Made by a program: the position numbers and the translations under genes. Shown here piece by piece: positions 1-64,000 of a stretch of DNA of 64,000 bases (position 1 is its first letter; each line of letters opens with the position of its first letter). Below the pieces are notes generated by a model, which saw only the letters and a list, made by a program, of their open reading frames with translations, was not told the DNA's origin and ran no database searches. Origin of the DNA: a virus; the IMG/VR virus record IMGVR_UViG_3300032224_001676, positions 1 through 64,000 of that record, one strand, 5' to 3'.

Positions 1-3
1 CTA

Positions 4-83
4 TCTCCTATACGATGAGAACAGTTACTTGAGATTCGCCTGTACCATAATAGTACAGCTGGTACGATCTCAGAGGCTTACTG
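4..83 (-). promoter_or_regulatory. structured RNA leader with nested inverted repeats
   Basis: Three nested complementary pairs are visible: CAGT (22-25) with ACTG (80-83), GAGAT (31-35) with ATCTC (67-71), and CTGTAC (40-45) with GTACAG (53-58). A competing pair, GTACC (42-46) with GGTAC (61-65), would break the innermost stem, so the RNA could have two folds. On the minus strand it is followed by GGAGA at 8-4, a good Shine-Dalgarno for a gene starting just beyond the window edge. This placement suggests a structured 5' leader. I match it to no known riboswitch class. Confidence 0.4.
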
Positions 84-94
84 TGTTTTACGAT

Positions 95-110
95 CCCCTC
101 GCGAGCGGGG
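95..110 (-). terminator. GC-rich hairpin directly after a stop codon
   Basis: CCCC (95-98) pairs with GGGG (107-110) around an 8-nt GC-rich loop, which stands out in this AT-rich DNA. It abuts the stop codon of the membrane-peptide gene at 111. No U-tract follows on the minus strand, so it may be a weak terminator, an RNA-stability hairpin or part of the adjacent structured leader. Confidence 0.35.
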
Positions 111-290
111 CTAATTATTTTTCTTATGTGAATACATTTCATATATTATCCAATATATAAATGATGCTGGTGCTAATAATATTAATGATAGTACTATGTT
201 TGGTGGTAATAATACTAGTACTGTTGATACTCCTACTACCGCTAACATTGTTCCTATTGCTTTTAGGTGTGTTTTTATTTTATTATTCAT
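111..290 (-). CDS. small two-helix membrane protein (59 aa)
   Basis: Unrecognised. After a short basic N-terminus (MNNKIKTHLK) come two hydrophobic segments, residues about 11-28 and 31-50, separated by a PP turn, and then a charged tail (HKKNN). A membrane hairpin peptide is the plain reading. Its ATG overlaps the stop of the upstream gene in an ATGA arrangement, so translation is probably coupled. It ends exactly at a GC-rich hairpin. Confidence 0.6.
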   Translation of the reverse strand: MNNKIKTHLKAIGTMLAVVGVSTVLVLLPPNIVLSLILLAPASFIYWIIYEMYSHKKNN

Positions 291-457
291 TTTTCAATAT
301 GATTATAAATTAATTTTAATATCCAAGCGTTTTCATGCTCATATACACCACATACAATACCTGCTTCTTCTTCGGTGTCATAGTATTTTATAATACCATC
401 TTGATCCTTCATGAAGTCCATAGTCCTTAGATCTATGATTACGTATTTACCTTCCAT
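287..457 (-). CDS. hypothetical protein (56 aa)
   Basis: Unrecognised soluble small protein, starting MEGKYVIIDLRTM. The 'MKDQDGIIKYYDTEEEAG' stretch has the look of a small alpha/beta fold common in phage accessory genes. The ATG lies just downstream of the stop of the preceding gene (461), and the stop overlaps the next start by 4 nt, so the three genes form a coupled run. Confidence 0.6.
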   Translation of the reverse strand: MEGKYVIIDLRTMDFMKDQDGIIKYYDTEEEAGIVCGVYEHENAWILKLIYNHIEK

Positions 458-460
458 AGT

Positions 461-655
461 TTAAAGATTTTCTAGTTCTTGTTTAACTTCTTGCCAATAC
501 TTTTTTAACACTCCTGTTGTTGTGCCTTCTAAAAGTCCTGTGTTAATTATCTCATCTACTGCTATTAAAGCGCATGGTACGGCTAAATCTGTATCATAGC
601 CTACTTGTTTAAGCATCTTGCTTACTAACTGTTCTGCTTTTTCTTTTGCTTCCAT
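461..655 (-). CDS. conserved Bacteroidetes-phage small protein (64 aa)
   Basis: A mostly helical acidic protein. The pattern 'AEQLV...CALIAVDEII...YWQEVKQELENL' matches a small family I know from Bacteroidetes phages and prophages, where it has no assigned function. The start is preceded by TAAATAATT, a variant of the gene-junction sequence repeated through 5.5-6.6 kb. No catalytic motif is visible. Confidence 0.65.
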   Translation of the reverse strand: MEAKEKAEQLVSKMLKQVGYDTDLAVPCALIAVDEIINTGLLEGTTTGVLKKYWQEVKQELENL

Positions 656-666
656 AATTATTTAAT

Positions 667-927
667 TTAGAATCGTGCTAATGGGTCTGATACTGTAATG
701 CCACCATCCTTTTCACCACGCGATGTTAACATTTGTTCCTGTGGTATTACTTCTACTACGACTCCATTAGTAGTGAATTTACCACCTTGTTTTAATAACT
801 TTGTAAATAGTGCTTCATGTTTCGCTTCCCATGTTTTACTTGCTTCTAAAACAACTTGTTTGTCTACAATATGACCATCAAATTTAATGGTGATACCTTT
901 TCTAATCGAACGTGATGATAATGCCAT
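667..927 (-). CDS. hypothetical protein (86 aa)
   Basis: Unrecognised. Basic N-terminal half (RSIRKGITIKFDGH), then a helix (KTWEAKHEALFTKLLKQGG) and a beta-rich end. No transmembrane segment. It is the first gene after the promoter at 951-982, whose -7 box lies about 24 nt upstream of the ATG, so it heads the short operon that runs to 111. Confidence 0.6.
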   Translation of the reverse strand: MALSSRSIRKGITIKFDGHIVDKQVVLEASKTWEAKHEALFTKLLKQGGKFTTNGVVVEVIPQEQMLTSRGEKDGGITVSDPLARF

Positions 928-950
928 AACTTTTATTTTAATTTATACTA

Positions 951-982
951 TAAAGATAATATAATATACTTAAGAATCCAAG
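951..982 (-). promoter_or_regulatory. phage promoter, TTGG-N19-TATCTTTA
   Basis: On the minus strand a CTTGG box (978-982) is followed by exactly 19 bp and TATCTTTA (951-958), continuing TAGTATAA. This matches the promoter family found across the window and the Bacteroidetes -33/-7 consensus. It would drive the genes from 927 down to 111. Confidence 0.7.
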
Positions 983-1005
983 TCTACTTTAATAAAGGTG
1001 TTAAT

Positions 1006-1134
1006 TTACTTTTCATCAAATAAATCTTTCCCATCATAATCAGGGTGATTTTTTTCCATATAATTTATTCCTCGAACCATCAACACTGCTATTATAAGTG
1101 CTAATGTGAATGAAATAATTGCTGCTGGTATCAT
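1006..1134 (-). CDS. small membrane protein (42 aa)
   Basis: One N-terminal transmembrane helix (residues about 2-20), then a short acidic tail, YMEKNHPDYDGKDLFDEK. This NHPDY tail recurs in tiny membrane proteins of Bacteroidetes phages and has no known role. It sits between thyA and the promoter of the next operon, 11 nt after thyA, and is probably cotranscribed with thyA. Confidence 0.6.
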   Translation of the reverse strand: MIPAAIISFTLALIIAVLMVRGINYMEKNHPDYDGKDLFDEK

Positions 1135-1145
1135 AATTTTTATTT

Positions 1146-2162
1146 TTAGTTTGATAATGGTGCTTTAATTGCTGGGTGTGATTGATAATTTTCTAACTTA
1201 TAAACTAACTCAACTGGGTTTAAACTACTATGTTCTATAATTAGCTTGGGTAACTCAAATGACTCTCTAGTTAATTGTAACTCAGCTTGCTCAATGTGGT
1301 TGTTATACAAGTGCACATCACCTAAATTACCAATCAATTCATCAGGTACCATATTCACTTCATCAGCGATCATAGTCAATAACAATCCATAACTTGCAAT
1401 GTTGAATGGTAAACCTAAGAATGTATCTACTGAACGTTGATTCCACATTAAAGAGATTGCTCGGGTTGGGATGTTAGGATTATCTTCATTTAACATCCCC
1501 CAACTATATTTTTCATATTGAGTCAACTCTCGGGTATAAACTTGAAATCCATAATGACAAGGTGGAAGTACCATTTGGTCTAATTCACCTACGTTCCAAG
1601 CATTAACCATTAATCGTCTTGAGTCTGGGTTTGTTTTAAGGTCATTGATTAGGTTTGCGATTTGGTCAATTTGTGTGTTTCCGCCTACGTAATCTTTAAC
1701 GTGCCATTGTTTCCAACTTCTCCATTGTGCCCCATAAATTGGACCTAAATCTCCCCACTTCTTAGCAAACTCATTATCTGTTTTGATTTTGTTAATGAAT
1801 TCTTCTTTTGATAAGTTATTATAATGCCCTGCAGGTGATATATGTGTCTCAGTCCCATCATCATTCTTAACAATCTTGGTTTTTGTATAATTCTTATAAG
1901 CATCACCATCCCAAATATGACAATTGTTATCAACAAGGTATTTGATGTTGGTATCACCTCTTAAAAACCATAGTAATTCAGTTACCATAGTTTTGAATGC
2001 CATCTTCTTGGTTGTGAGTAAAGGAAATCCTTCACCCATGTTATGACGAATCTGCCAACCAAAAATTGATTTGGTTCCAGTGCCAGTTCTGTCTTTCTTT
2101 TCTACTCCATTACCTAGAATATACTCTAGGAGCATTTGGTATTCTTTATCTAAATTGTTCAT
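1146..2162 (-). CDS. thyA: thymidylate synthase (ThyA)
   Basis: Converts dUMP to dTMP with methylene-tetrahydrofolate. Conserved ThyA blocks are present: the N-terminal RTGTGT phosphate loop, FPLLTTKK, the LWFLRGDTN block, the catalytic-cysteine loop LPPCHYGFQVY, SRRLMVNAWNV, the QRSVDTFLGLPFNIASYG block and the GDVHLYNNHIEQ region. The length (338 aa) suits a bacterial ThyA with a mid-protein insert. I start at MNNLDKEYQ; a longer reading frame to 2207 adds an unconserved leader that runs into the neighbouring homing endonuclease gene. It is followed by a small membrane gene. Confidence 0.95.
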   Translation of the reverse strand: MNNLDKEYQMLLEYILGNGVEKKDRTGTGTKSIFGWQIRHNMGEGFPLLTTKKMAFKTMVTELLWFLRGDTNIKYLVDNNCHIWDGDAYKNYTKTKIVKNDDGTETHISPAGHYNNLSKEEFINKIKTDNEFAKKWGDLGPIYGAQWRSWKQWHVKDYVGGNTQIDQIANLINDLKTNPDSRRLMVNAWNVGELDQMVLPPCHYGFQVYTRELTQYEKYSWGMLNEDNPNIPTRAISLMWNQRSVDTFLGLPFNIASYGLLLTMIADEVNMVPDELIGNLGDVHLYNNHIEQAELQLTRESFELPKLIIEHSSLNPVELVYKLENYQSHPAIKAPLSN

Positions 2163-2181
2163 AACTATAATATAATAAATT

Positions 2182-2919
2182 TTAATTGTATTTCCAAATA
2201 AATCCAAAAGCTGTTTTTTGTTTTCCTCTACAACAACTTGTAATACTAGATGTGTCTTTTTCCTTTCCTATAAATTTACTAGCTTCTTTTATTTTATTCC
2301 ATTCTTTAATAAAATTTCCATTTAAATCATATTGAAGCACAGATTGAGATTTTTTTGTAGGTTTACCTAGTTTTTTATCTTTAATCATATGTTTCGTTTT
2401 TTCAAGATGTTTATTTCCTTTATTTTTTTGGCTTATTTTATCTTTAGTTATTTGAGAGTGTTTGTTTCCTTTATGAGAAAGAGACATCTTTTGTTTAGTT
2501 TCATCAGAAGCTATCCTCCCCACATTTCTTGTAACTCCTTTATTTGAGGAGCTTATTTTTTGTTTCAATTCAGGGGTCATAAAGTTTTTAGGTTTAGGTA
2601 CATTTCTTATAGTATTTGAGAAATTAGTTCTTAGATACTCAAACACCCGACTTGATACTTTATAATCTGAGTTATGTGATTTTCTAAACCCAGTAGCCAT
2701 TACCCATACAGAGTATATTAATTTTTTATTTTTAGGATAAATTTCGCAAAGTAACCTATGACATATAAAATGTTCTCGCGCTGTTAACTCAACTAAATTA
2801 GTTTTATCATTTAAACCACCCATGCATTTAGGAATAATATGATGTCTTTCTTTATAACCATCTAATTTACGATTTTGGGCTCGTTCTATAATTTGATTGT
2901 ATATTTTTTGGTAGTTCAT
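2182..2919 (-). CDS. HNH homing endonuclease with NUMOD3 and NUMOD1-like domains
   Basis: A free-standing homing endonuclease inserted between DNA ligase and thyA. The N-terminus has the HNH signature ERHHIIPKCMGG...NLVELTAREHFICHRLL (residues about 24-56). The middle carries several short NUMOD3-type DNA-binding repeats of the form 'ETKQKMSLSHKG'. The C-terminus has the NUMOD1/IENR1 pattern 'VLQYDLNGNFIKEWNKIKEA...CCRGKQKTAFGFIWKY'. The same C-terminal module ends the GIY-YIG enzyme at 41259. A TATATTTATAA element lies about 6 nt upstream of the start. No intron structure is evident. Confidence 0.85.
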   Translation of the reverse strand: MNYQKIYNQIIERAQNRKLDGYKERHHIIPKCMGGLNDKTNLVELTAREHFICHRLLCEIYPKNKKLIYSVWVMATGFRKSHNSDYKVSSRVFEYLRTNFSNTIRNVPKPKNFMTPELKQKISSSNKGVTRNVGRIASDETKQKMSLSHKGNKHSQITKDKISQKNKGNKHLEKTKHMIKDKKLGKPTKKSQSVLQYDLNGNFIKEWNKIKEASKFIGKEKDTSSITSCCRGKQKTAFGFIWKYN

Positions 2920-2938
2920 TTTTTATTATAAATATACA

Positions 2939-4033
2939 CTATTCATATTCCTCACGCCCTATTTTAATCACATACGGAAAACGAGGAATTCCATCTGGTG
3001 TTAAGTTAAAGTACTTAACTGTAGCTGACTTACCAATTAATTCATTTTTATTGTTCCACATCGCCTTACATTCCTCCCAATTAAATTTAGGTGATGAATT
3101 AAATATATGTCCTGTCTTACTCTTAAATATAAATGAACCTACCATCCCAGTTTTGTTACCTAAACCTTCAACTATATCTAATATAGTATATTCCTCGTCT
3201 ATAAACGATTTATATTTAAGTAATGACTTGGAACGTTTCGATTCATATTTTTTATCTAAACGTACCATTAACCCCTCATATCCCTCACTAACATAATCAA
3301 TATACCATTTATCAACCCACTCAGCTGTATGAACGATACTTGTTCTTACTAACACACAACACTTAGGTAAAGACATTTTATTTAAGGCACTATGTCGCTC
3401 ACTAAATATACCATCATGACTAGGTAAATCATAAATGTGATATTGAATTGATTCTTTACTTTTAGCTAAATCATTACTTGTTGGTTTAGTTTTCTTAACC
3501 AATGAACAAATAGCGTTAAAGTCATTTGCAAACTTATCAGCATACAACTCACCATCAAATATCAAATCAGGATTAGATTCAAATAATGGTTTTAATGATT
3601 CAAAAATATGAGGTGCTGAGATAATTTTCTTACCATTTCTACTCCACATACCATCCGCTCTAACAATACATCTAATACCATCTAATTTAGGTTGACTATA
3701 AACTGGGTATTCAATTTTGTCTTTATGGTCTTCAAATTTATGAGCTAACATTGGATTAAAAAACTTAGGTGTATCAATATCATCTATTGATTCATAACTA
3801 CCTAACTCTAATTTTTTAGTCCACATCGCTTTAGCTTCAGCTAATGCTTGTTGTTCAGGTGTAGTCTCATTTTTCTTCCCAATGTTCTTACCAGCACAGC
3901 ATGTCCATTCAGAGGTGGTTTTAATTCCATCTGTATAACCTGATATTGTTCTAAAACAATTATCTAATGTTTCAACGGTCCATTCATTTGTTTTACCGTT
4001 TACTGCTCTTTTGTATAATGTATTTAATTTCAT
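2939..4033 (-). CDS. ATP-dependent DNA ligase
   Basis: Seals nicks in phage DNA. The adenylation motif I is PKLDGIRC (lysine near residue 117). FDGELY (motif III), EGLMVR (motif IV) and LLKYK (motif V) follow in order, and the C-terminal half is an OB-fold-like region. The N-terminal ~80 residues (LYKRAVNGKTNEW...) look like a WGR-type domain, unlike the T4 gp30 N-terminus. At 364 aa it is shorter than gp30. The promoter -7 box ends only 4 nt before the ATG, so the mRNA may be leaderless. Confidence 0.92.
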   Translation of the reverse strand: MKLNTLYKRAVNGKTNEWTVETLDNCFRTISGYTDGIKTTSEWTCCAGKNIGKKNETTPEQQALAEAKAMWTKKLELGSYESIDDIDTPKFFNPMLAHKFEDHKDKIEYPVYSQPKLDGIRCIVRADGMWSRNGKKIISAPHIFESLKPLFESNPDLIFDGELYADKFANDFNAICSLVKKTKPTSNDLAKSKESIQYHIYDLPSHDGIFSERHSALNKMSLPKCCVLVRTSIVHTAEWVDKWYIDYVSEGYEGLMVRLDKKYESKRSKSLLKYKSFIDEEYTILDIVEGLGNKTGMVGSFIFKSKTGHIFNSSPKFNWEECKAMWNNKNELIGKSATVKYFNLTPDGIPRFPYVIKIGREEYE

Positions 4034-4037
4034 ACTA

Positions 4038-4069
4038 TAAAGATAATATATTTTATTTAAAAATCTAGG
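4038..4069 (-). promoter_or_regulatory. phage promoter, CCTAG-N19-TATCTTTA
   Basis: CCTAG (4065-4069), 19 bp, then TATCTTTA (4038-4045). Only 4 nt separate the -7 box from the ligase start codon. Its CCTAG upstream box is shared with the promoters at 9728 and 10969, unlike the TTTGG boxes elsewhere. Confidence 0.7.
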
Positions 4070-4083
4070 TTAAAAGATTAAGG

Positions 4084-4335
4084 TTAAACTCCATCTTCAA
4101 ATGAATAATCTTCATTCATACGGGATTGTGTAGTGCTTATATACATTTCGTTAAAGTATTGTTCTGCTCTACCCATGTTAGGATCAAAATTTGTCCCCAT
4201 AGAATCGTATACTGCTTTCATGATCTGTTGTTTCTCCATTTGTTTGGCTTTATCCAACAACTCAATCAAGTCAAACACATCCATACTTAGGTCTATGTTT
4301 TTTTCTAACCATTCAACTGCTGTTTGTTTACTCAT
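4084..4335 (-). CDS. TAVEWLE / AKQMEK family protein (83 aa)
   Basis: Member of a small protein family seen repeatedly in Bacteroidetes phages. It shows the N-terminal KQTAVEWLEK, the central AKQMEKQQ and the terminal 'YFNEMY' blocks. Function unknown; mostly helical and acidic. It is one of three relatives between 4.1 and 5.5 kb, which suggests local duplication. Its ATG overlaps the stop of the upstream membrane protein gene. Confidence 0.7.
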   Translation of the reverse strand: MSKQTAVEWLEKNIDLSMDVFDLIELLDKAKQMEKQQIMKAVYDSMGTNFDPNMGRAEQYFNEMYISTTQSRMNEDYSFEDGV

Positions 4336-4610
4336 CTTGATTCTTTATCTAATTTAATTATCATGATTACAGCATTATAGATGAACAGGGTAATACCCAT
4401 AAACACCCATATGTAATGACGGAATCCCCAATGCCGTGTAGGACCGTGAATAGCAGCTGGGCCATATAAACATCCTTCTTGTTTATAGTAGTTACCTCCA
4501 TCACAATACCAGTCTCCAAAAAACTCGGGAAAAGAATCAGGAATAAAAGACATGAACATTATTATACTAAACAGTAGGACTATCCTACCCATAATTTTAA
4601 AGTGTTTCAT
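4332..4610 (-). CDS. small membrane protein with Cys-rich extracytoplasmic loop (92 aa)
   Basis: Two predicted transmembrane helices (about 8-23 and 66-84) flank a loop containing two cysteines (WYCDGGNYYKQEGCLYGP), likely a disulfide hairpin outside the membrane. The start MKHFKIMG is chosen because GGAGG lies 5 nt upstream at 4616-4620. A longer frame would run deep into the previous gene. Unknown function. Confidence 0.65.
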   Translation of the reverse strand: MKHFKIMGRIVLLFSIIMFMSFIPDSFPEFFGDWYCDGGNYYKQEGCLYGPAAIHGPTRHWGFRHYIWVFMGITLFIYNAVIMIIKLDKESR

Positions 4611-4836
4611 CTTGACCTCCAAAATCTCTTTGTATTTTTTCATTAATTGCATCGGCAATGAATTTACCTACTTCATCTTGAAATGCTTCTGCTTCCTCTT
4701 CGGTTTTGAACTCATGTTGTAGTGCACCCCATCCTCTTACTTCACCAATTAGTTGGTTACCATCAGGATGTTTAGCCCATAAGTATTGTCCATAGTCATC
4801 GTAAAATGCATCACTAAGCCATTGTTTAATTGTCAT
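4597..4836 (-). CDS. hypothetical protein (79 aa)
   Basis: Unrecognised. Begins MTIKQWLSDAF, contains 'DDYGQYLWAKHPDGNQLIGEVRGWGALQHEFKTEEEAEAFQDEVGKFIADAI', a compact alpha/beta layout with a helical end. The start is fixed by a strong GGAGGTAACA ribosome site immediately upstream. It overlaps both neighbours (10 and 14 nt), so translation is probably coupled. Confidence 0.6.
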   Translation of the reverse strand: MTIKQWLSDAFYDDYGQYLWAKHPDGNQLIGEVRGWGALQHEFKTEEEAEAFQDEVGKFIADAINEKIQRDFGGQDETL

Positions 4837-5152
4837 TGTTACCTCCGTAAGTTTCGTTGTACCATTTATCAAATTCATATCCTCTTGGATAATGGTCTGC
4901 AATAAGATGAGCTTCTTTCATCTGCTCCTTTTCCATTTGCTTGGCTTGTTGAATCTCCTCATCAGTTAATACGGGAGCAAAACCATCCTTGTTTAGTATG
5001 CTTACTAAAAAGTCAACCGCAGTTTGCTTACTCATTGCTACCTTTGTATATGTTATTGTAGCAATTGTGTGTTCAAATTTTTGTTTACCGCAATGCTTAC
5101 AAATTGTAGCAGATGATGTGTCGGTTCTTGATTCAAATATGCAATTACTCAT
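4826..5152 (-). CDS. AKQMEK-family protein with N-terminal zinc-knuckle-like segment (108 aa)
   Basis: The C-terminal half is a KQTAVDFL...QQAKQMEKEQ...WYNETYGGN member of the same family as its neighbours. The N-terminal ~53 residues carry cysteine and histidine residues (CIFE, CKHCGKQKFEH) that could bind zinc. An internal ATG (MSKQTAV, at 5035) also has an AAAGGTAGC ribosome site, so two products from one frame are possible. The outer start has GGAGGGAAC upstream. Confidence 0.6.
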   Translation of the reverse strand: MSNCIFESRTDTSSATICKHCGKQKFEHTIATITYTKVAMSKQTAVDFLVSILNKDGFAPVLTDEEIQQAKQMEKEQMKEAHLIADHYPRGYEFDKWYNETYGGNNDN

Positions 5153-5528
5153 TGTTCCCTCCATAAGTTTCGTTGTAGTAGTTCTTAAAAGCATCTTCAG
5201 ATTCTGAATTGTCTAAACCTTTCATTTTTTCAATAGCATACTTAAGTGCGTTTACCCAAGTAAGTGCGTGTTGATACTCTTGACCTTTACTGTTATCCGA
5301 AGATTCAACTTCCACTTCTTTACTTTTGTAATAATCTTCAATAGACTCATACTTAAAATAAACACCATCGTGTTTAACAGCACATATCTGTGCCTCTTTA
5401 AATATCTCAGCCTCTTGCTCCTTCTCCATTTGCTTGGCTTGTTTAATAGCACTAATTAAACCTCTCTCAGATAATCCAAGATTGATTTGCCATTCCAACC
5501 ATTCAACCGCAGTTTGTTTCTTTTCCAT
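5145..5528 (-). CDS. TAVEWLE / AKQMEKEQ family protein (127 aa)
   Basis: The fullest member of the local family: KQTAVEWLEWQI at the N-terminus, IKQAKQMEKEQ near residue 30, an inserted acidic middle region and the conserved ending NYYNETYGGNNE. Function unknown in this family. The start follows the TAAATAACT junction sequence that also precedes several neighbouring genes. Confidence 0.65.
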   Translation of the reverse strand: MEKKQTAVEWLEWQINLGLSERGLISAIKQAKQMEKEQEAEIFKEAQICAVKHDGVYFKYESIEDYYKSKEVEVESSDNSKGQEYQHALTWVNALKYAIEKMKGLDNSESEDAFKNYYNETYGGNNE

Positions 5529-5530
5529 AG

Positions 5531-5623
5531 TTATTTAGATTTAAAGTTTTTATGCTTTAATATAATGACTCCTAATACCCACCCCAATACAAAACATAAA
5601 ATGCATTCTGTAATTGTTACCAT
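5531..5623 (-). CDS. tiny membrane peptide (30 aa)
   Basis: A 30-residue peptide, MVTITECILCFVLGW then a hydrophobic run and a basic tail (KHKNFKSK), i.e. a single membrane helix with a positive cytoplasmic end. It is preceded by AACTAAATAACT and followed directly by the next gene start with the same sequence, which supports it as a real unit. Role unknown. Confidence 0.45.
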   Translation of the reverse strand: MVTITECILCFVLGWVLGVIILKHKNFKSK

Positions 5624-5629
5624 AGTTAT

Positions 5630-5794
5630 TTAGTTTTTAGTTTTAAAAAATTTAAAGACCTCTATTTTTTTCTCTCCTTTTAATCCATATTCAAGGAAGT
5701 AAATATTTTTTTTCAAGGATATTGATGAAAAACCGTTCCCAATTTGTAAGTGGTAATACCAAAATCTAATATGTATTAACGAGCTATCTCCCAT
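5630..5794 (-). CDS. hypothetical protein (54 aa)
   Basis: Unrecognised. Begins MGDSSLIHIRFWYYHL and ends in a lysine-rich tail. Beta-rich start, no membrane segment. Flanked on both sides by the AACTAAATAACTATG junction, which argues that it is a translated cassette and not chance. Confidence 0.45.
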   Translation of the reverse strand: MGDSSLIHIRFWYYHLQIGNGFSSISLKKNIYFLEYGLKGEKKIEVFKFFKTKN

Positions 5795-5800
5795 AGTTAT

Positions 5801-5983
5801 TTAGTTTTTAGTTATGTCAGTCCATTCCCATCCTAAGCATACCTTCATCATTGTACGATGAAAGAAGTTAGGTTTTTTTGTAAAGGAGATACACACTCCA
5901 CCATAACCTCCTATGCAATACTTACCTACATATGGAAGATGTTCTTGTGCCTTAACTGATACTAATGGTATTGTATTTTCCAT
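5801..5983 (-). CDS. FHRTMMKVCLGW family protein (60 aa)
   Basis: Paralogue of the C-terminal two thirds of the protein at 7235-7486. Both share 'YVGxYCxGG...CISFxKKPNxFHRTMMKVCLGWEW'. A strongly conserved basic-aromatic patch, no known function. Here the N-terminal extension of the longer paralogue is replaced by a short leader. Start preceded by CTAAATAATT. Confidence 0.6.
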   Translation of the reverse strand: MENTIPLVSVKAQEHLPYVGKYCIGGYGGVCISFTKKPNFFHRTMMKVCLGWEWTDITKN

Positions 5984-5985
5984 AA

Positions 5986-6369
5986 TTATTTAGTTTTAAA
6001 AATCTCTATTAGCTTTTGTAGGCAAGCTAATTCAGCCTCTTCGTAGTCTAAAAAATTTACAGCATCATCAACATACACACCATCTTTAAAAATGTAATAC
6101 ACATAAGATTCATCGGGTAAAAATGGTTTGCCGTTTTGTTTTTCAGATACAAATGGTTGTACCCAAGCATCAATATTATGCTTCTCTCTAAACCATCTAA
6201 ATACTTGTGAGTATAGTGGTGCTAAACAGAATCCTTCTAAAGATGATTGAAAATCTACTCTTTGGATATGTAAATCCCCATTATTATAAAATCCCCCAAA
6301 ACAAGATTCACTAAACGCAAGTTGCTTCAACTCTAAAGCCAACTCGTAGGGTACAAATTCTTGTTTCAT
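5986..6369 (-). CDS. conserved Bacteroidetes-phage protein (127 aa)
   Basis: Belongs to a family common in Bacteroidetes phages and prophages, recognised from 'FVPYELALELKQLAF...CFGGFY' and 'LYSQVFRWFREKHNI'. No biochemical role is known to me. Soluble, aromatic-rich, probably alpha/beta. It sits in the run of small genes joined by the CTAAATAACTATG sequence. Confidence 0.7.
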   Translation of the reverse strand: MKQEFVPYELALELKQLAFSESCFGGFYNNGDLHIQRVDFQSSLEGFCLAPLYSQVFRWFREKHNIDAWVQPFVSEKQNGKPFLPDESYVYYIFKDGVYVDDAVNFLDYEEAELACLQKLIEIFKTK

Positions 6370-6371
6370 AG

Positions 6372-6566
6372 TTATTTAGTTTCAGATTTAAATTCATGTG
6401 TTTGTTGTCCAAAAACGTCATCTATCACACTTTGTGTATGACCATCTAATTTTAATGCTAATTCAAGAGCATCTTTGATTGCGTAACGGTAAGTACAATG
6501 TTTAGTGTCAATAGTTACAATTGCACTTTGTCTTTCCTCGTTTGTTCTGTCAATGATAATTTTCAT
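6372..6566 (-). CDS. hypothetical protein (64 aa)
   Basis: Unrecognised small soluble protein: 'MKIIIDRTNEERQSAIVTI' then a helix with 'YAIKDALELALKLDGH'. A simple beta-alpha arrangement. Start follows AACTAAATAATT and the stop lies in the next copy of this junction. Confidence 0.55.
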   Translation of the reverse strand: MKIIIDRTNEERQSAIVTIDTKHCTYRYAIKDALELALKLDGHTQSVIDDVFGQQTHEFKSETK

Positions 6567-6589
6567 AATTATTTAGTTTTTATTTATTT

Positions 6590-6850
6590 TTAGTTTAATA
6601 AGGTTGATAAATATATTCCTAAGTAGCTTCCGCATACTGATCCTAACACATAACCAACCCATTGGTGTAAGGCATCTTCACTTCTTGCAATTTTTCTAAT
6701 AATAAAAAACGAGAGTGAAGCCAACATAAAATCAGTTACAGCTGCTTCATGATAGTCGGTGTTAGCCACCGCTCTATAATTTATACAAAGTAGTGAATAG
6801 CTTACTATTTGAATACAAAATAGTAATAAGGCTTCTTTGAATTTTTTCAT
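6590..6850 (-). CDS. membrane protein (86 aa)
   Basis: Two to three hydrophobic segments (about 6-22, 40-53 and 66-84) around a conserved loop 'NYRAVANTDYHEAAVTDF', and a glycine-rich last helix. The start MKKFKEALLLF is chosen over an upstream ATG at 6889 because the latter overlaps the preceding gene by 23 nt and adds a non-membrane leader. Unknown function, a family I associate with phage genomes. Confidence 0.6.
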   Translation of the reverse strand: MKKFKEALLLFCIQIVSYSLLCINYRAVANTDYHEAAVTDFMLASLSFFIIRKIARSEDALHQWVGYVLGSVCGSYLGIYLSTLLN

Positions 6851-6866
6851 ACTTTTTTGTTTTTTA

Positions 6867-7178
6867 TTATAATTCACGATATTTCTCAATCATCTCTTCA
6901 CTAACGTGAAAAGAAGGTGATGATTTGCTTTCAGAATAAGTTTTTCCTACACGTTTAGGTCCTCCTGCATCATCACTTAACATTACTTCATTTGTTGAGA
7001 AGTTTGTACCTCTTTCATTGTACCATTCAAGAGCTTGATTATATGTCTTATAATGTTTACTCGTTCTTGGCCCATAACCATCCTCCCAGTTACCCCAGAA
7101 TGTTTTAGTTTGACCTACATAATCTACTGAACCATCGAAATTAGTTCTCTTTACAATTCTTTTTTGTCTACAAAACAT
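6867..7178 (-). CDS. hypothetical protein (103 aa)
   Basis: Unrecognised. Basic, aromatic N-terminal half (QKRIVKRTNFDGSVDYVGQTKTFWGNWEDGYGPRTSKHYKTYNQALEWYNERG), then a low-complexity serine-rich segment and an acidic end. It is first after the promoter at 7202-7233. Confidence 0.55.
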   Translation of the reverse strand: MFCRQKRIVKRTNFDGSVDYVGQTKTFWGNWEDGYGPRTSKHYKTYNQALEWYNERGTNFSTNEVMLSDDAGGPKRVGKTYSESKSSPSFHVSEEMIEKYREL

Positions 7179-7201
7179 AACTTTTATTTTTTATTTATAC
7201 T

Positions 7202-7233
7202 TAAATATAATATCAATTATTTGGGAAGCCAAA
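7202..7233 (-). promoter_or_regulatory. phage promoter, TTTGG-N19-TATATTTA
   Basis: TTTGG (7229-7233), exactly 19 bp, then TATATTTA (7202-7209) followed by AGTATAA. It drives the gene starting at 7178. The spacer falls between that gene and the stop of the upstream gene at 7235. Confidence 0.65.
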
Positions 7234-7234
7234 T

Positions 7235-7486
7235 TTATTTTTTATCTTTCCATTCCCATCCCAAACACACCTTCATCATTGTACGATGAAACCAGTTAGG
7301 CTTTTTTTCAAATGAAATACAAAACCCATTCTTACCCCCTAAACAGTACGCACCAACATAATTAGGTATTGCAGATATACACATTGATGCGTTGTTTTGA
7401 ACTACATTATCAGCATACTCACTAACTTGTTGTTTGATATGTTCTGGTGTCTCGTTCATTAGACGTTCTACTGTTTTAGTTTTCAT
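7235..7486 (-). CDS. FHRTMMKVCLGW family protein (83 aa)
   Basis: Long paralogue of the protein at 5801-5983, with a helical N-terminal extension (TVERLMNETPEHIKQQVSEYADNVV). The shared core ends 'FHRTMMKVCLGWEWKDKK'. Unknown function. Overlaps the end of the upstream gene by 11 nt. Confidence 0.6.
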   Translation of the reverse strand: MKTKTVERLMNETPEHIKQQVSEYADNVVQNNASMCISAIPNYVGAYCLGGKNGFCISFEKKPNWFHRTMMKVCLGWEWKDKK

Positions 7487-7823
7487 CTTCTAAATTTATG
7501 TTTGTTAGTTCAATGAGTGCTTCTTTTTGAGTATCCACTTCATACTTTGTTGTTGGATAAAATTCTACACAATATACCTTTACATGCTCAAGCTCTAACC
7601 CACCATTGAGATCATCTACTTCATAGATATGATGTCCTTCAAGTTCATCTGGGTATTTGCTGTTGTTACCTACCCATTCAATGTATTTTGCTTTATTATC
7701 TGTTCCTATTCCATAGTACTCATCTATACCATCTTTAAGATCTTTCTCTGTATGGGCAGTTGCTATTGGTTTGCCGTAGTGTGATAATGCTACGTATGTT
7801 ACTCTTATATATGTTCTGGTCAT
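7476..7823 (-). CDS. hypothetical protein (115 aa)
   Basis: Unrecognised. Predicted beta-rich N-terminus (TRTYIRVTYVALSHYG), an acidic middle with many D, E and Y residues, and a helical end. ATGA overlap with the upstream small gene indicates coupled translation. Confidence 0.55.
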   Translation of the reverse strand: MTRTYIRVTYVALSHYGKPIATAHTEKDLKDGIDEYYGIGTDNKAKYIEWVGNNSKYPDELEGHHIYEVDDLNGGLELEHVKVYCVEFYPTTKYEVDTQKEALIELTNINLEDEN

Positions 7824-7939
7824 AATTTTTCTATTTTAATTTGAACTCTACCTGAACTAATCACCTCAATTATTTTTTGAGCTTCCTTCCAATTCTTACA
7901 TCCACTCAAATTGATTTTGATTACATTTCGTTTCTTCAT
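7820..7939 (-). CDS. tiny basic protein (39 aa)
   Basis: A 39-residue basic peptide, MKKRNVIKINLSG...WKEAQKIIEVI, likely a beta strand followed by a helix. Supported by ATGA-type overlaps at both ends (with the genes starting at 8331 and 7823). Role unknown. Confidence 0.5.
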   Translation of the reverse strand: MKKRNVIKINLSGCKNWKEAQKIIEVISSGRVQIKIEKL

Positions 7940-8331
7940 AACCATCCTTGTTGTTTTAAAAATGCTAAAAATGACCTAAACTCATCTACATCTTCTCTAC
8001 TCATGCCATCTCCAACTAATAATGTATTAATTGACTCAGGATTATTTTCAAGTATTCCTCTAAACCAAAACATACTATCCCAGTGATCTTCTACCCATGG
8101 TTTAATACGCTTGTCAGTGAATTTGATATCAATAGTATCATAGTATTCACCTTCTTCAACAAATAAACCACTCTTTGCTGTAATGGTTGCTTCATAGCAG
8201 AATTTATCTGTTTCATATACAAACCCTTTAAAGCCAGTTACATCTTCTCTCTCTAATGGTTTTATTTCTTGTGTTGGTTGGTTATCTTCTCGAGTGTACC
8301 ATACCCCATTTATTTGTATTCTATCTTCCAT
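7936..8331 (-). CDS. hypothetical protein (131 aa)
   Basis: Unrecognised soluble acidic protein. Starts MEDRIQINGVWYTRED and contains 'GFKGFVYETDKFCYEATI' and a C-terminal helical part rich in acidic residues. I start at 8331, just after the phosphoesterase stop; longer starts within the upstream gene are possible. Confidence 0.6.
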   Translation of the reverse strand: MEDRIQINGVWYTREDNQPTQEIKPLEREDVTGFKGFVYETDKFCYEATITAKSGLFVEEGEYYDTIDIKFTDKRIKPWVEDHWDSMFWFRGILENNPESINTLLVGDGMSREDVDEFRSFLAFLKQQGWL

Positions 8332-8332
8332 A

Positions 8333-8983
8333 TTATAATCTTTTTTCATGATGATCTTTTGGTAATGATAACTTAGCAATTGGTCTAGATACCATTTTGA
8401 TTAATATATCATCCATTTCAATTGGTTCCAAGTCATTTCCATCTACTCCTACATCCATTGCTTTACCAACAGCCATTCTTAAATGTTTAGGTAAATGTGT
8501 ATGCCCATGTAAGTGAACTACTCCATCATTCATTCCATTCCAACTTGCGATTGGGTAGTGCATACAAATAAAACGAGCATGTTCCTTTTTCTTACCAGCA
8601 ATCCACCATCTAACATCTAAATCTAAGTAGTGGTTTACTGAACTGAATATAGATTGGATATTGTCTCTATTATTTTGAATGTGGTGGTCATGGTTACCAA
8701 GTACTAAATGTATGTTTTGACATATAATTCTATCTCTAAACGCTTTAATATTCTCAAAACCACCAAATGACCAATCACCTAAGTGAATTAAGATATCATC
8801 CTGTGCTACTCTCCTGTTTATCCAGTACACTAACTCCTCATTCATCTTCTCTAAGGAACTAAAGTCACGAGTTACACTATCAGCATCAGTCCATCTTGTA
8901 GTTGCTCGACATATGTTAGAGTGGTTGTAGTGAGTATCACTTGTAAACCATAATCTTTGATGTTGTTTTAACTCTATTTTCAT
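8333..8983 (-). CDS. metallophosphoesterase (calcineurin-like)
   Basis: A di-metal phosphoesterase of the calcineurin-like fold. The ordered motifs are SDTHYNH (near residue 15), HLGDWSFGG (~67), GNHDHH (~96), MHYP (~140) and HGHTH (~160), which supply the usual Asp, His and Asn metal ligands. The 216-aa length suits a single domain. The substrate cannot be told; related phage enzymes act on nucleic acid ends, cyclic nucleotides or phosphoproteins. Its start overlaps the stop of the primase-like gene. Confidence 0.85.
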   Translation of the reverse strand: MKIELKQHQRLWFTSDTHYNHSNICRATTRWTDADSVTRDFSSLEKMNEELVYWINRRVAQDDILIHLGDWSFGGFENIKAFRDRIICQNIHLVLGNHDHHIQNNRDNIQSIFSSVNHYLDLDVRWWIAGKKKEHARFICMHYPIASWNGMNDGVVHLHGHTHLPKHLRMAVGKAMDVGVDGNDLEPIEMDDILIKMVSRPIAKLSLPKDHHEKRL

Positions 8984-9588
8984 GCTACGTATAATATTGT
9001 TGGGTTATCAGTATGAATATCAGGTGTATCACCTTGTAACTGCATGTACTTAGTAAATTCAGCTCTATTGAATGGTTTAGTAATCAAATGATATCCATTC
9101 TTAGTAGGGATAGTAGCTATTAATTTATCTTCAATCGGTTCTATATTATTGATAATGCGTCCAATTTTACTCACAACTTCCAAATCATTCATATCAACAT
9201 CAACAATCCATGTTTTAGTTGCATTTGACTCACCATTGGTACGCCCAATAATAGTTTCAAAACTAGATTTAATACCTGAATATTGGTTGTTGGCAATCAA
9301 CTCAGCATTATGTCTTAGACATTCAAGGCAAATACTATTCCATTTTCTTCTATTCAAATGAATATAAGCACGAGCATTAAACGTTTCACACAACTTAATG
9401 ATTTCATCTTTGTTCTTATCAAACTTCTCGAGACTGCTGATATTGTACGATCGAATGACTCTATTACTTGACCCCAATTCAGAATTCTCCTTGGAACGTT
9501 GGATAATCTGGATGAAGTAGAAATAATTTTCTTCAAGTTCATGTTCTAGTTTCAGCATTGATCTTATTTGTTCAAAATTATCAATCAT
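8980..9588 (-). CDS. possible archaeo-eukaryotic primase-like protein (202 aa)
   Basis: Tentative. Motifs resembling the AEP superfamily occur in order: TWIVDVDMND near residue 126 (hhhDhD, motif I) and TKNGYHLI near residue 162 (sGxH, motif II), followed by a late acidic segment, 'DTPDIHTDN'. There is also a pair of cysteines, ICLEC. The N-terminal half is helical. If correct it would be a minimal primase-polymerase or a nucleotidyl-transfer relative. It sits between a membrane peptide and a phosphoesterase in a tightly overlapping operon. Confidence 0.4.
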   Translation of the reverse strand: MIDNFEQIRSMLKLEHELEENYFYFIQIIQRSKENSELGSSNRVIRSYNISSLEKFDKNKDEIIKLCETFNARAYIHLNRRKWNSICLECLRHNAELIANNQYSGIKSSFETIIGRTNGESNATKTWIVDVDMNDLEVVSKIGRIINNIEPIEDKLIATIPTKNGYHLITKPFNRAEFTKYMQLQGDTPDIHTDNPTILYVA

Positions 9589-9710
9589 ATTAACCCAAAT
9601 ATTAATTTAATAATCATTCCAACAGCATAGAATACTATTGTCATTACTCCAAATACAGCAGCTATTCCTACTATTAAATCAACTGCTTTACTATTCATTT
9701 TATTTTTCAT
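9585..9710 (-). CDS. small membrane peptide (41 aa)
   Basis: A short basic start (MKNKMNSK) and one long or two short hydrophobic helices filling the rest (DLIVGIAAVFGV...AVGMIIKLIF). Its stop overlaps the next ATG by 4 nt. First gene after the promoter at 9728-9759, with an A/T-rich leader. Role unknown. Confidence 0.55.
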   Translation of the reverse strand: MKNKMNSKAVDLIVGIAAVFGVMTIVFYAVGMIIKLIFGLI

Positions 9711-9727
9711 AATTTTTTCTTATACTA

Positions 9728-9759
9728 TAAAGATAATAAATTTAATTTAAAAGCCTAGG
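9728..9759 (-). promoter_or_regulatory. phage promoter, CCTAG-N19-TATCTTTA
   Basis: CCTAG (9755-9759), 19 bp, TATCTTTA (9728-9735) and TAGTATAAG downstream. The sequence upstream of the CCTAG box (TTAATTTTTAAT) is shared with the promoter at 10969, and in part with that at 4038. It drives the membrane peptide, primase-like and phosphoesterase genes. Confidence 0.7.
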
Positions 9760-9767
9760 ATTAAAAA

Positions 9768-10490
9768 TTAAGGATATTCTCCTAATCTAAACTCCTTATT
9801 TTCATAAATTAAGAATTGACCTGATGTGTCGAATGTATCAATAAAGTAATATCTACCACCTGTTGACTTACCTTCTATATCAATCTTTTTAACAGCCGTA
9901 TGGCCTACTACTTGAATATACTCTTTTTTCAAGAATGTATCTCGGTTACCAGCTATTAATGCTTGAGGTCTAATCCAAATTGGTGTTTGTGTTTTAGTAT
10001 TACCATACTGGTCAATACCATAAAACATAAAACGATTAGGTTGATATTTCCAAATTGCATTTACAAAATCAGCTATAGTACCTGGATCTACTCCTGGTTC
10101 GTATTTGTTTTGATATGTTAACCAATCATGACCGATACCAGCATGTGTAAACAAAATATTATCAAGTTGATAACACATTTGTAGATAGTGATTATTTTCT
10201 TGTAACATCTGTCTAATGGCTGGTGCTGCGCCTGCTTTATATCCTGAGTATGTTTCGCCACCTGGGTAGTAATGGAAGTCATGATTACCAATTAGTAAAA
10301 TAACTTCGCACTCTTCCTTCTCTTTAAAGTCAATAATCTCTCTAAAGTTAAACATCTGCTCAGCAGGACCGATATCAAAACTATCAAAATAGTCTCCAAT
10401 AAAAATAACTCGATCTGCTTGCTCTTGGAATATTATTTCTTTCCAAATACTACGACCATGTATATCTCCTAATATTATTGTTTTATCCAT
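9768..10490 (-). CDS. metallophosphatase, PPP-like
   Basis: A second calcineurin-like phosphoesterase, closer to PPP-type protein phosphatases and diadenosine-tetraphosphatases. It has GDIHGR (~8), GDYFDSF (~32), GNHDFHY (~68), FTHAGIGHDW (~113) and VVGHT (~196) in the expected order and spacing. 240 aa. It overlaps the upstream gene by 16 nt. A phosphoprotein or nucleotide substrate is plausible; the sequence does not decide. Confidence 0.85.
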   Translation of the reverse strand: MDKTIILGDIHGRSIWKEIIFQEQADRVIFIGDYFDSFDIGPAEQMFNFREIIDFKEKEECEVILLIGNHDFHYYPGGETYSGYKAGAAPAIRQMLQENNHYLQMCYQLDNILFTHAGIGHDWLTYQNKYEPGVDPGTIADFVNAIWKYQPNRFMFYGIDQYGNTKTQTPIWIRPQALIAGNRDTFLKKEYIQVVGHTAVKKIDIEGKSTGGRYYFIDTFDTSGQFLIYENKEFRLGEYP

Positions 10491-10951
10491 TCTGGTTTCT
10501 TATTTGGTATTTTTTTCCAATCCAATCCTTTAATTTTAATCTTATCATTAACATAAAAATTACGATATGATTCAATCGCACTACCTACTTTAAATTCATC
10601 TGGCATGCATAATGGTGGTTCTTTAAATGTGTTGTTTGATATGTTAGGTATATTTTTTTCACACCATTCAAGTACATTTTGTGTAGCGTGACGTTTACCA
10701 TAACGCAATTCAAACTCTTTACATATCTCTAAACCATGTTTCACTAACCATTTATAATGTTGTACTGATTGCCTAACCCATATTGTTGATGGATGATTTT
10801 TATGAGCACGCTTATATGGTGCTTCATTCCCTGTCTCCCAATGTGCCGTACAACACATTTGAGCTGATTCAATTTGCATTTTGCGAATGTGATCATCAGC
10901 TAACATTTGAGCGGCAATAACTGGGTCTTCATGGATGTAAAATATATTCAT
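10475..10951 (-). CDS. conserved phage protein, DPxxAAQML family (158 aa)
   Basis: A family widespread in T4-like and other large phages, recognised from 'DPVIAAQMLADDHIRKMQIESAQMCCTAH', 'HPSTIWVRQSVQHYKWL' and the C-terminal 'MPDEFKVGSAIESYRNFYVNDK'. Function not established as far as I know. The conserved D, H, K and E residues in the first block could be catalytic. It follows the promoter at 10969-11001. Confidence 0.7.
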   Translation of the reverse strand: MNIFYIHEDPVIAAQMLADDHIRKMQIESAQMCCTAHWETGNEAPYKRAHKNHPSTIWVRQSVQHYKWLVKHGLEICKEFELRYGKRHATQNVLEWCEKNIPNISNNTFKEPPLCMPDEFKVGSAIESYRNFYVNDKIKIKGLDWKKIPNKKPEWIKQ

Positions 10952-10968
10952 AATTTTTATTTATACTG

Positions 10969-11001
10969 TAAAGATAATAAAATTTATTTAGGAATCTAGG
11001 A
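10969..11001 (-). promoter_or_regulatory. phage promoter, CCTAG-N20-TATCTTTA
   Basis: CCTAG (10997-11001), 20 bp, TATCTTTA (10969-10976), then CAGTATAA. It lies immediately downstream of the terminator that ends the regulator gene, so it separates two transcription units. Confidence 0.65.
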
Positions 11002-11004
11002 TTA

Positions 11005-11030
11005 AAAATTAGGGGGCAAAGCCCCCTAAT
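11005..11030 (-). terminator. intrinsic terminator
   Basis: On the minus strand, TTAGGGGGC (11030-11022), loop TTT, GCCCCCTAA (11018-11010), then TTTTTAAT. A perfect 9-bp stem with five G-C pairs and a T run is the strongest terminator in the window. It closes the HTH gene transcript. Confidence 0.85.
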
Positions 11031-11054
11031 CCAACACACAACATGGCTTGCCTT

Positions 11055-11312
11055 TTAGGCAACTTTACTGAGTTGTCTCTCAGTGTTTTTTAGGCGACGA
11101 CGTGAAACCATATACATTGCATTTGCAACTTCTTGATTAACGCTGCGACGACCTGACATAATATTAGACACGTGACTAATAGATTGATTACTCATCTTAG
11201 CAACTTTAGTTACATCTCCATTGCGGCGACGTGCTGTGAAGAATGCTTGTTTAGCTGTTTTGTTCAACTGGCGATACTGGCGAGTTGTTTGTGTCGTAGA
11301 CATTTTGTTCAT
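11055..11312 (-). CDS. small helix-turn-helix DNA-binding protein (85 aa)
   Basis: Very basic protein with a Cro/XRE-like HTH: 'DVTKVAKMSNQSISHVSNIMSGRRSVNQEVANAMYMVSRRR', where SISHVSNIMSGRR reads as a recognition helix and turn. A likely transcription regulator of phage or host. It is monocistronic, between its own promoter (11350-11381) and a strong terminator. An internal start at MSTTQ is also possible. Confidence 0.7.
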   Translation of the reverse strand: MNKMSTTQTTRQYRQLNKTAKQAFFTARRRNGDVTKVAKMSNQSISHVSNIMSGRRSVNQEVANAMYMVSRRRLKNTERQLSKVA

Positions 11313-11349
11313 AACTTTTTATTTATTTATTTGTTTTTAATTTACATTA

Positions 11350-11381
11350 TAAAGATAATATAATTTTTTTGAAAAGCCAAA
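11350..11381 (-). promoter_or_regulatory. phage promoter, TTTGG-N19-TATCTTTA
   Basis: TTTGG (11377-11381), 19 bp, TATCTTTA (11350-11357), then TAATGTAA. It drives the HTH gene and starts just downstream of the CAU tRNA. Confidence 0.7.
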
Positions 11382-11403
11382 CTATATTTAAAAAACTTTT
11401 TAG

Positions 11404-11477
11404 TGCGCCCTCCTGGGATCGAACCAGGCACCTACTGATTATGAGTCAGTTGCTCTAACCGAATGAGCTAAGGGCGC
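11404..11477 (-). tRNA. tRNA with CAU anticodon (Met, or Ile2 if lysidinylated)
   Basis: A 74-nt cloverleaf. The acceptor stem is GCGCCCT (11477-11471) with AGGGCGC (11411-11405), with discriminator A at 11404. The D-arm reads AGCTCATTCGGTTAGAGC. The anticodon loop is CTCATAA on a stem ACTGA/TCAGT. The T-arm is CCTGG-TTCGATC-CCAGG. No CCA is encoded. CAU could be elongator Met or Ile reading AUA, which would suit this AT-rich genome. Confidence 0.9.
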
Positions 11478-11478
11478 T

Positions 11479-11590
11479 AATGGAGCGTAGTGGAGCTGCA
11501 GACTCCTGAGGCTACTACGCATTTTATCCTCTTTAGCAAAAGCCATACTCTGGGACGCTGTTCTTATGGGTAGCGTAGCATGTACTTTAG
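11479..11590 (-). other. structured spacer between two tRNA genes
   Basis: A 112-nt spacer with no open frame. It holds a hairpin made of GCGTAGT (11485-11491) with ACTACGC (11514-11520) and an inner GGAG (11492-11495) with CTCC (11503-11506) around a 7-nt loop. GCGTAG recurs at 11573-11578. It is much richer in G and C than its surroundings. It does not fold as a third tRNA by eye; a processing signal, a tRNA remnant or a small RNA are possible. Confidence 0.4.
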
Positions 11591-11676
11591 TAGCCGGGGT
11601 GGGAATCGAACCCACACTGCCGTTTTGGGCAACAGGATTTTAAGTCCTGCGTGTCTACCTGTTTCACCACCCGGCC
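11591..11676 (-). tRNA. tRNA-Leu (UAA)
   Basis: An 86-nt class II tRNA. The acceptor GGCCGGG pairs with CCCGGCT (one G-U), with discriminator A. The D-arm contains GGTAGACAC. The anticodon stem-loop is CAGGA-CTTAAAA-TCCTG with anticodon UAA, and there is a long variable arm (TTGCCCAAAACGGCA). The T-arm is GTGGG-TTCGATT-CCCAC. The layout closely follows bacterial tRNA-Leu(UAA). Confidence 0.92.
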
Positions 11677-11680
11677 TACT

Positions 11681-12217
11681 TTAAATTATAATATATTCAA
11701 TATTATTAATATTTAAAGTTCTAATATTCTCTAACTTAACATTTCTATGTTCAATTTGCTTATCAACATTTTGTGATTGATAAACTTTTTTCTCAACTCT
11801 AAATTGTTTTAAATAGTTCTCAGTATCAATATCAACTTCCTTACCATTAATTTTATAAGTTGGTTTTTGTGAACTTTGTTCCTTAAATACTAAATAAACT
11901 TGACCTGTTGTGTTATGTGTTGCTAAACAACCATTATACACATCATTAATTTTATTAGCATAAGTAGACTTAGCTTTAAAATCAGCTACTTTATCTTCTC
12001 TTAGTCGCTGATTATTTACACTATTAGCGTAATTATAATTAATTAAACCTGAGTATTTGTTTAATTTAGTGACTGTGTCTTTAGCATATTTGTTGTCTGT
12101 CTTTTTTAAACGAGCATCTACTTCAGCTGTTAGCGAAACAAACATAGCTTGCTTACCATCTAGGTCAGATAGTATTTGTAATAATTGATTTTTTGTGATT
12201 TGTTGTTGTGTTTTCAT
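11681..12217 (-). CDS. hypothetical protein (178 aa)
   Basis: Unrecognised. A lysine-, asparagine- and glutamine-rich soluble protein: a helical start (KTQQQITKNQLLQILSDLDGKQ), a basic middle and a beta-rich C-terminus. No catalytic motif stands out. It is monocistronic under the promoter at 12241-12272 and ends 5 nt before the tRNA-Leu gene, so the tRNAs are probably on the same transcript. Confidence 0.6.
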   Translation of the reverse strand: MKTQQQITKNQLLQILSDLDGKQAMFVSLTAEVDARLKKTDNKYAKDTVTKLNKYSGLINYNYANSVNNQRLREDKVADFKAKSTYANKINDVYNGCLATHNTTGQVYLVFKEQSSQKPTYKINGKEVDIDTENYLKQFRVEKKVYQSQNVDKQIEHRNVKLENIRTLNINNIEYIII

Positions 12218-12240
12218 AACCTTTAAATTTTCTTATACTA

Positions 12241-12272
12241 TAAAGATAATATATAAAAATCTAAAAGCCAAA
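12241..12272 (-). promoter_or_regulatory. phage promoter, TTTGG-N19-TATCTTTA (twin of 15493-15524)
   Basis: TTTGG (12268-12272), 19 bp, TATCTTTA (12241-12248), then TAGTATAAG. The spacer and flanks are identical to the promoter at 15493-15524 over about 40 bp. It drives the 178-aa gene and probably the two tRNAs. Confidence 0.75.
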
Positions 12273-12296
12273 CTTTTTTTTAAAAAGCGTAAAAAC

Positions 12297-12512
12297 TTAT
12301 TTTTTACTTTCTTTACGGATTTCGTCGTTAAGGTCTTCAAGCCGTTTGATAAGATGATTTTTTTCATCAATATCCTTTTTCCACATTTTGTAGACTATAA
12401 ATCCTAAAGCAAATACAACTATTCCTAACACTCCGTAATCTGTTAATTTTCCAAAAACCTCTATTTCGTTTGGTGGGGTGGGATTCACCTCCATGAAATA
12501 TTGTCTTATCAT
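12297..12512 (-). CDS. holin-like single-helix membrane protein (71 aa)
   Basis: A short hydrophilic start containing NPTPP, a transmembrane helix (VLGIVVFALGFIVYKMW, about residues 29-45), then a charged coiled-coil tail (LIKRLEDLNDEIRKESKK). The size, topology and position in the endolysin cluster suggest a holin or a lysis accessory protein. An internal start (MEVNPTPP, 12494) is also possible. Not recognised as a named holin family. Confidence 0.55.
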   Translation of the reverse strand: MIRQYFMEVNPTPPNEIEVFGKLTDYGVLGIVVFALGFIVYKMWKKDIDEKNHLIKRLEDLNDEIRKESKK

Positions 12513-12516
12513 TTAT

Positions 12517-13125
12517 TTATTTTTTATTATGTAAATAATTACTCATAATATTACCAATTGCACCTAACTTTTGACGAACAAATACCCATTCATCTTTAAC
12601 TATCTTATGTTTCTTGTTAATATAATATATTCCCATAACACCTATAATACGTTCATCTAAATCTGTTAATGTTAATAAATAACATGATTTGTATTTATTT
12701 TCAACACAAAACGTTTCTAAACCATAAGTAGGATCTGATTCGACATCTGGGACTAATAGTTCGCCTTTTTCATATAACTCTGCTAATGGTTTATTAAACA
12801 ATGACACAGGTATGTTCTGGTATACTCCTTTTATTGATACAGTATTAGGGGTGGTCACTTCATAGAACACTGAAAATTTTTGGATTGATTTACCTGTTGG
12901 GTAAAAATGCCCACCATTATGAAATTGAGCTATATATATTTGATCACATTCTAACTCATCTAATATCACATCTAATTGATGTTCAATTTGCTCATTATAT
13001 CTAATAGCATCAGGCATTGGGTCAGTCATGGACTTTTTATTAAATTTGCTTCTAGCCCACTCTAATAATATAGGTCCGAATACAGATGTAATTAGAGCAA
13101 TTGCAATAGGTATTATTATTTCCAT
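12517..13125 (-). CDS. membrane-anchored GAF-like domain protein (202 aa)
   Basis: An N-terminal transmembrane helix (MEIIIPIAIALITSVFGPIL) is followed by a cytoplasmic domain with a GAF-like pattern: 'CDQIYIAQFHNGGHFYPTG', 'GVYQNIPVS' and 'YLLTLTDLDERIIGVMGIYY'. GAF domains bind small ligands. It lies between the holin-like and endolysin genes, so a sensor of lysis timing or a holin/antiholin partner is an inference from context. Families of this form occur beside lysozymes in other large phages. Confidence 0.55.
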   Translation of the reverse strand: MEIIIPIAIALITSVFGPILLEWARSKFNKKSMTDPMPDAIRYNEQIEHQLDVILDELECDQIYIAQFHNGGHFYPTGKSIQKFSVFYEVTTPNTVSIKGVYQNIPVSLFNKPLAELYEKGELLVPDVESDPTYGLETFCVENKYKSCYLLTLTDLDERIIGVMGIYYINKKHKIVKDEWVFVRQKLGAIGNIMSNYLHNKK

Positions 13126-13126
13126 C

Positions 13127-13951
13127 TTATTTTAATAAATTATAGTACTCATTAAAATGCTTCAAACGATCAGGTAAACCAATTGTACCACCATTTACTC
13201 TTTTAGTAACTGCTGTGACAGTTGCTTCATCAGCTCCTTTATCACATATTGACCATAATTTATTTGAATCGAAGAAAAATGCTGCTGATGCTAATGGGTA
13301 TTTAGTTGCTACTAAATCAGGGTTAGCAACTGTATCTTCGCCTATGAATTTAGCAAAACCAGTATAATTAGATTTCCCAGTTAATTGGATATAACCACGT
13401 CCACGGTATTTATATCCTTCACCTGTTGACTCATCACCATTACCCATTCTTGAACCGTAAACACGAGATGCAATCTTCTCAGGTTGTTTAGCATATGAAT
13501 TAGCTAAGTCACCAGGAAAATATTTTCCAAATATCTTTTTTAGACCGTCAACTGAGTAGTTTAAATTCTCGCTTATTGCTTTGAATCCACCGGATTCATG
13601 CCCACACTGTGCTAAGAAATGAGCTAAACGTAGTGGAGTTGTAATATTAAATTTAGCTGCTGTGTCTGGTATTTGAGCTATTACAGCGTCAGGAACGTGT
13701 CCTTTTAAAGCATCTAATTTGAATGAGCTAGGAGGAATAACTGCTGATGCAGTGGGGGTTGGAGTTGCAGCTCCGAACATTTTACCCCACGTACCATCTC
13801 CTACAATGCCATCAGCTGTTAATCCATTTTTAGCTTGCCATTCTTTAACTTTAGTTTCAGTCATAGGACCAAAATTGCCATCTGCGCTTAATCCTAATTT
13901 TGTTTGAAGTTGTTTAACTTCTTCTCCTTTTGATCCGTTTTTTAGTAACAT
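13127..13951 (-). CDS. endolysin: peptidoglycan-binding domain plus GH19 muramidase/chitinase-like domain
   Basis: A lysis enzyme. Residues about 4-58 are a PG_binding_1 repeat (GSKGEEVKQLQTKLGL...DGNFGPMT...GLTADGIVGDGTWGKM). A threonine- and proline-rich linker follows. Residues 75-274 carry a GH19-type catalytic fold: FLAQCGHESGGF with the catalytic glutamate, then YRGRGYIQLTGKSNY and the final NGGxxGLPDRLKHF. No signal peptide, so export needs a holin. A 9-bp inverted repeat covers the start codon. Confidence 0.9.
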   Translation of the reverse strand: MLLKNGSKGEEVKQLQTKLGLSADGNFGPMTETKVKEWQAKNGLTADGIVGDGTWGKMFGAATPTPTASAVIPPSSFKLDALKGHVPDAVIAQIPDTAAKFNITTPLRLAHFLAQCGHESGGFKAISENLNYSVDGLKKIFGKYFPGDLANSYAKQPEKIASRVYGSRMGNGDESTGEGYKYRGRGYIQLTGKSNYTGFAKFIGEDTVANPDLVATKYPLASAAFFFDSNKLWSICDKGADEATVTAVTKRVNGGTIGLPDRLKHFNEYYNLLK

Positions 13952-13976
13952 ATTTTTGATAGTAAAGTGTTACTAA
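13942..13976 (-). promoter_or_regulatory. hairpin overlapping the endolysin start codon
   Basis: TTAGTAACA (13942-13950) and TGTTACTAA (13968-13976) form a perfect 9-bp inverted repeat with a 17-nt loop. The endolysin ATG (13951-13949) sits at the base of the loop and in the stem. This fold could restrain translation of the lysin. An AATATTTATTA element lies just upstream. Confidence 0.45.
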
Positions 13977-13982
13977 TAAATA

Positions 13983-14225
13983 TTAAAAAGGAGTGTCACT
14001 TTCATCCTCTATAGAAGAAAGAGGAGAAGATTTAATTGATGGATTAAAATACTCTTTCAAAAACGACTCAGGATATGTCATTACATCACCTGTGTATTTA
14101 GGATTAGATACTTCTTGTTTAGCCCATCTAATATTGTTTCTTTTAGCAGCATGGTATACTTGTGTGCCTAGATCTTTACCAGCTGCTTTACCTAAGTATT
14201 CATACAGTGACATCATTTTATCCAT
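13983..14225 (-). CDS. conserved Bacteroidetes-phage protein (80 aa)
   Basis: Family marked by 'MSLYEYLGKAAGKDLGTQVYHAAK' and 'YTGDVMTYPESFLKEYF'. Small, basic, helical then beta. No known function. The start is fixed by GAGGAGGTGATTA immediately upstream. It overlaps the previous gene by 8 nt. Confidence 0.65.
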   Translation of the reverse strand: MDKMMSLYEYLGKAAGKDLGTQVYHAAKRNNIRWAKQEVSNPKYTGDVMTYPESFLKEYFNPSIKSSPLSSIEDESDTPF

Positions 14226-14469
14226 TAATCACCTCCTCTATTGGTTTCCAATTTACTTCAGATCCTTCTTCACTAAAGTTACCTGTAGGCATAGCTAAGA
14301 GGATTTGATCCTGTTCATTTTTTCCAATCGCAATAAACCCAAATCCTTCACAAATATAAGGAATCATATGATTAGTAGGTAATTCAGATACTACTTGATC
14401 AATATCAAAATCCCATCCACCCATTTCGGGGTCATTTAATTCGACCCATTGCTTACTAAATTCTGCCAT
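14218..14469 (-). CDS. hypothetical acidic protein (83 aa)
   Basis: Unrecognised. Acidic (WVELNDPEMGGWDFDIDQVVSELP) then a beta-rich half with 'PYICEGFGFIAIGKNEQDQILLAMP'. No membrane segment. Its end carries the ribosome site of the next gene. Confidence 0.6.
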   Translation of the reverse strand: MAEFSKQWVELNDPEMGGWDFDIDQVVSELPTNHMIPYICEGFGFIAIGKNEQDQILLAMPTGNFSEEGSEVNWKPIEEVING

Positions 14470-14480
14470 TATTATTTATT

Positions 14481-14798
14481 TTATTTATTACATTTACAAT
14501 CAACAATCTCTTCATCTATTCCTAAACAAAAAGCAATATCACCAATTTGTGGTTTTTTATTAGTATAGTACATAACTCCATTTTCAGTCATTACTTGCCA
14601 TTTCATATCAATACTTTTATCTACATTTTTTTCTACAGATATAACTTTAATAGGCCATGCCTTAGTAGTATCTGTTGGTATAATTGGGTTTGGTTTTACT
14701 ATAATAGTATCAGTATGAGGAATAATAATTGGTTGAGGAGTTATCCTACTACATGCAACCAATCCTGTAATTGATAATGTTAGAAATAGTATTTTCAT
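14481..14798 (-). CDS. putative lipoprotein (105 aa)
   Basis: An N-terminal signal with lipobox (MKILFLTLSITGLVAC-S) followed by a proline- and threonine-rich extended region (PQPIIIPHTDTIIVKPNPII) and a small C-terminal domain with CKC. The arrangement resembles outer-membrane phage lipoproteins, including o-spanin-like proteins, and it lies near the endolysin. The overlapping pair at 55928-56624 is the better spanin candidate. Confidence 0.6.
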   Translation of the reverse strand: MKILFLTLSITGLVACSRITPQPIIIPHTDTIIVKPNPIIPTDTTKAWPIKVISVEKNVDKSIDMKWQVMTENGVMYYTNKKPQIGDIAFCLGIDEEIVDCKCNK

Positions 14799-15016
14799 CT
14801 TGGTTGTACTTTTATTTGTTCTGCTTCACTTATTGATACTGTTGAAGCTAATCCTGATCCTATTGCTATTATGATTTGATTTTTAGATACTTGGCATACT
14901 TTGATTTCTTTACCTACTTCACATCCTATACCGATTAAACGTTCTGTTAGTAGATTTTTAGGTATTTCTTCAATAATATATACTCTAGGATATATTTTAA
15001 CTTCACTTAAATTCAT
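14795..15016 (-). CDS. FeoA-like SH3-fold domain protein (73 aa)
   Basis: The pattern 'LLTERLIGIGCEVGKEIKVCQVSKNQIIIAI' ending 'VSISEAEQIKVQ' matches the order of features in FeoA domains (RLxxxGxxxGxxI...EAxxIxV). FeoA domains occur in ferrous-iron transport and in metalloregulator C-termini; a free phage version would be a small adaptor. The ATG at 15016 overlaps the previous stop (TAATG). Confidence 0.5.
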   Translation of the reverse strand: MNLSEVKIYPRVYIIEEIPKNLLTERLIGIGCEVGKEIKVCQVSKNQIIIAIGSGLASTVSISEAEQIKVQPR

Positions 15017-15138
15017 TAACAATACTTTTTATAGATATTTTCAATTAATTCAATTTCTTCATTGCTTATAGAGTGAAATTTAGATATAAGAGCAGTAAGT
15101 TTATCAGCGAATTCCTCTTCTAATATTGATTGTTTCAT
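15016..15138 (-). CDS. tiny acidic protein (40 aa)
   Basis: A helical acidic peptide, MKQSILEEEFADKLTALIS...NEEIELIENIYKKYC. Overlaps the FeoA-like start as TAATG, which supports expression. Resembles short helix-loop regulators but I recognise no family. Confidence 0.45.
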   Translation of the reverse strand: MKQSILEEEFADKLTALISKFHSISNEEIELIENIYKKYC

Positions 15139-15139
15139 T

Positions 15140-15463
15140 TTATTTTAAGTGTTTTTTAATTTGAATAGTAATTTTACGACGTAAACATTTCATTGATGTT
15201 ATGAATTCATTAGTGGCTTCTTCTCTTAACCCATTAAATACTTTCTTCAAAGCGACTCTAATTTTAGGATAAGATTTAACTAATTCAAAGAATTTATCAA
15301 TATGTGTTTGTGAAATAGAATCCCATTTACCCCCTTTAAAAGTAGTTAATGTCACTCGTGTATCATTAATTGTATCAAATAAATACACAGTAATTGTTTT
15401 TTCCCACGCGTCTGGTACTAATTGCAACTCGTGGTTGTTTTCAAGAGTAATTGATGTATTCAT
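15140..15463 (-). CDS. hypothetical protein (107 aa)
   Basis: Unrecognised. A beta-rich N-terminal half (SITLENNHELQLVPDAWEKTITVYLFDT) and a basic helical C-terminal half ending CLRRKITIQIKKHLK. A nucleic-acid role is possible from its charge, nothing more. It is first after the promoter at 15493-15524. Confidence 0.55.
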   Translation of the reverse strand: MNTSITLENNHELQLVPDAWEKTITVYLFDTINDTRVTLTTFKGGKWDSISQTHIDKFFELVKSYPKIRVALKKVFNGLREEATNEFITSMKCLRRKITIQIKKHLK

Positions 15464-15492
15464 AACCTTTATTTAAATTTTAATTTATACTA

Positions 15493-15524
15493 TAAAGATA
15501 ATATATAAAAATCTAAAAGCCAAA
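15493..15524 (-). promoter_or_regulatory. phage promoter, TTTGG-N19-TATCTTTA (twin of 12241-12272)
   Basis: TTTGG (15520-15524), 19 bp, TATCTTTA (15493-15500), then TAGTATAA. Identical over about 40 bp to the promoter at 12241. It heads the operon from 15463 into the lysis genes. Confidence 0.75.
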
Positions 15525-15538
15525 CTTTTTTAAAATTT

Positions 15539-15703
15539 TTAATAAAATTCTACCTGAAGTTCTTCATATGCCTTTTGGTAGGCAAAACTTTTTCTCATTT
15601 TGTTTTCAATAATATACTTATTTGCTAGGTTAATCATGTCTTTACCTATACCTTTAGTATGAGCTTCCCAAAGTAACTCTTCAATTAATTCGTCGTTAGT
15701 CAT
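15539..15703 (-). CDS. small helical protein (54 aa)
   Basis: Starts MTNDELIEELLWEAHTKGIG and continues as an amphipathic, mixed-charge helix (NLANKYIIENKMRKSFAYQK). Unrecognised. It follows the membrane protein at 15705 with a 1-nt gap, which suggests one transcript. Confidence 0.5.
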   Translation of the reverse strand: MTNDELIEELLWEAHTKGIGKDMINLANKYIIENKMRKSFAYQKAYEELQVEFY

Positions 15704-15704
15704 T

Positions 15705-16013
15705 TTATCTATTATTCTCTACATCCCTATATTTAGGTTTTGGTTTTGGTGTTTTTACAGGTTTAGTATCAGTTTCAGATTGTTTTGGTTTTGGAGTTTT
15801 AATTTTATTCATAATGATAAATTTTCTTAGTGAATGAAATAAATGTCTACTTAATATAAGTTGAACAACCACTGCTCCTAAAGCTATTAATCCCATTAAC
15901 ACTCCAAATAGTATAGACACAGACATAACATCTATAGATACTACCCACAATATAGCTATATAAATAAATCCTACTAACCATATAGATAAAAATAAAAATG
16001 GAAAATATTTCAT
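15705..16013 (-). CDS. two-helix membrane protein with basic tail (102 aa)
   Basis: Two transmembrane segments (about 4-25 and 32-53) and a cytoplasmic tail rich in lysine, proline and threonine (TPKPKQSETDTKPVKTPKPKPK). A repeated TPKP motif. Function unknown; a membrane anchor is the simplest view. A 9-bp hairpin (16018-16038) precedes the gene. Confidence 0.55.
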   Translation of the reverse strand: MKYFPFLFLSIWLVGFIYIAILWVVSIDVMSVSILFGVLMGLIALGAVVVQLILSRHLFHSLRKFIIMNKIKTPKPKQSETDTKPVKTPKPKPKYRDVENNR

Positions 16014-16017
16014 TGTG

Positions 16018-16038
16018 GTGTATTTACTATAAATACAC
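16018..16038 (-). repeat. perfect 9-bp inverted repeat upstream of a membrane-protein gene
   Basis: GTGTATTTA (16018-16026) and TAAATACAC (16030-16038) with a 3-nt loop, 5 nt before the ATG at 16013. It contains TATTTATAG. It could be a hairpin in the leader or a dyad operator. Confidence 0.4.
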
Positions 16039-16194
16039 CTAGTTTATATTCCTACTATCTTTTTCTATACTTAATTCAACAGACAATAAATTACAAATCA
16101 TTTCTAATCCTTCCCAGTCTGCTATTGCTAAAGTAATTAAAGTTTCATCAGGTAGTGTGAGGACGTAGTCCAACATACTAAATGTTGTCTTCAT
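16039..16194 (-). CDS. hypothetical protein (51 aa)
   Basis: Acidic helical peptide, MKTTFSMLDYVLTLPDETLITLAI...CNLLSVELSIEKD. Unrecognised. It overlaps the upstream gene by 17 nt, consistent with the packed gene order here. Confidence 0.45.
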   Translation of the reverse strand: MKTTFSMLDYVLTLPDETLITLAIADWEGLEMICNLLSVELSIEKDSRNIN

Positions 16195-16336
16195 TATATT
16201 TTAATGCGGGGTGGTAGTTTAGTAAATCGCGTTCTTTCTTCTTAGAAGTTTTAGGATTACGCTTACGTTTATTTTCTAAAACTTGAATGTAAGATTTTAA
16301 ACACTCATATTTTTGTAATGTACTGTTTTTACTCAT
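16178..16336 (-). CDS. small basic protein (52 aa)
   Basis: Strongly basic: MSKNSTLQKYECLKSYIQVLENKRKRNPKTSKKKERDLLNYHP. A leading helix, then a lysine- and arginine-rich segment. Probably binds nucleic acid, by charge alone. No family recognised. Confidence 0.5.
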   Translation of the reverse strand: MSKNSTLQKYECLKSYIQVLENKRKRNPKTSKKKERDLLNYHPALKYNEDNI

Positions 16337-16354
16337 AACTTTATTTTTATTTAT

Positions 16355-16498
16355 TTATTTACCTTGTTTATTGTAAGGTTTAACATAGTTTTTACTATTT
16401 TTATTCTTACTTTGTTTTTTCTTACTATGTACTCCTGGTCTTTTTTTTCTTGGTTTTGCAATGAATGTTCTAGTTGCTGATTGTTTTGCTTTTGCCAT
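16355..16498 (-). CDS. small basic protein, RPGVHSKKK family (47 aa)
   Basis: An extremely basic 47-residue protein: 'KPRKKRPGVHSKKKQSKNKN' and a final 'YVKPYNKQGK'. Very similar short proteins are common in Bacteroidetes phages, with the RPGVHxK core conserved. The composition recalls ribosomal proteins or DNA-binding tails. Function unknown. It overlaps the preceding gene by 29 nt. Confidence 0.6.
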   Translation of the reverse strand: MAKAKQSATRTFIAKPRKKRPGVHSKKKQSKNKNSKNYVKPYNKQGK

Positions 16499-16829
16499 TT
16501 TTCTTTGGTGTGGTTTTAGGTGGTGTTGTTGGTGTTTCTTTTAACTTATTAATAGCTTGTACTATTTTAGTACAGTCTTCATATAATTCATGTTCAATGT
16601 AATACTTTAAATTTTCTTCTAATGTGTCAACAAAATGTCTTTTCTCTAAAGTAATATCATATGTAGCGTTTTCTTCTAGACAACTAATTGATAATACATG
16701 AATATATTTCTTTTTAGTAGTTAAGTTATTTAGAATAGTTTCTACAATTGCTTGGGCTATCCTGAAGTCCTTATCATTAATCATCTTCTGGAATTCTTCG
16801 CTGTTATTAAGGGTAAATTCTGTAGCCAT
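16470..16829 (-). CDS. hypothetical protein (119 aa)
   Basis: Unrecognised. An alpha/beta N-terminal domain (EEFQKMINDKDFRIAQAIVETIL) and an acidic helical middle, ending in a low-complexity lysine-, threonine- and proline-rich tail. No catalytic motif. Confidence 0.55.
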   Translation of the reverse strand: MATEFTLNNSEEFQKMINDKDFRIAQAIVETILNNLTTKKKYIHVLSISCLEENATYDITLEKRHFVDTLEENLKYYIEHELYEDCTKIVQAINKLKETPTTPPKTTPKKNGKSKTISN

Positions 16830-16831
16830 AA

Positions 16832-16987
16832 TTAAAATAAATTTAGAAAATCAGGATTAATTTCTTTAGATTTCAATTGATTAACTATTTCATCTTGTTT
16901 TAACATTTTAGTAGCTAATTTTTCTAAATGCTGTGATTTAGCTTTATTGTAATCTTCAGTTATTTTATCATGATTTTTATTTTTCAT
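16832..16987 (-). CDS. small helical protein (51 aa)
   Basis: Charged, probably a single long helix or helical hairpin: MKNKNHDKITEDYNKAK...LEKLATKMLKQDEIVNQLKSKE. Unrecognised. It sits 14 nt after the HNH-type gene with a TATTTATAAAC element in front. Confidence 0.45.
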   Translation of the reverse strand: MKNKNHDKITEDYNKAKSQHLEKLATKMLKQDEIVNQLKSKEINPDFLNLF

Positions 16988-17001
16988 GTTTATAAATATT
17001 T

Positions 17002-17649
17002 TTAAAGTTTTGAAACCAACGAGTATGGATCATCGTTTTCACTCTCATTAGAATCATGTAACCCTAATTCTTTTAATCTTTGAATTTGGTAATCATCTAA
17101 TTCCATGTTTACTGCTTCGCTTGTTTCATTTAACGGTTTATGATCTTCTAATTGTTGAAGATCCTTATCAGTAAATACATCCCCATAATATAAGAAGAAA
17201 CAATTGTAACATAACATTTCTAAATTATCTAATTTATAATGTTGTTTGTTTCCATCTTTAAAATGAAGTAAAATAGGCATTTTATAATCTATAACCCTAC
17301 GTTCATGGAATCCACATTTAGAGCATTCTTCTTTTATATATCCTTCTTCTAATAAACGATATTTTATTTTTTGTGGATTGAAATGAGACGGATCTATTCG
17401 TCCTTCAATTATATCTAATAAAGCTGGATCTTTTTTACCATTGTTTAAGAATTTAGGGATACCTTTACCTGATTGGTTTTTATGTTTTTCAAATAAAGAT
17501 ATTCCTCCTTCCTCATCTTTATATAATTTTGCCCAACCCTTATAATGTATATAACTTACATTAAGGTATCTAGCAGCAGCTCTATTTGACTTGGTTTTAC
17601 CCATAGCTGCTATTATTTGTTCTTTGCTTAATGGTTTTGGTAAAGGCAT
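17002..17649 (-). CDS. HTH plus HNH-type zinc endonuclease-like protein (215 aa)
   Basis: The N-terminus (SKEQIIAAMGKTKSNRAAARYLNVSYIHYKGWAK, about 8-42) is an HTH of the Fis/homeodomain type. The middle holds a treble-clef HNH-like motif: CSKC, then HFKDGNKQHYKLDNLEMLCYNC, with four cysteines for zinc. The last histidine of the usual motif is replaced by phenylalanine (NCFF), so nuclease activity is uncertain. The C-terminus is acidic. Alternatives are a homing endonuclease or a zinc-dependent regulator. Confidence 0.65.
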   Translation of the reverse strand: MPLPKPLSKEQIIAAMGKTKSNRAAARYLNVSYIHYKGWAKLYKDEEGGISLFEKHKNQSGKGIPKFLNNGKKDPALLDIIEGRIDPSHFNPQKIKYRLLEEGYIKEECSKCGFHERRVIDYKMPILLHFKDGNKQHYKLDNLEMLCYNCFFLYYGDVFTDKDLQQLEDHKPLNETSEAVNMELDDYQIQRLKELGLHDSNESENDDPYSLVSKL

Positions 17650-17990
17650 TACTCTATAATATCAATAAGATCATCTAAATTGAGGTTATGCTTAGCATCT
17701 AATGTTTCTTCTTCCTCTTGATCTTCCTCATCAAAATCAACTATGTCTATTTTAGAAGAAGGATCAGCCGCCTTTCTAAAGTTATTTTCCATTTCCTCTA
17801 ATTTACGATATTCTTCTCTATCGACTGCGAATGTTTCAGTCCATGTATGATCTCCCTCTCCCATCTGTACAGTCACAGCTGCTTTTTTCTCTACTGTAGA
17901 ATGTTGAACGCATGTTTGGGTATTGGGTAAAATCTCTATTCGTTTTGGATTAATTTCTTCCCCACATACTGAGCATTTTCTCATAATCAT
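17649..17990 (-). CDS. DksA/TraR-like zinc-finger protein (113 aa)
   Basis: Near the N-terminus, 'CSVCGEEINPKRIEILPNT' is followed by QTCVQH, which reproduces the DksA/TraR zinc-finger layout (CxxCGxxIxxxRxxxxPxxxxC). The rest is acidic, with a helix and a final Asp/Glu-rich tail (EEDQEEEETLDAK). DksA-like proteins act on host RNA polymerase, so a transcription role is plausible. It overlaps the upstream stop (ATGA) and the HNH start. Confidence 0.6.
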   Translation of the reverse strand: MIMRKCSVCGEEINPKRIEILPNTQTCVQHSTVEKKAAVTVQMGEGDHTWTETFAVDREEYRKLEEMENNFRKAADPSSKIDIVDFDEEDQEEEETLDAKHNLNLDDLIDIIE

Positions 17991-18379
17991 TGTTTGTTTA
18001 ATTGTTTATCTAATTTCATCATAAAATTCCATAGACTGTTAGTTGTAGGGAATTTTACTGTTTGAGTCTCACCCGTTGGCAGTTCAATATCTATACTGTT
18101 AGGTGTACCATTTTCGTCTTTACCTTCATATACATACCAAAGGATTAATTCAGTTTTCCATAATCCAAAATGTAATAAAAGCAAATTCTCAATTATTTTA
18201 TAGTAATCTTCTTCATATCTGAAGATGTCTATATTGAATTCGGTAAATAAAGCTGTTGAGCTATGAAATTTACATTCTAGAGTATCTACAATACTCATGA
18301 ATAATTCTTTTATTTTTTTCTCTTTGCTTTTATTACTTTCCTCAAATTTTAATTTTTGTCCAAAGTTTTTCAAATCCAT
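17987..18379 (-). CDS. hypothetical protein (130 aa)
   Basis: Unrecognised. Basic helical N-terminus, then 'ECKFHSSTALFTEFNIDIFRYEEDYYKIIENLLLLHFG' and a beta-rich end. No membrane helix. Its coupling to the DksA-like and HNH genes suggests a common operon, but gives no function. Confidence 0.55.
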   Translation of the reverse strand: MDLKNFGQKLKFEESNKSKEKKIKELFMSIVDTLECKFHSSTALFTEFNIDIFRYEEDYYKIIENLLLLHFGLWKTELILWYVYEGKDENGTPNSIDIELPTGETQTVKFPTTNSLWNFMMKLDKQLNKQ

Positions 18380-18547
18380 TTATTTTAGATTTTTAATACC
18401 AACCCCATATATATCAAAAAATTTTTCTTTTGTAAGATTTTTTCTCCCTAAGAAATAATGAACAGCTGTCTCTAAATCTTTAGCTTGAATCTTATCAATA
18501 ATTTCCTTATTGGGATCTTGTTTGCTATAAAAGTAATATGTTAGCAT
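18380..18547 (-). CDS. hypothetical protein (55 aa)
   Basis: Starts MLTYYFYSKQDPNKEIIDKI, then 'QAKDLETAVHYFLGRKNLTKEKFFDIYGV'. It looks like a small conserved phage protein of alpha type. The ATG is 9 nt downstream of the -7 box of the promoter at 18557-18587. No function known. Confidence 0.55.
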   Translation of the reverse strand: MLTYYFYSKQDPNKEIIDKIQAKDLETAVHYFLGRKNLTKEKFFDIYGVGIKNLK

Positions 18548-18556
18548 TTTTTATTG

Positions 18557-18587
18557 TAAATATAATAAATATATAATAAAATCCAAG
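18557..18587 (-). promoter_or_regulatory. phage promoter, TTGG-N18-TATATTTA
   Basis: CTTGG (18583-18587), 18 bp, TATATTTA (18557-18564), then CAATAA. It separates the glycan block from the small-gene operon below 18547. Confidence 0.55.
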
Positions 18588-18591
18588 CTTA

Positions 18592-19776
18592 TTAAGATAT
18601 TTTTATAAGTTGATCTTGGTACTCTTGAAGGTTCAAAATATTGATTGTGAATATATCTAATTCAAATAATCCAATTTCACCACTACCTTTAATTATGTCT
18701 GGTATTTGATGTAGGAAATAAAATGACTGTTGAGTAAATTTATTAGCATCAAAATGTATAATAATATCATTTTCACCTTCAGGGTCATTAAGTTGTTTAG
18801 TTAATACTCTTTTTTGTAAATCAAATGATGTAGACTCTTGAAATAGTTCTATATAGTCTTGCATTCGACCAATTTGAAATACTTCATCTACATATATTCT
18901 ATTACACATTGGTTCTAAGACTTCAAGTAATTGTAAATTACAGTTATCAACTACAAACGCTATATTATATTTTGGTGGTACAATAGGCTCCATTAAGTCA
19001 GTATGTCTAACATTTGAACCCCATTTGCGAATAAATTCTTTAGTTGAGTTATTCATTTCTTTTTGCCAAGCTAAATGACGCTCAGTATCACCATCAAAAC
19101 TACCTGCTCCTCTACCTGTTAAATGATATACTAATGAGTTCCAAGGTTGAATAAATTCAAACCCAGCTAATTTCATTCTATTAAATATATCTGAGTCCTC
19201 GCGGCATGATTTTAAAATTGGATCATGACCTCCTATTTCAAGGTATTCTTTTTTATACATCATCCATGGAGCAAAAATACCATTTGTAGTTTTAGCTTCG
19301 TCTAATTGCGACTTAACATATGAGTTAAATTCTTCTTCTTTAAATTCCTCAGGCCACATTCCAAAATCTGATATTATTTTCTCACCATTGTTAGGATGTA
19401 TAGGTGGTTCTACTCTTGTAGAGCATACTACTGTCTTAGACTTTAAGTGGTTATAAGCGTTTATATCGGCGTTTTTACCTAACATCATATCAGCATGGAA
19501 TATTATAAAGATATCCGTTTTAGAGTGCTCTATACAAAAATCATATGCTTTACCTATACCAAATAAACTTTTACCTAAATTAGGATTAACAAAATAACTT
19601 AAATTATATTTGTCTTTAACTTGTTCTAACCATTTAACTGTCCCATCTTCATCAGAGTCAACAAAGATAATTATATCATGGTCATCACGATAAGAATTTT
19701 TTCTAATTGAGGGGATACATGTTTTAAGGTATCTTAGGTTTGATTTGCTAGGAATACAAAATGTTATTTTTTCCAT
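18592..19776 (-). CDS. family 2-type glycosyltransferase (394 aa)
   Basis: The N-terminal GT-A fold begins ITFCIPSKSNLRYLKTCIPSI, with IIIFVDSDEDGT and a metal-binding IFHADMM in place of DxD near residue 94. SCREDSDIFNRMKLAGF is the acceptor-side ED motif. The ~130-residue C-terminal region after 'PKYNIAFVVDNCNLQLL' looks like a second domain of unknown role. It is the last gene of the glycan block and overlaps the previous gene by 13 nt. Confidence 0.85.
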   Translation of the reverse strand: MEKITFCIPSKSNLRYLKTCIPSIRKNSYRDDHDIIIFVDSDEDGTVKWLEQVKDKYNLSYFVNPNLGKSLFGIGKAYDFCIEHSKTDIFIIFHADMMLGKNADINAYNHLKSKTVVCSTRVEPPIHPNNGEKIISDFGMWPEEFKEEEFNSYVKSQLDEAKTTNGIFAPWMMYKKEYLEIGGHDPILKSCREDSDIFNRMKLAGFEFIQPWNSLVYHLTGRGAGSFDGDTERHLAWQKEMNNSTKEFIRKWGSNVRHTDLMEPIVPPKYNIAFVVDNCNLQLLEVLEPMCNRIYVDEVFQIGRMQDYIELFQESTSFDLQKRVLTKQLNDPEGENDIIIHFDANKFTQQSFYFLHQIPDIIKGSGEIGLFELDIFTINILNLQEYQDQLIKIS

Positions 19777-20624
19777 ATGTTGTTTATTAAATTATAAAAT
19801 GTTTGTAAAGATTGTTCATTTATAGGTTTTAGATAATCTATATTATAATGAACAAATTTATTATACAAAGCATTACTTAAATATTTTCTATTTTCTTGAA
19901 CTATTATTCCTTTCATTATATATTGAGTCACATTAATTTTTTTACCTATTTCTAAAGCTAATGTATCTTCTCTACCATACCCCTTTGCATTATCAGGGAA
20001 TGGAACTTGTTTAATAAATGAGTTACTTAAAATAGTAAACCAACCCCCTGCAAATTTAACGTTTTTATTAGGTATTAATCCTATACTTCTATCATATTGA
20101 AGTGATTTAATATTAAAACTATCAAATGTATCAACATTAATACTATTATTAGGAACAGCCGATATTATGTCCCATGATGTGTCCCAAAATTTATATATTT
20201 GAGGACTTATTATATAATTAGGCTCAGTAATAGTATCTAAAGTAGATTCTAATCCATATAATATAAGGTCATCTAAAATTAAATCTACATCCTGCCACCA
20301 AAAAGCATCATATCCTTCTAGTTTAGTGTTAGCTATTCTTTTTTCTAAATAACCATGATACTCTTGCTTGTATGTTATTTCTTCTTCTAAATTAGTTACC
20401 CAGTCAAGTTTTGTATTTATATGTTTAAATCTTTCTACAAAATACCCTTTAGGTAAAGATGAATTATCCCAATCAATTATTTTATCATTTAAATTTAAAA
20501 TAACATTAGCATCTATTTGTAAGTTAGTTATAAATTTAGAGGCTACTTTTAATTGATTTATAGTGAATTCATAGTCATCTATTTCTTTAGGAAATATATG
20601 AATTGTTAAATGAATTTTTTTCAT
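19764..20624 (-). CDS. putative GT-A glycosyltransferase (286 aa)
   Basis: 'YDAFWWQDVDLILDD' near residue 107 carries a D-x-D-like metal site, and 'GYGREDTLALEIGKK' near residue 226 an ED acceptor motif, the usual pair in GT-A enzymes. 'KFAGGWFTILS' in between fits as well. The family is not certain and the sugar is unknown. Its position after the DUF115-like gene supports a glycan role. Confidence 0.6.
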   Translation of the reverse strand: MKKIHLTIHIFPKEIDDYEFTINQLKVASKFITNLQIDANVILNLNDKIIDWDNSSLPKGYFVERFKHINTKLDWVTNLEEEITYKQEYHGYLEKRIANTKLEGYDAFWWQDVDLILDDLILYGLESTLDTITEPNYIISPQIYKFWDTSWDIISAVPNNSINVDTFDSFNIKSLQYDRSIGLIPNKNVKFAGGWFTILSNSFIKQVPFPDNAKGYGREDTLALEIGKKINVTQYIMKGIIVQENRKYLSNALYNKFVHYNIDYLKPINEQSLQTFYNLINNIWKK

Positions 20625-21484
20625 AATGTGAGTAGTTTTAAGATTAATTCATTTTTCTTATCAGGAGTAGTTTCTAACTCATCATATGATGCTTGTTTAA
20701 AATCACAATACTCTCTACAAATTTCTGAGCCATGGAGTGATTTTAATCTGTCTCCCCATTTTGTATGATGAGTTGTCATAGCATGTATTTCTTCATTACT
20801 CCATTCAAATATTGTATTCATCTTATATCCGTTTGAAGTCCCATTATCACCATACCCTACCACTATCACTTTATCAAATCCCATAAACCATAGCAATTGA
20901 AATAATATTCCTGATATATTTCCTCCTGATATTAACTCAGATGGGTTAGTACCATATTTAGTTAAACTTTCAGGTATTGTTGGGCTTAATATAGGCCAAG
21001 ACTCACCTTGTTCGTTTCTATATTCAATACATAAATGAGTATGAGGGGTAGTTTTACAATACTCTTCTCCATGATGTTTTGATAATTGACCTGTTGTGAA
21101 TGAATAATTGTAAATTGGAAATTCATTACAAGCTATTATCTTAATTAAATTAGGATTTTGTTGTAGTATTTCTTTTTTACCTTGAATCCATATTGGATTT
21201 TTATCATATGTGAATCCTGATTGGTTTTCTAATAATTTACCTCCTGTAAATTTAAATAGACAGAATTCTTTGTCTTCAAAATACTCTCTAGCAATAGAAT
21301 TATCAGCAGTTATATATAAATCACAGTTAGGATAGTCTTTTATATTATGATTAACAGTAATAGTAAAGTTATTATTAATGATAGTTTGAATATCATCAAC
21401 CTGTTTGACAGATGGACCTCCTAAAATACAAAATGCTGTATTGCCTTTAGCTATGTCTTTCCATTTATGATTTATATAACTCAT
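20621..21484 (-). CDS. DUF115/Maf-like glycan protein (287 aa)
   Basis: A Rossmann-like start, 'NTAFCILGGPSVKQVDDIQTI', with the GPS motif and then 'LYITADNS', resembles the DUF115/Maf family. Maf proteins transfer nonulosonic acids to flagellin, and relatives occur in polysaccharide loci. 'FDKVIVVGYGDNGTSNGY' is a second nucleotide-fold element. A transferase for the nonulosonic acid made by the neighbouring genes is a reasonable inference, not shown. Confidence 0.5.
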   Translation of the reverse strand: MSYINHKWKDIAKGNTAFCILGGPSVKQVDDIQTIINNNFTITVNHNIKDYPNCDLYITADNSIAREYFEDKEFCLFKFTGGKLLENQSGFTYDKNPIWIQGKKEILQQNPNLIKIIACNEFPIYNYSFTTGQLSKHHGEEYCKTTPHTHLCIEYRNEQGESWPILSPTIPESLTKYGTNPSELISGGNISGILFQLLWFMGFDKVIVVGYGDNGTSNGYKMNTIFEWSNEEIHAMTTHHTKWGDRLKSLHGSEICREYCDFKQASYDELETTPDKKNELILKLLTL

Positions 21485-21669
21485 TATCCGTTATTAGCTA
21501 ATTTTTTAGATAGTTCATTTATAGTATTATCATCATTTGTAATACGTTTAAATACTTCTCTTGTTTCTTTAGGAGCATGAGTAAAAGCTATACGTAATAT
21601 ATCCATCCAGTTTACATTATTATTTCCTCTTACTTTTTGAATTTCATCAATTATTTCTAAATCAGTCAT
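21484..21669 (-). CDS. small polysaccharide-locus protein (61 aa)
   Basis: 'EIIDEIQKVRGNNNVNWMDILRIAFTHAPKETREVFKRI...LSKKLA' matches a short helical protein that often accompanies surface-glycan genes in marine bacteria. No function known. It overlaps the DUF115-like start by one base. Confidence 0.55.
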   Translation of the reverse strand: MTDLEIIDEIQKVRGNNNVNWMDILRIAFTHAPKETREVFKRITNDDNTINELSKKLANNG

Positions 21670-21670
21670 G

Positions 21671-22090
21671 TTATTGTTTTTTAATATATTTTAATTCATC
21701 AACTTGTTCAAATCCATTATTCATAACCATTTTAATAGAGGCTATATTCTCTGATTTAATCTCAGCTACAAACTCACCTTTTTTACCTTGTAAATAAATT
21801 TCTAATATTTTAGTACCATATCCTTTTCCTCTTTGGTTTGGAGCAATACTCCAAGATAAAATATACTTATCTGTATCTAAAACATCTGATCTAATAGATC
21901 CTACAGGGGTAAGATTAGTTTCTAGAATATAGATTTTTCTTTTTTCATTAGATAAACTATCTGTGAACCATTGTTTATGAGTTGATTCTGATATTTCTCC
22001 TGTGGTAAATGAGTTTTCTCTAGTGGAAGGATCATTTCTCCAGTCAAGGAGAGTTTTCCAATCATTAAATGTTGCCTCTCTTAATATCAT
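21671..22090 (-). CDS. GNAT N-acetyltransferase (139 aa)
   Basis: Acetyl-CoA-dependent N-acyltransferase. The fold starts 'LREATFNDWKTLLDWRNDP', and the acetyl-CoA loop is 'APNQRGKGYGTKIL' near residue 83. This is the type (PseH/LegH-like) that acetylates the 4-amino group of a nonulosonic-acid precursor. It overlaps neuB by 4 nt, so it probably acts in the same route. Confidence 0.8.
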   Translation of the reverse strand: MILREATFNDWKTLLDWRNDPSTRENSFTTGEISESTHKQWFTDSLSNEKRKIYILETNLTPVGSIRSDVLDTDKYILSWSIAPNQRGKGYGTKILEIYLQGKKGEFVAEIKSENIASIKMVMNNGFEQVDELKYIKKQ

Positions 22091-23061
22091 ATAAAATCAT
22101 CGTATTTATATTCTTTAGTAGCGGCTATACCTAACAATGATTCAAACTCACTAGCAGGCGTACATCCTTCTAAAAAAGGTCTTTTAGTTGTAATATTATC
22201 TATAGTTAAAATCTCTCCAGGTTTAATATCTGTTTTAGCTACTACTGAACGCATCGCTTGTTTGAATGCTTGTTCTGAGTCTGATATTCCATTTGATGTT
22301 TGTTTCGAAATAGATTTTTCAGCAAATATAATATTTTGAATCATCTCTTTTAATTCGTTTGGTTCTAAAGCAAATGGATGGTCAGGTCCAGGTAAATGTT
22401 TACTTAAAGTAAAATGTTTTTCAATTATTGTTGCTCCGGCGGCTACTGCTAAAGCAGGTGTTAAAGTACTTTCAGTATGATCAGATAAGCCCCAACTGTA
22501 TCTTGTATCTTGAGCTAATTGTCTAACAATTCCTACCCCAGCATCTTCAATTGGAGTTGGGTAAGCATTATTAGCATACATAAAACTTAAATGGTTTCCA
22601 TATTTGTTAGCTATGTCAAATATTTTACCTAAATAATTCATTTCAAATCCAATACCTAAAGATATAACTAAAGGTAATTTAGATGAAGCTACCATGTCAA
22701 CAAATCTAAAATCTGTAGATTCAAACCCAGCTATTTTTAATCGTTTAACTCCTAAGTTAACTAACTCATCAACTGCTTTTTCATCAAATGGAGTGGACAT
22801 AAACTCAATACCTATCTCATCACAGTATTGCTTTAGATCTTTTTGCCACTCACGAGGCAATTCAATATCTTTAATAAGTTGATTTATATTTTTATACCCA
22901 GCAAAATTAGGAGTATTTTTACTATAAAGAGTTTCTGATGAGTATGTTTGAAATTTAACAGCTTGGGCTCCTGATTCTTTGGCTACATCTATCAGTTTTA
23001 GGGCTTGATTAAAATTTTTATTATGGTTGGCTCCTGCTTCTGCTATTACAAATGTATTCAT
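22087..23061 (-). CDS. NeuB-family nonulosonic acid synthase (324 aa)
   Basis: Condenses phosphoenolpyruvate with a hexosamine-derived aldose to give a nine-carbon sialic, pseudaminic or legionaminic acid. TIM-barrel motifs: 'FVIAEAGANHN', 'AQAVKFQTY', 'EFMSTPFDEKAVD', 'RLKIAGFES', 'WGLSDHT' and 'IIEKHFTL...GPDHPFALEP'. A C-terminal SAF (antifreeze-like) domain, about 265-324, holds 'MRSVVAKTDIKPGEILT'. Full length. The exact acid cannot be assigned by eye. Confidence 0.92.
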   Translation of the reverse strand: MNTFVIAEAGANHNKNFNQALKLIDVAKESGAQAVKFQTYSSETLYSKNTPNFAGYKNINQLIKDIELPREWQKDLKQYCDEIGIEFMSTPFDEKAVDELVNLGVKRLKIAGFESTDFRFVDMVASSKLPLVISLGIGFEMNYLGKIFDIANKYGNHLSFMYANNAYPTPIEDAGVGIVRQLAQDTRYSWGLSDHTESTLTPALAVAAGATIIEKHFTLSKHLPGPDHPFALEPNELKEMIQNIIFAEKSISKQTSNGISDSEQAFKQAMRSVVAKTDIKPGEILTIDNITTKRPFLEGCTPASEFESLLGIAATKEYKYDDFI

Positions 23062-23867
23062 ATTAAGTATTTTAATAACTTACTTGCTTCTTCAAAATTA
23101 TTCATACATTGAGTTTTATTTGCAACATTATCTACAAAATAAAACATTTCATCAATGTACATACTATTATCTAAAACAAATTCTACTCTTTTTAATCTAT
23201 TATCTTTTAACACATCATAATACCTTAAATAATCTTCAGACAAATAGTTTAAATGGAAATCAGCTATAGTACCATTTTTAAATTTAATAGTACCTGTAGT
23301 TAAATCTTCTGTATCGTTTGTTATGTTGGTAAGTTTTCTGTGAAGATAAGAAATATCTTCTATTTCTCCAAACTTAAAGTAAAGATAATCTAACTCATGT
23401 ATAGCATCTAGTAATATTCCTCCTCCTAAATGTTTATTAGCACTATATGATTTTAAATGATCAGTCATAGGTCTCCATTTTTTAAGATCATATCCAAAAT
23501 AAACATTAATGTATTTACTTTTAGAATCAATTCGTTGCACCTCAGGAGTAAATCTTAAGTTACAGCCTACCATTGTAATTAGATTTTTTTCTTTTACTAT
23601 TTTTAATAGTTCATCTAATCCCTCATTTGATGTATAAAATGGTTTTTCACAAAATATAGGTATATTATGATTAGCTAATTTTAAGCAATGTTCTATATGA
23701 TTTATGTTTGGAGTGCAAACTAAACCCATATCAAACCCTTCACTTAATATATTATCTATATTGTCTATCTCATCAATATCAACTATACGAGTTTTAACTC
23801 CAAATTTATTTAAGTTTGTTGAGTGTCTTTTACCTATAGAACCACCTCCAATTACAATCGCTTTCAT
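23058..23867 (-). CDS. Gfo/Idh/MocA-type oxidoreductase (269 aa)
   Basis: NAD(P)-dependent sugar dehydrogenase family. 'KAIVIGGGSIGKRH' is the Rossmann loop, 'PIFCEKPF' the conserved EKP motif, and 'GGGILLDAIHELDYL' the C-terminal substrate-site helix with its histidine. Somewhat shorter than usual (~330). In nonulosonic-acid loci of environmental bacteria such enzymes often sit between the CMP-sugar synthetase and neuB, as here. Confidence 0.85.
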   Translation of the reverse strand: MKAIVIGGGSIGKRHSTNLNKFGVKTRIVDIDEIDNIDNILSEGFDMGLVCTPNINHIEHCLKLANHNIPIFCEKPFYTSNEGLDELLKIVKEKNLITMVGCNLRFTPEVQRIDSKSKYINVYFGYDLKKWRPMTDHLKSYSANKHLGGGILLDAIHELDYLYFKFGEIEDISYLHRKLTNITNDTEDLTTGTIKFKNGTIADFHLNYLSEDYLRYYDVLKDNRLKRVEFVLDNSMYIDEMFYFVDNVANKTQCMNNFEEASKLLKYLI

Positions 23868-24553
23868 TTATTTAAATATAATTTTTCAGCTACTTCAAAT
23901 TGCCACGGCCAATCAATATCAAAACATTCTATTTCATCCATTACAAAGAAGTTTGGATTACCAGGTGTTTTAAATGTACCCATGTATATTCCATTACTAA
24001 CATCTTCAGTTGAACCAGCATATAATGAATGAGCTGCTTCATAACATGTTTCTACAAATTTAGTTTCTAATGTAGCTAAGTATTTATCTTCTCCAAAGAA
24101 ACGATTTAACATAGCACCTTCCTTATTAAACAAAAATGTTTTCTTCTCAAACACTCCAAATAACCCATTCGAATCTACTTCTAAAAAACGTTTAACAAAA
24201 TTATCTATTGTTTCTATTTTTAATAAAGGATTACAAGCGTTGATAATCACAAAATGTTTAAATGGAAGTTTATCATGCCACTCAAATACTTTTTGTAATG
24301 TAATTGGCTCTTGAGTTGACTCTTCACTTCTAATAAAATAGTTAATATTATGCTTTTCAGCAATATCTATTAATTCTTGATCCATAATAGACAAATAAAA
24401 ATTTTCTTTAGGGATAAGATCTGATTGGATAATTTTATTAACTGCTATCTCAAATAAGCTAGAGTCAGCAAATGGTTTAAGCATTTTATTAGGAACCCTA
24501 GTTGATTGGGTTCGTGCTTGAATAATAAAAACTACATCATTTATGTTTTTCAT
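23864..24553 (-). CDS. CMP-nonulosonate cytidylyltransferase (229 aa)
   Basis: Activates the nonulosonic acid with CTP. 'VVFIIQARTQSTRVPNKMLKPF' is the nucleotide-binding N-terminus (normally xRxxSxRxPxKxL), 'FVIINACNPLLK' matches the central loop, and 'DEIECFDIDWPWQFEVAE' carries the metal-binding DxD near the end. Size typical of NeuA/PseF. Overlaps the oxidoreductase by 4 nt. Confidence 0.85.
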   Translation of the reverse strand: MKNINDVVFIIQARTQSTRVPNKMLKPFADSSLFEIAVNKIIQSDLIPKENFYLSIMDQELIDIAEKHNINYFIRSEESTQEPITLQKVFEWHDKLPFKHFVIINACNPLLKIETIDNFVKRFLEVDSNGLFGVFEKKTFLFNKEGAMLNRFFGEDKYLATLETKFVETCYEAAHSLYAGSTEDVSNGIYMGTFKTPGNPNFFVMDEIECFDIDWPWQFEVAEKLYLNK

Positions 24554-24554
24554 A

Positions 24555-25121
24555 TTATTTATTTAAATATATAAATCCTGTTGGTTGTCCATTTGTTGAT
24601 GGTCTAAAATGTTTTCTTTCAAACATATCTAGATATTTTTTATCTGGGTTAAATTTAGTGTGTGGGCCTGAGTATTCAGGTGGGTACTCATGGATTAGTA
24701 TGTTTTTACAATTATGGTCTAGAAGGTATTGTATAAATCTATTTTGTATCTCAGTTGTAACATACATTAAAGTTCCTTGAGTATAAACTAAACTAGTTGA
24801 TAAATCGTCATCAAAATTATCTATGTAATCTTCAATACTGCATTGGTAGTAAACCAGATTATTAGTTTTACAAACCCAATCTATATAATTTAAGGGAGCT
24901 AAATCAAATCCAACACAATGATACTCATCTTGAAATGGAATAAAATCTCTTCCATTTGAACATCCAAAATTTATAATAGTGTTAACATAATTTGGCAATT
25001 GAGATTTATACTCAAGAAGAATTGGTTCTGGAGAGTTACCTATCTCATTTAAGCTATCATGTTTAAAATAATGCTCAAAAAAGCTGTCATATTGATAGGG
25101 TTTATGAGAGTGTTCTTTCAT
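24555..25121 (-). CDS. class I SAM-dependent methyltransferase (188 aa)
   Basis: 'TIINFGCSNGRDFIPFQDEYHCVGFDLAPLNY' near residue 50 gives motif I (GCSNGRD) and the acidic residue of motif II. The C-terminal half with 'ILIHEYPPEY' fits the remaining strands. It may methylate a sugar in the glycan made here. The acceptor is unknown. Confidence 0.75.
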   Translation of the reverse strand: MKEHSHKPYQYDSFFEHYFKHDSLNEIGNSPEPILLEYKSQLPNYVNTIINFGCSNGRDFIPFQDEYHCVGFDLAPLNYIDWVCKTNNLVYYQCSIEDYIDNFDDDLSTSLVYTQGTLMYVTTEIQNRFIQYLLDHNCKNILIHEYPPEYSGPHTKFNPDKKYLDMFERKHFRPSTNGQPTGFIYLNK

Positions 25122-25126
25122 TAATA

Positions 25127-26401
25127 TTAATTATTTTTTCTAAAGATAGCTACACTTCGTTTCCCTTCCAAAGCATTATCTATATTATTTAAGTTTTCAC
25201 TTACAAATTTAAATGCTTTATCAGCTGCTTTAATTGTTTTCTCAATATCTTTTTTAGTATGAGAGAACTGGATGTAAACTACATTTGGAAACAATATGTT
25301 TTGTTTTACCATTTCTTGATAAAATAGTGCTTTTAACCCATCTGCGTCTTCATAAGTATTTGAATTAAAAGATAAATTATGTCTTAAAGCATCTCCAGCG
25401 AATGTAATATCTAGATTATATTTAGCTGCTGTTTCTTTAATACCTTTATCTAACATATTTCCTAAGTCCCATAAGTAATTATAGTCTTTAGTTTTTAATT
25501 CTTTAATAGTAGCAATAGCAGCTGCTAAAGATAAAGCTTCACCACCAAATGTCATAGAAAAGAAAGCATGATTTAATTCATTCATGTACTCTGCTTTACC
25601 AGCAATGATACCTAAAGGCATTCCATTTGCTACTGCTTTGCCCATACAACACAAATCAGGAGTGACACCAAAATATTCTTGTGCTCCACCTAAACTCCAC
25701 CTAAATCCAGTCACTACTTCATCAAAAATAAGTAATGCTTCATATTTAGTACATAATTTTTTAACTCCAGCTAGATAACCTGGTTTAGGAGTTGTTAATG
25801 CTTGAGGTTCTAAAATTACTCCTGCTACGTCTCCTTTTTTAAGTAAATTTTCTAAACTTTCTAAGTTGTTAAACTCAAACTCATCAATTAAGTCCTTTAA
25901 ACAAGATGGAACACCATATGGTCTCATTGTAATAGCATGCCAATCACCCCATCCATGATAACCACCTGAAGGTTTTAGTATTTTTTCCTTTTTAGTGTAT
26001 GAACGAGCAATTCTCACTGCTGCTAAATCAGCATCTGTACCATTTTTACAAAATCTAACTTGTTCAGCGCAAGGTACAACTTCATTCACTAATTGAGCTA
26101 ATTCTTGTTCTAACAATGTAGGCCAAGAAAATATAATTCCGTTTTTAAGTTGTTTCTTTATTGCTTTATTTGTAGATCTATGATTGTATCCTAAAATAAT
26201 AGGACCTAAAGCACACATGTAATCGAGATATTTTTTCCCATCTAAACCATATAGATAAGCTCCTTTACCTGATTTAACAAATTTAGGATAAATACCATCT
26301 ACAAATTGATCAGGACATTTACTCATTGTTTGGGTACCTCTAGGCATTAACCTAACAGCATTGTCCCATAATTCTTGTTCGTTTATTTTTTTAGTTAGCA
26401 T
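25127..26401 (-). CDS. class III PLP aminotransferase, glutamate-1-semialdehyde aminomutase-like (424 aa)
   Basis: A full PLP enzyme: 'RFCKNGTDADLAAVRIAR', 'GYHGWGDW', 'LLIFDEVVTGFRWSLGG' with the PLP aspartate, and 'DLCCMGKAVANGMPLG' with the Schiff-base lysine. The first part (DNAVRLMPRGTQTMSK...) is typical of the GSA-aminomutase branch. In glycan loci this branch is used in sugar-amine formation in place of the DegT-type PseC. It is probably the amino-transfer step after the dehydratase. Confidence 0.85.
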   Translation of the reverse strand: MLTKKINEQELWDNAVRLMPRGTQTMSKCPDQFVDGIYPKFVKSGKGAYLYGLDGKKYLDYMCALGPIILGYNHRSTNKAIKKQLKNGIIFSWPTLLEQELAQLVNEVVPCAEQVRFCKNGTDADLAAVRIARSYTKKEKILKPSGGYHGWGDWHAITMRPYGVPSCLKDLIDEFEFNNLESLENLLKKGDVAGVILEPQALTTPKPGYLAGVKKLCTKYEALLIFDEVVTGFRWSLGGAQEYFGVTPDLCCMGKAVANGMPLGIIAGKAEYMNELNHAFFSMTFGGEALSLAAAIATIKELKTKDYNYLWDLGNMLDKGIKETAAKYNLDITFAGDALRHNLSFNSNTYEDADGLKALFYQEMVKQNILFPNVVYIQFSHTKKDIEKTIKAADKAFKFVSENLNNIDNALEGKRSVAIFRKNN

Positions 26402-27401
26402 CTTGTAATCCTTTATTAATTAAATCTGTTAAATATTGAACTGAGTCATTTAAAAACATACCTGAGTTAAATTCAGGTCCTTCGTATTTGTCAAGAGGAT
26501 ATTGTTTATCTGTAAATTGAGGTATCACACAAAGTAATTTATTGCAATGTTCTGTTGTAAACCCATCTAAAAACTCAGAATGGTAAGTAAATGGCAACTC
26601 TGTTTTAGCTATCATATCCTCATGAAATTTTTCTCCAGGTCGCATACCTATTACATTATATTTAATGTCTTTGTTAGTTATGTTAGACAAAGATTTAATA
26701 ATGGTTTCCATATCAAATGAATCAAAATATGGGATAAATACTTCTCCACCTATGCTATTAAGTAAAGATGATAAAACTGTATTAACTGCATCTTCTAAAG
26801 TAAATAAGAATCGAGTACAATCTAATGATGTGACATTTATATCTTTTTCTTGGTTTAATAATCCCATCCATAATGGAATAAATGATCCTCTACTAGCAAT
26901 TACATTTCCATATCTTACAGAACTAAAAATAGTATGAGTAGAATTATAATCAAAATTACTAAATAATCTCTCAGCTGTGAACTTAGAAGCACCATAAACA
27001 TTAATAGGTACGCATGCTTTGTCAGTAGACACTAATATACATTTATCTACCATTGCTTCCATAGATGCATTAGCTACGTTTATAGAACCTTGTATGTTTG
27101 TTTTAACACACTCTTCAGGGTAGTATTCCATATCATCTATTCGCTTCAAAGCAGCGGTGTGTATAACATAATTAGGTTTATGTTTTTTCATAGTTTTCAC
27201 TAGTTGTTCATAATCCCTAACATCACCTATCACTTTAATAATAGATTTATCTTGTCCAAAATATAAAGCTTGTTTACCTTCATCTCTACTATAAACAATA
27301 ATCTTACAATCATATTGTTTAAGTCGTTGAATAATAGCTCTACCTAATGAACCTGTTCCTCCAGTTATGAGGATTGTTTTTTTGTCAAAATTTAATCTCA
27401 T
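26391..27401 (-). CDS. PseB-like UDP-sugar 4,6-dehydratase/5-epimerase (336 aa)
   Basis: Extended short-chain dehydrogenase. 'TILITGGTGSLGRAII' is the NAD(P) loop, 'VIHTAALKRIDDMEYYPEECVKTNI' the typical PseB/CapD block, and 'STDKACVPINVYGASK' holds the catalytic YxxxK. 'MRPGEKFHEDMI' near residue 255 is also diagnostic of the family. It would start the nonulosonic-acid route from UDP-GlcNAc. It overlaps the aminotransferase by 11 nt. Confidence 0.9.
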   Translation of the reverse strand: MRLNFDKKTILITGGTGSLGRAIIQRLKQYDCKIIVYSRDEGKQALYFGQDKSIIKVIGDVRDYEQLVKTMKKHKPNYVIHTAALKRIDDMEYYPEECVKTNIQGSINVANASMEAMVDKCILVSTDKACVPINVYGASKFTAERLFSNFDYNSTHTIFSSVRYGNVIASRGSFIPLWMGLLNQEKDINVTSLDCTRFLFTLEDAVNTVLSSLLNSIGGEVFIPYFDSFDMETIIKSLSNITNKDIKYNVIGMRPGEKFHEDMIAKTELPFTYHSEFLDGFTTEHCNKLLCVIPQFTDKQYPLDKYEGPEFNSGMFLNDSVQYLTDLINKGLQDAN

Positions 27402-28546
27402 TAATTATATAAATTTAATAAATGTTTCACTACACGTTTAGATGCTCTCCCATCATTAAAATTATCATAATATTTTAATAAAGAAGTGTTATCATAATGA
27501 TATAAAGATAAGTCACCTTTATATGATTTCAAAGTATTTTTAAAATTTTCTATGAAAAAGTTATATCTTTCTTTAAATTCTTCTACTCTATGTTCTCCTA
27601 TTTTATCCATAAATTCATCCCAAGAACTAACATTCATTAATGGTGCCCAGAAATTATATTCATTGCCTTTAAAATTATTAAATTCCATATCTGATAGTAC
27701 TCCGCTATTGTCAGAGATATAAAATATAGATTTATTAAAATATAAAGGGTAATACATCACTGATGTTATTATTCCTATATGTATGTCCCCAAGTTTAGCA
27801 AAAGCATACATTTCTCCTTCATCACCTATAACTCTAAATGAAGGAGACGCGACTAAACATTTATCTTTAAATTCACTTGAATAATCTGTAAATTCTTTAG
27901 GGTGAGGTTTATAGAATAAATGATGAGTATCTTTGTAGATAGATTCTATTTCTTTAGATACCTCTATAATATTTGGTCTAATATTATCTTCCATTGAACC
28001 ATATAATACTATCACAGGTTTAGTTATATTATATTTTTGTTCTATGTCTTTAGTAGATATATTTTTTAAATTATCAAACTTTGGAATTCCTACTATTTGA
28101 GATTTATTTTTAATCCACCCTGCTTTAATTTTAGTTTCATAAGTCCAATAACTATGATCAAAGAACATATCAATCATATTAGTTGGGAACTTCATTCTAC
28201 TTAAAATCTCTAATCGAGTTTTTATATTATTATAAAGCCAAGACGAATTTTCTAAATTGCAAACTATAGTCCCAACTTGTTTAAATTCTACTATCAAATT
28301 TGTTTCTGGGTACCATGCCTCTCTAGTAATTAATAATACATCTGGTTTGAATGGCAATGTAAAACCTATAGATTTAGATTCAAAATTAGGGTATTTAGAA
28401 TAATCAATATTGGATTCAAATGTTAGTTCTCCGTTTATAGGGTAGATAAATAAATAATTACATTCGCATTGAGATAATTCATTAACTATGTTTCTAACTT
28501 CATTATAACCCCTATTATCCGAGGCAAATACTAAAATTTTCTTCAT
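27401..28546 (-). CDS. GT-B capsule/CDP-glycerol-transferase-like protein (381 aa)
   Basis: A two-domain GT-B layout. The second half has 'KPVIVLYGSMED' at the start of the nucleotide domain and 'HHLFYKPHPKEF' (KPHP motif), which is typical of CDP-glycerol glycerophosphotransferases and Kps-type capsule enzymes. The late 'GIITSVMYYPLYFNK' fits the donor site. The substrate cannot be told. One-base overlap with the PseB-like gene. Confidence 0.65.
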   Translation of the reverse strand: MKKILVFASDNRGYNEVRNIVNELSQCECNYLFIYPINGELTFESNIDYSKYPNFESKSIGFTLPFKPDVLLITREAWYPETNLIVEFKQVGTIVCNLENSSWLYNNIKTRLEILSRMKFPTNMIDMFFDHSYWTYETKIKAGWIKNKSQIVGIPKFDNLKNISTKDIEQKYNITKPVIVLYGSMEDNIRPNIIEVSKEIESIYKDTHHLFYKPHPKEFTDYSSEFKDKCLVASPSFRVIGDEGEMYAFAKLGDIHIGIITSVMYYPLYFNKSIFYISDNSGVLSDMEFNNFKGNEYNFWAPLMNVSSWDEFMDKIGEHRVEEFKERYNFFIENFKNTLKSYKGDLSLYHYDNTSLLKYYDNFNDGRASKRVVKHLLNLYN

Positions 28547-28547
28547 G

Positions 28548-29396
28548 TTAGAATTTTTTAATCATACCATATTCATCAAACATAGGCATTTTTCCCCATT
28601 TTGTTACCCACTTAATAGAATTAGAAACCTCAGCTTCTTTTTGACGTTGAGATGATTTACCATCATTTTCTTCTAATCGATGGCTACCTCTAGCTCCAAA
28701 ATGCCATACAACAGACTTAGTAGGCATTACAAATCTTACATCATGTTGTAACATTCTAAGGAATAAATCCATGTCATCCCAACTGGCAGGAGCAAAAATT
28801 GGGTCATTGCCTCCAACTTCATCCCATACTGATTTTTTAACTAATCCACTTACACCTTCACCTTTAGGAATTTCTAAATTATTTAAATCACTAAACTCTT
28901 TAGAAAATTGTTCTAGTTTTTTACTATCAAAATTATGATAATAACCTCCAAATATTTCAGGATTAACTAATAATGTTCCCCATCTATCAGGAGAATTAAA
29001 CATATTAGGTTCAATTCTAAAACTATTTACCCATAGTTTCTCATTAGGATATTTTTGATGAACATTATATAAAGCTAAATCCCAATCTTTAGTAACATAA
29101 AAATCTGAGTGTAGGAAATTTATATACTCAGTTTGAACATGGTCAGCACATATGTTCATTCCTCCTCCAATTCCTCTAACTGTAGTGTTATTAGGCTCGG
29201 TAATTAAAGTTAGGTTGTATTCGTCTTTAACTTGTTCTAACCACTCATTTGTCCCATCAGTACAGTTCTCAGCATGAATTATAAAGGGAGCGTCTTTAAA
29301 ATGGCTATTTACTCTAACTGACTCTACTGCTATTTTAAGATAATTAAGATTATTATATGTAGAGATACAAAAAGTTAAAGGATTAGAGTGTGTCAT
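28548..29396 (-). CDS. family 2-type glycosyltransferase (282 aa)
   Basis: GT-A fold: 'LTFCISTYNNLNYLKIAVESV', 'FIIHAENCTDGTNEWLEQV', a metal site at 'FLHSDFYV', 'ASWDDMDLFLRM' as the acceptor-side acidic motif, and 'VWHFGARGSH'. It resembles the GT at 18592 over its whole first domain (note 'NEWLEQVKDEYNL' against 'VKWLEQVKDKYNL'), so the two are likely paralogues. I start at MTHSNPLTF; a longer frame to 29492 is within the upstream gene. Confidence 0.85.
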   Translation of the reverse strand: MTHSNPLTFCISTYNNLNYLKIAVESVRVNSHFKDAPFIIHAENCTDGTNEWLEQVKDEYNLTLITEPNNTTVRGIGGGMNICADHVQTEYINFLHSDFYVTKDWDLALYNVHQKYPNEKLWVNSFRIEPNMFNSPDRWGTLLVNPEIFGGYYHNFDSKKLEQFSKEFSDLNNLEIPKGEGVSGLVKKSVWDEVGGNDPIFAPASWDDMDLFLRMLQHDVRFVMPTKSVVWHFGARGSHRLEENDGKSSQRQKEAEVSNSIKWVTKWGKMPMFDEYGMIKKF

Positions 29397-30012
29397 AATA
29401 ATCGTTTTGTTTTTCTTGTCGTTCAATTGTTTTGATATGGTATAAAGCCCATTCCTCTTCCATAGGTAGATACGCATATTCTTTTTCTCCATCTAATCTT
29501 TCATGAACCTTATTTTTCCATTTAATCTCAGGAGTGTTTTTATAAATTCGTGTTTGCATATCAGGCCAGTTAACCCATCCTTTTTCATTTACATTCCATC
29601 TCCATTTTTGAATATGCTCTTGAGTTAAACCCTCTACTATGTTTACTCTAGGTACAGCATACAAATCAACTGTTGGGTTATATCCTAATACTGCTGGTAG
29701 ATTTTCTATAAATTCAGTATGTGGATACTCATCTGCATCTATCTGAAATACATAATCGCCGGAGCAGTATGATGTTAGTTTATTCTTCCAATCAGCAAAA
29801 TGTCCTTCGAACTCTCCCGGCCATACTACCATGTGATCCATGTTATGCATCTCGTAGTGGCGTAGTGTTGATATTAACTCGTCGTTAGGCTTTGTTGTAT
29901 CAACTAACACAACAATCTCATCCTGCTCTCGCTTATGCTTAAGAAGAAGGTCAAGCAAACGCCTAACCTCTTCTAACTCATTGCATACTGTAATTGCGTA
30001 ACTAATTTTCAT
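29383..30012 (-). CDS. family 2-type glycosyltransferase (209 aa)
   Basis: 'ISYAITVCNELEEVRRLLDLLL' opens the fold, 'YVFQIDADEYPH' supplies the DxD, and 'KVHERLDG' with 'ALYHIKT' is the C-terminal motif set typical of short GT2 enzymes. 209 aa. The promoter -7 box lies 5 nt before the ATG, so a leaderless message is possible. It heads the lower half of the glycan block. Confidence 0.85.
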   Translation of the reverse strand: MKISYAITVCNELEEVRRLLDLLLKHKREQDEIVVLVDTTKPNDELISTLRHYEMHNMDHMVVWPGEFEGHFADWKNKLTSYCSGDYVFQIDADEYPHTEFIENLPAVLGYNPTVDLYAVPRVNIVEGLTQEHIQKWRWNVNEKGWVNWPDMQTRIYKNTPEIKWKNKVHERLDGEKEYAYLPMEEEWALYHIKTIERQEKQNDYYDTL

Positions 30013-30017
30013 ATAAC

Positions 30018-30049
30018 CTAATATAATATTACTTTGCTAATAAGCCAAT
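30018..30049 (-). promoter_or_regulatory. phage promoter, TTGG-N19-TATATTAG
   Basis: ATTGG (30045-30049), 19 bp, TATATTAG (30018-30025), weaker in its last bases than the others. It overlaps the end of the gene at 30029, and its spacing to the GT start codon (5 nt) matches the leaderless pattern. Confidence 0.5.
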
Positions 30050-30487
30050 ATAATCTATAGCTTCTATAAAATCTCTTTCTTCAAAATGTTGAAGTGTATC
30101 CATATCCATTCTATATTCATAAAATTTCCCTGGTTGTTTTGGGATTGGAAATTTATGTTTTTCTTCTTCAGTTACAGGAACTGCTTTTACAGCTGCCCAC
30201 ATCCAATTATCAGCACTAGTACCATTTGCAAATATCATACCTTGAGTAGGTTGATTAATGGTTTGTGGTAACCAAATTAATTTTGTTTCTGGGTCTTCCC
30301 AAGCTAGTTCTTTGTACAACTCAGGCAATATCTCCATTTGCTCATTATAAAAATCACTATTTTTAGTCATTAATGAGTTAGTCCAATACCCACAAGACAA
30401 AGACATCCAGTTTGTTATATCAGGAGTAACTTGTGTTTCATAACATAAGTCTCCTCCTGATTTAGGGCAATTTATAATTTTATCCAT
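30029..30487 (-). CDS. conserved phage protein (152 aa)
   Basis: 'CPKSGGDLCYETQVTPDITNWMSLSCGYWTNSLM' is a pattern I associate with a protein family of marine T4-like phages. It has three or four cysteines near the N-terminus and many aromatics. Role unknown. It lies inside the glycosyltransferase block, overlapping the GT upstream by 8 nt. Confidence 0.6.
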   Translation of the reverse strand: MDKIINCPKSGGDLCYETQVTPDITNWMSLSCGYWTNSLMTKNSDFYNEQMEILPELYKELAWEDPETKLIWLPQTINQPTQGMIFANGTSADNWMWAAVKAVPVTEEEKHKFPIPKQPGKFYEYRMDMDTLQHFEERDFIEAIDYIGLLAK

Positions 30488-31784
30488 TAGTTTGTAATTT
30501 AGGTAGTTCTATCTTTTTTAGTTGAGGTAATTTTAACTCTGCTTGTTTTGGAAAATCAGGTATATTTTTAGTTAAAATTTCATCTAATTTGTCTTTCATT
30601 TTATCCCAACTAAATTCATTTTTATTTTTGTATGCTTGGCGTTTAGCACCATCAACATAATTTTTATAGTTTTCAAATATATCTTTAACTCGAGCTCCCA
30701 TTTGACCTTGTTCTACTGAGAACCAATTTGCTTCTTTTAGCAGCATATGGTTAGCAGCACTTGGATGAACTTGAGTTAAAGTACCTGGTAACATTGTAGT
30801 GAATTCTGGGTTTAAGAAATCTGTATGTCCGCTCCAATTAGTTGTTATAATTGGTTTTTTAGTTAAGCTAAATTCAAGTAATGGTCTTCCAAATCCTTCA
30901 CCTTTAGTTAGATTAATCATTGTTTTTATTTTATTATGATTATATAACTCATTCATTTCACTATCACTAAATTCTCCATGTAAAACATAAATGTTAGGTA
31001 AGTCTGTTGAATTAACTGTTTTTTTAATAGCTGTTATTCTTTTTAAAATCTCATCTCGATCCATATAAGATGATCCTACTTGACAAGTTTTTAAGATTAA
31101 TGCTGGTTTATTTTTCTTGTTTTTAAATATCTCATAAAACGCTTTAATTAGTAAACCTACATTTTTTCTATCTTCACCTAAGTCACCATTAATCCAGTGA
31201 CCAACAAACAAATAAGCAAATGATTCTGGGATGTTAGTTATTTCTGGGAATGAATCTACTCTTTGTTCTTCAAGATATTTGTAAATGTCTGTATTAGCAC
31301 CTTCGAATAATACCTCAATTGGTTTTTGTATTTTAATTTCTTCAATTGGTTGATTAGTTCTTTGATCTACTTTTTGTATAATAGTTTCAAGGAATGTTTT
31401 TTTCGAATGATTAGATGATACTAAAGTTAAATCCATTCTATTAATACCTTCAATCCAATCTCCGGGAGATATAGTTGTTTCAATACCTGCTGTTACTCCA
31501 ATGTTATATTTTCCAATTGGTTGGAATTCATTTGGTACTGTAATCTGCATCCAGATTTCAGGTTGTTTAGGTAATTGAGGTTGATCTAAAATATGATTAT
31601 TTAAGAATGTCCATTCTGGATTTTCCTCAATAAATCCCCAAGGTGTCTCTCCCCAACGTTGTGGGAGAATTTTAACATCATACTTATCAGTAGCTATAAT
31701 AGCTTTAACTAAATCTCTACTACGCGCTCCATATCCTGCATAGCAGTCTATAGGACAAGATATTATAAATAACGGTTTGTTCAT
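30480..31784 (-). CDS. GT-B glycosyltransferase, family 1/4-like (434 aa)
   Basis: Starts 'LFIISCPIDCYAGYGARSRDLVKAI', the acceptor-domain glycine loop. The nucleotide domain shows 'AYLFVGHWI...DRKNVGLLIKAFYEIF', 'LKTCQVG', 'MINLTKGEGFGRPLLEFSLTKKPII', where EGFGRPLLE is the E-x7-E donor motif. A lysine- and proline-rich tail follows. It probably works with the next GT in the same operon. Confidence 0.85.
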   Translation of the reverse strand: MNKPLFIISCPIDCYAGYGARSRDLVKAIIATDKYDVKILPQRWGETPWGFIEENPEWTFLNNHILDQPQLPKQPEIWMQITVPNEFQPIGKYNIGVTAGIETTISPGDWIEGINRMDLTLVSSNHSKKTFLETIIQKVDQRTNQPIEEIKIQKPIEVLFEGANTDIYKYLEEQRVDSFPEITNIPESFAYLFVGHWINGDLGEDRKNVGLLIKAFYEIFKNKKNKPALILKTCQVGSSYMDRDEILKRITAIKKTVNSTDLPNIYVLHGEFSDSEMNELYNHNKIKTMINLTKGEGFGRPLLEFSLTKKPIITTNWSGHTDFLNPEFTTMLPGTLTQVHPSAANHMLLKEANWFSVEQGQMGARVKDIFENYKNYVDGAKRQAYKNKNEFSWDKMKDKLDEILTKNIPDFPKQAELKLPQLKKIELPKLQTNG

Positions 31785-31786
31785 GA

Positions 31787-33229
31787 TTAATATAACAATT
31801 TATGATTAGCAACTTTTTCTTTATATTCATTAGCATTTACAAATTCATATTTTTCTCTTGGTTTCCAAGTTGAAAATAATTCATCTAATGCTTCAATAAC
31901 TCTAGCACCCATTCTTTCACCTGTGAATCCTGCTTCCTCACTTAGAGCCCATTCACGACCTTTTAATCCTAATGCTTTTCTTTTTTCTTTACCTAAATTA
32001 TAGACATTCATGATTTGTTCAGCTGCGTCTTCAGAGTTGCACCTGTCATCCCAAATGTAAGGTGTTGGGATAGAACCTTGAATTGATCTGTTAGTTGGGT
32101 ATACTGGAAACGCCCATTCACCATGTTCTTTAATAGTACCATTATGGTTTGAAGGAAAATCAGCGTCAAAATCAATCCATTTTCCTTTTTTACTAAAGCG
32201 CATTTGATCTTGCATTCCACCTGTCACATTAGCTATAATTGGATTTCCTACTAATATAGCCTCAGTTAAACTTAATCCCCATCCTTCATTAGATGTTAAT
32301 AAGATTTGAGCATCAGTACAATTGTATAACCAATTCATACGATCTGGGTCCATTCTTTGTTCTGAGAAAAATATATTGTATTGTTCTCCTGTTAAGAATA
32401 ATTCTCGAACAGCTTCTAAGTCAGTACCATTATCATCCATAACATTAGTATGTAATACAAAAGCACATTTTTTAGCTTGTTCAATAGGTAATTGATCAAT
32501 AAAGTATCTGTATGCTAATAATGTATCAGGTATTTGTTTTCTTCTAATGTTTCTAGAGTTAAAGAATAAAACAAAATCAAATTCTTTACCTTTAAATAAT
32601 TGTTTTTTAAAATCTAAAAACTCTTTATATTGAGGATAAGATTCATCAATAGGTTTAAAAATATCATGGTTCAAACCATGGGGTACATATTTAAGTATTT
32701 TATCACCTACTTTATCATCTAATACTAATTCATTAATGTTTTTAGTTTGTTTAGAAATAGCTAATAATGCATCGCATGATTCATAAAATGCTTTATTATA
32801 GTGAGGAGCAGGATAATCATCCCAAATGTTTAGATATACAATTGGTATTTTTCTTCTAATCTCATTTTCAATTTGAAACAACCAAGCAAAATATCTTGGA
32901 TCAGTGATCAAGAAAATAGCGTCTGGTTTTTCTAATTTAATAAGAGCACGAATAAGATTAGTATCACCGTATCCATTAGTTGGATATAATACAACTGAGG
33001 CATCTTCTAAGCCTGTGTTTGTATTAGTGTCTTGAGATAAATCTAATCGTTTACCTTGTTCTGGGTGGTTAATGGCTCCACCTATGTTTACCCAATTAAA
33101 ATGTTGAACAGTATTAAGTACCATTTCTCTAGCTACTGTAGCTACTCCTGAATGTACTCTAAGGTCGTCACAAATTAATAAGATTTTTTTCCTCTCATTT
33201 TGAGGCAAGTAAGCAAAACTTGAATTCAT
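31787..33229 (-). CDS. GT-B glycosyltransferase, family 1/4-like (480 aa)
   Basis: 'KILLICDDLRVHSGVATVAREMV' with the acceptor-domain glycine, 'KYVPHGLNHDIFKPI', 'FVLFFNSRNIRRKQIPDTLLAYR' and the donor motif 'EGWGLSLTEAILVGNPIIAN'. A full two-domain enzyme. It is first in the glycan block, following the promoter at 33245-33276. Confidence 0.88.
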   Translation of the reverse strand: MNSSFAYLPQNERKKILLICDDLRVHSGVATVAREMVLNTVQHFNWVNIGGAINHPEQGKRLDLSQDTNTNTGLEDASVVLYPTNGYGDTNLIRALIKLEKPDAIFLITDPRYFAWLFQIENEIRRKIPIVYLNIWDDYPAPHYNKAFYESCDALLAISKQTKNINELVLDDKVGDKILKYVPHGLNHDIFKPIDESYPQYKEFLDFKKQLFKGKEFDFVLFFNSRNIRRKQIPDTLLAYRYFIDQLPIEQAKKCAFVLHTNVMDDNGTDLEAVRELFLTGEQYNIFFSEQRMDPDRMNWLYNCTDAQILLTSNEGWGLSLTEAILVGNPIIANVTGGMQDQMRFSKKGKWIDFDADFPSNHNGTIKEHGEWAFPVYPTNRSIQGSIPTPYIWDDRCNSEDAAEQIMNVYNLGKEKRKALGLKGREWALSEEAGFTGERMGARVIEALDELFSTWKPREKYEFVNANEYKEKVANHKLLY

Positions 33230-33244
33230 ATTATAGATTTTATT

Positions 33245-33276
33245 TTAATATAACAATTTATTCTGACTTATCCAAA
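33245..33276 (-). promoter_or_regulatory. phage promoter, TTTGG-N19-TATATTAA
   Basis: TTTGG (33272-33276), 19 bp, TATATTAA (33245-33252). It overlaps the end of the ribbon-helix-helix gene and lies 15 nt before the first glycosyltransferase, so it is a candidate main promoter for the 14.6-kb glycan block. Confidence 0.6.
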
Positions 33277-33455
33277 TTTAAATTTAAATGGTTGTGAACT
33301 TTTTTACGAAAGTCTTCATCAGTAAGATATAAATGGATAGTTCGATCTGCTAGTTTTTGAAAACTAAATTTTCTTTTAACGCATTCTATTCTAAATTCTT
33401 CAAATAGATCGCTTTGGATTTTAACACTAGTTAGTGTCATATCTTTTTTACTCAT
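33258..33455 (-). CDS. ribbon-helix-helix-like protein (65 aa)
   Basis: 'MTLTSVKIQSDLFEEFRIECVKRKFSFQKLADRTIHLYL' has the strand-helix-helix order of MetJ/Arc-type DNA-binding proteins, where TSVKI would be the DNA-reading strand. It may be a repressor, for example of the adjacent glycan promoter, which overlaps its own coding end. That link is an inference. Confidence 0.6.
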   Translation of the reverse strand: MSKKDMTLTSVKIQSDLFEEFRIECVKRKFSFQKLADRTIHLYLTDEDFRKKVHNHLNLNLDKSE

Positions 33456-33503
33456 AGCTTTTATTTTTATGTCCTATATAAATATATACAGATTCAAAAA
33501 TAA

Positions 33504-34439
33504 TTACTTTGAGCATAAATCTGCTTTATCGTTAAACGGACAATACTTACAATTATCACTTGGAGTGATAGGATGAGTGGTGTTTTTATATTCTCCTGTT
33601 AATGTAAAACATTCTTCTATAAATTTAGTCATTGAATCAACTGCTTTCTTAGTTTTAATTTTACCACTAGCAGGAGTAAATATTTGGATTCTACTTTGAG
33701 GGAATTCACTCTCTTCCCATATTTTTCTTTTTAATATAAAAAACTCTACTTCAATATTGTCTTCAGGGATACCAAATTGTTTACTATAATAATGTTTATA
33801 GAATATAATTTGGAATTGTTTGTCCTCATCTTTTTTAGCTTTATCATTCCAACCCCGTGTAGATGTTTTAAAATCGTATATTTTTAATATATTTTCATCT
33901 TGATTATACATTACCAAGTCAATATAACCTTTCAATATAATGTTTTTATAACGCTCATCTGGGCGTATAGACAATGGTAGTTCACATCCTACTAAATGCC
34001 AACTTTTCTTACTAAAATGCCCACCTTTTTTCTTTTTAAAGAAATTTAAGATATTCATTCCATCATCAAAAAACTCTCTCATTTCTGTAGGAGCACTAAA
34101 ATGAGTAGATTTATTAGCTTTATATTCTTTTAAGTATGTTTCTCTAAAAGCGTTTTCAAAATACTCCTCTATATCAATACGATCAGCAGCCGCGGCACTT
34201 TCTTCATACATTACTGTTAAATAATTTTGAAGTGTCTCATGTATGGCTGTTCCGAACACAGTATGGATTGTAGGAGTATAAACTTGAAGTCCATCTTTAT
34301 ACATCAACTCCCATTTGTGGGGACATTGTTTCCAAATAGCATATTGGGAATAAGAAATGGATTTTTGATAAGAATAATCTATTTCCAAAGGAGTAAATTG
34401 TCTTATCTCTTTAATTATTTGCGGAACCTTTTTAGTCAA
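33504..34439 (-). CDS. PD-(D/E)XK nuclease with four-cysteine cluster (311 aa)
   Basis: RecB/AddB/Cas4-type nuclease domain: 'GTAIHETLQ' (motif with catalytic H), 'GYIDLVM' (D), 'LKIYDFKTS' (D-x-K) and 'KQFQIIFY' (QxxxY). One cysteine sits near the N-terminus (KQCPHKWEL) and three near the end (CKYCPFNDKADLC), the arrangement that binds a 4Fe-4S cluster in AddB- and Cas4-like enzymes. It probably processes DNA ends in replication or recombination. It lies upstream of the glycan block. Confidence 0.8.
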   Translation of the reverse strand: MTKKVPQIIKEIRQFTPLEIDYSYQKSISYSQYAIWKQCPHKWELMYKDGLQVYTPTIHTVFGTAIHETLQNYLTVMYEESAAAADRIDIEEYFENAFRETYLKEYKANKSTHFSAPTEMREFFDDGMNILNFFKKKKGGHFSKKSWHLVGCELPLSIRPDERYKNIILKGYIDLVMYNQDENILKIYDFKTSTRGWNDKAKKDEDKQFQIIFYKHYYSKQFGIPEDNIEVEFFILKRKIWEESEFPQSRIQIFTPASGKIKTKKAVDSMTKFIEECFTLTGEYKNTTHPITPSDNCKYCPFNDKADLCSK

Positions 34440-34442
34440 AAC

Positions 34443-34697
34443 TTATTTTTTATACTTGTTACGAATAGCTTCTCCTAACTCAGCATTGTTAGGATACTTT
34501 TGAATTATTTTTTGAATCTCAGGAATGATAGACATTTCTTTTTTAACATACTGAGCTGCGTCTAACAATTCTTCATATAAATGATTCATGTAATCATCTT
34601 TATTGTTTTGATCTAAAGTGGTATTGTATTTTTTTATACCACGCTCACTTCTAGATTTAAGATCTTCAATAACTGCTTCTGTAATTTTGTCCTTCAT
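34443..34697 (-). CDS. conserved phage protein, RGxKKYxTTL family (84 aa)
   Basis: 'VIEDLKSRSERGIKKYNTTL' with 'MNHLYEELLDAAQYVKKEM' is a very common short phage protein, all-helical, resembling a MazG-like half (E-x2-DAA). Function is unproven. Its start overlaps the clamp-loader small subunit. Confidence 0.65.
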   Translation of the reverse strand: MKDKITEAVIEDLKSRSERGIKKYNTTLDQNNKDDYMNHLYEELLDAAQYVKKEMSIIPEIQKIIQKYPNNAELGEAIRNKYKK

Positions 34698-35104
34698 TTT
34701 AATAACTTTTTTTGTTCTTTGTCTTCTACACCTAATTTAGTAAGGACACTCTTTACTCCAGATTCTCTTAATATATCAATGTATTCTTCAGCTTCACCTA
34801 GTGAGCATTCAAAATAGTTAGCAACATGTTTAAGCAATGATTCTTGCTTTTTCTTTTTAGAGGATTTGATGTATTTAAGGAACATATTCTTTTTAGGTAT
34901 CATATATAAATATATATTATATATTTTCTTCTTATCAGAATATGGAAAAGTTTGCACTAAATTTACGAATTCTATATACTCAGGGTTCATACTGAGGAAG
35001 CGATGCGTCATATAAGGATTAAATGTCGCTTGTTCTTCCTCAGTAAATGATTCCCATTTTGATTTATTATAGGTAATTTCCTTTAACCAATCAAATATTG
35101 TCAT
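34694..35104 (-). CDS. clamp loader small subunit, gp62-like (136 aa)
   Basis: Partner of the gp44-type ATPase in loading the sliding clamp. 'IFDWLKEITYNKSKWESFTEEEQATFNPYMTHRFLSMNPEYIEFVNLVQTF' is the family's N-terminal signature. The remainder is basic and helical. Somewhat shorter than T4 gp62 (187 aa). It overlaps the gene at 35091 by 14 nt, in the clamp-loader operon. Confidence 0.8.
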   Translation of the reverse strand: MTIFDWLKEITYNKSKWESFTEEEQATFNPYMTHRFLSMNPEYIEFVNLVQTFPYSDKKKIYNIYLYMIPKKNMFLKYIKSSKKKKQESLLKHVANYFECSLGEAEEYIDILRESGVKSVLTKLGVEDKEQKKLLK

Positions 35105-35336
35105 ACTCTTCTCTAACTTCTTTAGGTAACAACTCTAACAATACTTTTCCTGTTACCACATCATAGAAACATGGAATAGGCATAATAGCGTCTTCTGTTG
35201 TACCTGCTACAAATTTAGATACTTTACGTAAAATTACTCCTTCAGCAAACACATGATTACCTTCAGGTGAAGTCATAGGAGTTGTACTCTTAATGTCAAC
35301 GTTGACATTTGGGTTTTGGGGTTGTTGTTTATTCAT
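35091..35336 (-). CDS. conserved T4-like phage protein (81 aa)
   Basis: 'VNVDIKSTTPMTSPEGNHVFAEGVILRKVSKFVAGTTEDAIMPIPCF' resembles a small replication-cluster protein of marine T4-like phages that often carries a zinc ribbon; here the cysteine pairs are absent (only one Cys). No known function. It sits between the two clamp-loader genes. Confidence 0.55.
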   Translation of the reverse strand: MNKQQPQNPNVNVDIKSTTPMTSPEGNHVFAEGVILRKVSKFVAGTTEDAIMPIPCFYDVVTGKVLLELLPKEVREEYDNI

Positions 35337-35341
35337 TTTAT

Positions 35342-36274
35342 TTATTGATTAATTATTTTTAAAACTGAGGCTAATAAAGCCATTACATTGATTTCTTTAT
35401 CAATTCTAAAATTAGCATGGTACATATAATTTTCTATTTCAATAACAATCATTGCTTTTGCTAGATCATTATTACCATACTCATCTAAACTATCATATAG
35501 GAATCTATAAACATCTTCAAAATCATCTAAATTACTATCAGCAAGTATTTGTCTAATATTTTTAAAACTAGATTTAGTTGGAGTTTTAAGTTCCTTTAAT
35601 AAAGCATCTTTATAACCACCTGTTAATACTGTTTTGTCTATTTTAAGAAAACTATTTGCTTCTCCATGAATAGTATTTACTTGACAAGTATTAAGTATTT
35701 TTCTAACATCTGGGTAATGTTTGTTAACTACTAAAACTAGATCTTCTAATGTGTAATGAATATCCTCTTTATCTAAAATAGAAGCAATATGTTTTGCTAC
35801 TTCTTTTTTAGATGGAGGTGTAATTTTTAATACTTGGCATCGTGATTGGAGTGGATCAATAACGCGTTCAAGATAATTGCATGTCAGTATAAATCGAGTA
35901 GTGAGAGAATATGTTTCAATAATATTTCGAAGTGAAGCTTGTGCTTGTATAGTTAAGAAATCAGCTTCATCTAAAATAATAATCTTGATAGGTTTAAACG
36001 AAGCACTTGAAGCGAAACCTTGAACTTTATCTCTAATAGTATCAATACCTCTTTCATCTGACGCATTAATATAGAGATAATCGCAGTTAAAATTATTTAC
36101 AATTAATTTAGCTAATGTTGTTTTACCTGTTCCTGGTGTTCCATACAATAGTAAATTTTGTAAATCGTTTTTTTCAATATATTGGGCAACAATAGATTTT
36201 AATTGCTCATTACTAATATAGTCTTCTAATGTTTTAGATCTATATTTTTCTACAAATAAACTATTTTCTTTCAT
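35342..36274 (-). CDS. clamp loader ATPase, gp44/RFC-like (310 aa)
   Basis: AAA+ ATPase that opens the sliding clamp. Walker A 'LLYGTPGTGKTTLAK' (near 42), Walker B 'IIILDEADFLT', sensor 1 'TRFILTCNY' and the arginine-finger SRC motif ('PLQSRCQVLK'). Length near T4 gp44 (319 aa). The promoter -7 box lies 6 nt before the ATG, so the mRNA may lack a leader. Confidence 0.93.
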   Translation of the reverse strand: MKENSLFVEKYRSKTLEDYISNEQLKSIVAQYIEKNDLQNLLLYGTPGTGKTTLAKLIVNNFNCDYLYINASDERGIDTIRDKVQGFASSASFKPIKIIILDEADFLTIQAQASLRNIIETYSLTTRFILTCNYLERVIDPLQSRCQVLKITPPSKKEVAKHIASILDKEDIHYTLEDLVLVVNKHYPDVRKILNTCQVNTIHGEANSFLKIDKTVLTGGYKDALLKELKTPTKSSFKNIRQILADSNLDDFEDVYRFLYDSLDEYGNNDLAKAMIVIEIENYMYHANFRIDKEINVMALLASVLKIINQ

Positions 36275-36280
36275 ATGATA

Positions 36281-36312
36281 TAAAGATAATAAAAAATGGC
36301 TCGAAGGCCAAA
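36281..36312 (-). promoter_or_regulatory. phage promoter, TTTGG-N19-TATCTTTA, fused to a terminator
   Basis: TTTGG (36308-36312), 19 bp, TATCTTTA (36281-36288). The spacer holds a short hairpin plus T6 (36291-36310). It drives the clamp-loader operon, with the ATG only 6 nt from the -7 box. Confidence 0.75.
36291..36310 (-). terminator. short intrinsic terminator in a promoter spacer
   Basis: On the minus strand, TGGCC (36310-36306) pairs with GGCCA's equivalent AGCCA (36301-36297), four Watson-Crick pairs plus one wobble, loop TTCG, followed by TTTTTT. It ends the operon starting upstream (GroEL to 36319). Confidence 0.55.
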
Positions 36313-36318
36313 TTTTAT

Positions 36319-36591
36319 TTAATAATCTCCATACATGTTAAATTTCTTTGGAGGGGGAGGTGGTGGTGGTGGAGTTTTTTCAACTACTTTATGACCAATA
36401 AGATATAATTCACCCTTTATAGGTGATAATCTAAAATCATACGTTTGCCCAGTTTCTTGAAAATAACCCTCTAATGCTTCAGTTAATGAAGGATACACAT
36501 AATTAGGATCAATAAGAAGCACCCAGTTATCACCGGGTGCTTTCCTATTAGCGATCAATATTAGTTCTTCTTTAGTTTCTAGTTCTGACAT
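36319..36591 (-). CDS. hypothetical protein with polyproline tract (90 aa)
   Basis: Unrecognised. A compact alpha/beta region ('ANRKAPGDNWVLLIDPNYVYPSLTEALEGYFQE'), then eight prolines in a row near residue 77 and a short tail KKFNMYGDY. The polyproline suggests a linker or a binding stretch. Translation coupled to the preceding gene by a 20-nt overlap. Confidence 0.6.
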   Translation of the reverse strand: MSELETKEELILIANRKAPGDNWVLLIDPNYVYPSLTEALEGYFQETGQTYDFRLSPIKGELYLIGHKVVEKTPPPPPPPPKKFNMYGDY

Positions 36592-36766
36592 ATTGTTCTT
36601 TTAATAATGCTACTAATCTATCTAAGCCTATGTTCATATTATAATCTTCAGTACTTAAACTAACATATATTGATTCCGAGCCTGGGATGTAATGTATGTT
36701 AGAAATTGTATAAGTCTCTAAATCTATTTCGATTGTTTTACCAATTAAGCTAACTGCGTCTAACAT
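36572..36766 (-). CDS. hypothetical protein (64 aa)
   Basis: Small beta-rich protein, 'LIGKTIEIDLETYTISNIHYIPGSESIYVSLSTED', possibly an SH3-like barrel. Starts at the stop of groEL (one-base overlap), so it is read on the same transcript. No function known. Confidence 0.55.
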   Translation of the reverse strand: MLDAVSLIGKTIEIDLETYTISNIHYIPGSESIYVSLSTEDYNMNIGLDRLVALLKEQYVRTRN

Positions 36767-38382
36767 TAAAACATTCCTCCCATGTTAGCCATGTTATTGT
36801 CTTGTTTGTTATCTTCAGGCTTATCTACAATAGTACATTCTGTCAATAAAATTGTTCCTGCTACTGACGCTGCGTTTTCAATTGCTGTGCGAGTAACTTT
36901 AGTTGGATCAATAATACCTGCTTCTTTCATGTCAACAAATGCCTCTGTTTTAAGATTATATCCTTTCCAATTATCCATTCCATCTAACTTATTAATCAGA
37001 TAATAAGCTTCTTGTTCTGTAAGACCAGCGTTAGTAAGAATTTTCATAAATGGAGCGCTACATGCTTTATATACAATTCTACCCCCTACTGATTCGCGGT
37101 TTGAGATTGCTTCACGAGCATATAATAATGCTGCTCCGCCACCTGGTACAATACCTTCTTCAATTGCAGCTTTAGTAGCTTGAAGTGCATCGTCAACACG
37201 ATCTTTCTTTTCTTTAACTTCAGTTTCAGTATTTCCACCTACATGAACAATTGCTACTCCTCCGATAAATTTCGCGAGTCTTTCTTGTAGTTTTTCTTGT
37301 TCGAAAGGTGTTTTTGTTTTTTCGATTTGGAGCTGTAACTCTTCAATACGTGTTTGTATTCGTTCAGATTCTCCTCTTCCGTCAACAATGGTTGTTTCAT
37401 CTTTTGTTATCGTTATTACTCTGGCTTCGCCAAACCAATCCCAGTTAAATTTATCAAGTTTCATACCTTTTTCAGTACTAAATACTTGACCACCAGTTAG
37501 AATGGCAATGTCTTCTAAAATTAATTTCCTACGATCTCCAAAGTCAGGTGCTTTAACTGCGCATACTTTAATTGTACCTCTCATTTTGTTTACAATTAAT
37601 GTAGCTAACGCTTCACCTTCAAGATCTTCAGCGATTATAAACAATGGTCTGTTTTGAGCAGATACACCTTCTAAAATCGGTAATAAATCTTTAACTTGAG
37701 TTAATCGCTTATCAGCAATAAGTATCATAGGATTTTCTAAAACACAACTCATTGAGTTATTATCTGTTACAAAGTAATGAGATTTGTAACCACGATCAAA
37801 TTGCATTCCTTCTACTGTTTCAAGATAAGTTTCGCCTGATTTAGATTCTTCAATATGAACTACACCTTCTCTTCCTACTTTACTCATAGCAGTAGCTATC
37901 AATTTTCCTACTTCAGGGTCATTATTTGCTGAAATAGTTGCTACTTGTTCAAGTTGTTCTTCAGAGCTAATATCTTGAGATATGTTTCTGCGTAGTTCAT
38001 TAACTACTTCTTTAACTGCAGCATCTATATTACGTTTAATTTCTACTGCGTTTACTCCGTTACTTAAATGTGTTAAACCTTCTTTAACCATTTCTTGAGC
38101 TAACAAAGTAGATGTTGTTGTTCCATCTCCTGCATTATCAGCTGTTTTAATAGCTGCTTGCTTAACCATTTGAACACCTAATTCTTCAATTGGGTCTTCA
38201 AGTTCAATACTTTTTGCTACAGTAACTCCATCTTTTGTAGATGCTGGGTAGTCTCCAGGTTTAGAAATTACTACGTTACGACCATTAGGGCCTAATGTTG
38301 ATGTAACTGCGTTTGCTAATTTGTCAATCCCGTTAACTAATTTTTTTCTTGCTTCGGGTCCGAATTCAATAATTTTACTCAT
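36766..38382 (-). CDS. groEL: chaperonin GroEL (538 aa)
   Basis: Full-length chaperonin. 'TLGPNGRNVVI', 'DGVTVAKSIEL' and 'NAGDGTTTSTLLAQ' form the ATP site, 'VDDALQATKAAIEEGIVPGGGAAL' carries the catalytic aspartate, and the C-terminus ends in a GGM-type tail (MGGMF). It folds phage or host proteins with the GroES encoded 5 nt upstream. It lies within the replication region. Nothing suggests inactivation. Confidence 0.97.
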   Translation of the reverse strand: MSKIIEFGPEARKKLVNGIDKLANAVTSTLGPNGRNVVISKPGDYPASTKDGVTVAKSIELEDPIEELGVQMVKQAAIKTADNAGDGTTTSTLLAQEMVKEGLTHLSNGVNAVEIKRNIDAAVKEVVNELRRNISQDISSEEQLEQVATISANNDPEVGKLIATAMSKVGREGVVHIEESKSGETYLETVEGMQFDRGYKSHYFVTDNNSMSCVLENPMILIADKRLTQVKDLLPILEGVSAQNRPLFIIAEDLEGEALATLIVNKMRGTIKVCAVKAPDFGDRRKLILEDIAILTGGQVFSTEKGMKLDKFNWDWFGEARVITITKDETTIVDGRGESERIQTRIEELQLQIEKTKTPFEQEKLQERLAKFIGGVAIVHVGGNTETEVKEKKDRVDDALQATKAAIEEGIVPGGGAALLYAREAISNRESVGGRIVYKACSAPFMKILTNAGLTEQEAYYLINKLDGMDNWKGYNLKTEAFVDMKEAGIIDPTKVTRTAIENAASVAGTILLTECTIVDKPEDNKQDNNMANMGGMF

Positions 38383-38387
38383 AATTT

Positions 38388-38681
38388 TTAATCTTCAATA
38401 ATTGCTAAAATTTGGTTTTCTGGTATTGTATAATATTCTTCTCCTTCAAAATCGATTTTTGAAGGGCCTGCTAGTGGTAAGATAACTTTTTGTCCTACTT
38501 TTAATATTGTAGGCACAAATGTTCCTGTTACTGAATAATATCCTTCGCCAATTGATACGATTGTTCCTTTTAGTACCTTTTCTTTTCCTAGGTCTGGTAC
38601 TACAATAGACCCATACATTGATTCTTCCTCTTCTTGAGGTTTAACGATCACTGCGTTGAACGTTGCTGTTAATTTACTCAT
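38388..38681 (-). CDS. groES: co-chaperonin GroES (97 aa)
   Basis: The lid of the GroEL chamber. 'FNAVIVKPQEEEESMYGSIVVPDLGKEKVLKGTIVSIGEGYYSVTGTF' shows the mobile loop region and 'VGQKVILPLAG...IDFEGEEYYTIPENQILAI' the C-terminal beta strands of GroES. Size typical. Its ATG overlaps the stop of the upstream gene. Confidence 0.93.
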   Translation of the reverse strand: MSKLTATFNAVIVKPQEEEESMYGSIVVPDLGKEKVLKGTIVSIGEGYYSVTGTFVPTILKVGQKVILPLAGPSKIDFEGEEYYTIPENQILAIIED

Positions 38682-38983
38682 ATTGTAATTGATAGTTTTT
38701 GATTAAATTCTTCTTGAATATCAGTCCATTCTTTTATATACTCTTGAAGTGAGTTAAAATCTTTTTTCTTATGGACTTTCATTTGAGCTACACTTTTTAG
38801 CGCTGCATCTAGTTTACCGAAGTGACCCCATGATTTAACATATGTTTTATTAGGTGACTCGGATGATGTTACGTTTTCATAAACGGTGTAACAATAATGA
38901 TCTTTACCTATAAAATAAGGTTCTAGAACTTCATCTCTAATTGTACTTGTGCCAGATTGGGCTTCTTGTTTTTCTTGACTCAT
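38678..38983 (-). CDS. conserved phage protein (101 aa)
   Basis: 'EPYFIGKDHYCYTVYENV...GKTYVKSWGHFGKLDAALKSVA'-like pattern of a small protein often found near chaperonin or replication genes in Bacteroidetes phages. Soluble, alpha/beta. Function unknown. First gene after the promoter at 38998-39029, coupled to GroES by a 4-nt overlap. Confidence 0.6.
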   Translation of the reverse strand: MSQEKQEAQSGTSTIRDEVLEPYFIGKDHYCYTVYENVTSSESPNKTYVKSWGHFGKLDAALKSVAQMKVHKKKDFNSLQEYIKEWTDIQEEFNQKLSITI

Positions 38984-38997
38984 AACTTGTTTTTATG

Positions 38998-39029
38998 TAA
39001 ATATAATAATCTATTTTATTATATCCAAA
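38998..39029 (-). promoter_or_regulatory. phage promoter, TTTGG-N19-TATATTTA
   Basis: TTTGG (39025-39029), 19 bp, TATATTTA (38998-39005), then CATAAAAAC. It drives the operon of the 101-aa protein, GroES, GroEL and the two following small genes. Confidence 0.7.
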
Positions 39030-39061
39030 TTTAAATGTAACTTTATTATAAATATATAATA

Positions 39062-39787
39062 TTATTGTTCCTTAGCAACTACATAATACTTACTTTGTAA
39101 TTCCTTATGATTAAATTCAAGTTTCATTAAACCATTTGAATTAATATATAATTTTCCATTCTCAGCATTTTTATTACTAACTAATATTTCTTTCAATAGA
39201 TCAGAACTATAAGTCAATTCAAATGTATTAGAGTCTATAATATTAGGATTTGAAATAGAATATGTAACTTTATTAGCATACTCAACATCACCACCAAATG
39301 TAAATTCTAAACCATTAAGACCAGGTTTAATAACTACATTTTCACTATTAGGTAAAGCATTTTTAGCTTTAATAAGAGCAGTCACTACTTCTTCATCTAA
39401 AATAGCATCAATATTATACTCTTCAGGTCCGTTGTATTCGCCTGGTTTAGCGATTGTAAGTAAATCTGCTAAAGCATAATTTAAATTAAATTGTTGGTCA
39501 GCTATTAATAGTTTAGATATTACTTTACCTTCTTTAGCATAATCTAACATTAGATCACCACTTGTAATTGATAATAATTTATCTAATTGAGTAGTGTTAT
39601 TAATGCCTATTTCAGATTCAGGCAACGGAAACCCGTTATATACCACCTTTCCTATCATTTCACGCGTGGGCGCCATAAAATCAATAGTAAGTGTTTTATT
39701 ATTGTTTATACGCCATTTAACGTTTTCTATTAGTCCTTTTAAATGGTATTTTTCAATAACTGATTGGAGTTGAAATTTTGATATCAT
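39062..39787 (-). CDS. DNA polymerase sliding clamp, gp45-like (241 aa)
   Basis: Trimeric processivity clamp. The fold matches T4 gp45 in length (228 aa) and pattern: 'DFMAPTREMIGKVVYNGFPLP', the basic/acid-alternating strands, 'LDKLLSITSGDLMLDYAK' and a final 'LKEILVSNKNAENGKLYINSNGLMKLEF'. Its promoter (39793-39824) places the -7 box 5 nt from the ATG. It lies next to the polymerase genes. Confidence 0.85.
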   Translation of the reverse strand: MISKFQLQSVIEKYHLKGLIENVKWRINNNKTLTIDFMAPTREMIGKVVYNGFPLPESEIGINNTTQLDKLLSITSGDLMLDYAKEGKVISKLLIADQQFNLNYALADLLTIAKPGEYNGPEEYNIDAILDEEVVTALIKAKNALPNSENVVIKPGLNGLEFTFGGDVEYANKVTYSISNPNIIDSNTFELTYSSDLLKEILVSNKNAENGKLYINSNGLMKLEFNHKELQSKYYVVAKEQ

Positions 39788-39792
39788 AACTA

Positions 39793-39824
39793 TGAATTTA
39801 ATAAAACTTTTATTTTAGGCCAAA
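39793..39824 (-). promoter_or_regulatory. phage promoter, TTTGG-N19-TAAATTCA
   Basis: TTTGG (39820-39824), exactly 19 bp, then TAAATTCA (39793-39800), a degenerate -7 box, continuing TAGTTATG with the clamp start codon 5 nt on. The strong -33 box and spacing support it despite the weak -7. Confidence 0.5.
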
Positions 39825-39842
39825 TTTAATGTTTATTTTAGG

Positions 39843-40364
39843 TTAATAACTTTTAACCATATTAATAGGTATTTTTTTCATATTAGCTTTATCTAATATT
39901 TCTTGATAAAGATGCTTATTGTCCTTCCAATCCTCTGTTTTATCATTGATGTCTATTCTTAAAATATAATCTGTTGATAAGTATCCTGGCGTATCAGAGT
40001 ATATTCTTTCTTCAAATAGGTTATGCCCTTTAGATTTAGTATATCTATCGCCTTTTATTCCTTTTAAATTCCATATATTATCTGGGTTTACTGGTGCTAT
40101 TTTGTATTTTTGAGATATTTTATTACCATCTAATACTATTCGGCTGGCTCTTCTAGTGAAATTATAAATATCATTCCCTGAAAAATCACTACTTCTTGTG
40201 GTTGATATTGAGTATTCTTTTAAGTGATCATTTATATTATCTTTTTGGAATTGTAAACCATTATCTAGTATGTTAGACATATGTCTTAAAGGAGCAAAAT
40301 GATATAAATTACCTATTTGTTTGCTTTCAGTAATTTCTTTTAATAGATCTGTTAGTTTAATCAT
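39843..40364 (-). CDS. possible ADP-ribosyltransferase-like protein (173 aa)
   Basis: Tentative. 'GNLYHFAPLRHMSNILDNGLQF' near the start and 'YSISTTRSSDFSG...RRASRIVLDGNKIS' resemble the first strands (H-x-T and S-T-x-R style) of ART-fold toxins such as DarT/PARP-like proteins. The very N-terminus MIKLTDLLKEITE is an amphipathic helix like those of head-packaged T4-family proteins. The frame starts at MIKL; two upstream codons (MF) are possible. Target unknown. Confidence 0.35.
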   Translation of the reverse strand: MIKLTDLLKEITESKQIGNLYHFAPLRHMSNILDNGLQFQKDNINDHLKEYSISTTRSSDFSGNDIYNFTRRASRIVLDGNKISQKYKIAPVNPDNIWNLKGIKGDRYTKSKGHNLFEERIYSDTPGYLSTDYILRIDINDKTEDWKDNKHLYQEILDKANMKKIPINMVKSY

Positions 40365-40378
40365 AAACATAAATATTA

Positions 40379-41269
40379 TCAGAAATTAAAGAACTTAGTT
40401 ACATTAGCGTTTAATGGTGGAAAATCCCATTTTAAATCTTTATAGAGTTCCTTTAATTTGTTTAGTAGTAGTGATTCAAAAATCTCATCTACATCAATAT
40501 ATGTTTTAACAAACTTTTCTATTTCGTCTGGTACTTTAGCGTTTGGTAATCCTATTGTTTCTAACTTATACATGTTTGGTTTTAAGTTAATAATGAAGAT
40601 TTTATCACCTTCTACTATTGATTCATATTGTTTATCTAAACGTTTGAATTTTAATAGATCATTATAACGAACTGCTGCTTTAGTATTACTAGGTGCTTTT
40701 AATTTAAATGAACTAAACATTTCACCTGCTCGAGCTGGGATTTTATATGATGAAATTTGTTTTACTCCTGTTGGTTTACCTAATTCTTTAGGATCTAATG
40801 TCTTAACTAATTTATAGAAATCAATAATAGTTTTATCTATTTCTGTTTTGGTTTTACCAAACAAGATATCTTTAATTAGTTGTTCGCCAAATCCTTTAAA
40901 TCGTTTATTCATATTGGACTTCATTAACTCAAGTCCTTTCATATCTAACTCATCAACAGCAACACCTTCCTTATTAGTAATATACATTGCGTATCTTCTC
41001 TTACCTGTAACTAAAATACCTTTAGCGATTACTTCTTGTTTTAATTGGAAATAATGTTTTTTAGGATTAATGTTAAATGATTCTTTAACAATAGTATTTA
41101 AATTATTATTTGACTCAGTTTGGATCTGGTCTGTTATTTTTAAAATAATTTCATTTTTATTAGTATCATTGATTTCAATACCCTGGGATTGCATGTGTTC
41201 TAGAATATTTCCTAGACATATATATAAACTATCTGTGTCTGAGATTATTATGTTTTCTTTATTTCCCAT
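40379..41269 (-). CDS. DNA polymerase family B, C-terminal fragment (296 aa)
   Basis: The part of the polymerase from motif C onwards. 'IIISDTDSLYI' at residues 7-17 is the catalytic motif C (DTDS), 'KKHYFQLKQEVIAKGILVTGKRRYAMYITNKEGV' is the thumb-proximal KKRY-type motif, and the rest is thumb. It needs the other half at 41919. Its start codon and GGAG ribosome site are inside the 3' end of the GIY-YIG gene. Confidence 0.9.
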   Translation of the reverse strand: MGNKENIIISDTDSLYICLGNILEHMQSQGIEINDTNKNEIILKITDQIQTESNNNLNTIVKESFNINPKKHYFQLKQEVIAKGILVTGKRRYAMYITNKEGVAVDELDMKGLELMKSNMNKRFKGFGEQLIKDILFGKTKTEIDKTIIDFYKLVKTLDPKELGKPTGVKQISSYKIPARAGEMFSSFKLKAPSNTKAAVRYNDLLKFKRLDKQYESIVEGDKIFIINLKPNMYKLETIGLPNAKVPDEIEKFVKTYIDVDEIFESLLLNKLKELYKDLKWDFPPLNANVTKFFNF

Positions 41270-41897
41270 AGCTCCATTTATAACCGTTTGTTTGTGAAAA
41301 TATTCCTCTACATACTTTAGATATGGTGGATGAATTACTATTTGTTTTAGCAGCTGCTTCTAATGTGTTAGGATATTTTGCTATAAAATTTCCTTGCAAA
41401 TCATATTGTATTACAATTTTTGCTTTTTTAGATGGTTTTCCTTTATTTGCTTGACTTATCTTTTTACCAAACCCCTTAGGTTTAGGGACACCTAATCTAA
41501 CTTCTCTCATCATATCTCCAAATCCTTTAGGTTTAGGTCTTCCTTTAAGAGCATCACTTTTTCGTTTTCTTGTTTCTTTTGATTGTTTTTTACCTAACAT
41601 TGGTTTTTTATCTTTTCTCCAGTTCTTATATTTTGCTATAGATTCTTTAGTATGAAATGATGGACCTCCTCCCCCGGTATTGCAATTTTCTAAATTAAAT
41701 CCCCAACTTTTAAATAAATGAATATACATTGTTTCAATTGTTTTTTTATCTTCTTCTAAACATTCATCTATTTTAATCATTTCAACTTCATTTCCTTTTT
41801 TACGTCTATGATCATTTAAACGATTTTTTAAATGTTTAGTATATCCGATATAAAACGGAACATCATCTCCTCTATGTAAATAATATATTTTAATCAT
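41259..41897 (-). CDS. GIY-YIG homing endonuclease with NUMOD3/NUMOD1-like DNA-binding tail (212 aa)
   Basis: The N-terminal nuclease reads 'KIYYLHRGDDVPFYIGYTKHLKNRLNDHR' (GIY-YIG variant, YIG at ~18-20), with an 'IETMYIHLF' E and 'CNTGGGGPS'. NUMOD3-like repeats 'KETRKRKSDALKGRPKPKGFG' and 'KKISQANKGKPS' follow, and the C-terminus 'VIQYDLQGNFIAKYPNTLEAAA...ICRG-type...GYKWSY' is NUMOD1-like. It is a free-standing element that splits the polymerase gene. A TATTTATAA element lies upstream. Confidence 0.9.
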   Translation of the reverse strand: MIKIYYLHRGDDVPFYIGYTKHLKNRLNDHRRKKGNEVEMIKIDECLEEDKKTIETMYIHLFKSWGFNLENCNTGGGGPSFHTKESIAKYKNWRKDKKPMLGKKQSKETRKRKSDALKGRPKPKGFGDMMREVRLGVPKPKGFGKKISQANKGKPSKKAKIVIQYDLQGNFIAKYPNTLEAAAKTNSNSSTISKVCRGIFSQTNGYKWSYGK

Positions 41898-41918
41898 AAT
41901 ATCTATTTATTATAAATA

Positions 41919-43676
41919 TTACGAGTGTGGGGCAAGGTTAAACTTTTTTATTAATTCTTCTTTATTCATTTGTAAATATTTATTATTAATTTGATCATTT
42001 ACAAACTCAATTGTCTTTTTGGTTAAAGATTGACCACTGTTAGTAATAGCAGCGCTACAAATTAAATGCCCGTCTGTGTATCTCCATCCGTTTTTAGCAA
42101 ATGTACCATACATAGCGTTTTGTAAGATCTTAAAGGCGTGTTGGAACAAATCATATAATTTATAGTTGACCCAGTCTTCAGATTTACCAGCTGTTTTCTT
42201 TAAACCTCTATAATGTTCTCGTTTTCCAAACCAACCTTCTAAAATCTTAGCAACTACACTTTGTTCATCAGTTCTAAACATAGCACCTGAAGCTGATAAT
42301 GTAAAGTCATTTTCTTCAATCATTTGAATCAATTTATTAATTGATATTTGAGCTGATTGGAGTGTGTAGTTCTTTTTATTTAGTTTTTCAACTGTTACTA
42401 TTTCATTAGGGTCTCGTTCTTTAAGTTTTTCTAAACTATGATTTTGTTCATAAGTAGGATTATGAGTAACAATTCTACCTACTAATGTTTCAATTCCTAA
42501 ATTAAGTGATTTAATAATGGAAGGATATAGTGATGTGAAGTCTAAATCAATTACATCAAAATACAGTCCTGGTATTGGTTCTAATAAATAACCACCAGCG
42601 TAAGTTGAATTAACTGCTTTTCGTGATGGGTTATGAGTTGTTGGTTTATTAGGTGAAATAATACCTTCACGTTTAAGATGCTTTAATATAGCACCTTCAT
42701 TCATTACAGTATTATAATAAATTGATTCATAAGGTATATTACAAATATGAGATATCATAATTGTTAATTCAATAAACTTAAGTTTTTCTTCTAGTTTTTC
42801 TAGAATCTCAACGTCTCGTAAGTTGTAATCAATAAATTTATTTAAATCATCTCTAAATAATGTATTTAAATTACCTTCATATTCAATTTTACCTAAACCA
42901 ACATACTTAGTTCCAATGTCTCCTAATTTATATGATGGTTCTTCTTTCATAATGTACTTTTTATGAAGTAACATATAATCTAGATGATTAACCCCACCTA
43001 TTTTAATTTGATTTTCACCATTAAAATCACGTGCCTCAACTTTACCTATTGGAGATAAACGTTCTACCTCGTCTATACCAACAATTTGTAACATTCTGTA
43101 GTATAAGTATGGTAAGTCAAAGTAAGCTGAGTTATAACCAACTAATATAGTAGGATCTAATTCTTCGTATTTAGATAAAAATTTACCTATTAATTCTCGT
43201 TCTGAACCACAAGGTATAATAATTTTATCATCTTGGTTTGTTTTTGGGATTTGCTTTGATTTATCAACTATAAAACATATTTTTTGTTTAGTTGTTATAT
43301 CTATTAAAGCAATAGAAGTAAGGGGCATAGGAGCAGATTTAACATACTCAGGTGTTAATGCACCTCCCATCTCAATTTCAATATCTATATAAACAATATT
43401 ATGCCAAGATGGTACTACATCTTCTTCTTTGTAATATAACTCTCGTAAAGCATATAATGATTTATCAATATCTTTTTCTAATAAATCACGATCATCTTTA
43501 TTGAATTTTTTAGTTGGTATAGCCCACCCACCAGTTAGAACAGGGCGAGCATTTTCTTGCCATTCAGGAACACGTTTCCAAAATGTAGGTTGGAGTTGAA
43601 AATCCATCCAACCTTGTTTATCATCTCGTAAATGATAAGTATAATTTTTATGGTCGTAGTAAATAGCTTGATACAT
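41919..43676 (-). CDS. DNA polymerase family B, N-terminal fragment (585 aa)
   Basis: Proofreading exonuclease plus most of the palm and fingers. ExoI 'IVYIDIEIEMGG' (D, E), ExoII 'NSAYFDLPYLYYRM', ExoIII 'YNLRDVEILEKL', motif A 'VIDLDFTSLYPSII' and motif B 'KILQNAMYGTFAKNGW'. It stops at 'NLAPHS' just before the expected motif C. With the 296-aa fragment it adds to 881 residues, near T4 gp43 (898). The -7 box lies 6 nt before the ATG. Confidence 0.95.
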   Translation of the reverse strand: MYQAIYYDHKNYTYHLRDDKQGWMDFQLQPTFWKRVPEWQENARPVLTGGWAIPTKKFNKDDRDLLEKDIDKSLYALRELYYKEEDVVPSWHNIVYIDIEIEMGGALTPEYVKSAPMPLTSIALIDITTKQKICFIVDKSKQIPKTNQDDKIIIPCGSERELIGKFLSKYEELDPTILVGYNSAYFDLPYLYYRMLQIVGIDEVERLSPIGKVEARDFNGENQIKIGGVNHLDYMLLHKKYIMKEEPSYKLGDIGTKYVGLGKIEYEGNLNTLFRDDLNKFIDYNLRDVEILEKLEEKLKFIELTIMISHICNIPYESIYYNTVMNEGAILKHLKREGIISPNKPTTHNPSRKAVNSTYAGGYLLEPIPGLYFDVIDLDFTSLYPSIIKSLNLGIETLVGRIVTHNPTYEQNHSLEKLKERDPNEIVTVEKLNKKNYTLQSAQISINKLIQMIEENDFTLSASGAMFRTDEQSVVAKILEGWFGKREHYRGLKKTAGKSEDWVNYKLYDLFQHAFKILQNAMYGTFAKNGWRYTDGHLICSAAITNSGQSLTKKTIEFVNDQINNKYLQMNKEELIKKFNLAPHS

Positions 43677-43682
43677 ATGCTG

Positions 43683-43714
43683 TAAAGATAATAAAAAAGG
43701 CTTGGTTTCCCAAG
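43683..43714 (-). promoter_or_regulatory. phage promoter, TTGG-N19-TATCTTTA, fused to a terminator
   Basis: CTTGG (43710-43714), 19 bp, TATCTTTA (43683-43690), then CAGCATATG. The -33 box is in the left arm of a terminator hairpin and the T-tract is in the spacer. It drives the DNA polymerase with a possible leaderless start. Confidence 0.78.
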
Positions 43715-43717
43715 CCT
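43693..43717 (-). terminator. intrinsic terminator in a promoter spacer
   Basis: On the minus strand AGGCTTGG (43717-43710), loop GAAA, CCAAGCCT (43705-43698) and TTTTTT. A perfect 8-bp stem with a GNRA-like loop. It ends transcription of the fibre gene at 43743 directly before polymerase initiation. Confidence 0.88.
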
Positions 43718-43742
43718 AATTTAAAAACATATCACTTATATA

Positions 43743-45647
43743 TTAAGCAAATGAAGATGATTTCCAAGTTGAACCATTCCAAGCGTATAATCTAACTGTT
43801 CCTGCGTTGTTATAAAATACTAATTCTCCATCTGTTCCAGTCCATGTAGGAGCGGCTCCGTATTTTTTTAATATTATTGAACCAGACATAGTAACTTTAA
43901 ATCCATCGTCTCTTGCTCCTCCCGCTCCAGATCCTATACCTACAATAAATGGATTAGTGATATCACTATGATTATTATATTGTCCTACTACAGTCTGATA
44001 TGATCCTGATGCTATTGTATTGTTTCCAGCTACAAATGAGTAGCTTCCTGAAGCATCTGTGCCGAGTCCTATAGCTAAAGAATAATCGCCTTCGGCTTGT
44101 GTGGCGCTTCCCATAGTATGAGAATAGTTACCTATTGAGGTTGTTAATTTACCTTCAGCATGAGAACCATAACCTATAGCTTTAGATCCTGATCCTTCAG
44201 CATGTGAATTAACTCCTACAGATGTTGTGTTTATTCCTTCAGTATGAGAATAATTACCTACTGCTGTTGTTTTTTGTCCCTCAGCGTGTGATGCTATTCC
44301 TATTGTAACTGAGCCTGACCCTTCAGTGTGTGATGCTAGACCTGATGCTGTTGTTCCAAATCCTTCAGTATGAGAATAATCATTTGCAGCTATTGATAAA
44401 TAACCTTCAGAGTGTGATCTATTTCCTTTAGATGTAGTGTAATAACCTTCAGCATGAGAGCTAGCACCAATAGAAGTTGAGTATTCTCCTTCAGCATGAG
44501 ATTCTTGACCAACAGCTACTGTGAATGCGCCTTCAGAATGTGAAGCATCTCCTACAGTTGTAGTTATGTATCCTTCAGCATGTGAACCAAAGTTACCTAA
44601 TGCTTTTGAACTATAGCCCTCAGCATGTGAATATGTACCTACAGAAGTTGAGGAATTTCCTTCAGCATGAGATGCTACTCCTACAGTAACTGTTGAGTAT
44701 CCTTCGGCGTGTGATGAAGAACCTGAAGCGATTGTTAAATTACCTTCGGCGTGTGAATAAGAACCTGAGGTAATAGTTGTATTTCCTTCAGCATGTGATG
44801 CAACTCCAGTAGTTGTAGTTATGTATCCTTCAGTATGTGAGGCCAATCCAATTGATGTAGTTTGAGTTCCTTCAGCGTGTGAGTAAAGTCCTTTTGTAAC
44901 AGTGTAAAAACCTTCAGCATGTGATGCTTCTGCCCCAAGTGATGTTATAGAACCTGATCCTTCGGCGTGTGATGATATTCCAACTGTTGTGGTTTTTTCT
45001 CCCTCAGCATGTGAATAATATAATATAGTTGTTGTTTGGTACCCCTCAGCATGAGTAGCAGTACTATTAGCTAAAGTACCATTTCCTTCAGCATGGCTCG
45101 CAAATGCTCCAAAATTAACTATAGTATTTAATCCTTCCGCATGAGAGTAATCACCAGCAGCATAAGAATTATATCCTTCAGCATGTGAAGATGTTCCATA
45201 AGAAACTGTTAAATATCCTTCAGCATGAGAATATCGCCCAGTAGCCGTGCTGCTTAATCCTTCAGTATGAGAACCTGTTCCAACAGCTGTAGTAGTGTAT
45301 CCTTCAGCGTGTGAGGCACTTCCTATGGTTATAGTTGATTTACCTTCGGTGTGTGAGTAAATACCTACAGTAGTAGTAAGATACCCTTCAGCATGAGATG
45401 ATGATCCTATAGTTGTAGAACAGTTACCTTCAGCGTGTGAGTAAAGACCTATTGCTAAATTACAACTTGCTCCATTTGTTAATGAACCAGTTATATATTG
45501 AGACCCACTAAAATGATTAGATCCTGTAATTGCAAATGATCCTGTAGCTGAGTTAGGGCAAAAACTAGATGTAATAAATGTAAAATTATTATCTAATTGT
45601 TGGTAGGTTAAAGCTGAACCTTGGGCTAATCTAAGTATTAAAGACAT
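43743..45647 (-). CDS. tail fibre/adhesin with YadA-head-like repeats (634 aa)
   Basis: The N-terminus 'MSLILRLAQGSALTYQQLDNNFTFITSSF' is shared with the fibre at 47707 and is a likely attachment domain. Residues about 70-570 are ~14-residue repeats (SHAEGxxTxxxGxx), like the left-handed beta-roll head of YadA trimeric adhesins. The end has 'SYSFVAGNNTIASGSYQTVVGQYN' then a globular tip ('DGELVFYNNAGTVRLYAWNGSTWKSSSF'). Probably a receptor-binding trimer. The cell target is unknown. Confidence 0.8.
   Translation of the reverse strand: MSLILRLAQGSALTYQQLDNNFTFITSSFCPNSATGSFAITGSNHFSGSQYITGSLTNGASCNLAIGLYSHAEGNCSTTIGSSSHAEGYLTTTVGIYSHTEGKSTITIGSASHAEGYTTTAVGTGSHTEGLSSTATGRYSHAEGYLTVSYGTSSHAEGYNSYAAGDYSHAEGLNTIVNFGAFASHAEGNGTLANSTATHAEGYQTTTILYYSHAEGEKTTTVGISSHAEGSGSITSLGAEASHAEGFYTVTKGLYSHAEGTQTTSIGLASHTEGYITTTTGVASHAEGNTTITSGSYSHAEGNLTIASGSSSHAEGYSTVTVGVASHAEGNSSTSVGTYSHAEGYSSKALGNFGSHAEGYITTTVGDASHSEGAFTVAVGQESHAEGEYSTSIGASSHAEGYYTTSKGNRSHSEGYLSIAANDYSHTEGFGTTASGLASHTEGSGSVTIGIASHAEGQKTTAVGNYSHTEGINTTSVGVNSHAEGSGSKAIGYGSHAEGKLTTSIGNYSHTMGSATQAEGDYSLAIGLGTDASGSYSFVAGNNTIASGSYQTVVGQYNNHSDITNPFIVGIGSGAGGARDDGFKVTMSGSIILKKYGAAPTWTGTDGELVFYNNAGTVRLYAWNGSTWKSSSFA
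43960..45440 (-). repeat. coding repeat: tandem SHAEG motif array (about 35 units)
   Basis: Degenerate ~42-bp units encoding SHAEG-(x)9, in which CCTTCAGCATG recurs with synonymous and conservative changes. The variable 9-residue part alternates with an invariant S/T-H-A/T-E-G. The repeats vary enough between copies to look old and selected, not freshly expanded. Confidence 0.8.
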
Positions 45648-45666
45648 ATATGTGTTTTGTTATAAA

Positions 45667-45697
45667 TATTAAAAGGGCTAGAATAATCCAGCCCTTT
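45667..45697 (-). terminator. intrinsic terminator
   Basis: On the minus strand AAAGGGCT (45697-45690), a 10-nt loop, AGCCCTTT (45679-45672), then TAATATTTA. It sits after the gene at 45720 and ahead of the fibre gene at 45647, separating their transcripts. The T run is short. Confidence 0.6.
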
Positions 45698-45719
45698 AAT
45701 TTAACGTATGTTAGTTTGA

Positions 45720-45917
45720 TTAAGGTTGTTCCATTGTCACATACCCACTAGCTACATAATAGTTTTTAACGTATTTAGTTAATCCAGGAGTAGATGGATA
45801 TTTGTTACTTGTTCCACTTCCTCCTATTTTAGGTACTTGATAGTAAGTAGGATTGTTCTTAACAAACCTTGGAGGAGTAATGTTAATAGGTGGTTGTTTG
45901 GTTGTTGCCTTAATCAT
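45720..45917 (-). CDS. hypothetical, probable structural protein (65 aa)
   Basis: Unrecognised. Proline-, tyrosine- and glycine-rich with basic residues (PPINITPPRFVKNNPTYYQVPKIGG), likely extended. It sits among fibre genes, so a minor virion or fibre-accessory role is inferred from context only. Confidence 0.5.
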   Translation of the reverse strand: MIKATTKQPPINITPPRFVKNNPTYYQVPKIGGSGTSNKYPSTPGLTKYVKNYYVASGYVTMEQP

Positions 45918-45922
45918 AATTT

Positions 45923-46285
45923 TTAATATGTTATATTAACACTAATTTGAAGATCATTACCTGACAACATACCATCAGCTGGAGTGTATGTACTATTATT
46001 TGGTAAATATGTTTTTAAATATAATGATGATGAATCTGATCCTGAAAGGTACATACTGATACTTGAAGTAGAACCTACAATTAAAGCTGGAATTAAAGTC
46101 CCATCAACACTACCTGAAAATGGAACAAAATAATTTCCACTTCCTCTAGTGAATTTATAAGATCCTACACCTAATCTAGCCCATGAGCCTGATGTTAACG
46201 CACTACCTTTACTTCCATCAGTAGCCGCAGGTGCTGTGGTACCAGTTTGAGAAATAGAAGCGCTATATAATAATATGGTTGCCAT
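45923..46285 (-). CDS. probable fibre-associated protein (120 aa)
   Basis: Beta-rich, serine- and glycine-rich sequence (SASISQTGTTAPAATDGSKGS, SGSWARLGVGSYKFTRGSG) ending 'GNDLQISVNITY', without charged clusters. This matches the C-terminal end style of the preceding fibre ('FQMILNVTQ'). A small receptor-tip or fibre component is plausible. No family recognised. Confidence 0.5.
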   Translation of the reverse strand: MATILLYSASISQTGTTAPAATDGSKGSALTSGSWARLGVGSYKFTRGSGNYFVPFSGSVDGTLIPALIVGSTSSISMYLSGSDSSSLYLKTYLPNNSTYTPADGMLSGNDLQISVNITY

Positions 46286-46305
46286 AATGCTTTGTTATTT
46301 TATTT

Positions 46306-47688
46306 TTATTGTGTTACGTTTAATATCATTTGAAATTTAACTCCGGTGATGTTAGCAGGTACTACTAATACTGGTGAGAATAAATGGTACCAATATATGT
46401 CAACATCATAGTTGTTACCTAAACTCCATTGATAAGCTGATACAGTTGTTATATAATTTTTACCTATCTTTTTAGCAAAAGCTGAATTAGGGAAGTTTGA
46501 GTTTGGGTACCATACAATAGTTTGTGTACCTGCTCCTCCTACTGTAGATGAAACAAGTGGGTTTCCACTTACTGGGACGAATGTACCTGCTGATGGAGAT
46601 GCGGCTGGGCTGTATATAACACTAGCTCCTGAAAATGCTCCGTCCATTGTAGCAGAATTTAAATTTAAAGCTGCGAAATTGTTAAGAGCAGTTTGATATG
46701 CTGCTGATGAGCCACCGTCCGCTACTGTTGAAGTTCCAGTAAAGTAAGCCATTATGTATCTTGAATCTAGTAAACCTAAATTAACAGATACTGAACTAGT
46801 TAAATTAGTTCTTATAAAGATATTATTAACGTTGTTCCAATTGACTGGAGGTAATATATAAGAATTTACAGCAGTTGGATTAGATGGGTATACTTGAGCT
46901 CCAAAGGTATTAGGACCAGGTGTAGTACTTATTAAACCATAAGAAAAAGTTGTTGAACCTGATACTTTAGTTGCTTGGTTTACAAACGCTAACTTATTAT
47001 ATGTAGTTGAAGAATTATAAGTTATTATACCACTATTATATATAGTATTTCCATTTGGGATACTAGCAGCTGACCATCCTCCAGGTAGTGGATTATCATA
47101 ACAATCAAATGAATATGATCTACCATCTGGTGGGACTGTAAAGTAACCATCTACTACTCCATTAATATCACCACTTGCTGTGCTAGGGAATACAAACAAA
47201 CTTGACCCATCATTATTAATAATAGTTACAGTTTTACCTTTTTGTGGGGTTTGTGGTAAACGACAGCAATAAGATCCAGTTCCTAATGACCCTGTACCTA
47301 CAACGTTGATACCATATTCTAAGTATGTGGTTGTATTAGTTGAAATGTTATCAAATATACTTCCAAATGATCCAGTACCGGTTGGGATTAATACATTTAT
47401 AGGTCGAACTACTCCTGTCCCGACATTTGGGAATCTTAAATCTCCACTAGAAGTTATACTTCCTGTAACGATTTGGTTACCAATAAAGATATTAGATCCT
47501 GTTGTAGCATATGATCCTGAGAATGTGTTAGTGATTACTGGTGAACCATTTGAAGTAATTGGTCCTGTAGTAGTAACACTACCTGAAATGATTTGGTTAC
47601 CATTAAGTGTTATAGATCCTGTCACATTAAGTGATCCTGTCGCACTAATAGATCCTGTGGTTACTAATGAACCTGAAATTGTTGGCAT
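46306..47688 (-). CDS. tail fibre protein with SGSxxxTGS repeats (460 aa)
   Basis: The N-terminal third is made of repeats like 'SGSLVTTGSISATGSLNVTGSITLNGNQIISGSV', a beta-helix-like pattern. The rest is beta-rich, with tip-like segments ('GKTVTIINNDGSSLFVFPST', 'YYWYHLF...'). It follows the large fibre gene and precedes two small genes. Likely a fibre or receptor-binding subunit, judged by composition and position. Confidence 0.65.
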   Translation of the reverse strand: MPTISGSLVTTGSISATGSLNVTGSITLNGNQIISGSVTTTGPITSNGSPVITNTFSGSYATTGSNIFIGNQIVTGSITSSGDLRFPNVGTGVVRPINVLIPTGTGSFGSIFDNISTNTTTYLEYGINVVGTGSLGTGSYCCRLPQTPQKGKTVTIINNDGSSLFVFPSTASGDINGVVDGYFTVPPDGRSYSFDCYDNPLPGGWSAASIPNGNTIYNSGIITYNSSTTYNKLAFVNQATKVSGSTTFSYGLISTTPGPNTFGAQVYPSNPTAVNSYILPPVNWNNVNNIFIRTNLTSSVSVNLGLLDSRYIMAYFTGTSTVADGGSSAAYQTALNNFAALNLNSATMDGAFSGASVIYSPAASPSAGTFVPVSGNPLVSSTVGGAGTQTIVWYPNSNFPNSAFAKKIGKNYITTVSAYQWSLGNNYDVDIYWYHLFSPVLVVPANITGVKFQMILNVTQ

Positions 47689-47706
47689 GTGTGTGTATTT
47701 TATTTA

Positions 47707-50154
47707 TTAAACTAATCTAATTTGTATAAAACTTCCGTTTCTGTATAATCCACCTATTGGGATACCTGCTGCTGCTGCGGAGGCGTCATTAGCATAACTA
47801 GCTAATACTAATCCTGGTAGTATTATTGTTCCGTTTCCTGTTGATATAGATCCTGAGATTGCTAATGACCCTGTTACTTGTACTTGTGAACCAGAAGCGT
47901 ATAATAAATTACTTCTACTAATATCACTAGTACCATTACCTACAATAAATGAAAAATCATTAGAATTTTCTAAGTTATAAGCACCTTGAACATGTGACCA
48001 AGCGCCTCCTGCTATAGTATAATATCCTTCAGTATGTGATCTACCTCCTTTTGCTGTTGTGTAGTAACCTTCAGCATGAGAACCTACACCAACACTAATT
48101 GTACTTTCGCCTTCAGCGTGTGAGTTTTGGCCTACTGCAGTTGTGAGTACTCCTTCAACGTGGGTTAAATCTCCTATGGCTTTTGAACCATATCCTTCAG
48201 CATGTGAATAATTACCTATTGAAACTGTAGTGTTACCTTCAGCGTGTGAAGCTAATCCTTGTGTAGTAGTAGTATATCCTTCAGCGTGAGAATAATATCC
48301 ATTTGTTGTTGTATGATCACCTTCAGCATGCGATCCATCAAAATTAGCTATAGTGTAAGCACCTTCAGCGTGTGCATTTGTTCCTATTGCTGTTGTAAGT
48401 GTTCCTTCAGTATGAGTATAATAACCTAAAGCTTTAGTAGAGTTTCCTTCAGCATGTGAGTTTATACCTACCGCTGTTGATACAAAACCTTCAGTGTGTG
48501 ATCCATCTCCTATTGCGGTTGTTTGAGTACCTTCAGCATGAGAAAAAATACCTATTGAAACAGATCCTGAACCTTCAGCGTGTGAGAAAGCACCTGCTGA
48601 TACTGTGAGTAATCCTTCGGCGTGTCCGTAACCTCCTTTAGCTGTAGTGGATATACCTTCAGTGTGGTCTCCAGGTCCGTTTGCTTTAGTTTGAAAACCT
48701 TCAGCATGTGATTGAGAACCTGATGCTATTGTTTGGTATCCTTCAGCGTGTGAGTATGAGCTTGACGCTATTGTTTGGTATCCTTCCGCGTGAGAATAAG
48801 CGCCTGATGCTAATGTTTGGAGTCCTTCAGAGTGGGAATATATACCTACTGAGGTAGTGTTATTACCTTCAGCGTGAGATAAATCTCCTTTTGCTGTTGA
48901 TTGACCTCCTTCAGCATGAGACCAATCACCTATCGCTTTATTAGAACCTCCTTCAGCATGAGACCAATTACCCACTGCTGAAGTAGAAGCACCTTCAGCA
49001 TGTGAGAAGTTACCTATTGTTGTTATATTCTCTCCTTGAGCTAAACTACCTGTAAGTTGCATTGATCCAGTTGCTTTAATAACATTTTGAATACCTAATG
49101 ATACAGCTATATTTCCATTTGGGTAGTAATATTTACGATTATCCCAATCAATAGCACTTGTTCCATTTATGTCATTTAAGAATCTAGCATCCCAATCTAC
49201 GCTTGTACGCCCAGATGCATCAATTAAATAATTACCTCCCCAATCTACTACCACTGTGTGGCCATCTGTAGCGTATAAGTATCTATTATTAGGATCTACA
49301 GATATAGCATTATTATCTGTATCGTATAAACCATACCCAGATTTAAATTTTAATGATCCAGAAATGGTAGTATTACCTTTTAAATTTACTGTTACTCCGG
49401 ATCCTGAGATTATAAATGATCCTGTAACTGCTCCGTTTCCATATTGGCGTATATAACGAGCATCACCAGTTGCTGTGTCGAATGGGGCTACTGTTAACCA
49501 TTGTCCTACTGAACCTGATTTATATATGTAAGCGTCACCATTATTAGCTGGGTTAGCATCTCCTGATACTACCCATAATAATCCATTAGTTAATGAGCTT
49601 GTAACAGCTCCTGATGAAGATACTGCTAATGAAGCGGATGTACCTGTAAGTACTGCTGTTAATGATACAGATACGTTACCAGCTGTTGGAAAAATTCCAT
49701 TAACTGATGTCACAAATTGTGACGTGTTAGCAGATGTTAATATATTTTGGCCGTTTATAGTACCAGCATTACCAATAGCTATGTTATTAGTAATTGTAGC
49801 GTTATTAGCTACAAGATTTGATAAGTCTATATAAGATGCTGTTAAAGCGTTTATCGCTAAATCTACATAAGATGCGGTTAACGCGTATGAGGCAGTAGAA
49901 GATAGAACTGCTAAATCTACATAAGACGCGGTTAAAGCATAAGATGCTGTAGAAGATAAATTAGCTAAATCTACATAAGACGCTGTTATTGCATTTGTAG
50001 CGGTACCATTTAATGATCCTGTGATTGAAGCATTAGCTAAAAAATCATTAAAGGAGGCTGTACTTAAGAAACTAGATGTAATATATGTGAAATTACCATC
50101 TAATTCAGCATATGTTAATTCATATCCTTTTTCTAAACGGAGAGTAAGTGCCAT
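47707..50154 (-). CDS. large tail fibre/adhesin with YadA-head-like repeats (815 aa)
   Basis: Same N-terminal domain as the fibre at 43743 ('MALTLRLEKGYELTYAELDGNFTYITSSF'). Then several 'ITASYVDLAxLSSTASYAL' repeats (a coil-like stalk), a central beta region with 'SGSVGQWLTVAPFDTATGDARYI', and ~23 SHAEG repeats from about residue 380 to 720. A short tip follows. A trimeric receptor-binding fibre is the best reading. A 9-bp hairpin lies upstream of the start. Confidence 0.8.
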   Translation of the reverse strand: MALTLRLEKGYELTYAELDGNFTYITSSFLSTASFNDFLANASITGSLNGTATNAITASYVDLANLSSTASYALTASYVDLAVLSSTASYALTASYVDLAINALTASYIDLSNLVANNATITNNIAIGNAGTINGQNILTSANTSQFVTSVNGIFPTAGNVSVSLTAVLTGTSASLAVSSSGAVTSSLTNGLLWVVSGDANPANNGDAYIYKSGSVGQWLTVAPFDTATGDARYIRQYGNGAVTGSFIISGSGVTVNLKGNTTISGSLKFKSGYGLYDTDNNAISVDPNNRYLYATDGHTVVVDWGGNYLIDASGRTSVDWDARFLNDINGTSAIDWDNRKYYYPNGNIAVSLGIQNVIKATGSMQLTGSLAQGENITTIGNFSHAEGASTSAVGNWSHAEGGSNKAIGDWSHAEGGQSTAKGDLSHAEGNNTTSVGIYSHSEGLQTLASGAYSHAEGYQTIASSSYSHAEGYQTIASGSQSHAEGFQTKANGPGDHTEGISTTAKGGYGHAEGLLTVSAGAFSHAEGSGSVSIGIFSHAEGTQTTAIGDGSHTEGFVSTAVGINSHAEGNSTKALGYYTHTEGTLTTAIGTNAHAEGAYTIANFDGSHAEGDHTTTNGYYSHAEGYTTTTQGLASHAEGNTTVSIGNYSHAEGYGSKAIGDLTHVEGVLTTAVGQNSHAEGESTISVGVGSHAEGYYTTAKGGRSHTEGYYTIAGGAWSHVQGAYNLENSNDFSFIVGNGTSDISRSNLLYASGSQVQVTGSLAISGSISTGNGTIILPGLVLASYANDASAAAAGIPIGGLYRNGSFIQIRLV
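48000..49010 (-). repeat. coding repeat: second SHAEG motif array
   Basis: The same ~14-residue unit as in the downstream fibre gene, about 23 copies, in a different order and with different variable residues. The presence of arrays in two fibre genes suggests recombination between them is possible. Confidence 0.75.
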
Positions 50155-50159
50155 GTGTG

Positions 50160-50188
50160 TTTATAAGAGATTAGTGTTTTCTTATAAA
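50160..50188 (-). promoter_or_regulatory. hairpin and TATTTATAA element upstream of the large fibre gene
   Basis: TTTATAAGA (50160-50168) and TCTTATAAA (50180-50188) form a perfect 9-bp inverted repeat with an 11-nt loop, 5 nt before the fibre ATG. It overlaps an ATATTTATAA element (50182-50191) like those preceding other late-type genes. A structured leader or an operator are both possible. Confidence 0.4.
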
Positions 50189-50210
50189 TATGACATGACA
50201 CTAGAAAAAA

Positions 50211-50699
50211 CTATTTGTTTAAAAATTGTTTTAAATTTGGACGGAAATAATTTACTGATTTCATTACTTTACGATCTCGAGTACGATATACAATCCAATA
50301 ATCACCTACTTTTTCATAGTGACATGGTTCACCTTGTTCTGTTTCACGAACTCGAACTGTAAAATTAGCTTCTTCTTCTGTTTTACAAGCTTTAGACATA
50401 TTACTTGCCTGCACCTCTAAGTAAGCGGGTAGAATTTGGTCTTTTAAACCGTGCAACATAGCCCCGTTTCCTAAAGAAACGTAAGTAATGTCGCATAATG
50501 CGTCTAAGACCTCTACGATGTTTCCTGTTTCGCATGCGTGTTTATATTCTTCTAGTTCTTCTAATATAAAATTATAAACAAACATCCATTCATCTTTAGA
50601 TGGAATATTAGGTTCATAATTATTTGGTTTACCCATTGTAGCGTTAAATTCCTCTACTTCGCTAACAAATGGAACATAATTTTCTTTAGATTGAGACAT
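50211..50699 (-). CDS. MazG-like NTP pyrophosphohydrolase (162 aa)
   Basis: All-alpha NTP-PPase. 'FILEELEEYKHACETGNIVEVLDALCDITYVSLGNGAML' gives the E-x2-E and E-x2-D metal motifs around residues 48-72, followed by 'YLEVQASNMSKAC'. It would hydrolyse a nucleoside triphosphate, possibly a non-canonical one, during infection. It is the last gene of the deazaguanine operon. The start is MSQSKEN; a near-identical upstream ATG exists. Confidence 0.75.
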   Translation of the reverse strand: MSQSKENYVPFVSEVEEFNATMGKPNNYEPNIPSKDEWMFVYNFILEELEEYKHACETGNIVEVLDALCDITYVSLGNGAMLHGLKDQILPAYLEVQASNMSKACKTEEEANFTVRVRETEQGEPCHYEKVGDYWIVYRTRDRKVMKSVNYFRPNLKQFLNK

Positions 50700-51381
50700 G
50701 ACCATTATTTATTTTAAGTGAATCAAAAAATTCTTTACGTGCTAAATTATCGTTTTCCATAAATACACCTGATGCTTTAGTAGTAACCATTGCAGCACCT
50801 TGATGTTTAATACCTCTACAACTAACACAATTGTGAGTAGCAACTACAGTTACAATAACACCTAAGTTACCTTCACAAACTTTATTTACTGCTTGATGAA
50901 TTGCTGCTGTTAATTGTTCTTGAATAGCTCCTCTACGACCAAAGTGTTCTACAATACGATTTAATTTTGATAAACCGATTACTCTACCTTCAGCACCTGC
51001 AATGTAACCAATATGTACTACACCTCTAATTGTTTGGTGGTGATGTGAACACATTGAAGTTAATTGAATATTACGTTCAATAATTACTCCATCATAACCA
51101 TCTGATGGGAATGAAGTAATATCAGTAAATCCATTATAACGACCAGCCCATAAATCATTAACATATGCTTTAGCTACACGGCGAGGTGTATCGGCAGAGT
51201 TAGGATCGTTTTGCCAATCACACTTTAATGCTGTTAAGAAATTACCAAAATGTTCAGTAGCTTCTTCAATCATTTGCTGTTTTTCATCGTCTGTTAATGG
51301 ACGATCTAAGGCAGAACCATTTGCTAAACCTGTTTTCACACACTCAATATCGTTGTGAAATTTTCTTCTATTATTTTCCAT
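50686..51381 (-). CDS. folE: GTP cyclohydrolase I (FolE)
   Basis: Turns GTP into dihydroneopterin triphosphate, the first step towards preQ0 and folate. Signatures: 'DTPRRVAKAYV', 'TSMCSHHHQTIRGVVHIGYI' (zinc cysteine and histidines) and the second metal or pterin region 'VATHNCVSCRGIKHQGAAMVT'. The end 'RKEFFDSL' matches the family. The ATG is 6 nt from the -7 box of the promoter at 51388-51419. I start at MENNRRK. Confidence 0.93.
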   Translation of the reverse strand: MENNRRKFHNDIECVKTGLANGSALDRPLTDDEKQQMIEEATEHFGNFLTALKCDWQNDPNSADTPRRVAKAYVNDLWAGRYNGFTDITSFPSDGYDGVIIERNIQLTSMCSHHHQTIRGVVHIGYIAGAEGRVIGLSKLNRIVEHFGRRGAIQEQLTAAIHQAVNKVCEGNLGVIVTVVATHNCVSCRGIKHQGAAMVTTKASGVFMENDNLARKEFFDSLKINNGHVSI

Positions 51382-51387
51382 ATAATG

Positions 51388-51419
51388 TAAATATAACAAT
51401 TAATTTTAATTTCTCCAAA
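51388..51419 (-). promoter_or_regulatory. phage promoter, TTTGG-N19-TATATTTA
   Basis: TTTGG (51415-51419), 19 bp, TATATTTA (51388-51395), then CATTATATGG with the folE ATG 6 nt after the box. It lets FolE and MazG be expressed apart from the rest of the cassette. Confidence 0.7.
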
Positions 51420-51920
51420 TTAGATTGAGTAAATGGATGTGCGATTTCTATTAAATCCATTTTCATCATTACAACCCATTCCTACAATCCATTCATCATT
51501 TAATTCAAAACCATAGATATGATTTGGAAATTCAATATCTTTACGTTTACATAACGTAACTAATGTTATAGATTTAGGTTCTTTAATTTTCATATATTCT
51601 ACTAGGTAGTTCATAGTATTACCTGAGTCTATTAGATCATCTACTAGATATAAATGTTTACCTTTGATTGGTGTTTCTAAATCTTTAGTGATTTCAACAT
51701 CGCCTTGTTCTTTCTTACCAATATAACTTTTCGCTCTAACAAAATCACATTCTATATTAAAATTTAGATTTTTAACAAGTTCAGCAAAAAACATAAAACC
51801 TCCATTTAACACACAAGCAAATACTACTTGATCAGGAGTGTTGTAATGTTTTTGATTTATTTTATGGCCAATAGAAAAACATTTATCTTTGATATTTTCT
51901 GAGTAGATTAGTGGTTTCAT
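51420..51920 (-). CDS. hypoxanthine-guanine-type phosphoribosyltransferase (166 aa)
   Basis: Type I PRTase: 'VVFACVLNGGFMFFAELVKNL' (the K/G loop region), 'ECDFVRAKSYIG' and the PRPP motif 'LYLVDDLIDSGNT'. The last block 'DEWIVGMGCNDENGFNRN' is the base-recognition region of purine PRTases. The substrate could be hypoxanthine/guanine or, in this cassette, a deazapurine base; that is speculation. Adjacent to folE. Confidence 0.8.
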   Translation of the reverse strand: MKPLIYSENIKDKCFSIGHKINQKHYNTPDQVVFACVLNGGFMFFAELVKNLNFNIECDFVRAKSYIGKKEQGDVEITKDLETPIKGKHLYLVDDLIDSGNTMNYLVEYMKIKEPKSITLVTLCKRKDIEFPNHIYGFELNDEWIVGMGCNDENGFNRNRTSIYSI

Positions 51921-52207
51921 TATTTGTTATTTTTAATCATTTGTGCTATATCATCTACGCCAACATATTTTAAAACTCTACTTGATTTTATATGTACTAA
52001 TGTAGGATAAAAATCTACATTAAACATATCAAATATGTCTCCATTATTAGTAGTTTCTTCAATTCTATATACAGGAATCATTTTTTTAGAAGCATGTTCT
52101 TGAATTATAGGCTTTGCTATACCACAGTGAATACAATCTTCTGAGTAGAATAATATGAAACTATCATTCTTATCTTGGAGAATTTCTTTTAGTAATTGTT
52201 TATTCAT
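51920..52207 (-). CDS. thioredoxin-like protein (95 aa)
   Basis: Small thioredoxin fold: 'DSFILFYSEDCIHCGIAKPIIQEHA' with a CIHC redox pair near residue 29 and 'FNVDFYPTLVHIKSS' with the cis-proline. It could keep ribonucleotide reductase or Cys-containing enzymes reduced. One-base overlap with the PRTase. It is the second of two in this operon. I start at MNKQLLKEI, just after the QueE stop. Confidence 0.75.
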   Translation of the reverse strand: MNKQLLKEILQDKNDSFILFYSEDCIHCGIAKPIIQEHASKKMIPVYRIEETTNNGDIFDMFNVDFYPTLVHIKSSRVLKYVGVDDIAQMIKNNK

Positions 52208-52208
52208 T

Positions 52209-53000
52209 TTAAACTTCTCTTTTAGTGTCAAAGGCTATAATATGTTCTCTTCCTGTAAAGTTATAGCCGTTATCTCTACAAAAATCCATTACCATAGGAT
52301 ATACTCGAATTAATTCATCTCTTGTATCGCCAGGAGGCATTAACCAAGTCTTACGTTTTGGGATATCCATTTCAACTCTAAATGCTTCAATCTCAGCCCA
52401 TGCTTCAGGCATTTCAATAGGGTTACAAACAGGTTTAAAATGATAATCATAATGATAATCTAACGTTTTCCTGATTACTTCTTTATCCAAACGGTGTTTA
52501 TTATGTTGGTCCACCATCTTTTGGTCCGCAATTTTACCTTGCGGTGTAAGAGTCCCAAGTGCAGGAACACTGTTACTAAACTTAGGGCTAAGAGATATAA
52601 GCCCAATAGGGAAATCAGTTTCAATGAAGTGAGAACCTTCCGTTTCAATTGTGATAAATAAGCCACGTTTTTCAGCTAAATGAGTTAATTCGTTTACTAG
52701 ATCAGGATGCATAGTAGGTGAACCACCTGTTAGCATCATTTCTCTAATGTAAGGGTTACTATCATAAATAGCTATAATATCATTAAATGTATATTTTCCT
52801 TTTTCAGGATGAATACTTGTGTACCAACTATCACACCACCCACCTTCTCCAAACCAACATCTATGAGTACAACCTGTAGTTCTGATAACTACTGTGGGCA
52901 TACCGGCTCTACTACCTTCTGATTGTACTGCAGTGTATAATTCTACAATTGGTAGTTTTTTATTATAATCTTCTATTCTACCTGGTTTTTTATTCTCCAT
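52209..53000 (-). CDS. queE: 7-carboxy-7-deazaguanine synthase (QueE)
   Basis: Radical-SAM enzyme converting carboxytetrahydropterin to CDG. 'IVELYTAVQSEGSRAGMPTVVIRTTGCTHRCWFGEGGWCDSWYT' carries three cysteines (C-x3-C-x7-C) for the 4Fe-4S cluster, a spacing different from standard CxxxCxxC. 'EMMLTGGSPTMHPDLV' is the GG region. I start at MENKKPG; upstream ATGs overlap QueD by up to 38 nt. Confidence 0.9.
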   Translation of the reverse strand: MENKKPGRIEDYNKKLPIVELYTAVQSEGSRAGMPTVVIRTTGCTHRCWFGEGGWCDSWYTSIHPEKGKYTFNDIIAIYDSNPYIREMMLTGGSPTMHPDLVNELTHLAEKRGLFITIETEGSHFIETDFPIGLISLSPKFSNSVPALGTLTPQGKIADQKMVDQHNKHRLDKEVIRKTLDYHYDYHFKPVCNPIEMPEAWAEIEAFRVEMDIPKRKTWLMPPGDTRDELIRVYPMVMDFCRDNGYNFTGREHIIAFDTKREV

Positions 53001-53457
53001 AACTTGCTGAGTTTCTTTCATGTTCATATACTTCTACTTCAGTTGCTCTTACTCTGCCTTCGGTTTCTGTTTTTAGAAAATCATTTATTACATAATATAA
53101 ATGTTCGGCAAATTTCTCACAACCTACATCAGGTAAAATTCTTAATTGAATTATACCATCTTTATCCATTTGTTTAAAATTTTCTAGATACGGATCATCT
53201 ATAGATACAACTGTAGTGTGATCTAATAGGAATGCAAAGTAATCTTTTGGAGACATACCTTGAATTTGAGTTTTTGCTCGTTTCATACCTCCAAAATCCC
53301 ATACCCAATTACGGTGATCTAATTCTCCTTCAAACCATACTCTAAATGATACTGCGTACCCGTGAAGAAATCTACAGTGTGTTCCATCTGCTTTCCATTG
53401 TCTAAAGCATGCAGAGTATCCATCAAATAATTTTGTTGAATTATATTTTGTCTCCAT
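52990..53457 (-). CDS. queD: 6-carboxy-tetrahydropterin synthase (QueD)
   Basis: Makes carboxytetrahydropterin from the FolE product. 'CRFLHGYAVSFRVWF' supplies a catalytic cysteine/histidine block, 'NWVWDFGGMK' the D-F metal region, 'LDHTTVV' the second histidine site, 'GCEKFAEHLYYVI' and 'TEVEVYEHERNSASY' the family C-terminus. Size (155 aa) is a little larger than most QueD. Confidence 0.88.
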   Translation of the reverse strand: METKYNSTKLFDGYSACFRQWKADGTHCRFLHGYAVSFRVWFEGELDHRNWVWDFGGMKRAKTQIQGMSPKDYFAFLLDHTTVVSIDDPYLENFKQMDKDGIIQLRILPDVGCEKFAEHLYYVINDFLKTETEGRVRATEVEVYEHERNSASYGE

Positions 53458-53712
53458 TTATCCTTCGTTTAACCAGTTAATGATTTCACTAAACGATCTG
53501 TTTCCTGTAAAGCGTTTAAGTTCTCTTCCATTTTCCATCAATACAACTGTAGGAACACTTCTAACTTTCGCTTCTGCTATGATAGCAGGATCAGTATAGT
53601 CTACATTTCGTTTTTGTACTGGGATTTGCTTTGCTATTTGCTCCATAGTTGGGCCTAATGCTTTACATGGTTCACACCATTCGGCACTATAATAATAAAT
53701 TGATTTACTCAT
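53458..53712 (-). CDS. thioredoxin (84 aa)
   Basis: Classic active site 'YYSAEWCEPCKALGPTM' (WCEPC near residue 12) and 'VRSVPTVVLMENG' with cis-proline. Shortened thioredoxin fold. It may reduce QueC, DpdA or ribonucleotide reductase. It overlaps queC by 8 nt and so is within the modification operon. Confidence 0.85.
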   Translation of the reverse strand: MSKSIYYYSAEWCEPCKALGPTMEQIAKQIPVQKRNVDYTDPAIIAEAKVRSVPTVVLMENGRELKRFTGNRSFSEIINWLNEG

Positions 53713-54604
53713 GATTTTCTAATATTTGTTCTACATGTTTAACTACTGTTTCCCAACTTACAGGACCTGTCTCATCAGCATAGCCAACTGGATCTACTTT
53801 TCCAAGTCTCATAAATGCTTCAACTCGTTCTACAGATGATGCTGATTTGTAATCACTATACCAGGTTTCGAAAAAGACGTTTATTTCATCTTCTGTTCCT
53901 TCAAATCTTTTTTCTGATTTTATTATTCTAATTGGTTTGTAAGATGTGTTGGTGAAGGAATATACTGTGTTAAAATTAAGACCTAATTGCTCACAGCAGT
54001 CATCTCCATCTACTAAAATACCAGCCTTATTATTATCAAGATAAGGTGTATAATAATATACTTTTTCAGCACCCCAATTACCTAGTTTAAATGCTTCAAA
54101 ATCAGCATCTCTAAACTCTTGACGACAGTCAGGATAAATAGCATGATCACCCGCATGTATCCCCATTGCAATAGCACATTCAGTATTCTTTTGTTCAGCA
54201 ATTGATAATGCAACTGCTTGAATAATAGAACTAAAAATCTTATTACGATTAGGAACTACTGTTGCTTTCATATTCTCTTCAGCATAGTGTCCTTCAGGCA
54301 CTTCTTCACCTCCAGTTACTAATGCTGAGTTTAATAGTTGAGATAAACCATCTAGTTTAATAACTTGATGTTTGACAGGATAATTAGATTTGAATCCTTC
54401 AACTCTAGTATGCACTGGTTTATTAGTGAATAGAGTTTTATTAATATACTCAACTAAATCTTTAGCACGCTCTAACTCAACTTTATGTTTTTGCCCATAG
54501 TCGAATGATAATGCTGTTACTTCATAATCATTAGCGAGTAAATGAAGTAATAATGTGGAGCTATCCATTCCTCCACTTAACGATAAAACTGCTTGTTTCT
54601 TCAT
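53705..54604 (-). CDS. queC: 7-cyano-7-deazaguanine synthase (QueC), zinc site lost
   Basis: ATP-dependent enzyme that makes preQ0 from CDG. The PP-loop is 'LSLSGGMDSSTLLLHLL' and 'VTALSFDYGQKHKVELERA', 'VVPNRNKIFSSIIQAVALSIA' and 'IAMGIHAGDHAIYPDCRQEF' are QueC signatures. The usual C-terminal cysteine cluster (SCY...CGxCxxC) reads 'TSYKP...SDYKSASSVERVEAF' instead, so zinc ligands appear missing. A rewired form or partner dependence is possible. Confidence 0.88.
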   Translation of the reverse strand: MKKQAVLSLSGGMDSSTLLLHLLANDYEVTALSFDYGQKHKVELERAKDLVEYINKTLFTNKPVHTRVEGFKSNYPVKHQVIKLDGLSQLLNSALVTGGEEVPEGHYAEENMKATVVPNRNKIFSSIIQAVALSIAEQKNTECAIAMGIHAGDHAIYPDCRQEFRDADFEAFKLGNWGAEKVYYYTPYLDNNKAGILVDGDDCCEQLGLNFNTVYSFTNTSYKPIRIIKSEKRFEGTEDEINVFFETWYSDYKSASSVERVEAFMRLGKVDPVGYADETGPVSWETVVKHVEQILENHE

Positions 54605-55410
54605 ATATTGTTTATTTTACGGAATAAATCTACGTTATTTAATATTAAAGCCAAATTTAAATCGTAAAGATGTATATTCATTATATCATCTATTCTAGTT
54701 TTTGGTTTTGATGTTAAACCATAACTTTGATAAGGCATATTATCTATACCTGCTAAAATTGGATTTGATGTGTCTATTGTTTCAATACAACTTAAGTGGT
54801 GATAATAACCAAATTCTTGAGGTAATTGACAACCTAATAAATGTAGTTTAACTTCTTGCCATGGTTCATTTAATAAGTAATCATCTGCTAATGTTTTTAC
54901 AAACGAGATACGACCCATCATCTTAGCAAAATTTGGGTCAGGATGTGATGATAAATCATTGTACCAACTTGCTCCGTATGAGATAGCAATTTTTTTATAA
55001 CCTAATAAGTTCTTTAATGTGTCAAAACATTCTAAACCCTCCATAAGATTATTTGCTTGAACAACCGCTACGAATTTAGTATTTGGATAATCATATTCTT
55101 TTTGAATCCATTCATCTGCGCTTTCAAGTGTTTTGTCTTTGTCTTGCCAATGATCAGGAACTATAAATTCATCTGGTTGGAGTTTTTCTAACCAATATAA
55201 TAATCTGTCTTCTGAATATGGTGTTCCTAGTTCATGAAGACTATTATCCATTATGATGTAACGGCCTTCTTTACTAGATTGGAGAAAATACTCTTTATAC
55301 TCTTCGTTTTGATCTAATAAATGAGGTAGACAATAGTCATACTTATTAAATTGTTTACTTCGTTCTAAAAGACATAAAGGTACTTCGTGGGATACTTTTG
55401 GTTTAAACAT
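54601..55410 (-). CDS. DpdA-like DNA transglycosylase candidate (269 aa)
   Basis: Inferred to insert preQ0 or a relative into DNA by base exchange. It directly precedes queC and is the expected TIM-barrel size. Features: 'YIIMDNSLHELGTPYSEDRLLYWLEKLQPDEFIVPDHWQDKDKT' (D and H rich, in the style of a TGT active site), 'IAISYGASWYN' and 'LHLLGCQLPQEFGYYHHL'. These resemble phage DpdA families as I recall them. A search against DpdA profiles would decide. Confidence 0.65.
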   Translation of the reverse strand: MFKPKVSHEVPLCLLERSKQFNKYDYCLPHLLDQNEEYKEYFLQSSKEGRYIIMDNSLHELGTPYSEDRLLYWLEKLQPDEFIVPDHWQDKDKTLESADEWIQKEYDYPNTKFVAVVQANNLMEGLECFDTLKNLLGYKKIAISYGASWYNDLSSHPDPNFAKMMGRISFVKTLADDYLLNEPWQEVKLHLLGCQLPQEFGYYHHLSCIETIDTSNPILAGIDNMPYQSYGLTSKPKTRIDDIMNIHLYDLNLALILNNVDLFRKINNI

Positions 55411-55418
55411 AGATTTTA

Positions 55419-55712
55419 TTATTTGGTAAATTCACAGATACTTTCTTCGATCATTTCTGTGACTAGATCATCTAGTCCTTCTACTTCTCTAAATCTCTCT
55501 ATATCAAATGTAGGTTCTATATGAACATTATTTATTACTACTGATGGAGGATTTACTATTTCTTCTAAACGAATTCCAGTTTTATTATTTGGGTGTTCTT
55601 CTATGGAACGCACCATATAAAACTTTCCTTTATCTGGTAAAAATACAATTAATTCTTTTTGCTTCTCATTAAAAGCAGCGTTGATACATTCTACAACCGA
55701 TCCTATTTTCAT
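55419..55712 (-). CDS. conserved Bacteroidetes-phage protein (97 aa)
   Basis: 'KIGSVVECINAAF' and 'DKGKFYMVRSIEEHPNNKTGIRLEEIVNPP' with 'EPTFDIERFREVE' mark a common small protein of Bacteroidetes phages. SH3-like beta layout. No function known. It overlaps its upstream neighbour by 4 nt. Confidence 0.65.
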   Translation of the reverse strand: MKIGSVVECINAAFNEKQKELIVFLPDKGKFYMVRSIEEHPNNKTGIRLEEIVNPPSVVINNVHIEPTFDIERFREVEGLDDLVTEMIEESICEFTK

Positions 55713-55924
55713 ACTTCTTCTATTTCAGACCATTCTGGTTCTGTGACTGTTTCACATAATAAAAAATGAGTAGCAGTTTTTAATACATGATCTGCTCCCA
55801 TATATTCTTTCCAGATTTTTAATAACTCTTCATTGATATTATTATGTCTATCTATAATATAGCTAAGATTTAATTTTCTCAAAACTAAATAGACATTACC
55901 ATTATAAAAAAACAATTCTTTCAT
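55709..55924 (-). CDS. conserved Bacteroidetes-phage protein (71 aa)
   Basis: 'LFFYNGNVYLVLRKLNLSYI...LKIWKEYMGADHVLKTATHFLLCETV' is a known-unknown in the same phages: a beta hairpin then helix and strand. It probably works with the previous gene, which it overlaps. Confidence 0.65.
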   Translation of the reverse strand: MKELFFYNGNVYLVLRKLNLSYIIDRHNNINEELLKIWKEYMGADHVLKTATHFLLCETVTEPEWSEIEEV

Positions 55925-55927
55925 TAC

Positions 55928-56380
55928 TTAATGTACTAATAGATAAACTAAAGGTGCTATAATGATTATTCCTATTCCACCTGTTGTAAAAGTTGCTTTA
56001 ACCCAACTGTTCTTTTTATCAGTCATATTAGCTAAATCAATTTTTGTATTTTCATGGGCAGTATATTCATCATTATATTTTTTTTGGAAGTCTTTAGACA
56101 CTATTAATAAACTATTATATTCATTATTTAATGCTCTATAAGCTGCCCTTTCTCTAGCTATTTGTAAATCAGCGTCAGCTGAGTATTTTAGCCATTTTTC
56201 TTTTTCAAGTTTACAGCCTTCAAATTGCTTAAATTTTATTAATAATTCAACCTCTTGTTTGTGGGTAAAGAAAATACCAGTGTCACCACTAAAAACAATA
56301 CGTTTAGGGGTTAAGTGTTGACCACATGCTATCACGCTGGTCAAAAGTAAAATTGCGGATATTAGAAATGTCTTTAGCAT
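55928..56380 (-). CDS. spanin-like lipoprotein with C-terminal membrane helix (150 aa)
   Basis: Starts 'MLKTFLISAILLLTSVIAC', a signal with a lipobox-like VIAC. A soluble helical middle follows ('DADLQIARERAAYRALNNEYNSLLIVSKDFQKKYNDEYTAHENT'), with a hydrophobic end 'GGIGIIIIAPLVYLLVH'. The gene overlaps the upstream i-spanin-like gene by 77 nt in another frame, as Rz1 overlaps Rz. An unusual feature is the C-terminal membrane helix, which could make it a u-spanin-like or different protein. Confidence 0.55.
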   Translation of the reverse strand: MLKTFLISAILLLTSVIACGQHLTPKRIVFSGDTGIFFTHKQEVELLIKFKQFEGCKLEKEKWLKYSADADLQIARERAAYRALNNEYNSLLIVSKDFQKKYNDEYTAHENTKIDLANMTDKKNSWVKATFTTGGIGIIIIAPLVYLLVH

Positions 56381-56624
56381 TTTTGATTTGGATATATTGG
56401 ATTTCTGTTTTAACATTTGCTTGAGCACTATCATAATCTTGTTTTAATTTAATATATGATGCGTTTAATGAATCCACAACATGGCTTAAACTATCTATAC
56501 GATTATCTTTTGGTGGTTCAACAGGTCTTAAATTTGGTTGAAGACTTTTTACAATCAATAATGATACTAAAAATATTATTAATACCCAAGGTAAAGCAGG
56601 ATGGTTAAAGAATCGTTTAAGCAT
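56304..56624 (-). CDS. i-spanin-like (Rz-like) protein (106 aa)
   Basis: An N-terminal transmembrane helix ('PWVLIIFLVSLLIVKSL', about 12-28), then a periplasmic coiled coil ('DSLSHVVDSLNASYIKLKQDYDSAQANVKTEI') and the ending 'NFTFDQRDSMWSTLNP', which I recognise from Bacteroidetes phages as an Rz-type protein. It overlaps the downstream lipoprotein gene. Probably acts in outer-membrane disruption at lysis. Confidence 0.6.
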   Translation of the reverse strand: MLKRFFNHPALPWVLIIFLVSLLIVKSLQPNLRPVEPPKDNRIDSLSHVVDSLNASYIKLKQDYDSAQANVKTEIQYIQIKNAKDISNIRNFTFDQRDSMWSTLNP

Positions 56625-56883
56625 TTGATTTAGATTCTGTAGCTTTTGGCTTTTTAGGATAATACTTTTTCTTAGAAGGTGATTTCTTTTTTACTTCAAT
56701 TGGTTTAGCTGGTTGTTCTTTAAGAGATTTATTAACTACTAAAGCAATATCTAATTCAGCTTCGGCTAACTCTAAATGAGATTCAAGAAATAAAATTCTA
56801 TCTCTAAGAGAGTTGTTTTTAATAAGTAAAAAACTAATAGCAATCGCTAATACAATTGTTGAAAGAGTGAAAACTGTTAACAT
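56617..56883 (-). CDS. single-helix membrane protein with basic tail (88 aa)
   Basis: An N-terminal helix (TVFTLSTIVLAIAISFLLI) then a coiled coil ('RDRILFLESHLELAEAELDIALVV') and a lysine-rich low-complexity tail (KKKSPSKKKYYPKKPKATESKS). Role unknown; the topology resembles lysis accessory proteins. It is coupled to the spanin-like gene by an 8-nt overlap. Confidence 0.5.
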   Translation of the reverse strand: MLTVFTLSTIVLAIAISFLLIKNNSLRDRILFLESHLELAEAELDIALVVNKSLKEQPAKPIEVKKKSPSKKKYYPKKPKATESKSNA

Positions 56884-56905
56884 AATTTTGATTTTTAATT
56901 TACTA

Positions 56906-56937
56906 TAAATATAAGTGATATTTTGGATTAATCCAAA
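56906..56937 (-). promoter_or_regulatory. phage promoter, TTTGG-N19-TATATTTA
   Basis: TTTGG (56933-56937), 19 bp, TATATTTA (56906-56913), then TAGTAAATT. It overlaps the end of the 44-aa gene and drives the membrane and spanin-like genes. Confidence 0.65.
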
Positions 56938-57062
56938 TTTAATTTAAAATTCTTTCGAGAATATAGTTTACCTGATGGCTTAGTTCTTGTAATCATATTT
57001 CTACGTACGATTTGAGCTACATGCCTAACATTTAATCCATTTATTTGGTTAGAATTCTTCAT
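56928..57062 (-). CDS. tiny basic protein (44 aa)
   Basis: MKNSNQINGLNVRHVAQIVRRN...TRTKPSGKLYSRKNFKLNLD. The 'GLNVRHVAQIVRRN' segment could be an HTH-like half. Very basic, likely nucleic-acid binding. Its ATG overlaps the end of the gene at 57049. Confidence 0.45.
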   Translation of the reverse strand: MKNSNQINGLNVRHVAQIVRRNMITRTKPSGKLYSRKNFKLNLD

Positions 57063-57348
57063 ATTTTCTAGGTTTTGACTCAGGTTGCATATTATCTACA
57101 TACTGTATGCCAGGTTCAGTAGGATTTGAAACAATCTTATTAGTCATAAATAAATATACGGGTCCTTCATAGTTTTTTATGGTTTGTTCCCCATTTTCCC
57201 AATATATTATACGACGAGGAGCATTATAACTTCTAAATGTTCGACAAGTTACTCTCATCCAACCTATATCCTCAATTAAAACCTCAGTACTTTTTTCTGT
57301 TGGAAAATCATAAATTAATTTTCCTGTAAAACCTGTTTTTTCTCCCAT
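57049..57348 (-). CDS. hypothetical protein (99 aa)
   Basis: Unrecognised. Beta-rich ('TGKLIYDFPTEKSTEVLIEDIGWMRVTCRTFRSYNAPRRIIYWENGEQT'), then a short tail rich in proline and charge. Perhaps a small SH3-like or OB-like fold. No catalytic motif. Confidence 0.5.
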   Translation of the reverse strand: MGEKTGFTGKLIYDFPTEKSTEVLIEDIGWMRVTCRTFRSYNAPRRIIYWENGEQTIKNYEGPVYLFMTNKIVSNPTEPGIQYVDNMQPESKPRKYEEF

Positions 57349-57350
57349 TA

Positions 57351-57551
57351 TTAATAAATTTTTTCAATTGGACAATCACTCAATTGTTTGAGCATTCTAA
57401 ATTGGGCATCATTTGTCAGCTGTCTAGCTTTACTAAAATCATCACTAAAATTTCCTTTGCCTTCTTTTAATCCGATCCAATATTGGGCATAATCATTCAT
57501 TACATAAAATGGATTTGATTCTTCTTCAATAACTAATAATTTCTTTTTCAT
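57351..57551 (-). CDS. hypothetical protein (66 aa)
   Basis: Starts MKKKLLVIEEESNPFYVMNDYAQYWIGLKEGKGNFSDDFSKARQL. Soluble, acidic. I use this ATG because a longer frame to 57644 runs through the promoter and terminator at 57568-57599. Unknown function. Confidence 0.55.
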   Translation of the reverse strand: MKKKLLVIEEESNPFYVMNDYAQYWIGLKEGKGNFSDDFSKARQLTNDAQFRMLKQLSDCPIEKIY

Positions 57552-57567
57552 AACTTTTATTATGCTG

Positions 57568-57599
57568 TAAAGATAATAAAAAATGGCCCAAAGGCCAAA
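57568..57599 (-). promoter_or_regulatory. phage promoter, TTTGG-N19-TATCTTTA, fused to a terminator
   Basis: TTTGG (57595-57599), 19 bp, TATCTTTA (57568-57575), then CAGCATAA. The spacer carries a terminator hairpin and T6. It separates the operon ending at 57602 from that starting at 57551. Confidence 0.78.
57578..57597 (-). terminator. intrinsic terminator in a promoter spacer
   Basis: On the minus strand TGGCC (57597-57593), loop TTTG, GGCCA (57588-57584) and TTTTTT. Short but GC-rich stem. It follows the stop of the gene at 57602 directly. Confidence 0.75.
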
Positions 57600-57601
57600 T
57601 T

Positions 57602-57817
57602 TTATTTTACAATTACTATATTTACACCCATTAAATCTGGGCAAATAGTTAGTGATTTATAATAATCATCGGTTTGTAATGAAACAATTTGTTGGTAACC
57701 AGCTTTATCTACACACATGCCTACCATTTGAAATGGATTATGCATGTAAAGTGTTGTATTATCTTCTGATACTGAGTAGTAAGAACACAGGTATACAGGT
57801 TTAAAATTTTCTAACAT
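57602..57817 (-). CDS. hypothetical protein (71 aa)
   Basis: Unrecognised. 'MLENFKPVYLCSYYSVSEDNTTLYMHNPFQMVGMCVDKAGYQQIV' has three cysteines and beta-rich ends. Located between the membrane-helix protein and a terminator, so it may be the last gene of the uvsX-nrd operon. Confidence 0.5.
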   Translation of the reverse strand: MLENFKPVYLCSYYSVSEDNTTLYMHNPFQMVGMCVDKAGYQQIVSLQTDDYYKSLTICPDLMGVNIVIVK

Positions 57818-57854
57818 ATTGGTATTTTATTTTAAGATATATTATCCTTCGCAA

Positions 57855-58361
57855 TTAATACATTAATGGGTCTATATATTTCCTAGGAACACGAATGCTG
57901 GTTGTTCCTGATGAAGGTGATATAAGATCATTCATGTTTCCTTCATCTTTAAAGAATTTTAATACCTCACCTTTTTTATCACCTGATATCATTGCCCCAT
58001 TGAGGGTTTTAATGTTTAAATCAGGGGCAAAATACATTTGAAAGCGATTAGAATCAGTTGGTGGATTTGATTTAAGTGAGTTAATCATGTCAAATATATA
58101 ATCTGGGATCCATCTGTTATTTTCTTTATAAGCATAAGCCTCGTATCCCCCAAATGTATCTTTTTCAATGCTAATTTTAAATTTTTTAGGAGTTGGGTCT
58201 TCTCCTTTATGATATCGGTCTAGATCCTTTTTTTCTTCAGCAGATAAAGAATCCATACCTGATGCTGATATTTTATCTAGAAGTTGGTCTAAGTATTCAT
58301 TTTCTGCTAATATCTTAGCTATTTCTTCTTTGATGATTTGTTTTAATTGGAATTTCTTCAT
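57855..58361 (-). CDS. protein with amphipathic N-terminal helix (168 aa)
   Basis: The start 'MKKFQLKQIIKEEIAKILAENEY' is an amphipathic helix like those at the N-termini of head-packaged proteins in T4-family phages, and contains ILAE, near a prohead-protease type site. 'LDKISASGMDSLSAEEKKDLDRY' matches a short module also seen at the ends of Bacteroidetes rhomboid proteases. The rest is beta-rich. Function unknown. It follows nrdA by 13 nt. Confidence 0.55.
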   Translation of the reverse strand: MKKFQLKQIIKEEIAKILAENEYLDQLLDKISASGMDSLSAEEKKDLDRYHKGEDPTPKKFKISIEKDTFGGYEAYAYKENNRWIPDYIFDMINSLKSNPPTDSNRFQMYFAPDLNIKTLNGAMISGDKKGEVLKFFKDEGNMNDLISPSSGTTSIRVPRKYIDPLMY

Positions 58362-58374
58362 GTTAATAAATATA

Positions 58375-60099
58375 TTATCCTTCACAACTTATACATTCTG
58401 ATAAGCGCTGTAAATTATCTCCTCTCAGTACTGATTCAGTACGTAGATAATATAATGTTTTAATTCCTAGTTTATGAGCTTCTTTATGTACCTGGCTAAT
58501 CCATTTTGGGGTATCATTTGGGTCAAAGCATAAGTTTAATGAAATAGCTTGGTCTACATATTCTTGTCTAACACCATTTTGTCTTACAATTTCTAATTGG
58601 TTGATTTCTTTAAATGTCAAAAATACTTCTTTTTCTTCATCAGTTAAAATATAAGAAGGTACATTAATAACTGAGCCTTGATCTTTTAAGATCTGATCCC
58701 AAACGCTATCAATATTATATCCTTTAGTTTCAAGTAATTCTTCTAATATTTTATTACGCTTAATGAATACACCTTTTGCTGTTTTTAGATTATAAACATT
58801 AGCAGGAATAGGTTCAATTGAAGGTGATACACCTCCTGAAATATGTGCATTTGACACTGTAGGTGCAATTGCTAGATGGTGAGTATGTCTCATGCCTGTT
58901 CCCTTACACCATTCTGGCTCACCATATAATTCCGCTTGGTCACGAGATGCTTTTAAAGCGCCTCTTTCAATAAAGTCAGATATCATTCTTGTATAGGCAG
59001 TCGCTTGAATACCTACAAACGGTAAATTCTTTGATTGTAAAAACGTATGCCATCCTAAAACACCAATCCCAATTGCTCTACCTTTAGTAGCTGAGCGAAC
59101 TGTGTTTTCCATAAATTTTATATTCTTAGCTCTGTCAATAAATTCTTGTAATACGCCTTCTAAAAACCAACAAGTTAACTCAGGTAATGTCATCCCATTC
59201 TCAAATGTATAGTCTTTCCATTCATCCCAGCGAGCTAAGTTTAAAGATGATAAACAACAAATAAATGAATGTAACTCATCTGTATATAATGAGATCTCAG
59301 AACATATATTAGTCATTGATACGTGTAAGTTATTCTTAGTATAAGCTAGTGGGTTAGCATTATTAACATTGTCCTCAAACATAATATAAGGTTCACCTGT
59401 TTCAAGACGTGTTTTTAATATTTCACCCCACAACTTTATTGCTTTAGGATCTTTATTCTCCAAATCAGCCATAAATGTGTCATCAATAACAACACATTGA
59501 TGTAAATTTAAACATTGGCGGTTAACATCACCTTTTGGTCTACGAATTTGTAAAAACTCTTCAATATCAGGATGAGTAATATTTAAGTTAACTGATGCTG
59601 CTCCTCTACGAACACTACCTTGATTAGTAGCTAAAATAGTTGAGTCGTAGATTTTAGCCCACGGAACAATACCCTCAGACACACCATTATCTTTAATTGC
59701 TTTACCTCGACCTCTAATGCGAGATAAACCAATACCAACCCCACCACCTTGAGATGATAACCTCATTAATTCAGAATTAGCGTCGGCAATACCTTCAATA
59801 CTATCTCCAACATCAATACCAAAGCATGAAATAGGCATTCCACGTTCTGTACCTAAATTTGATAATACTGGTGATGCTAAACATAGCCAATTTTTAACTA
59901 TTGCCTCATAAAAGAATGGTTGTAAATCTTTACGCTTTAATCTACGCGCTGAGGATTTAGTTACTCTTTTATAGGCGTCGAATACGTCTTCATCAGGCAG
60001 TAAATATCCTTTAGATATCATACTAACCGCTATTTCATCCATCCATTCAGGGTAATTTTTACCCTTGATCCATTTACTTGTGTCCACTTGTATACTCAT
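58375..60099 (-). CDS. nrdA: class I ribonucleotide reductase large subunit (NrdA)
   Basis: Reduces ribonucleotides to deoxyribonucleotides. The active-site block 'MTNICSEISLYTDE' (N-x-C-x-E), the cysteine in 'FICCLSSLNLA', 'PSIEPIPANVYN', the radical-path tyrosines in 'KTLYYLRT' and the redox CxxC at the end ('ECISCEG') are all present. 574 aa, shorter than E. coli NrdA (about 760), lacking the N-terminal ATP cone. It probably has no dATP feedback switch. Confidence 0.95.
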   Translation of the reverse strand: MSIQVDTSKWIKGKNYPEWMDEIAVSMISKGYLLPDEDVFDAYKRVTKSSARRLKRKDLQPFFYEAIVKNWLCLASPVLSNLGTERGMPISCFGIDVGDSIEGIADANSELMRLSSQGGGVGIGLSRIRGRGKAIKDNGVSEGIVPWAKIYDSTILATNQGSVRRGAASVNLNITHPDIEEFLQIRRPKGDVNRQCLNLHQCVVIDDTFMADLENKDPKAIKLWGEILKTRLETGEPYIMFEDNVNNANPLAYTKNNLHVSMTNICSEISLYTDELHSFICCLSSLNLARWDEWKDYTFENGMTLPELTCWFLEGVLQEFIDRAKNIKFMENTVRSATKGRAIGIGVLGWHTFLQSKNLPFVGIQATAYTRMISDFIERGALKASRDQAELYGEPEWCKGTGMRHTHHLAIAPTVSNAHISGGVSPSIEPIPANVYNLKTAKGVFIKRNKILEELLETKGYNIDSVWDQILKDQGSVINVPSYILTDEEKEVFLTFKEINQLEIVRQNGVRQEYVDQAISLNLCFDPNDTPKWISQVHKEAHKLGIKTLYYLRTESVLRGDNLQRLSECISCEG

Positions 60100-60109
60100 T
60101 TTTTATATT

Positions 60110-61060
60110 TTATAAATCGTCCCAATCTGCTGTTGATTTTGAATAACTTGTTACTCTTCCTGCAAAGAAATCTTGGTGTGTTTTACCACTTGTTAAATGA
60201 CCAAACCACTCAATTTGTTTTAGTAAGTTTGGGTCAATGTCATTATAAATTGCAGTGTAACCTAATTCTATCATTTTTTCATTAGCTCGTGCTTTAATGA
60301 AGTTCTTTAATTGATCAACATTTAACCCATCAACAGCTCCCATCTCAAATGCCTTATCAATAAAATCAAATTCTAATTGTACTGATGTTTGGCATGCTTC
60401 TATTACTGTATATCTTAATTTGTTAGTATTTAGTTCGGGTTGTTCTTCAAGTAATGTTCTAAACAGCCAACATCCTGCTTTAGAATGTAATGATTCATCT
60501 CTAACACTCCATTCAACAATCTGACCTGTTCCTTTCATTAAGTTTCTTAATTGGAAACTCATTAATATAGCAAACGAACTAAATAAATTTACTCCTTCAG
60601 TAAATGCTGAGAATATAGCTAATGATAATGCTCTTTCTTCTAATGTCTCACCTGGTGTCTCGATTAAACGCTCAATTTTCGCTTTTGATGTTTCGTCTTC
60701 TAGGAATGCTTGAAAATCATCTAAACCTAATTCTTCATTTAAGCGAGCGTATGCTTCAGCATGAATTGATTCAAAATCAGCAAATACACGAGCCATAGCT
60801 TGTATTTCAGGTTTTGGGAACCACATTGATACTTTTGTTGACCAATAATCATTTACATGAACCTCAGTTTGAGCAAATGACTTTAATATGTTTCCAATTA
60901 AATTCTTTTCAGGTTCGGTTAATTTTCCTTTCCAGTCACCTAAATCAGATGCTAATGGAACTTCATCTGCTAACCAATGTACGCGATGTTGATCTTTATA
61001 GAAATCAAACGCTTGTTGATATTCAAACGGTTTATAAAATAATCTTGGGTCAGTTATCAT
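60110..61060 (-). CDS. nrdB: class I ribonucleotide reductase small subunit (NrdB)
   Basis: Di-metal radical subunit. Metal and radical residues: 'FESIHAEAYARL' (E, H, and the radical tyrosine), 'FTEGVNLFSSFA' (E) and 'VRDESLHSKAG' (E, H). 'FAQTEVHVNDYWS' gives the first acidic ligand, here Glu where Asp is common. 316 aa. It ends 10 nt before nrdA and overlaps the helicase stop by 4 nt. Confidence 0.95.
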   Translation of the reverse strand: MITDPRLFYKPFEYQQAFDFYKDQHRVHWLADEVPLASDLGDWKGKLTEPEKNLIGNILKSFAQTEVHVNDYWSTKVSMWFPKPEIQAMARVFADFESIHAEAYARLNEELGLDDFQAFLEDETSKAKIERLIETPGETLEERALSLAIFSAFTEGVNLFSSFAILMSFQLRNLMKGTGQIVEWSVRDESLHSKAGCWLFRTLLEEQPELNTNKLRYTVIEACQTSVQLEFDFIDKAFEMGAVDGLNVDQLKNFIKARANEKMIELGYTAIYNDIDPNLLKQIEWFGHLTSGKTHQDFFAGRVTSYSKSTADWDDL

Positions 61061-62427
61061 TTTTTATTGTTTAATTCGAAAAATTTCTGTTGTAATGTAC
61101 TTCTATCTAAATTGTTAATGTCTGTGAAACTATTAACTGGTTTAGAAGGATTGAATTGTTCCGCTTCCTCATCATAGTCTTCAAAAATTTCAAAATGACC
61201 TGTTGATGTATCTACTTTAGCACCAAATGTCATTCCGTCACCCCCATATCTATTTTTCATAATATGGAATCGACCAGTGCCTGCTACTTTATCTTCTTTT
61301 TTACGGGATAATGATATGGAGATATCTGTGATCATAATTTTGTCGTAGCTTCCTGCTGCTTTATCTCCTTCAATAATGTCATCTTTAGCACCTGCTCTGT
61401 TTACTTGTGATACACTCCAAACTGGTATTTTAAGTTCACGAGCAAGACCTTTAGTGCTAACATAAATATCATCTATCTCTTCTTTACGCTCACGATTGTT
61501 TCTTTTTGATCGAAGAAGATCTACATAATCGATAATAATTAAATCTGGTTTAAAATCTTGGTCTATACATTTTTGTATATGTGCTTCTATTGTAGAAATT
61601 GATGCTTTACCAGGTGAGTACTCTTTAATGACTAAATTACCAGGTAAATCAACTATAGTTTCTTCTACTTTATTTTTAAAATCAGTTATAAGATTAACTG
61701 GTACCCCTGTAAAGCAGGCATCATATCTTCTTCCAACATAATCTTCACCTAATTCTAGAGTATAATGTATAACATTAAATCCTAATCTAACAGCATGTGC
61801 TCCTAAAGCAATTAATGTCCATGATTTACCACCTCCAGGATTACCAAATATTAATCCAAAATCTCCAGGTCCAATACCTCCTTGGAACAATTTATTAAAT
61901 GCGTCCCAAGGTGTAGGTACAGCCATACGATGTTCTTCTCTATATCGAGTTTCAATATCTTTACTGTATTCCAATCCTAAATTTTTATCACCACCAGCTT
62001 TTAAAGCGTTGTCTACTAAATATCGAATTGAATCATAATCACCAGCGTCTAGTAGTTCTACTGAATTTAGTAATGCTTTTTTAAGTTGTTGGTTTTTGCA
62101 GAAATTAGAAAATTCTTCCTCTACATAAGCTAAATCATCATCAGATGCTTTGTATGCTTCCTTTAGCTGTTCTTTAATTGATATTTGTAATATTTCATTA
62201 TCAATTCTTTTTAATTCTATTTTTAATACCTCCATACTAGGTGTAGAGTGGTATTTGTCGTAGTATTTTAAAATTTCCTTAATAACCCATTTATGTGCTT
62301 GATTATCAAAATAATCTTCACTGATTATATCATGGATATTCACTAAGAACTCTTTATGGGTCAATAAAGATGATATTACTTTAATTTGAAAATGCGTCCC
62401 ATACTGGGAAAGTGTACTTAATGTCAT
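61057..62427 (-). CDS. replicative DNA helicase, gp41/DnaB-like (456 aa)
   Basis: Hexameric 5'-3' helicase. RecA core: Walker A 'IFGNPGGGKSWTLIALG' near residue 195, 'VIHYTLELGEDYVGRRYDA', 'LIIIDYVDLLRSKR' (Walker B), 'PVWSVSQVNRAG' and the arginine-rich 'RFHIMKNRYGGDG'. The N-terminal ~150 residues are the helical DnaB N-domain. Size is near T4 gp41 (475). Confidence 0.93.
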   Translation of the reverse strand: MTLSTLSQYGTHFQIKVISSLLTHKEFLVNIHDIISEDYFDNQAHKWVIKEILKYYDKYHSTPSMEVLKIELKRIDNEILQISIKEQLKEAYKASDDDLAYVEEEFSNFCKNQQLKKALLNSVELLDAGDYDSIRYLVDNALKAGGDKNLGLEYSKDIETRYREEHRMAVPTPWDAFNKLFQGGIGPGDFGLIFGNPGGGKSWTLIALGAHAVRLGFNVIHYTLELGEDYVGRRYDACFTGVPVNLITDFKNKVEETIVDLPGNLVIKEYSPGKASISTIEAHIQKCIDQDFKPDLIIIDYVDLLRSKRNNRERKEEIDDIYVSTKGLARELKIPVWSVSQVNRAGAKDDIIEGDKAAGSYDKIMITDISISLSRKKEDKVAGTGRFHIMKNRYGGDGMTFGAKVDTSTGHFEIFEDYDEEAEQFNPSKPVNSFTDINNLDRSTLQQKFFELNNKK

Positions 62428-62435
62428 AACTTTTA

Positions 62436-63476
62436 TTATTTAAAACTGCTTAATACTTTGAATGTCTCTTTTATCCAATAATCAATATTTTTTAAAACAT
62501 TAACTAAACCATCTTCATGATATAGATTTAAAAATTCTTTAGTTTTTAAATTAAATGGTCTAGCTTCTATTAATTCTTGTATAATTTCTTTCTCCTCATC
62601 ATCCATTAATGGGTGACTCAAATCCATTATTTTATAGTTATTTTTTATTGAATCACTGTTAAATATTACTCTAGAATATATAACATTGTCCTTATATTTG
62701 GTTTCACTAATGTTAAATATGTCTTCTAATACTAAATCTTCTTCAGCTAATTCAGGAAATAATTTAAATAATTTTTTAGGGCCTAATCCTTGCACTCCTG
62801 GTATTTTATCTGAATTATCACCCATTAATGTCTTATATAATATAAAGTTTTTAGGTGATAAGCCAAATTTATCTTTTACTGTTTTTGGAGTATAATACTC
62901 TTTAACCATAGGGCTATAAACAGTTATATTGTCAGTAACTAATTGTAAAAAATCTTTATCTGCGGATACTATAACGCATTTAGATTGGTATTTTTTGGTT
63001 ATATATTGTGATAAATAAGCGATAATGTCGTCTGCCTCGACTTTATCGAGAGATATTACTTTGATGGGTAAACACCGTAGATAATGAATTAACCTAGATA
63101 TTTGGTTAGCTTTAGAATCTTGTTCATCATCTATATTATCAAACGCATCATAGTTAGTTATTTGTTTAATGTTCCTACCTGATTTATATTCGGGGAGTAA
63201 GTTCTTTCTGTTAACAGAAGAACCAACTCCGTCGAATACAATATATACAGATGTAGGTTTATTTTGGTTTATTAGAAACCCTAATGATCTTAAAAAACCT
63301 CCAAGTCCTCCAATATGAACACCTTCTTGATTAATATAATTTAATACAGCAAAATTTCTTAAAAATAAATTTAAACCATCTATAATTAATACTCTATCAT
63401 GTTTATTAAACGTAGCTTCTTTTTCAGATTCTTGGGTAACATTTTCTAATAACTTAAATAAATCTTTTTTATTCAT
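62436..63476 (-). CDS. 5'-3' exonuclease / RNase H, FEN family (346 aa)
   Basis: Removes RNA primers, like T4 Rnh. 'VLIIDGLNLFLRNFA' (D), 'VYIVFDGVGSSVNRKNLLPEYKSGR' (D, K, R), 'DKVEADDIIAYLSQY', 'VIVSADKDFLQLV' and the H3TH region 'LMGDNSDKIPGVQGLGPKKLFKLF' appear in order. The start MNKKDLF is chosen because a GAGG site precedes it and the ATG follows the uvsX stop. Confidence 0.92.
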   Translation of the reverse strand: MNKKDLFKLLENVTQESEKEATFNKHDRVLIIDGLNLFLRNFAVLNYINQEGVHIGGLGGFLRSLGFLINQNKPTSVYIVFDGVGSSVNRKNLLPEYKSGRNIKQITNYDAFDNIDDEQDSKANQISRLIHYLRCLPIKVISLDKVEADDIIAYLSQYITKKYQSKCVIVSADKDFLQLVTDNITVYSPMVKEYYTPKTVKDKFGLSPKNFILYKTLMGDNSDKIPGVQGLGPKKLFKLFPELAEEDLVLEDIFNISETKYKDNVIYSRVIFNSDSIKNNYKIMDLSHPLMDDEEKEIIQELIEARPFNLKTKEFLNLYHEDGLVNVLKNIDYWIKETFKVLSSFK

Positions 63477-63477
63477 C

Positions 63478-64000
63478 TTAATCCTCTTCAATTAGTGTTA
63501 TAGCCTCTTTGCTTTCTTCCCATTCTGAGGTGTCTTCAATAAGGTCTACTTCAACACTTCCTAAAATGTCAACCCATTCATTAGCATGTTTTTTCTTATA
63601 TTCATTAATTTCGTTTTCATTAATAAATCCATGAATAGTAGCTATAACAGTACTTTTTGTTTGTAACCCAGTAACGTGATTCTTATCACAAGCTACTTTT
63701 GTTCTAACAGCAAACTCAACCTCCTTACCGTTTTTAGTTGCTTTAATTTTGCTTGTACCACTATTAGTAATATTACCAAATGTTAATACAATTGAAGCGT
63801 CTAAAAACATAGTTTCACCGTTTTTCATTTTCATTTTTGGTTGAGACATAATTGTCTCAGCTGGTGCAACCCAAATCTTGTTAATTGCTACCATTGAATT
63901 AGTATAAGGTGATGTTTCTTTTCTTGATAATGGGAAACGTTGATTAATAAAATTACCAAACTGTTGTGACATTGCGCCTGCATTCCACATTGGGTTGTTT
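63478..64000 (-). CDS. UvsX/RecA-type recombinase, C-terminal part (window edge)
   Basis: The frame runs past position 64000 with no start, so the gene is cut. The visible ~173 residues match the C-terminal half of a T4 UvsX/RecA-type protein: 'NAGAMSQQFGNFINQRFPLSRKETSPYTNSMVAIN' (the region after Walker B), 'PKMKMKNGETMFLDASIVLTFG' and 'VRTKVACDKNHVTG', followed by an acidic tail typical of UvsX. The ATP-binding part lies outside the window. Confidence 0.8.
   Translation of the reverse strand, partial: NNPMWNAGAMSQQFGNFINQRFPLSRKETSPYTNSMVAINKIWVAPAETIMSQPKMKMKNGETMFLDASIVLTFGNITNSGTSKIKATKNGKEVEFAVRTKVACDKNHVTGLQTKSTVIATIHGFINENEINEYKKKHANEWVDILGSVEVDLIEDTSEWEESKEAITLIEED

Follow-up and report, generated by a model that had tools for sequence, protein, structure and literature searches.

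Hutinet et al. predicted 'preQ0 or ADG' as the DNA base of phages with the gene set FolE/QueD/QueE/QueC/DpdA. In CAjan and Rosebush, whose dPreQ0 cassettes (Hutinet 2019) consist of FolE, QueD, QueE, QueC and a DpdA of another subfamily than that described here, preQ0 was measured and dPreQ0 accounts for ~30% of G (PMC6884629). In the DNA of the Campylobacter Firehammervirus phages CP220/CPt10, dADG replaces 100% of dG (PMC8306585); the CP220 genome contains a DpdA-like protein, QueD, QueC and FolE and no Gat-QueC (single QueC, 219 aa), but its genes are scattered. Queuovirinae of the VpKK5 type also have FolE, QueD, QueE, QueC and DpdA, with an XGPRT-like domain as the N-terminal part of FolE and a DpdA of the annotated queuine-tRNA-ribosyltransferase type. 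Flavobacterium phage vB_FspM_immuto_2-6A (immuto) encodes DpdA, a zinc-less QueC, QueD, QueE, FolE, MazG and a phosphoribosyltransferase (PRT), together with QueF and a formyltransferase, and its QueC lies ~11 kb from the rest of the cassette. In this study, we found that positions 50211-55410 of IMG/VR record IMGVR_UViG_3300032224_001676 very likely constitute a 7-deazaguanine DNA-modification cassette, a variant of this known viral DNA-disguise system with a previously overlooked enzyme that probably recycles guanine. The window analysed is the first 64,000 bases of the 127,786-base record.

The cassette consists of nine minus-strand genes, transcribed in the order DpdA-like, QueC-like, thioredoxin, QueD, QueE, thioredoxin-like, HGPRT, FolE and MazG-like, which overlap or almost abut (intergenic gaps of -38 to +20 bases). 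The same order is kept in dozens of IMG/VR contigs at ~50% protein identity, a conservation far beyond chance. When contigs holding DpdA, QueE, FolE and MazG are taken as complete (n=39), QueC and QueD are also present in all 39. An earlier sequence-only reading had placed FolE, QueD, QueE, QueC and a DpdA-like protein in one tightly packed minus-strand run, and all five were found exactly there; its proposal that they form a DNA-modification cassette, one that includes FolE as well as a DpdA-type enzyme, is also supported. Three genes within its range, two thioredoxin-like and one HGPRT, went without mention.

The first gene (54601..55410, minus strand) encodes a 269-aa protein that had been called DpdA-like and appears to be a DpdA-type DNA-guanine transglycosylase. 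Its AlphaFold2 model (pLDDT 94.5, pTM 0.92) has the eight alternating strands and helices of the TGT (beta/alpha)8 fold, and the 50 matches listed by Foldseek against PDB were TGTs and the bacterial DpdA 7ui4 (E ~1e-7). The protein also matched PHROG 19058 (E=9e-46), a family of unknown function. Pfam and NCBIfam profile searches gave no match, which is uninformative because the Pfam TGT model PF01702 likewise fails to detect the DpdA annotated in phage VpKK5. A single-sequence search of PDB returned chance hits. Profile-profile scores of its family (68 close relatives) against TGT and phage 9g DpdA were not significant, and such comparison with a diverse sequence set was weakly informative for this family. 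It is the predicted fold and the direct relatives that argue for homology to TGT/DpdA. The protein is 38.5% identical over 98% to its CP220 counterpart (E ~1e-42 for CP220/CPt10) and 35% identical to the 'DNA guanine transglycosylase' of immuto (E=4e-47), and as a full-length relative it groups by sequence with the CP220/CPt10 DpdA-like proteins. D55, D86, R167, H190, G193 and D213 are invariant in 92 sequences. In a weak profile alignment, D86, Q118 and D213 stand opposite D143, Q187 and D264 of E. coli TGT, and the HLLGxxxPxxF...D-S/T-x-P motif aligns with 7ui4; D55 would be the other catalytic Asp. From its relatives, the protein is a candidate DpdA3-type enzyme. The DpdA3 subfamily of Cui 2023 is said to carry out complete G replacement.

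Canonical QueC is considered to need zinc. The second gene product (53705..54604, minus strand; PF06508 E=1.3e-37), which among solved folds comes closest to QueC 3bl5 and 2pg3, retains SGGxDS, YxQxHxxE, VPxRN, YPDC and TSY, as do 71/71 relatives, whereas the four-Cys zinc motif C(x)8CxxCxxC is found in 0/71. The zinc-Cys positions read S, V/T, S, S in the window and immuto proteins (61% identical), while CP220 QueC has the zinc cysteines. Compared with canonical QueC (PF06508 cluster 1), it shares SGGxDS, YxQxHxxE, VPxRN, YPDC and the essential Tyr, and residues known to be needed in QueC (PMC13329287) are all present, but it lacks the zinc motif. It exceeds canonical QueC by ~70 residues, and a beta-hairpin (225-251) is predicted at the place of the motif. 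Since the zinc motif is missing, we class the protein as QueC-like rather than canonical QueC, and the loss of a site held to be required makes its product uncertain. Immuto, with its similar QueC, encodes QueF, which needs preQ0, so a zinc-less QueC probably can make preQ0. The record contains a single QueC, which has no amidotransferase domain. The earlier statement that there is no QueF or amidotransferase-type QueC holds for the window and for the whole 127,786-base record, in which a formyltransferase and an extra QueC were not found either, though this record may be incomplete. Zinc-free QueC enzymes of this kind offer a natural set for testing what zinc does.

QueD (6-carboxytetrahydropterin synthase; 52990..53457, minus strand) was assigned by PF01242 (E=1.5e-13) and a QueD-like PHROG (9e-37). 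The protein at 52209..53027 (minus strand; PF04055 E=4.6e-8, QueE-like PHROG 2e-47) is classed on sequence as a QueE-like radical SAM protein; it meets the Pfam Radical_SAM cut-off, although its iron-sulfur spacing is CX3CX7C and not CX3CX2C, a spacing shared by 56/62 relatives, and QueE proteins with a different spacing are known (Cx14CxxC, model TIGR04508). FolE (GTP cyclohydrolase I; 50686..51399, minus strand; PF01227 E=1.4e-41, 142 bits vs cut-off 27) is listed with a TTG start, and likely begins at an ATG 6 codons inside. This FolE had been read as making the phage independent of host pterin supply; having its own enzyme stands, but independence is limited to host FolE because GTP is still host-supplied. 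The thioredoxin (CEPC; 53458..53712, minus strand; PF00085 E=4.4e-15), present in 36/39 complete cassettes, is probably the reductant for the phage ribonucleotide reductase, the gene for which lies upstream of the cassette. For the thioredoxin-like protein (51920..52231, minus strand; PF00085 E=3.9e-8), an ATG start follows the listed TTG after a few codons. The last gene encodes a putative MazG-like/PRA-PH nucleotide pyrophosphohydrolase (50211..50705, minus strand; PF01503 E=3.8e-8, PHROG 671 E=2.4e-27), a conserved downstream neighbour located <=3 ORFs from FolE in 38/43 contigs.

The gene at 51420..51920 (minus strand) encodes a hypoxanthine-guanine phosphoribosyltransferase (HGPRT), as judged by TIGR01203 (137.5 bits, slightly under the cut-off of 150), by PDB HGPRTs (E=2e-28) and by the PRPP loop LVDDLIDSGNT. 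A guanine-type PRT lies between QueE and MazG in 36/39 complete cassettes, and belongs to either the HGPRT or the XGPRT family (XGPRT in immuto), with ~5 exchanges on the DpdA tree; guanine is the substrate common to both families. An XGPRT-like domain also occurs in unrelated 7-deazaguanine phages, in some of them fused to FolE with DpdA alongside, in others next to queE or FolE. Moreover, 36/41 phage records with an immuto-type PRT are que phages or their close kin, and PF00156 was absent in four phages that have a related RNR but gave neither a clear QueD nor a match to the DpdA profile. The phage PRT is not indispensable, since CP220 encodes no PF00156 PRT despite full replacement, nor is it tied to complete replacement, since some XGPRT-FolE fusions accompany DpdA of the annotated queuine-tRNA-ribosyltransferase type. 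We propose that the HGPRT probably salvages the guanine released by DpdA. A literature search, limited in scope, found no link between phosphoribosyltransferase and DpdA. The guanine PRT, the loss of the QueC zinc motif and possible complete replacement had all been missed in the sequence-only reading.

From the observed genes, their order and linkage, the modelled fold and the conserved residues, we infer the base, the extent of its use and the recycling. FolE, QueD and QueE would convert GTP to 7-carboxy-7-deazaguanine, from which the zinc-less QueC-like enzyme would make 7-amido-7-deazaguanine (ADG) or preQ0. The TGT-fold DpdA would then exchange guanine in finished phage DNA for this base, which would block restriction, and HGPRT would return the expelled guanine to GMP and GTP, refilling the pathway. 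We hold this explanation as a whole, a T4-like phage cassette with base swapping by DpdA and recycling by HGPRT, to be quite probable; that the modification itself is very likely follows from the TGT fold and the CP220/CPt10 and immuto relatives. Recycling, if true, would be the missing economic step of base-swapping DNA modification, which costs one dGTP and one GTP per replaced G. With ~40,600 guanines in the 127,786-base genome and a burst size on the order of 100, full replacement would set free millions of guanines in each cell. Recycling would also provide a simple genomic marker, a PRT in the cassette or a PRT-FolE fusion. A wider idea, which we put forward tentatively and at somewhat less than even chances, is that 7-deazaguanine DNA modification includes guanine recycling as a general component that has not been named before, a phage PRT (HGPRT, XGPRT or XGPRT-FolE) returning expelled guanine to synthesis of the replacement base, with a zinc-free QueC and replacement of all guanines in the window lineage.

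The base had been predicted to be preQ0 itself. This was too narrow, as the same gene set gives dPreQ0 in CAjan/Rosebush or dADG in CP220/CPt10, and gene content cannot separate the two. One could nevertheless imagine that, as in CAjan/Rosebush, preQ0 replaces only part of the guanines, with HGPRT and the thioredoxins as unrelated nucleotide-metabolism genes. The identical gene set with dPreQ0 at ~30% of G (PMC6884629), the record in which no QueF or Gat domain was found and the QueF (PF14489, PF14819) encoded by immuto alongside its similar QueC all fit this idea. However, the closest relative with measured DNA, CP220, carries ADG in full and not partial replacement, and the PRT is placed too consistently for an unrelated gene, so we consider it rather unlikely. 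Because the window DpdA groups with CP220/CPt10, complete replacement is possible, and by analogy guanine in this phage may be replaced throughout.

Instead of salvaging guanine, the PRT could make the nucleotide of the 7-deazaguanine base, which would also enter DNA via dNTP and polymerase. The position of the PRT in the cassette, the ribonucleotide reductase upstream and a nucleotide-kinase-like gene at another place in the genome, which has its counterpart beside DpdA in CP220 and immuto, would suit such a route, but DpdA, conserved in the same cassette, would then be superfluous and guanine is the common substrate of both PRT families. Crippen et al. reportedly saw no dADG phosphates in pools, which also counts against it, and we regard this route as improbable. 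The kinase was dropped as a cassette member since its homologue in the window phage lies 53 kb away. Less probable still is that the cassette raises queuosine in host tRNA, for although FolE, QueD, QueE and QueC are common to that pathway, the TGT-fold enzyme has only 269 aa and lacks the CxCxxC zinc motif carried by tRNA TGTs, no QueF was found in the record, and the closest relatives of the enzyme come from phages with modified DNA.

Restriction-site avoidance was uninformative on protection, with G-containing 6-mer palindromes at 0.97 of expectation. The phage had been described as a T4-like Bacteroidetes phage. By its gene matches it is T4-like (major head protein, portal, prohead protease, tail sheath, UvsX and DnaB-like helicase), and the host part of the description is likely rather than certain. 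A Shine-Dalgarno signal is absent (2/61 genes vs 1.2 in shuffles), and the nearest isolated relatives are the Flavobacterium phages immuto, with an RNR 64% identical; this kinship and the missing signal point indirectly to a likely Bacteroidota host. The host bacteria are probably marine.

We found that nine minus-strand genes, spaced -38 to +20 bases apart when checked ORF by ORF, form one operon-like cassette. From its 5' end it encodes a DpdA-like protein (54601-55410), a QueC-like protein (53705-54604), a thioredoxin (53458-53712), QueD (52990-53457), QueE (52209-53027), a thioredoxin-like protein (51920-52231), an HGPRT (51420-51920), FolE (50686-51399) and, at the 3' end, a MazG-like protein (50211-50705), all but the first assigned from Pfam, PHROGs and NCBIfam. 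The sequence-only reading had named five of the nine (FolE, QueD, QueE, QueC and the DpdA-like protein) as a single run, which the ORF check confirmed, and had called them a 7-deazaguanine DNA-modification cassette. Genes, order, linkage and the tRNA-guanine transglycosylase (TGT) fold of the 54601 product bear this out; the cassette is real and is a variant on a known system. Its two most interesting features, a phosphoribosyltransferase (PRT) and a QueC lacking the zinc motif, had been overlooked. Furthermore, the iron-sulfur cluster motif of this QueE is stretched to CX3CX7C from CX3CX2C, as it is in 56 of 62 relatives and in phages phiST and immuto (Flavobacterium phage vB_FspM_immuto_2-6A).

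The 54601 protein (269 aa) matched no model in Pfam or NCBIfam; its PHROG match is 19058, of unknown function. The AlphaFold2 model, built from 68 aligned sequences (window and IMG/VR), has eight alternating strands (pLDDT 94.5, pTM 0.92), and the 50 PDB matches listed are TGTs together with the bacterial DNA preQ0 insertase DpdA (7ui4). In a weak alignment (E=0.007) of a diverse profile of its relatives, D86, Q118, H190-G193 and D213 lie opposite D143, Q187, Y242-G245 and D264 of E. coli TGT, and D55, D86 and D213 are invariant among 92 sequences. The protein thus has the TGT fold whose absence the sequence-only reading had named as grounds for rejecting its proposal. Among isolated phages, the closest proteins, matching over 98% of the 54601 protein's length, are Campylobacter Firehammervirus proteins annotated as hypothetical (38.5%) and the immuto 'DNA guanine transglycosylase' (35%), with weaker matches in Cellulophaga phiST, Bacillus BSTP/BSP7, Chryseobacterium MA9V-3 and others. 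A P-loop kinase (PHROG thymidylate kinase) whose homologues adjoin DpdA in CP220 and immuto lies 53 kb away in this phage, at 108426-109001 of the whole record (12426-13001 of its stretch L004).

Canonical QueC carries a zinc-binding C(x)8CxxCxxC with an essential Tyr in that region, besides SGGxDS, YxQxHxxE, VPxRN and YPDC (PMC13329287). Apart from the zinc motif, every one of these is present in 71 of 71 full-length relatives, window and immuto included, and the four-cysteine motif occurs in none of them, whereas the QueCs of phages CP220, BSP7 and Youna2 retain it. The fold is still that of QueC (3bl5, 2pg3), with a predicted beta-hairpin at residues 225-251 in place of the expected zinc loop. 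Since immuto encodes QueF (PF14819, PF14489), which needs preQ0, its zinc-less QueC probably makes preQ0.

As for the base itself, dPreQ0 makes up 28-32% of G in CAjan and Rosebush DNA, and Campylobacter phages were listed as 7-deazaguanine-bearing without a known DpdA (Hutinet et al., PMC6884629); that paper predicts preQ0 or ADG from a gene set like this one. According to a later paper, dADG takes the place of 100% of dG in both CP220 and CPt10 (PMC8306585). Judged by sequence, the full-length Campylobacter relatives of the 54601 protein are strong candidates for the missing transglycosylase there. Such an enzyme was reportedly named DpdA3, and tied to complete replacement, by Cui et al. 2023 (NAR). 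Complete G replacement is plausible in the present phage. As the sequence-only reading stated for the window, neither QueF nor an amidotransferase part on QueC was found, and this holds across the 127,786-base record, which may be incomplete; a formyltransferase was likewise not found, and QueC is single. This gene content points to either ADG or preQ0 as the modified base, and the proposal of preQ0 specifically is not established.

An IMG/VR scan gave at least 558 DpdA relatives, of which the best 80 were retained. DpdA, QueE, FolE and MazG occur together on 39 contigs. All 39 also contain QueC and QueD, 36 contain thioredoxin, and 36 contain a PRT between QueE and MazG, adjoining FolE in 33. 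These PRTs are HGPRT-like (22) or short and XGPRT-like (14), and the type switches at least five times on the DpdA tree, four of them forced by well-supported branches. By sequence class, then, one cassette slot appears to be filled by two enzyme families, HGPRT and XGPRT, whose common substrate is guanine.

A tblastn search with the immuto PRT against 50,697 phage records returned 41: four are immuto itself, five belong to Cellulophaga phages of the phiST type, whose que genes lie at other genome sites, 11 are PA5oct-type jumbo phages and five are unannotated. In the other 16 (Vibrio 7, Stenotrophomonas 3, and Sphingomonas, Pseudomonas and Brevundimonas 2 each; one Vibrio record is unannotated kin) the match is on or adjoins FolE. 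The regions inspected were those of VpKK5, MMDA13, a Stenotrophomonas phage, MaInes and MIJ3. In the first three (L189:3998-4900, L190:3989-4876 and L191:3971-4864, in their respective phage regions), FolE is ~300 aa with its GTP cyclohydrolase domain beginning near residue 117. The preceding part, unannotated in the records, matches the XGPRT model (E=1e-8 for VpKK5, weaker for the others) and retains RGG-x-PA, DD-x-x-D-S/T-G-x-T and W-x-x-PWE; the next gene is an annotated queuine tRNA-ribosyltransferase (DpdA). In MIJ3, the one inspected among the 11 PA5oct-type phages, gpt directly adjoins queE (L197:2995-4372, its region). PF00156 was absent in four control phages that have a related ribonucleotide reductase but neither a clear QueD nor a match to the DpdA profile, the DpdA search having no positive control.

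From the observed genes, order, fold, motif conservation and linkage, we infer a pathway in which FolE, QueD and QueE would convert GTP to 7-carboxy-7-deazaguanine, and the QueC-like protein would turn this into ADG or preQ0. DpdA would swap that base for guanine in DNA, and the freed guanine would be returned by HGPRT and PRPP to GMP and then GTP. The 127,786-base genome holds about 40,566 guanines. Counting against this scheme, CP220 carries no PRT, so host enzymes can suffice. The thioredoxin is probably the reductant of the phage ribonucleotide reductase, encoded just upstream of the cassette (58375-61060).

The phage had been described as a T4-like Bacteroidetes phage. Head, portal, protease, sheath, UvsX and helicase matches are indeed T4-like; a Bacteroidota host is supported, albeit not proven, by relatedness to immuto (64% for the ribonucleotide reductase) and the absence of Shine-Dalgarno signals in the window genes. 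The palindromes TGCA, CTAG and GCGC occur in window 1-64000 at 0.55-0.65 of expectation. 'SHAEG' repeats fill two large proteins, probably virion fibre proteins (window 47707-50154; record 80491-82680), and a 634-aa protein (record 85551-87455) is made up of FNQPIGNWDVSKV-type repeat units similar to the surface repeats of the BspA-like kind. An F..MQ(K/R)LAG peptide recurs near several protein ends and LKQIIKEEL-like stretches occur in other proteins (98814-99857, 109027-109434, 116471-119251 and 124747-125538 of the record for the two kinds); both are possibly capsid-targeting or propeptide tags.
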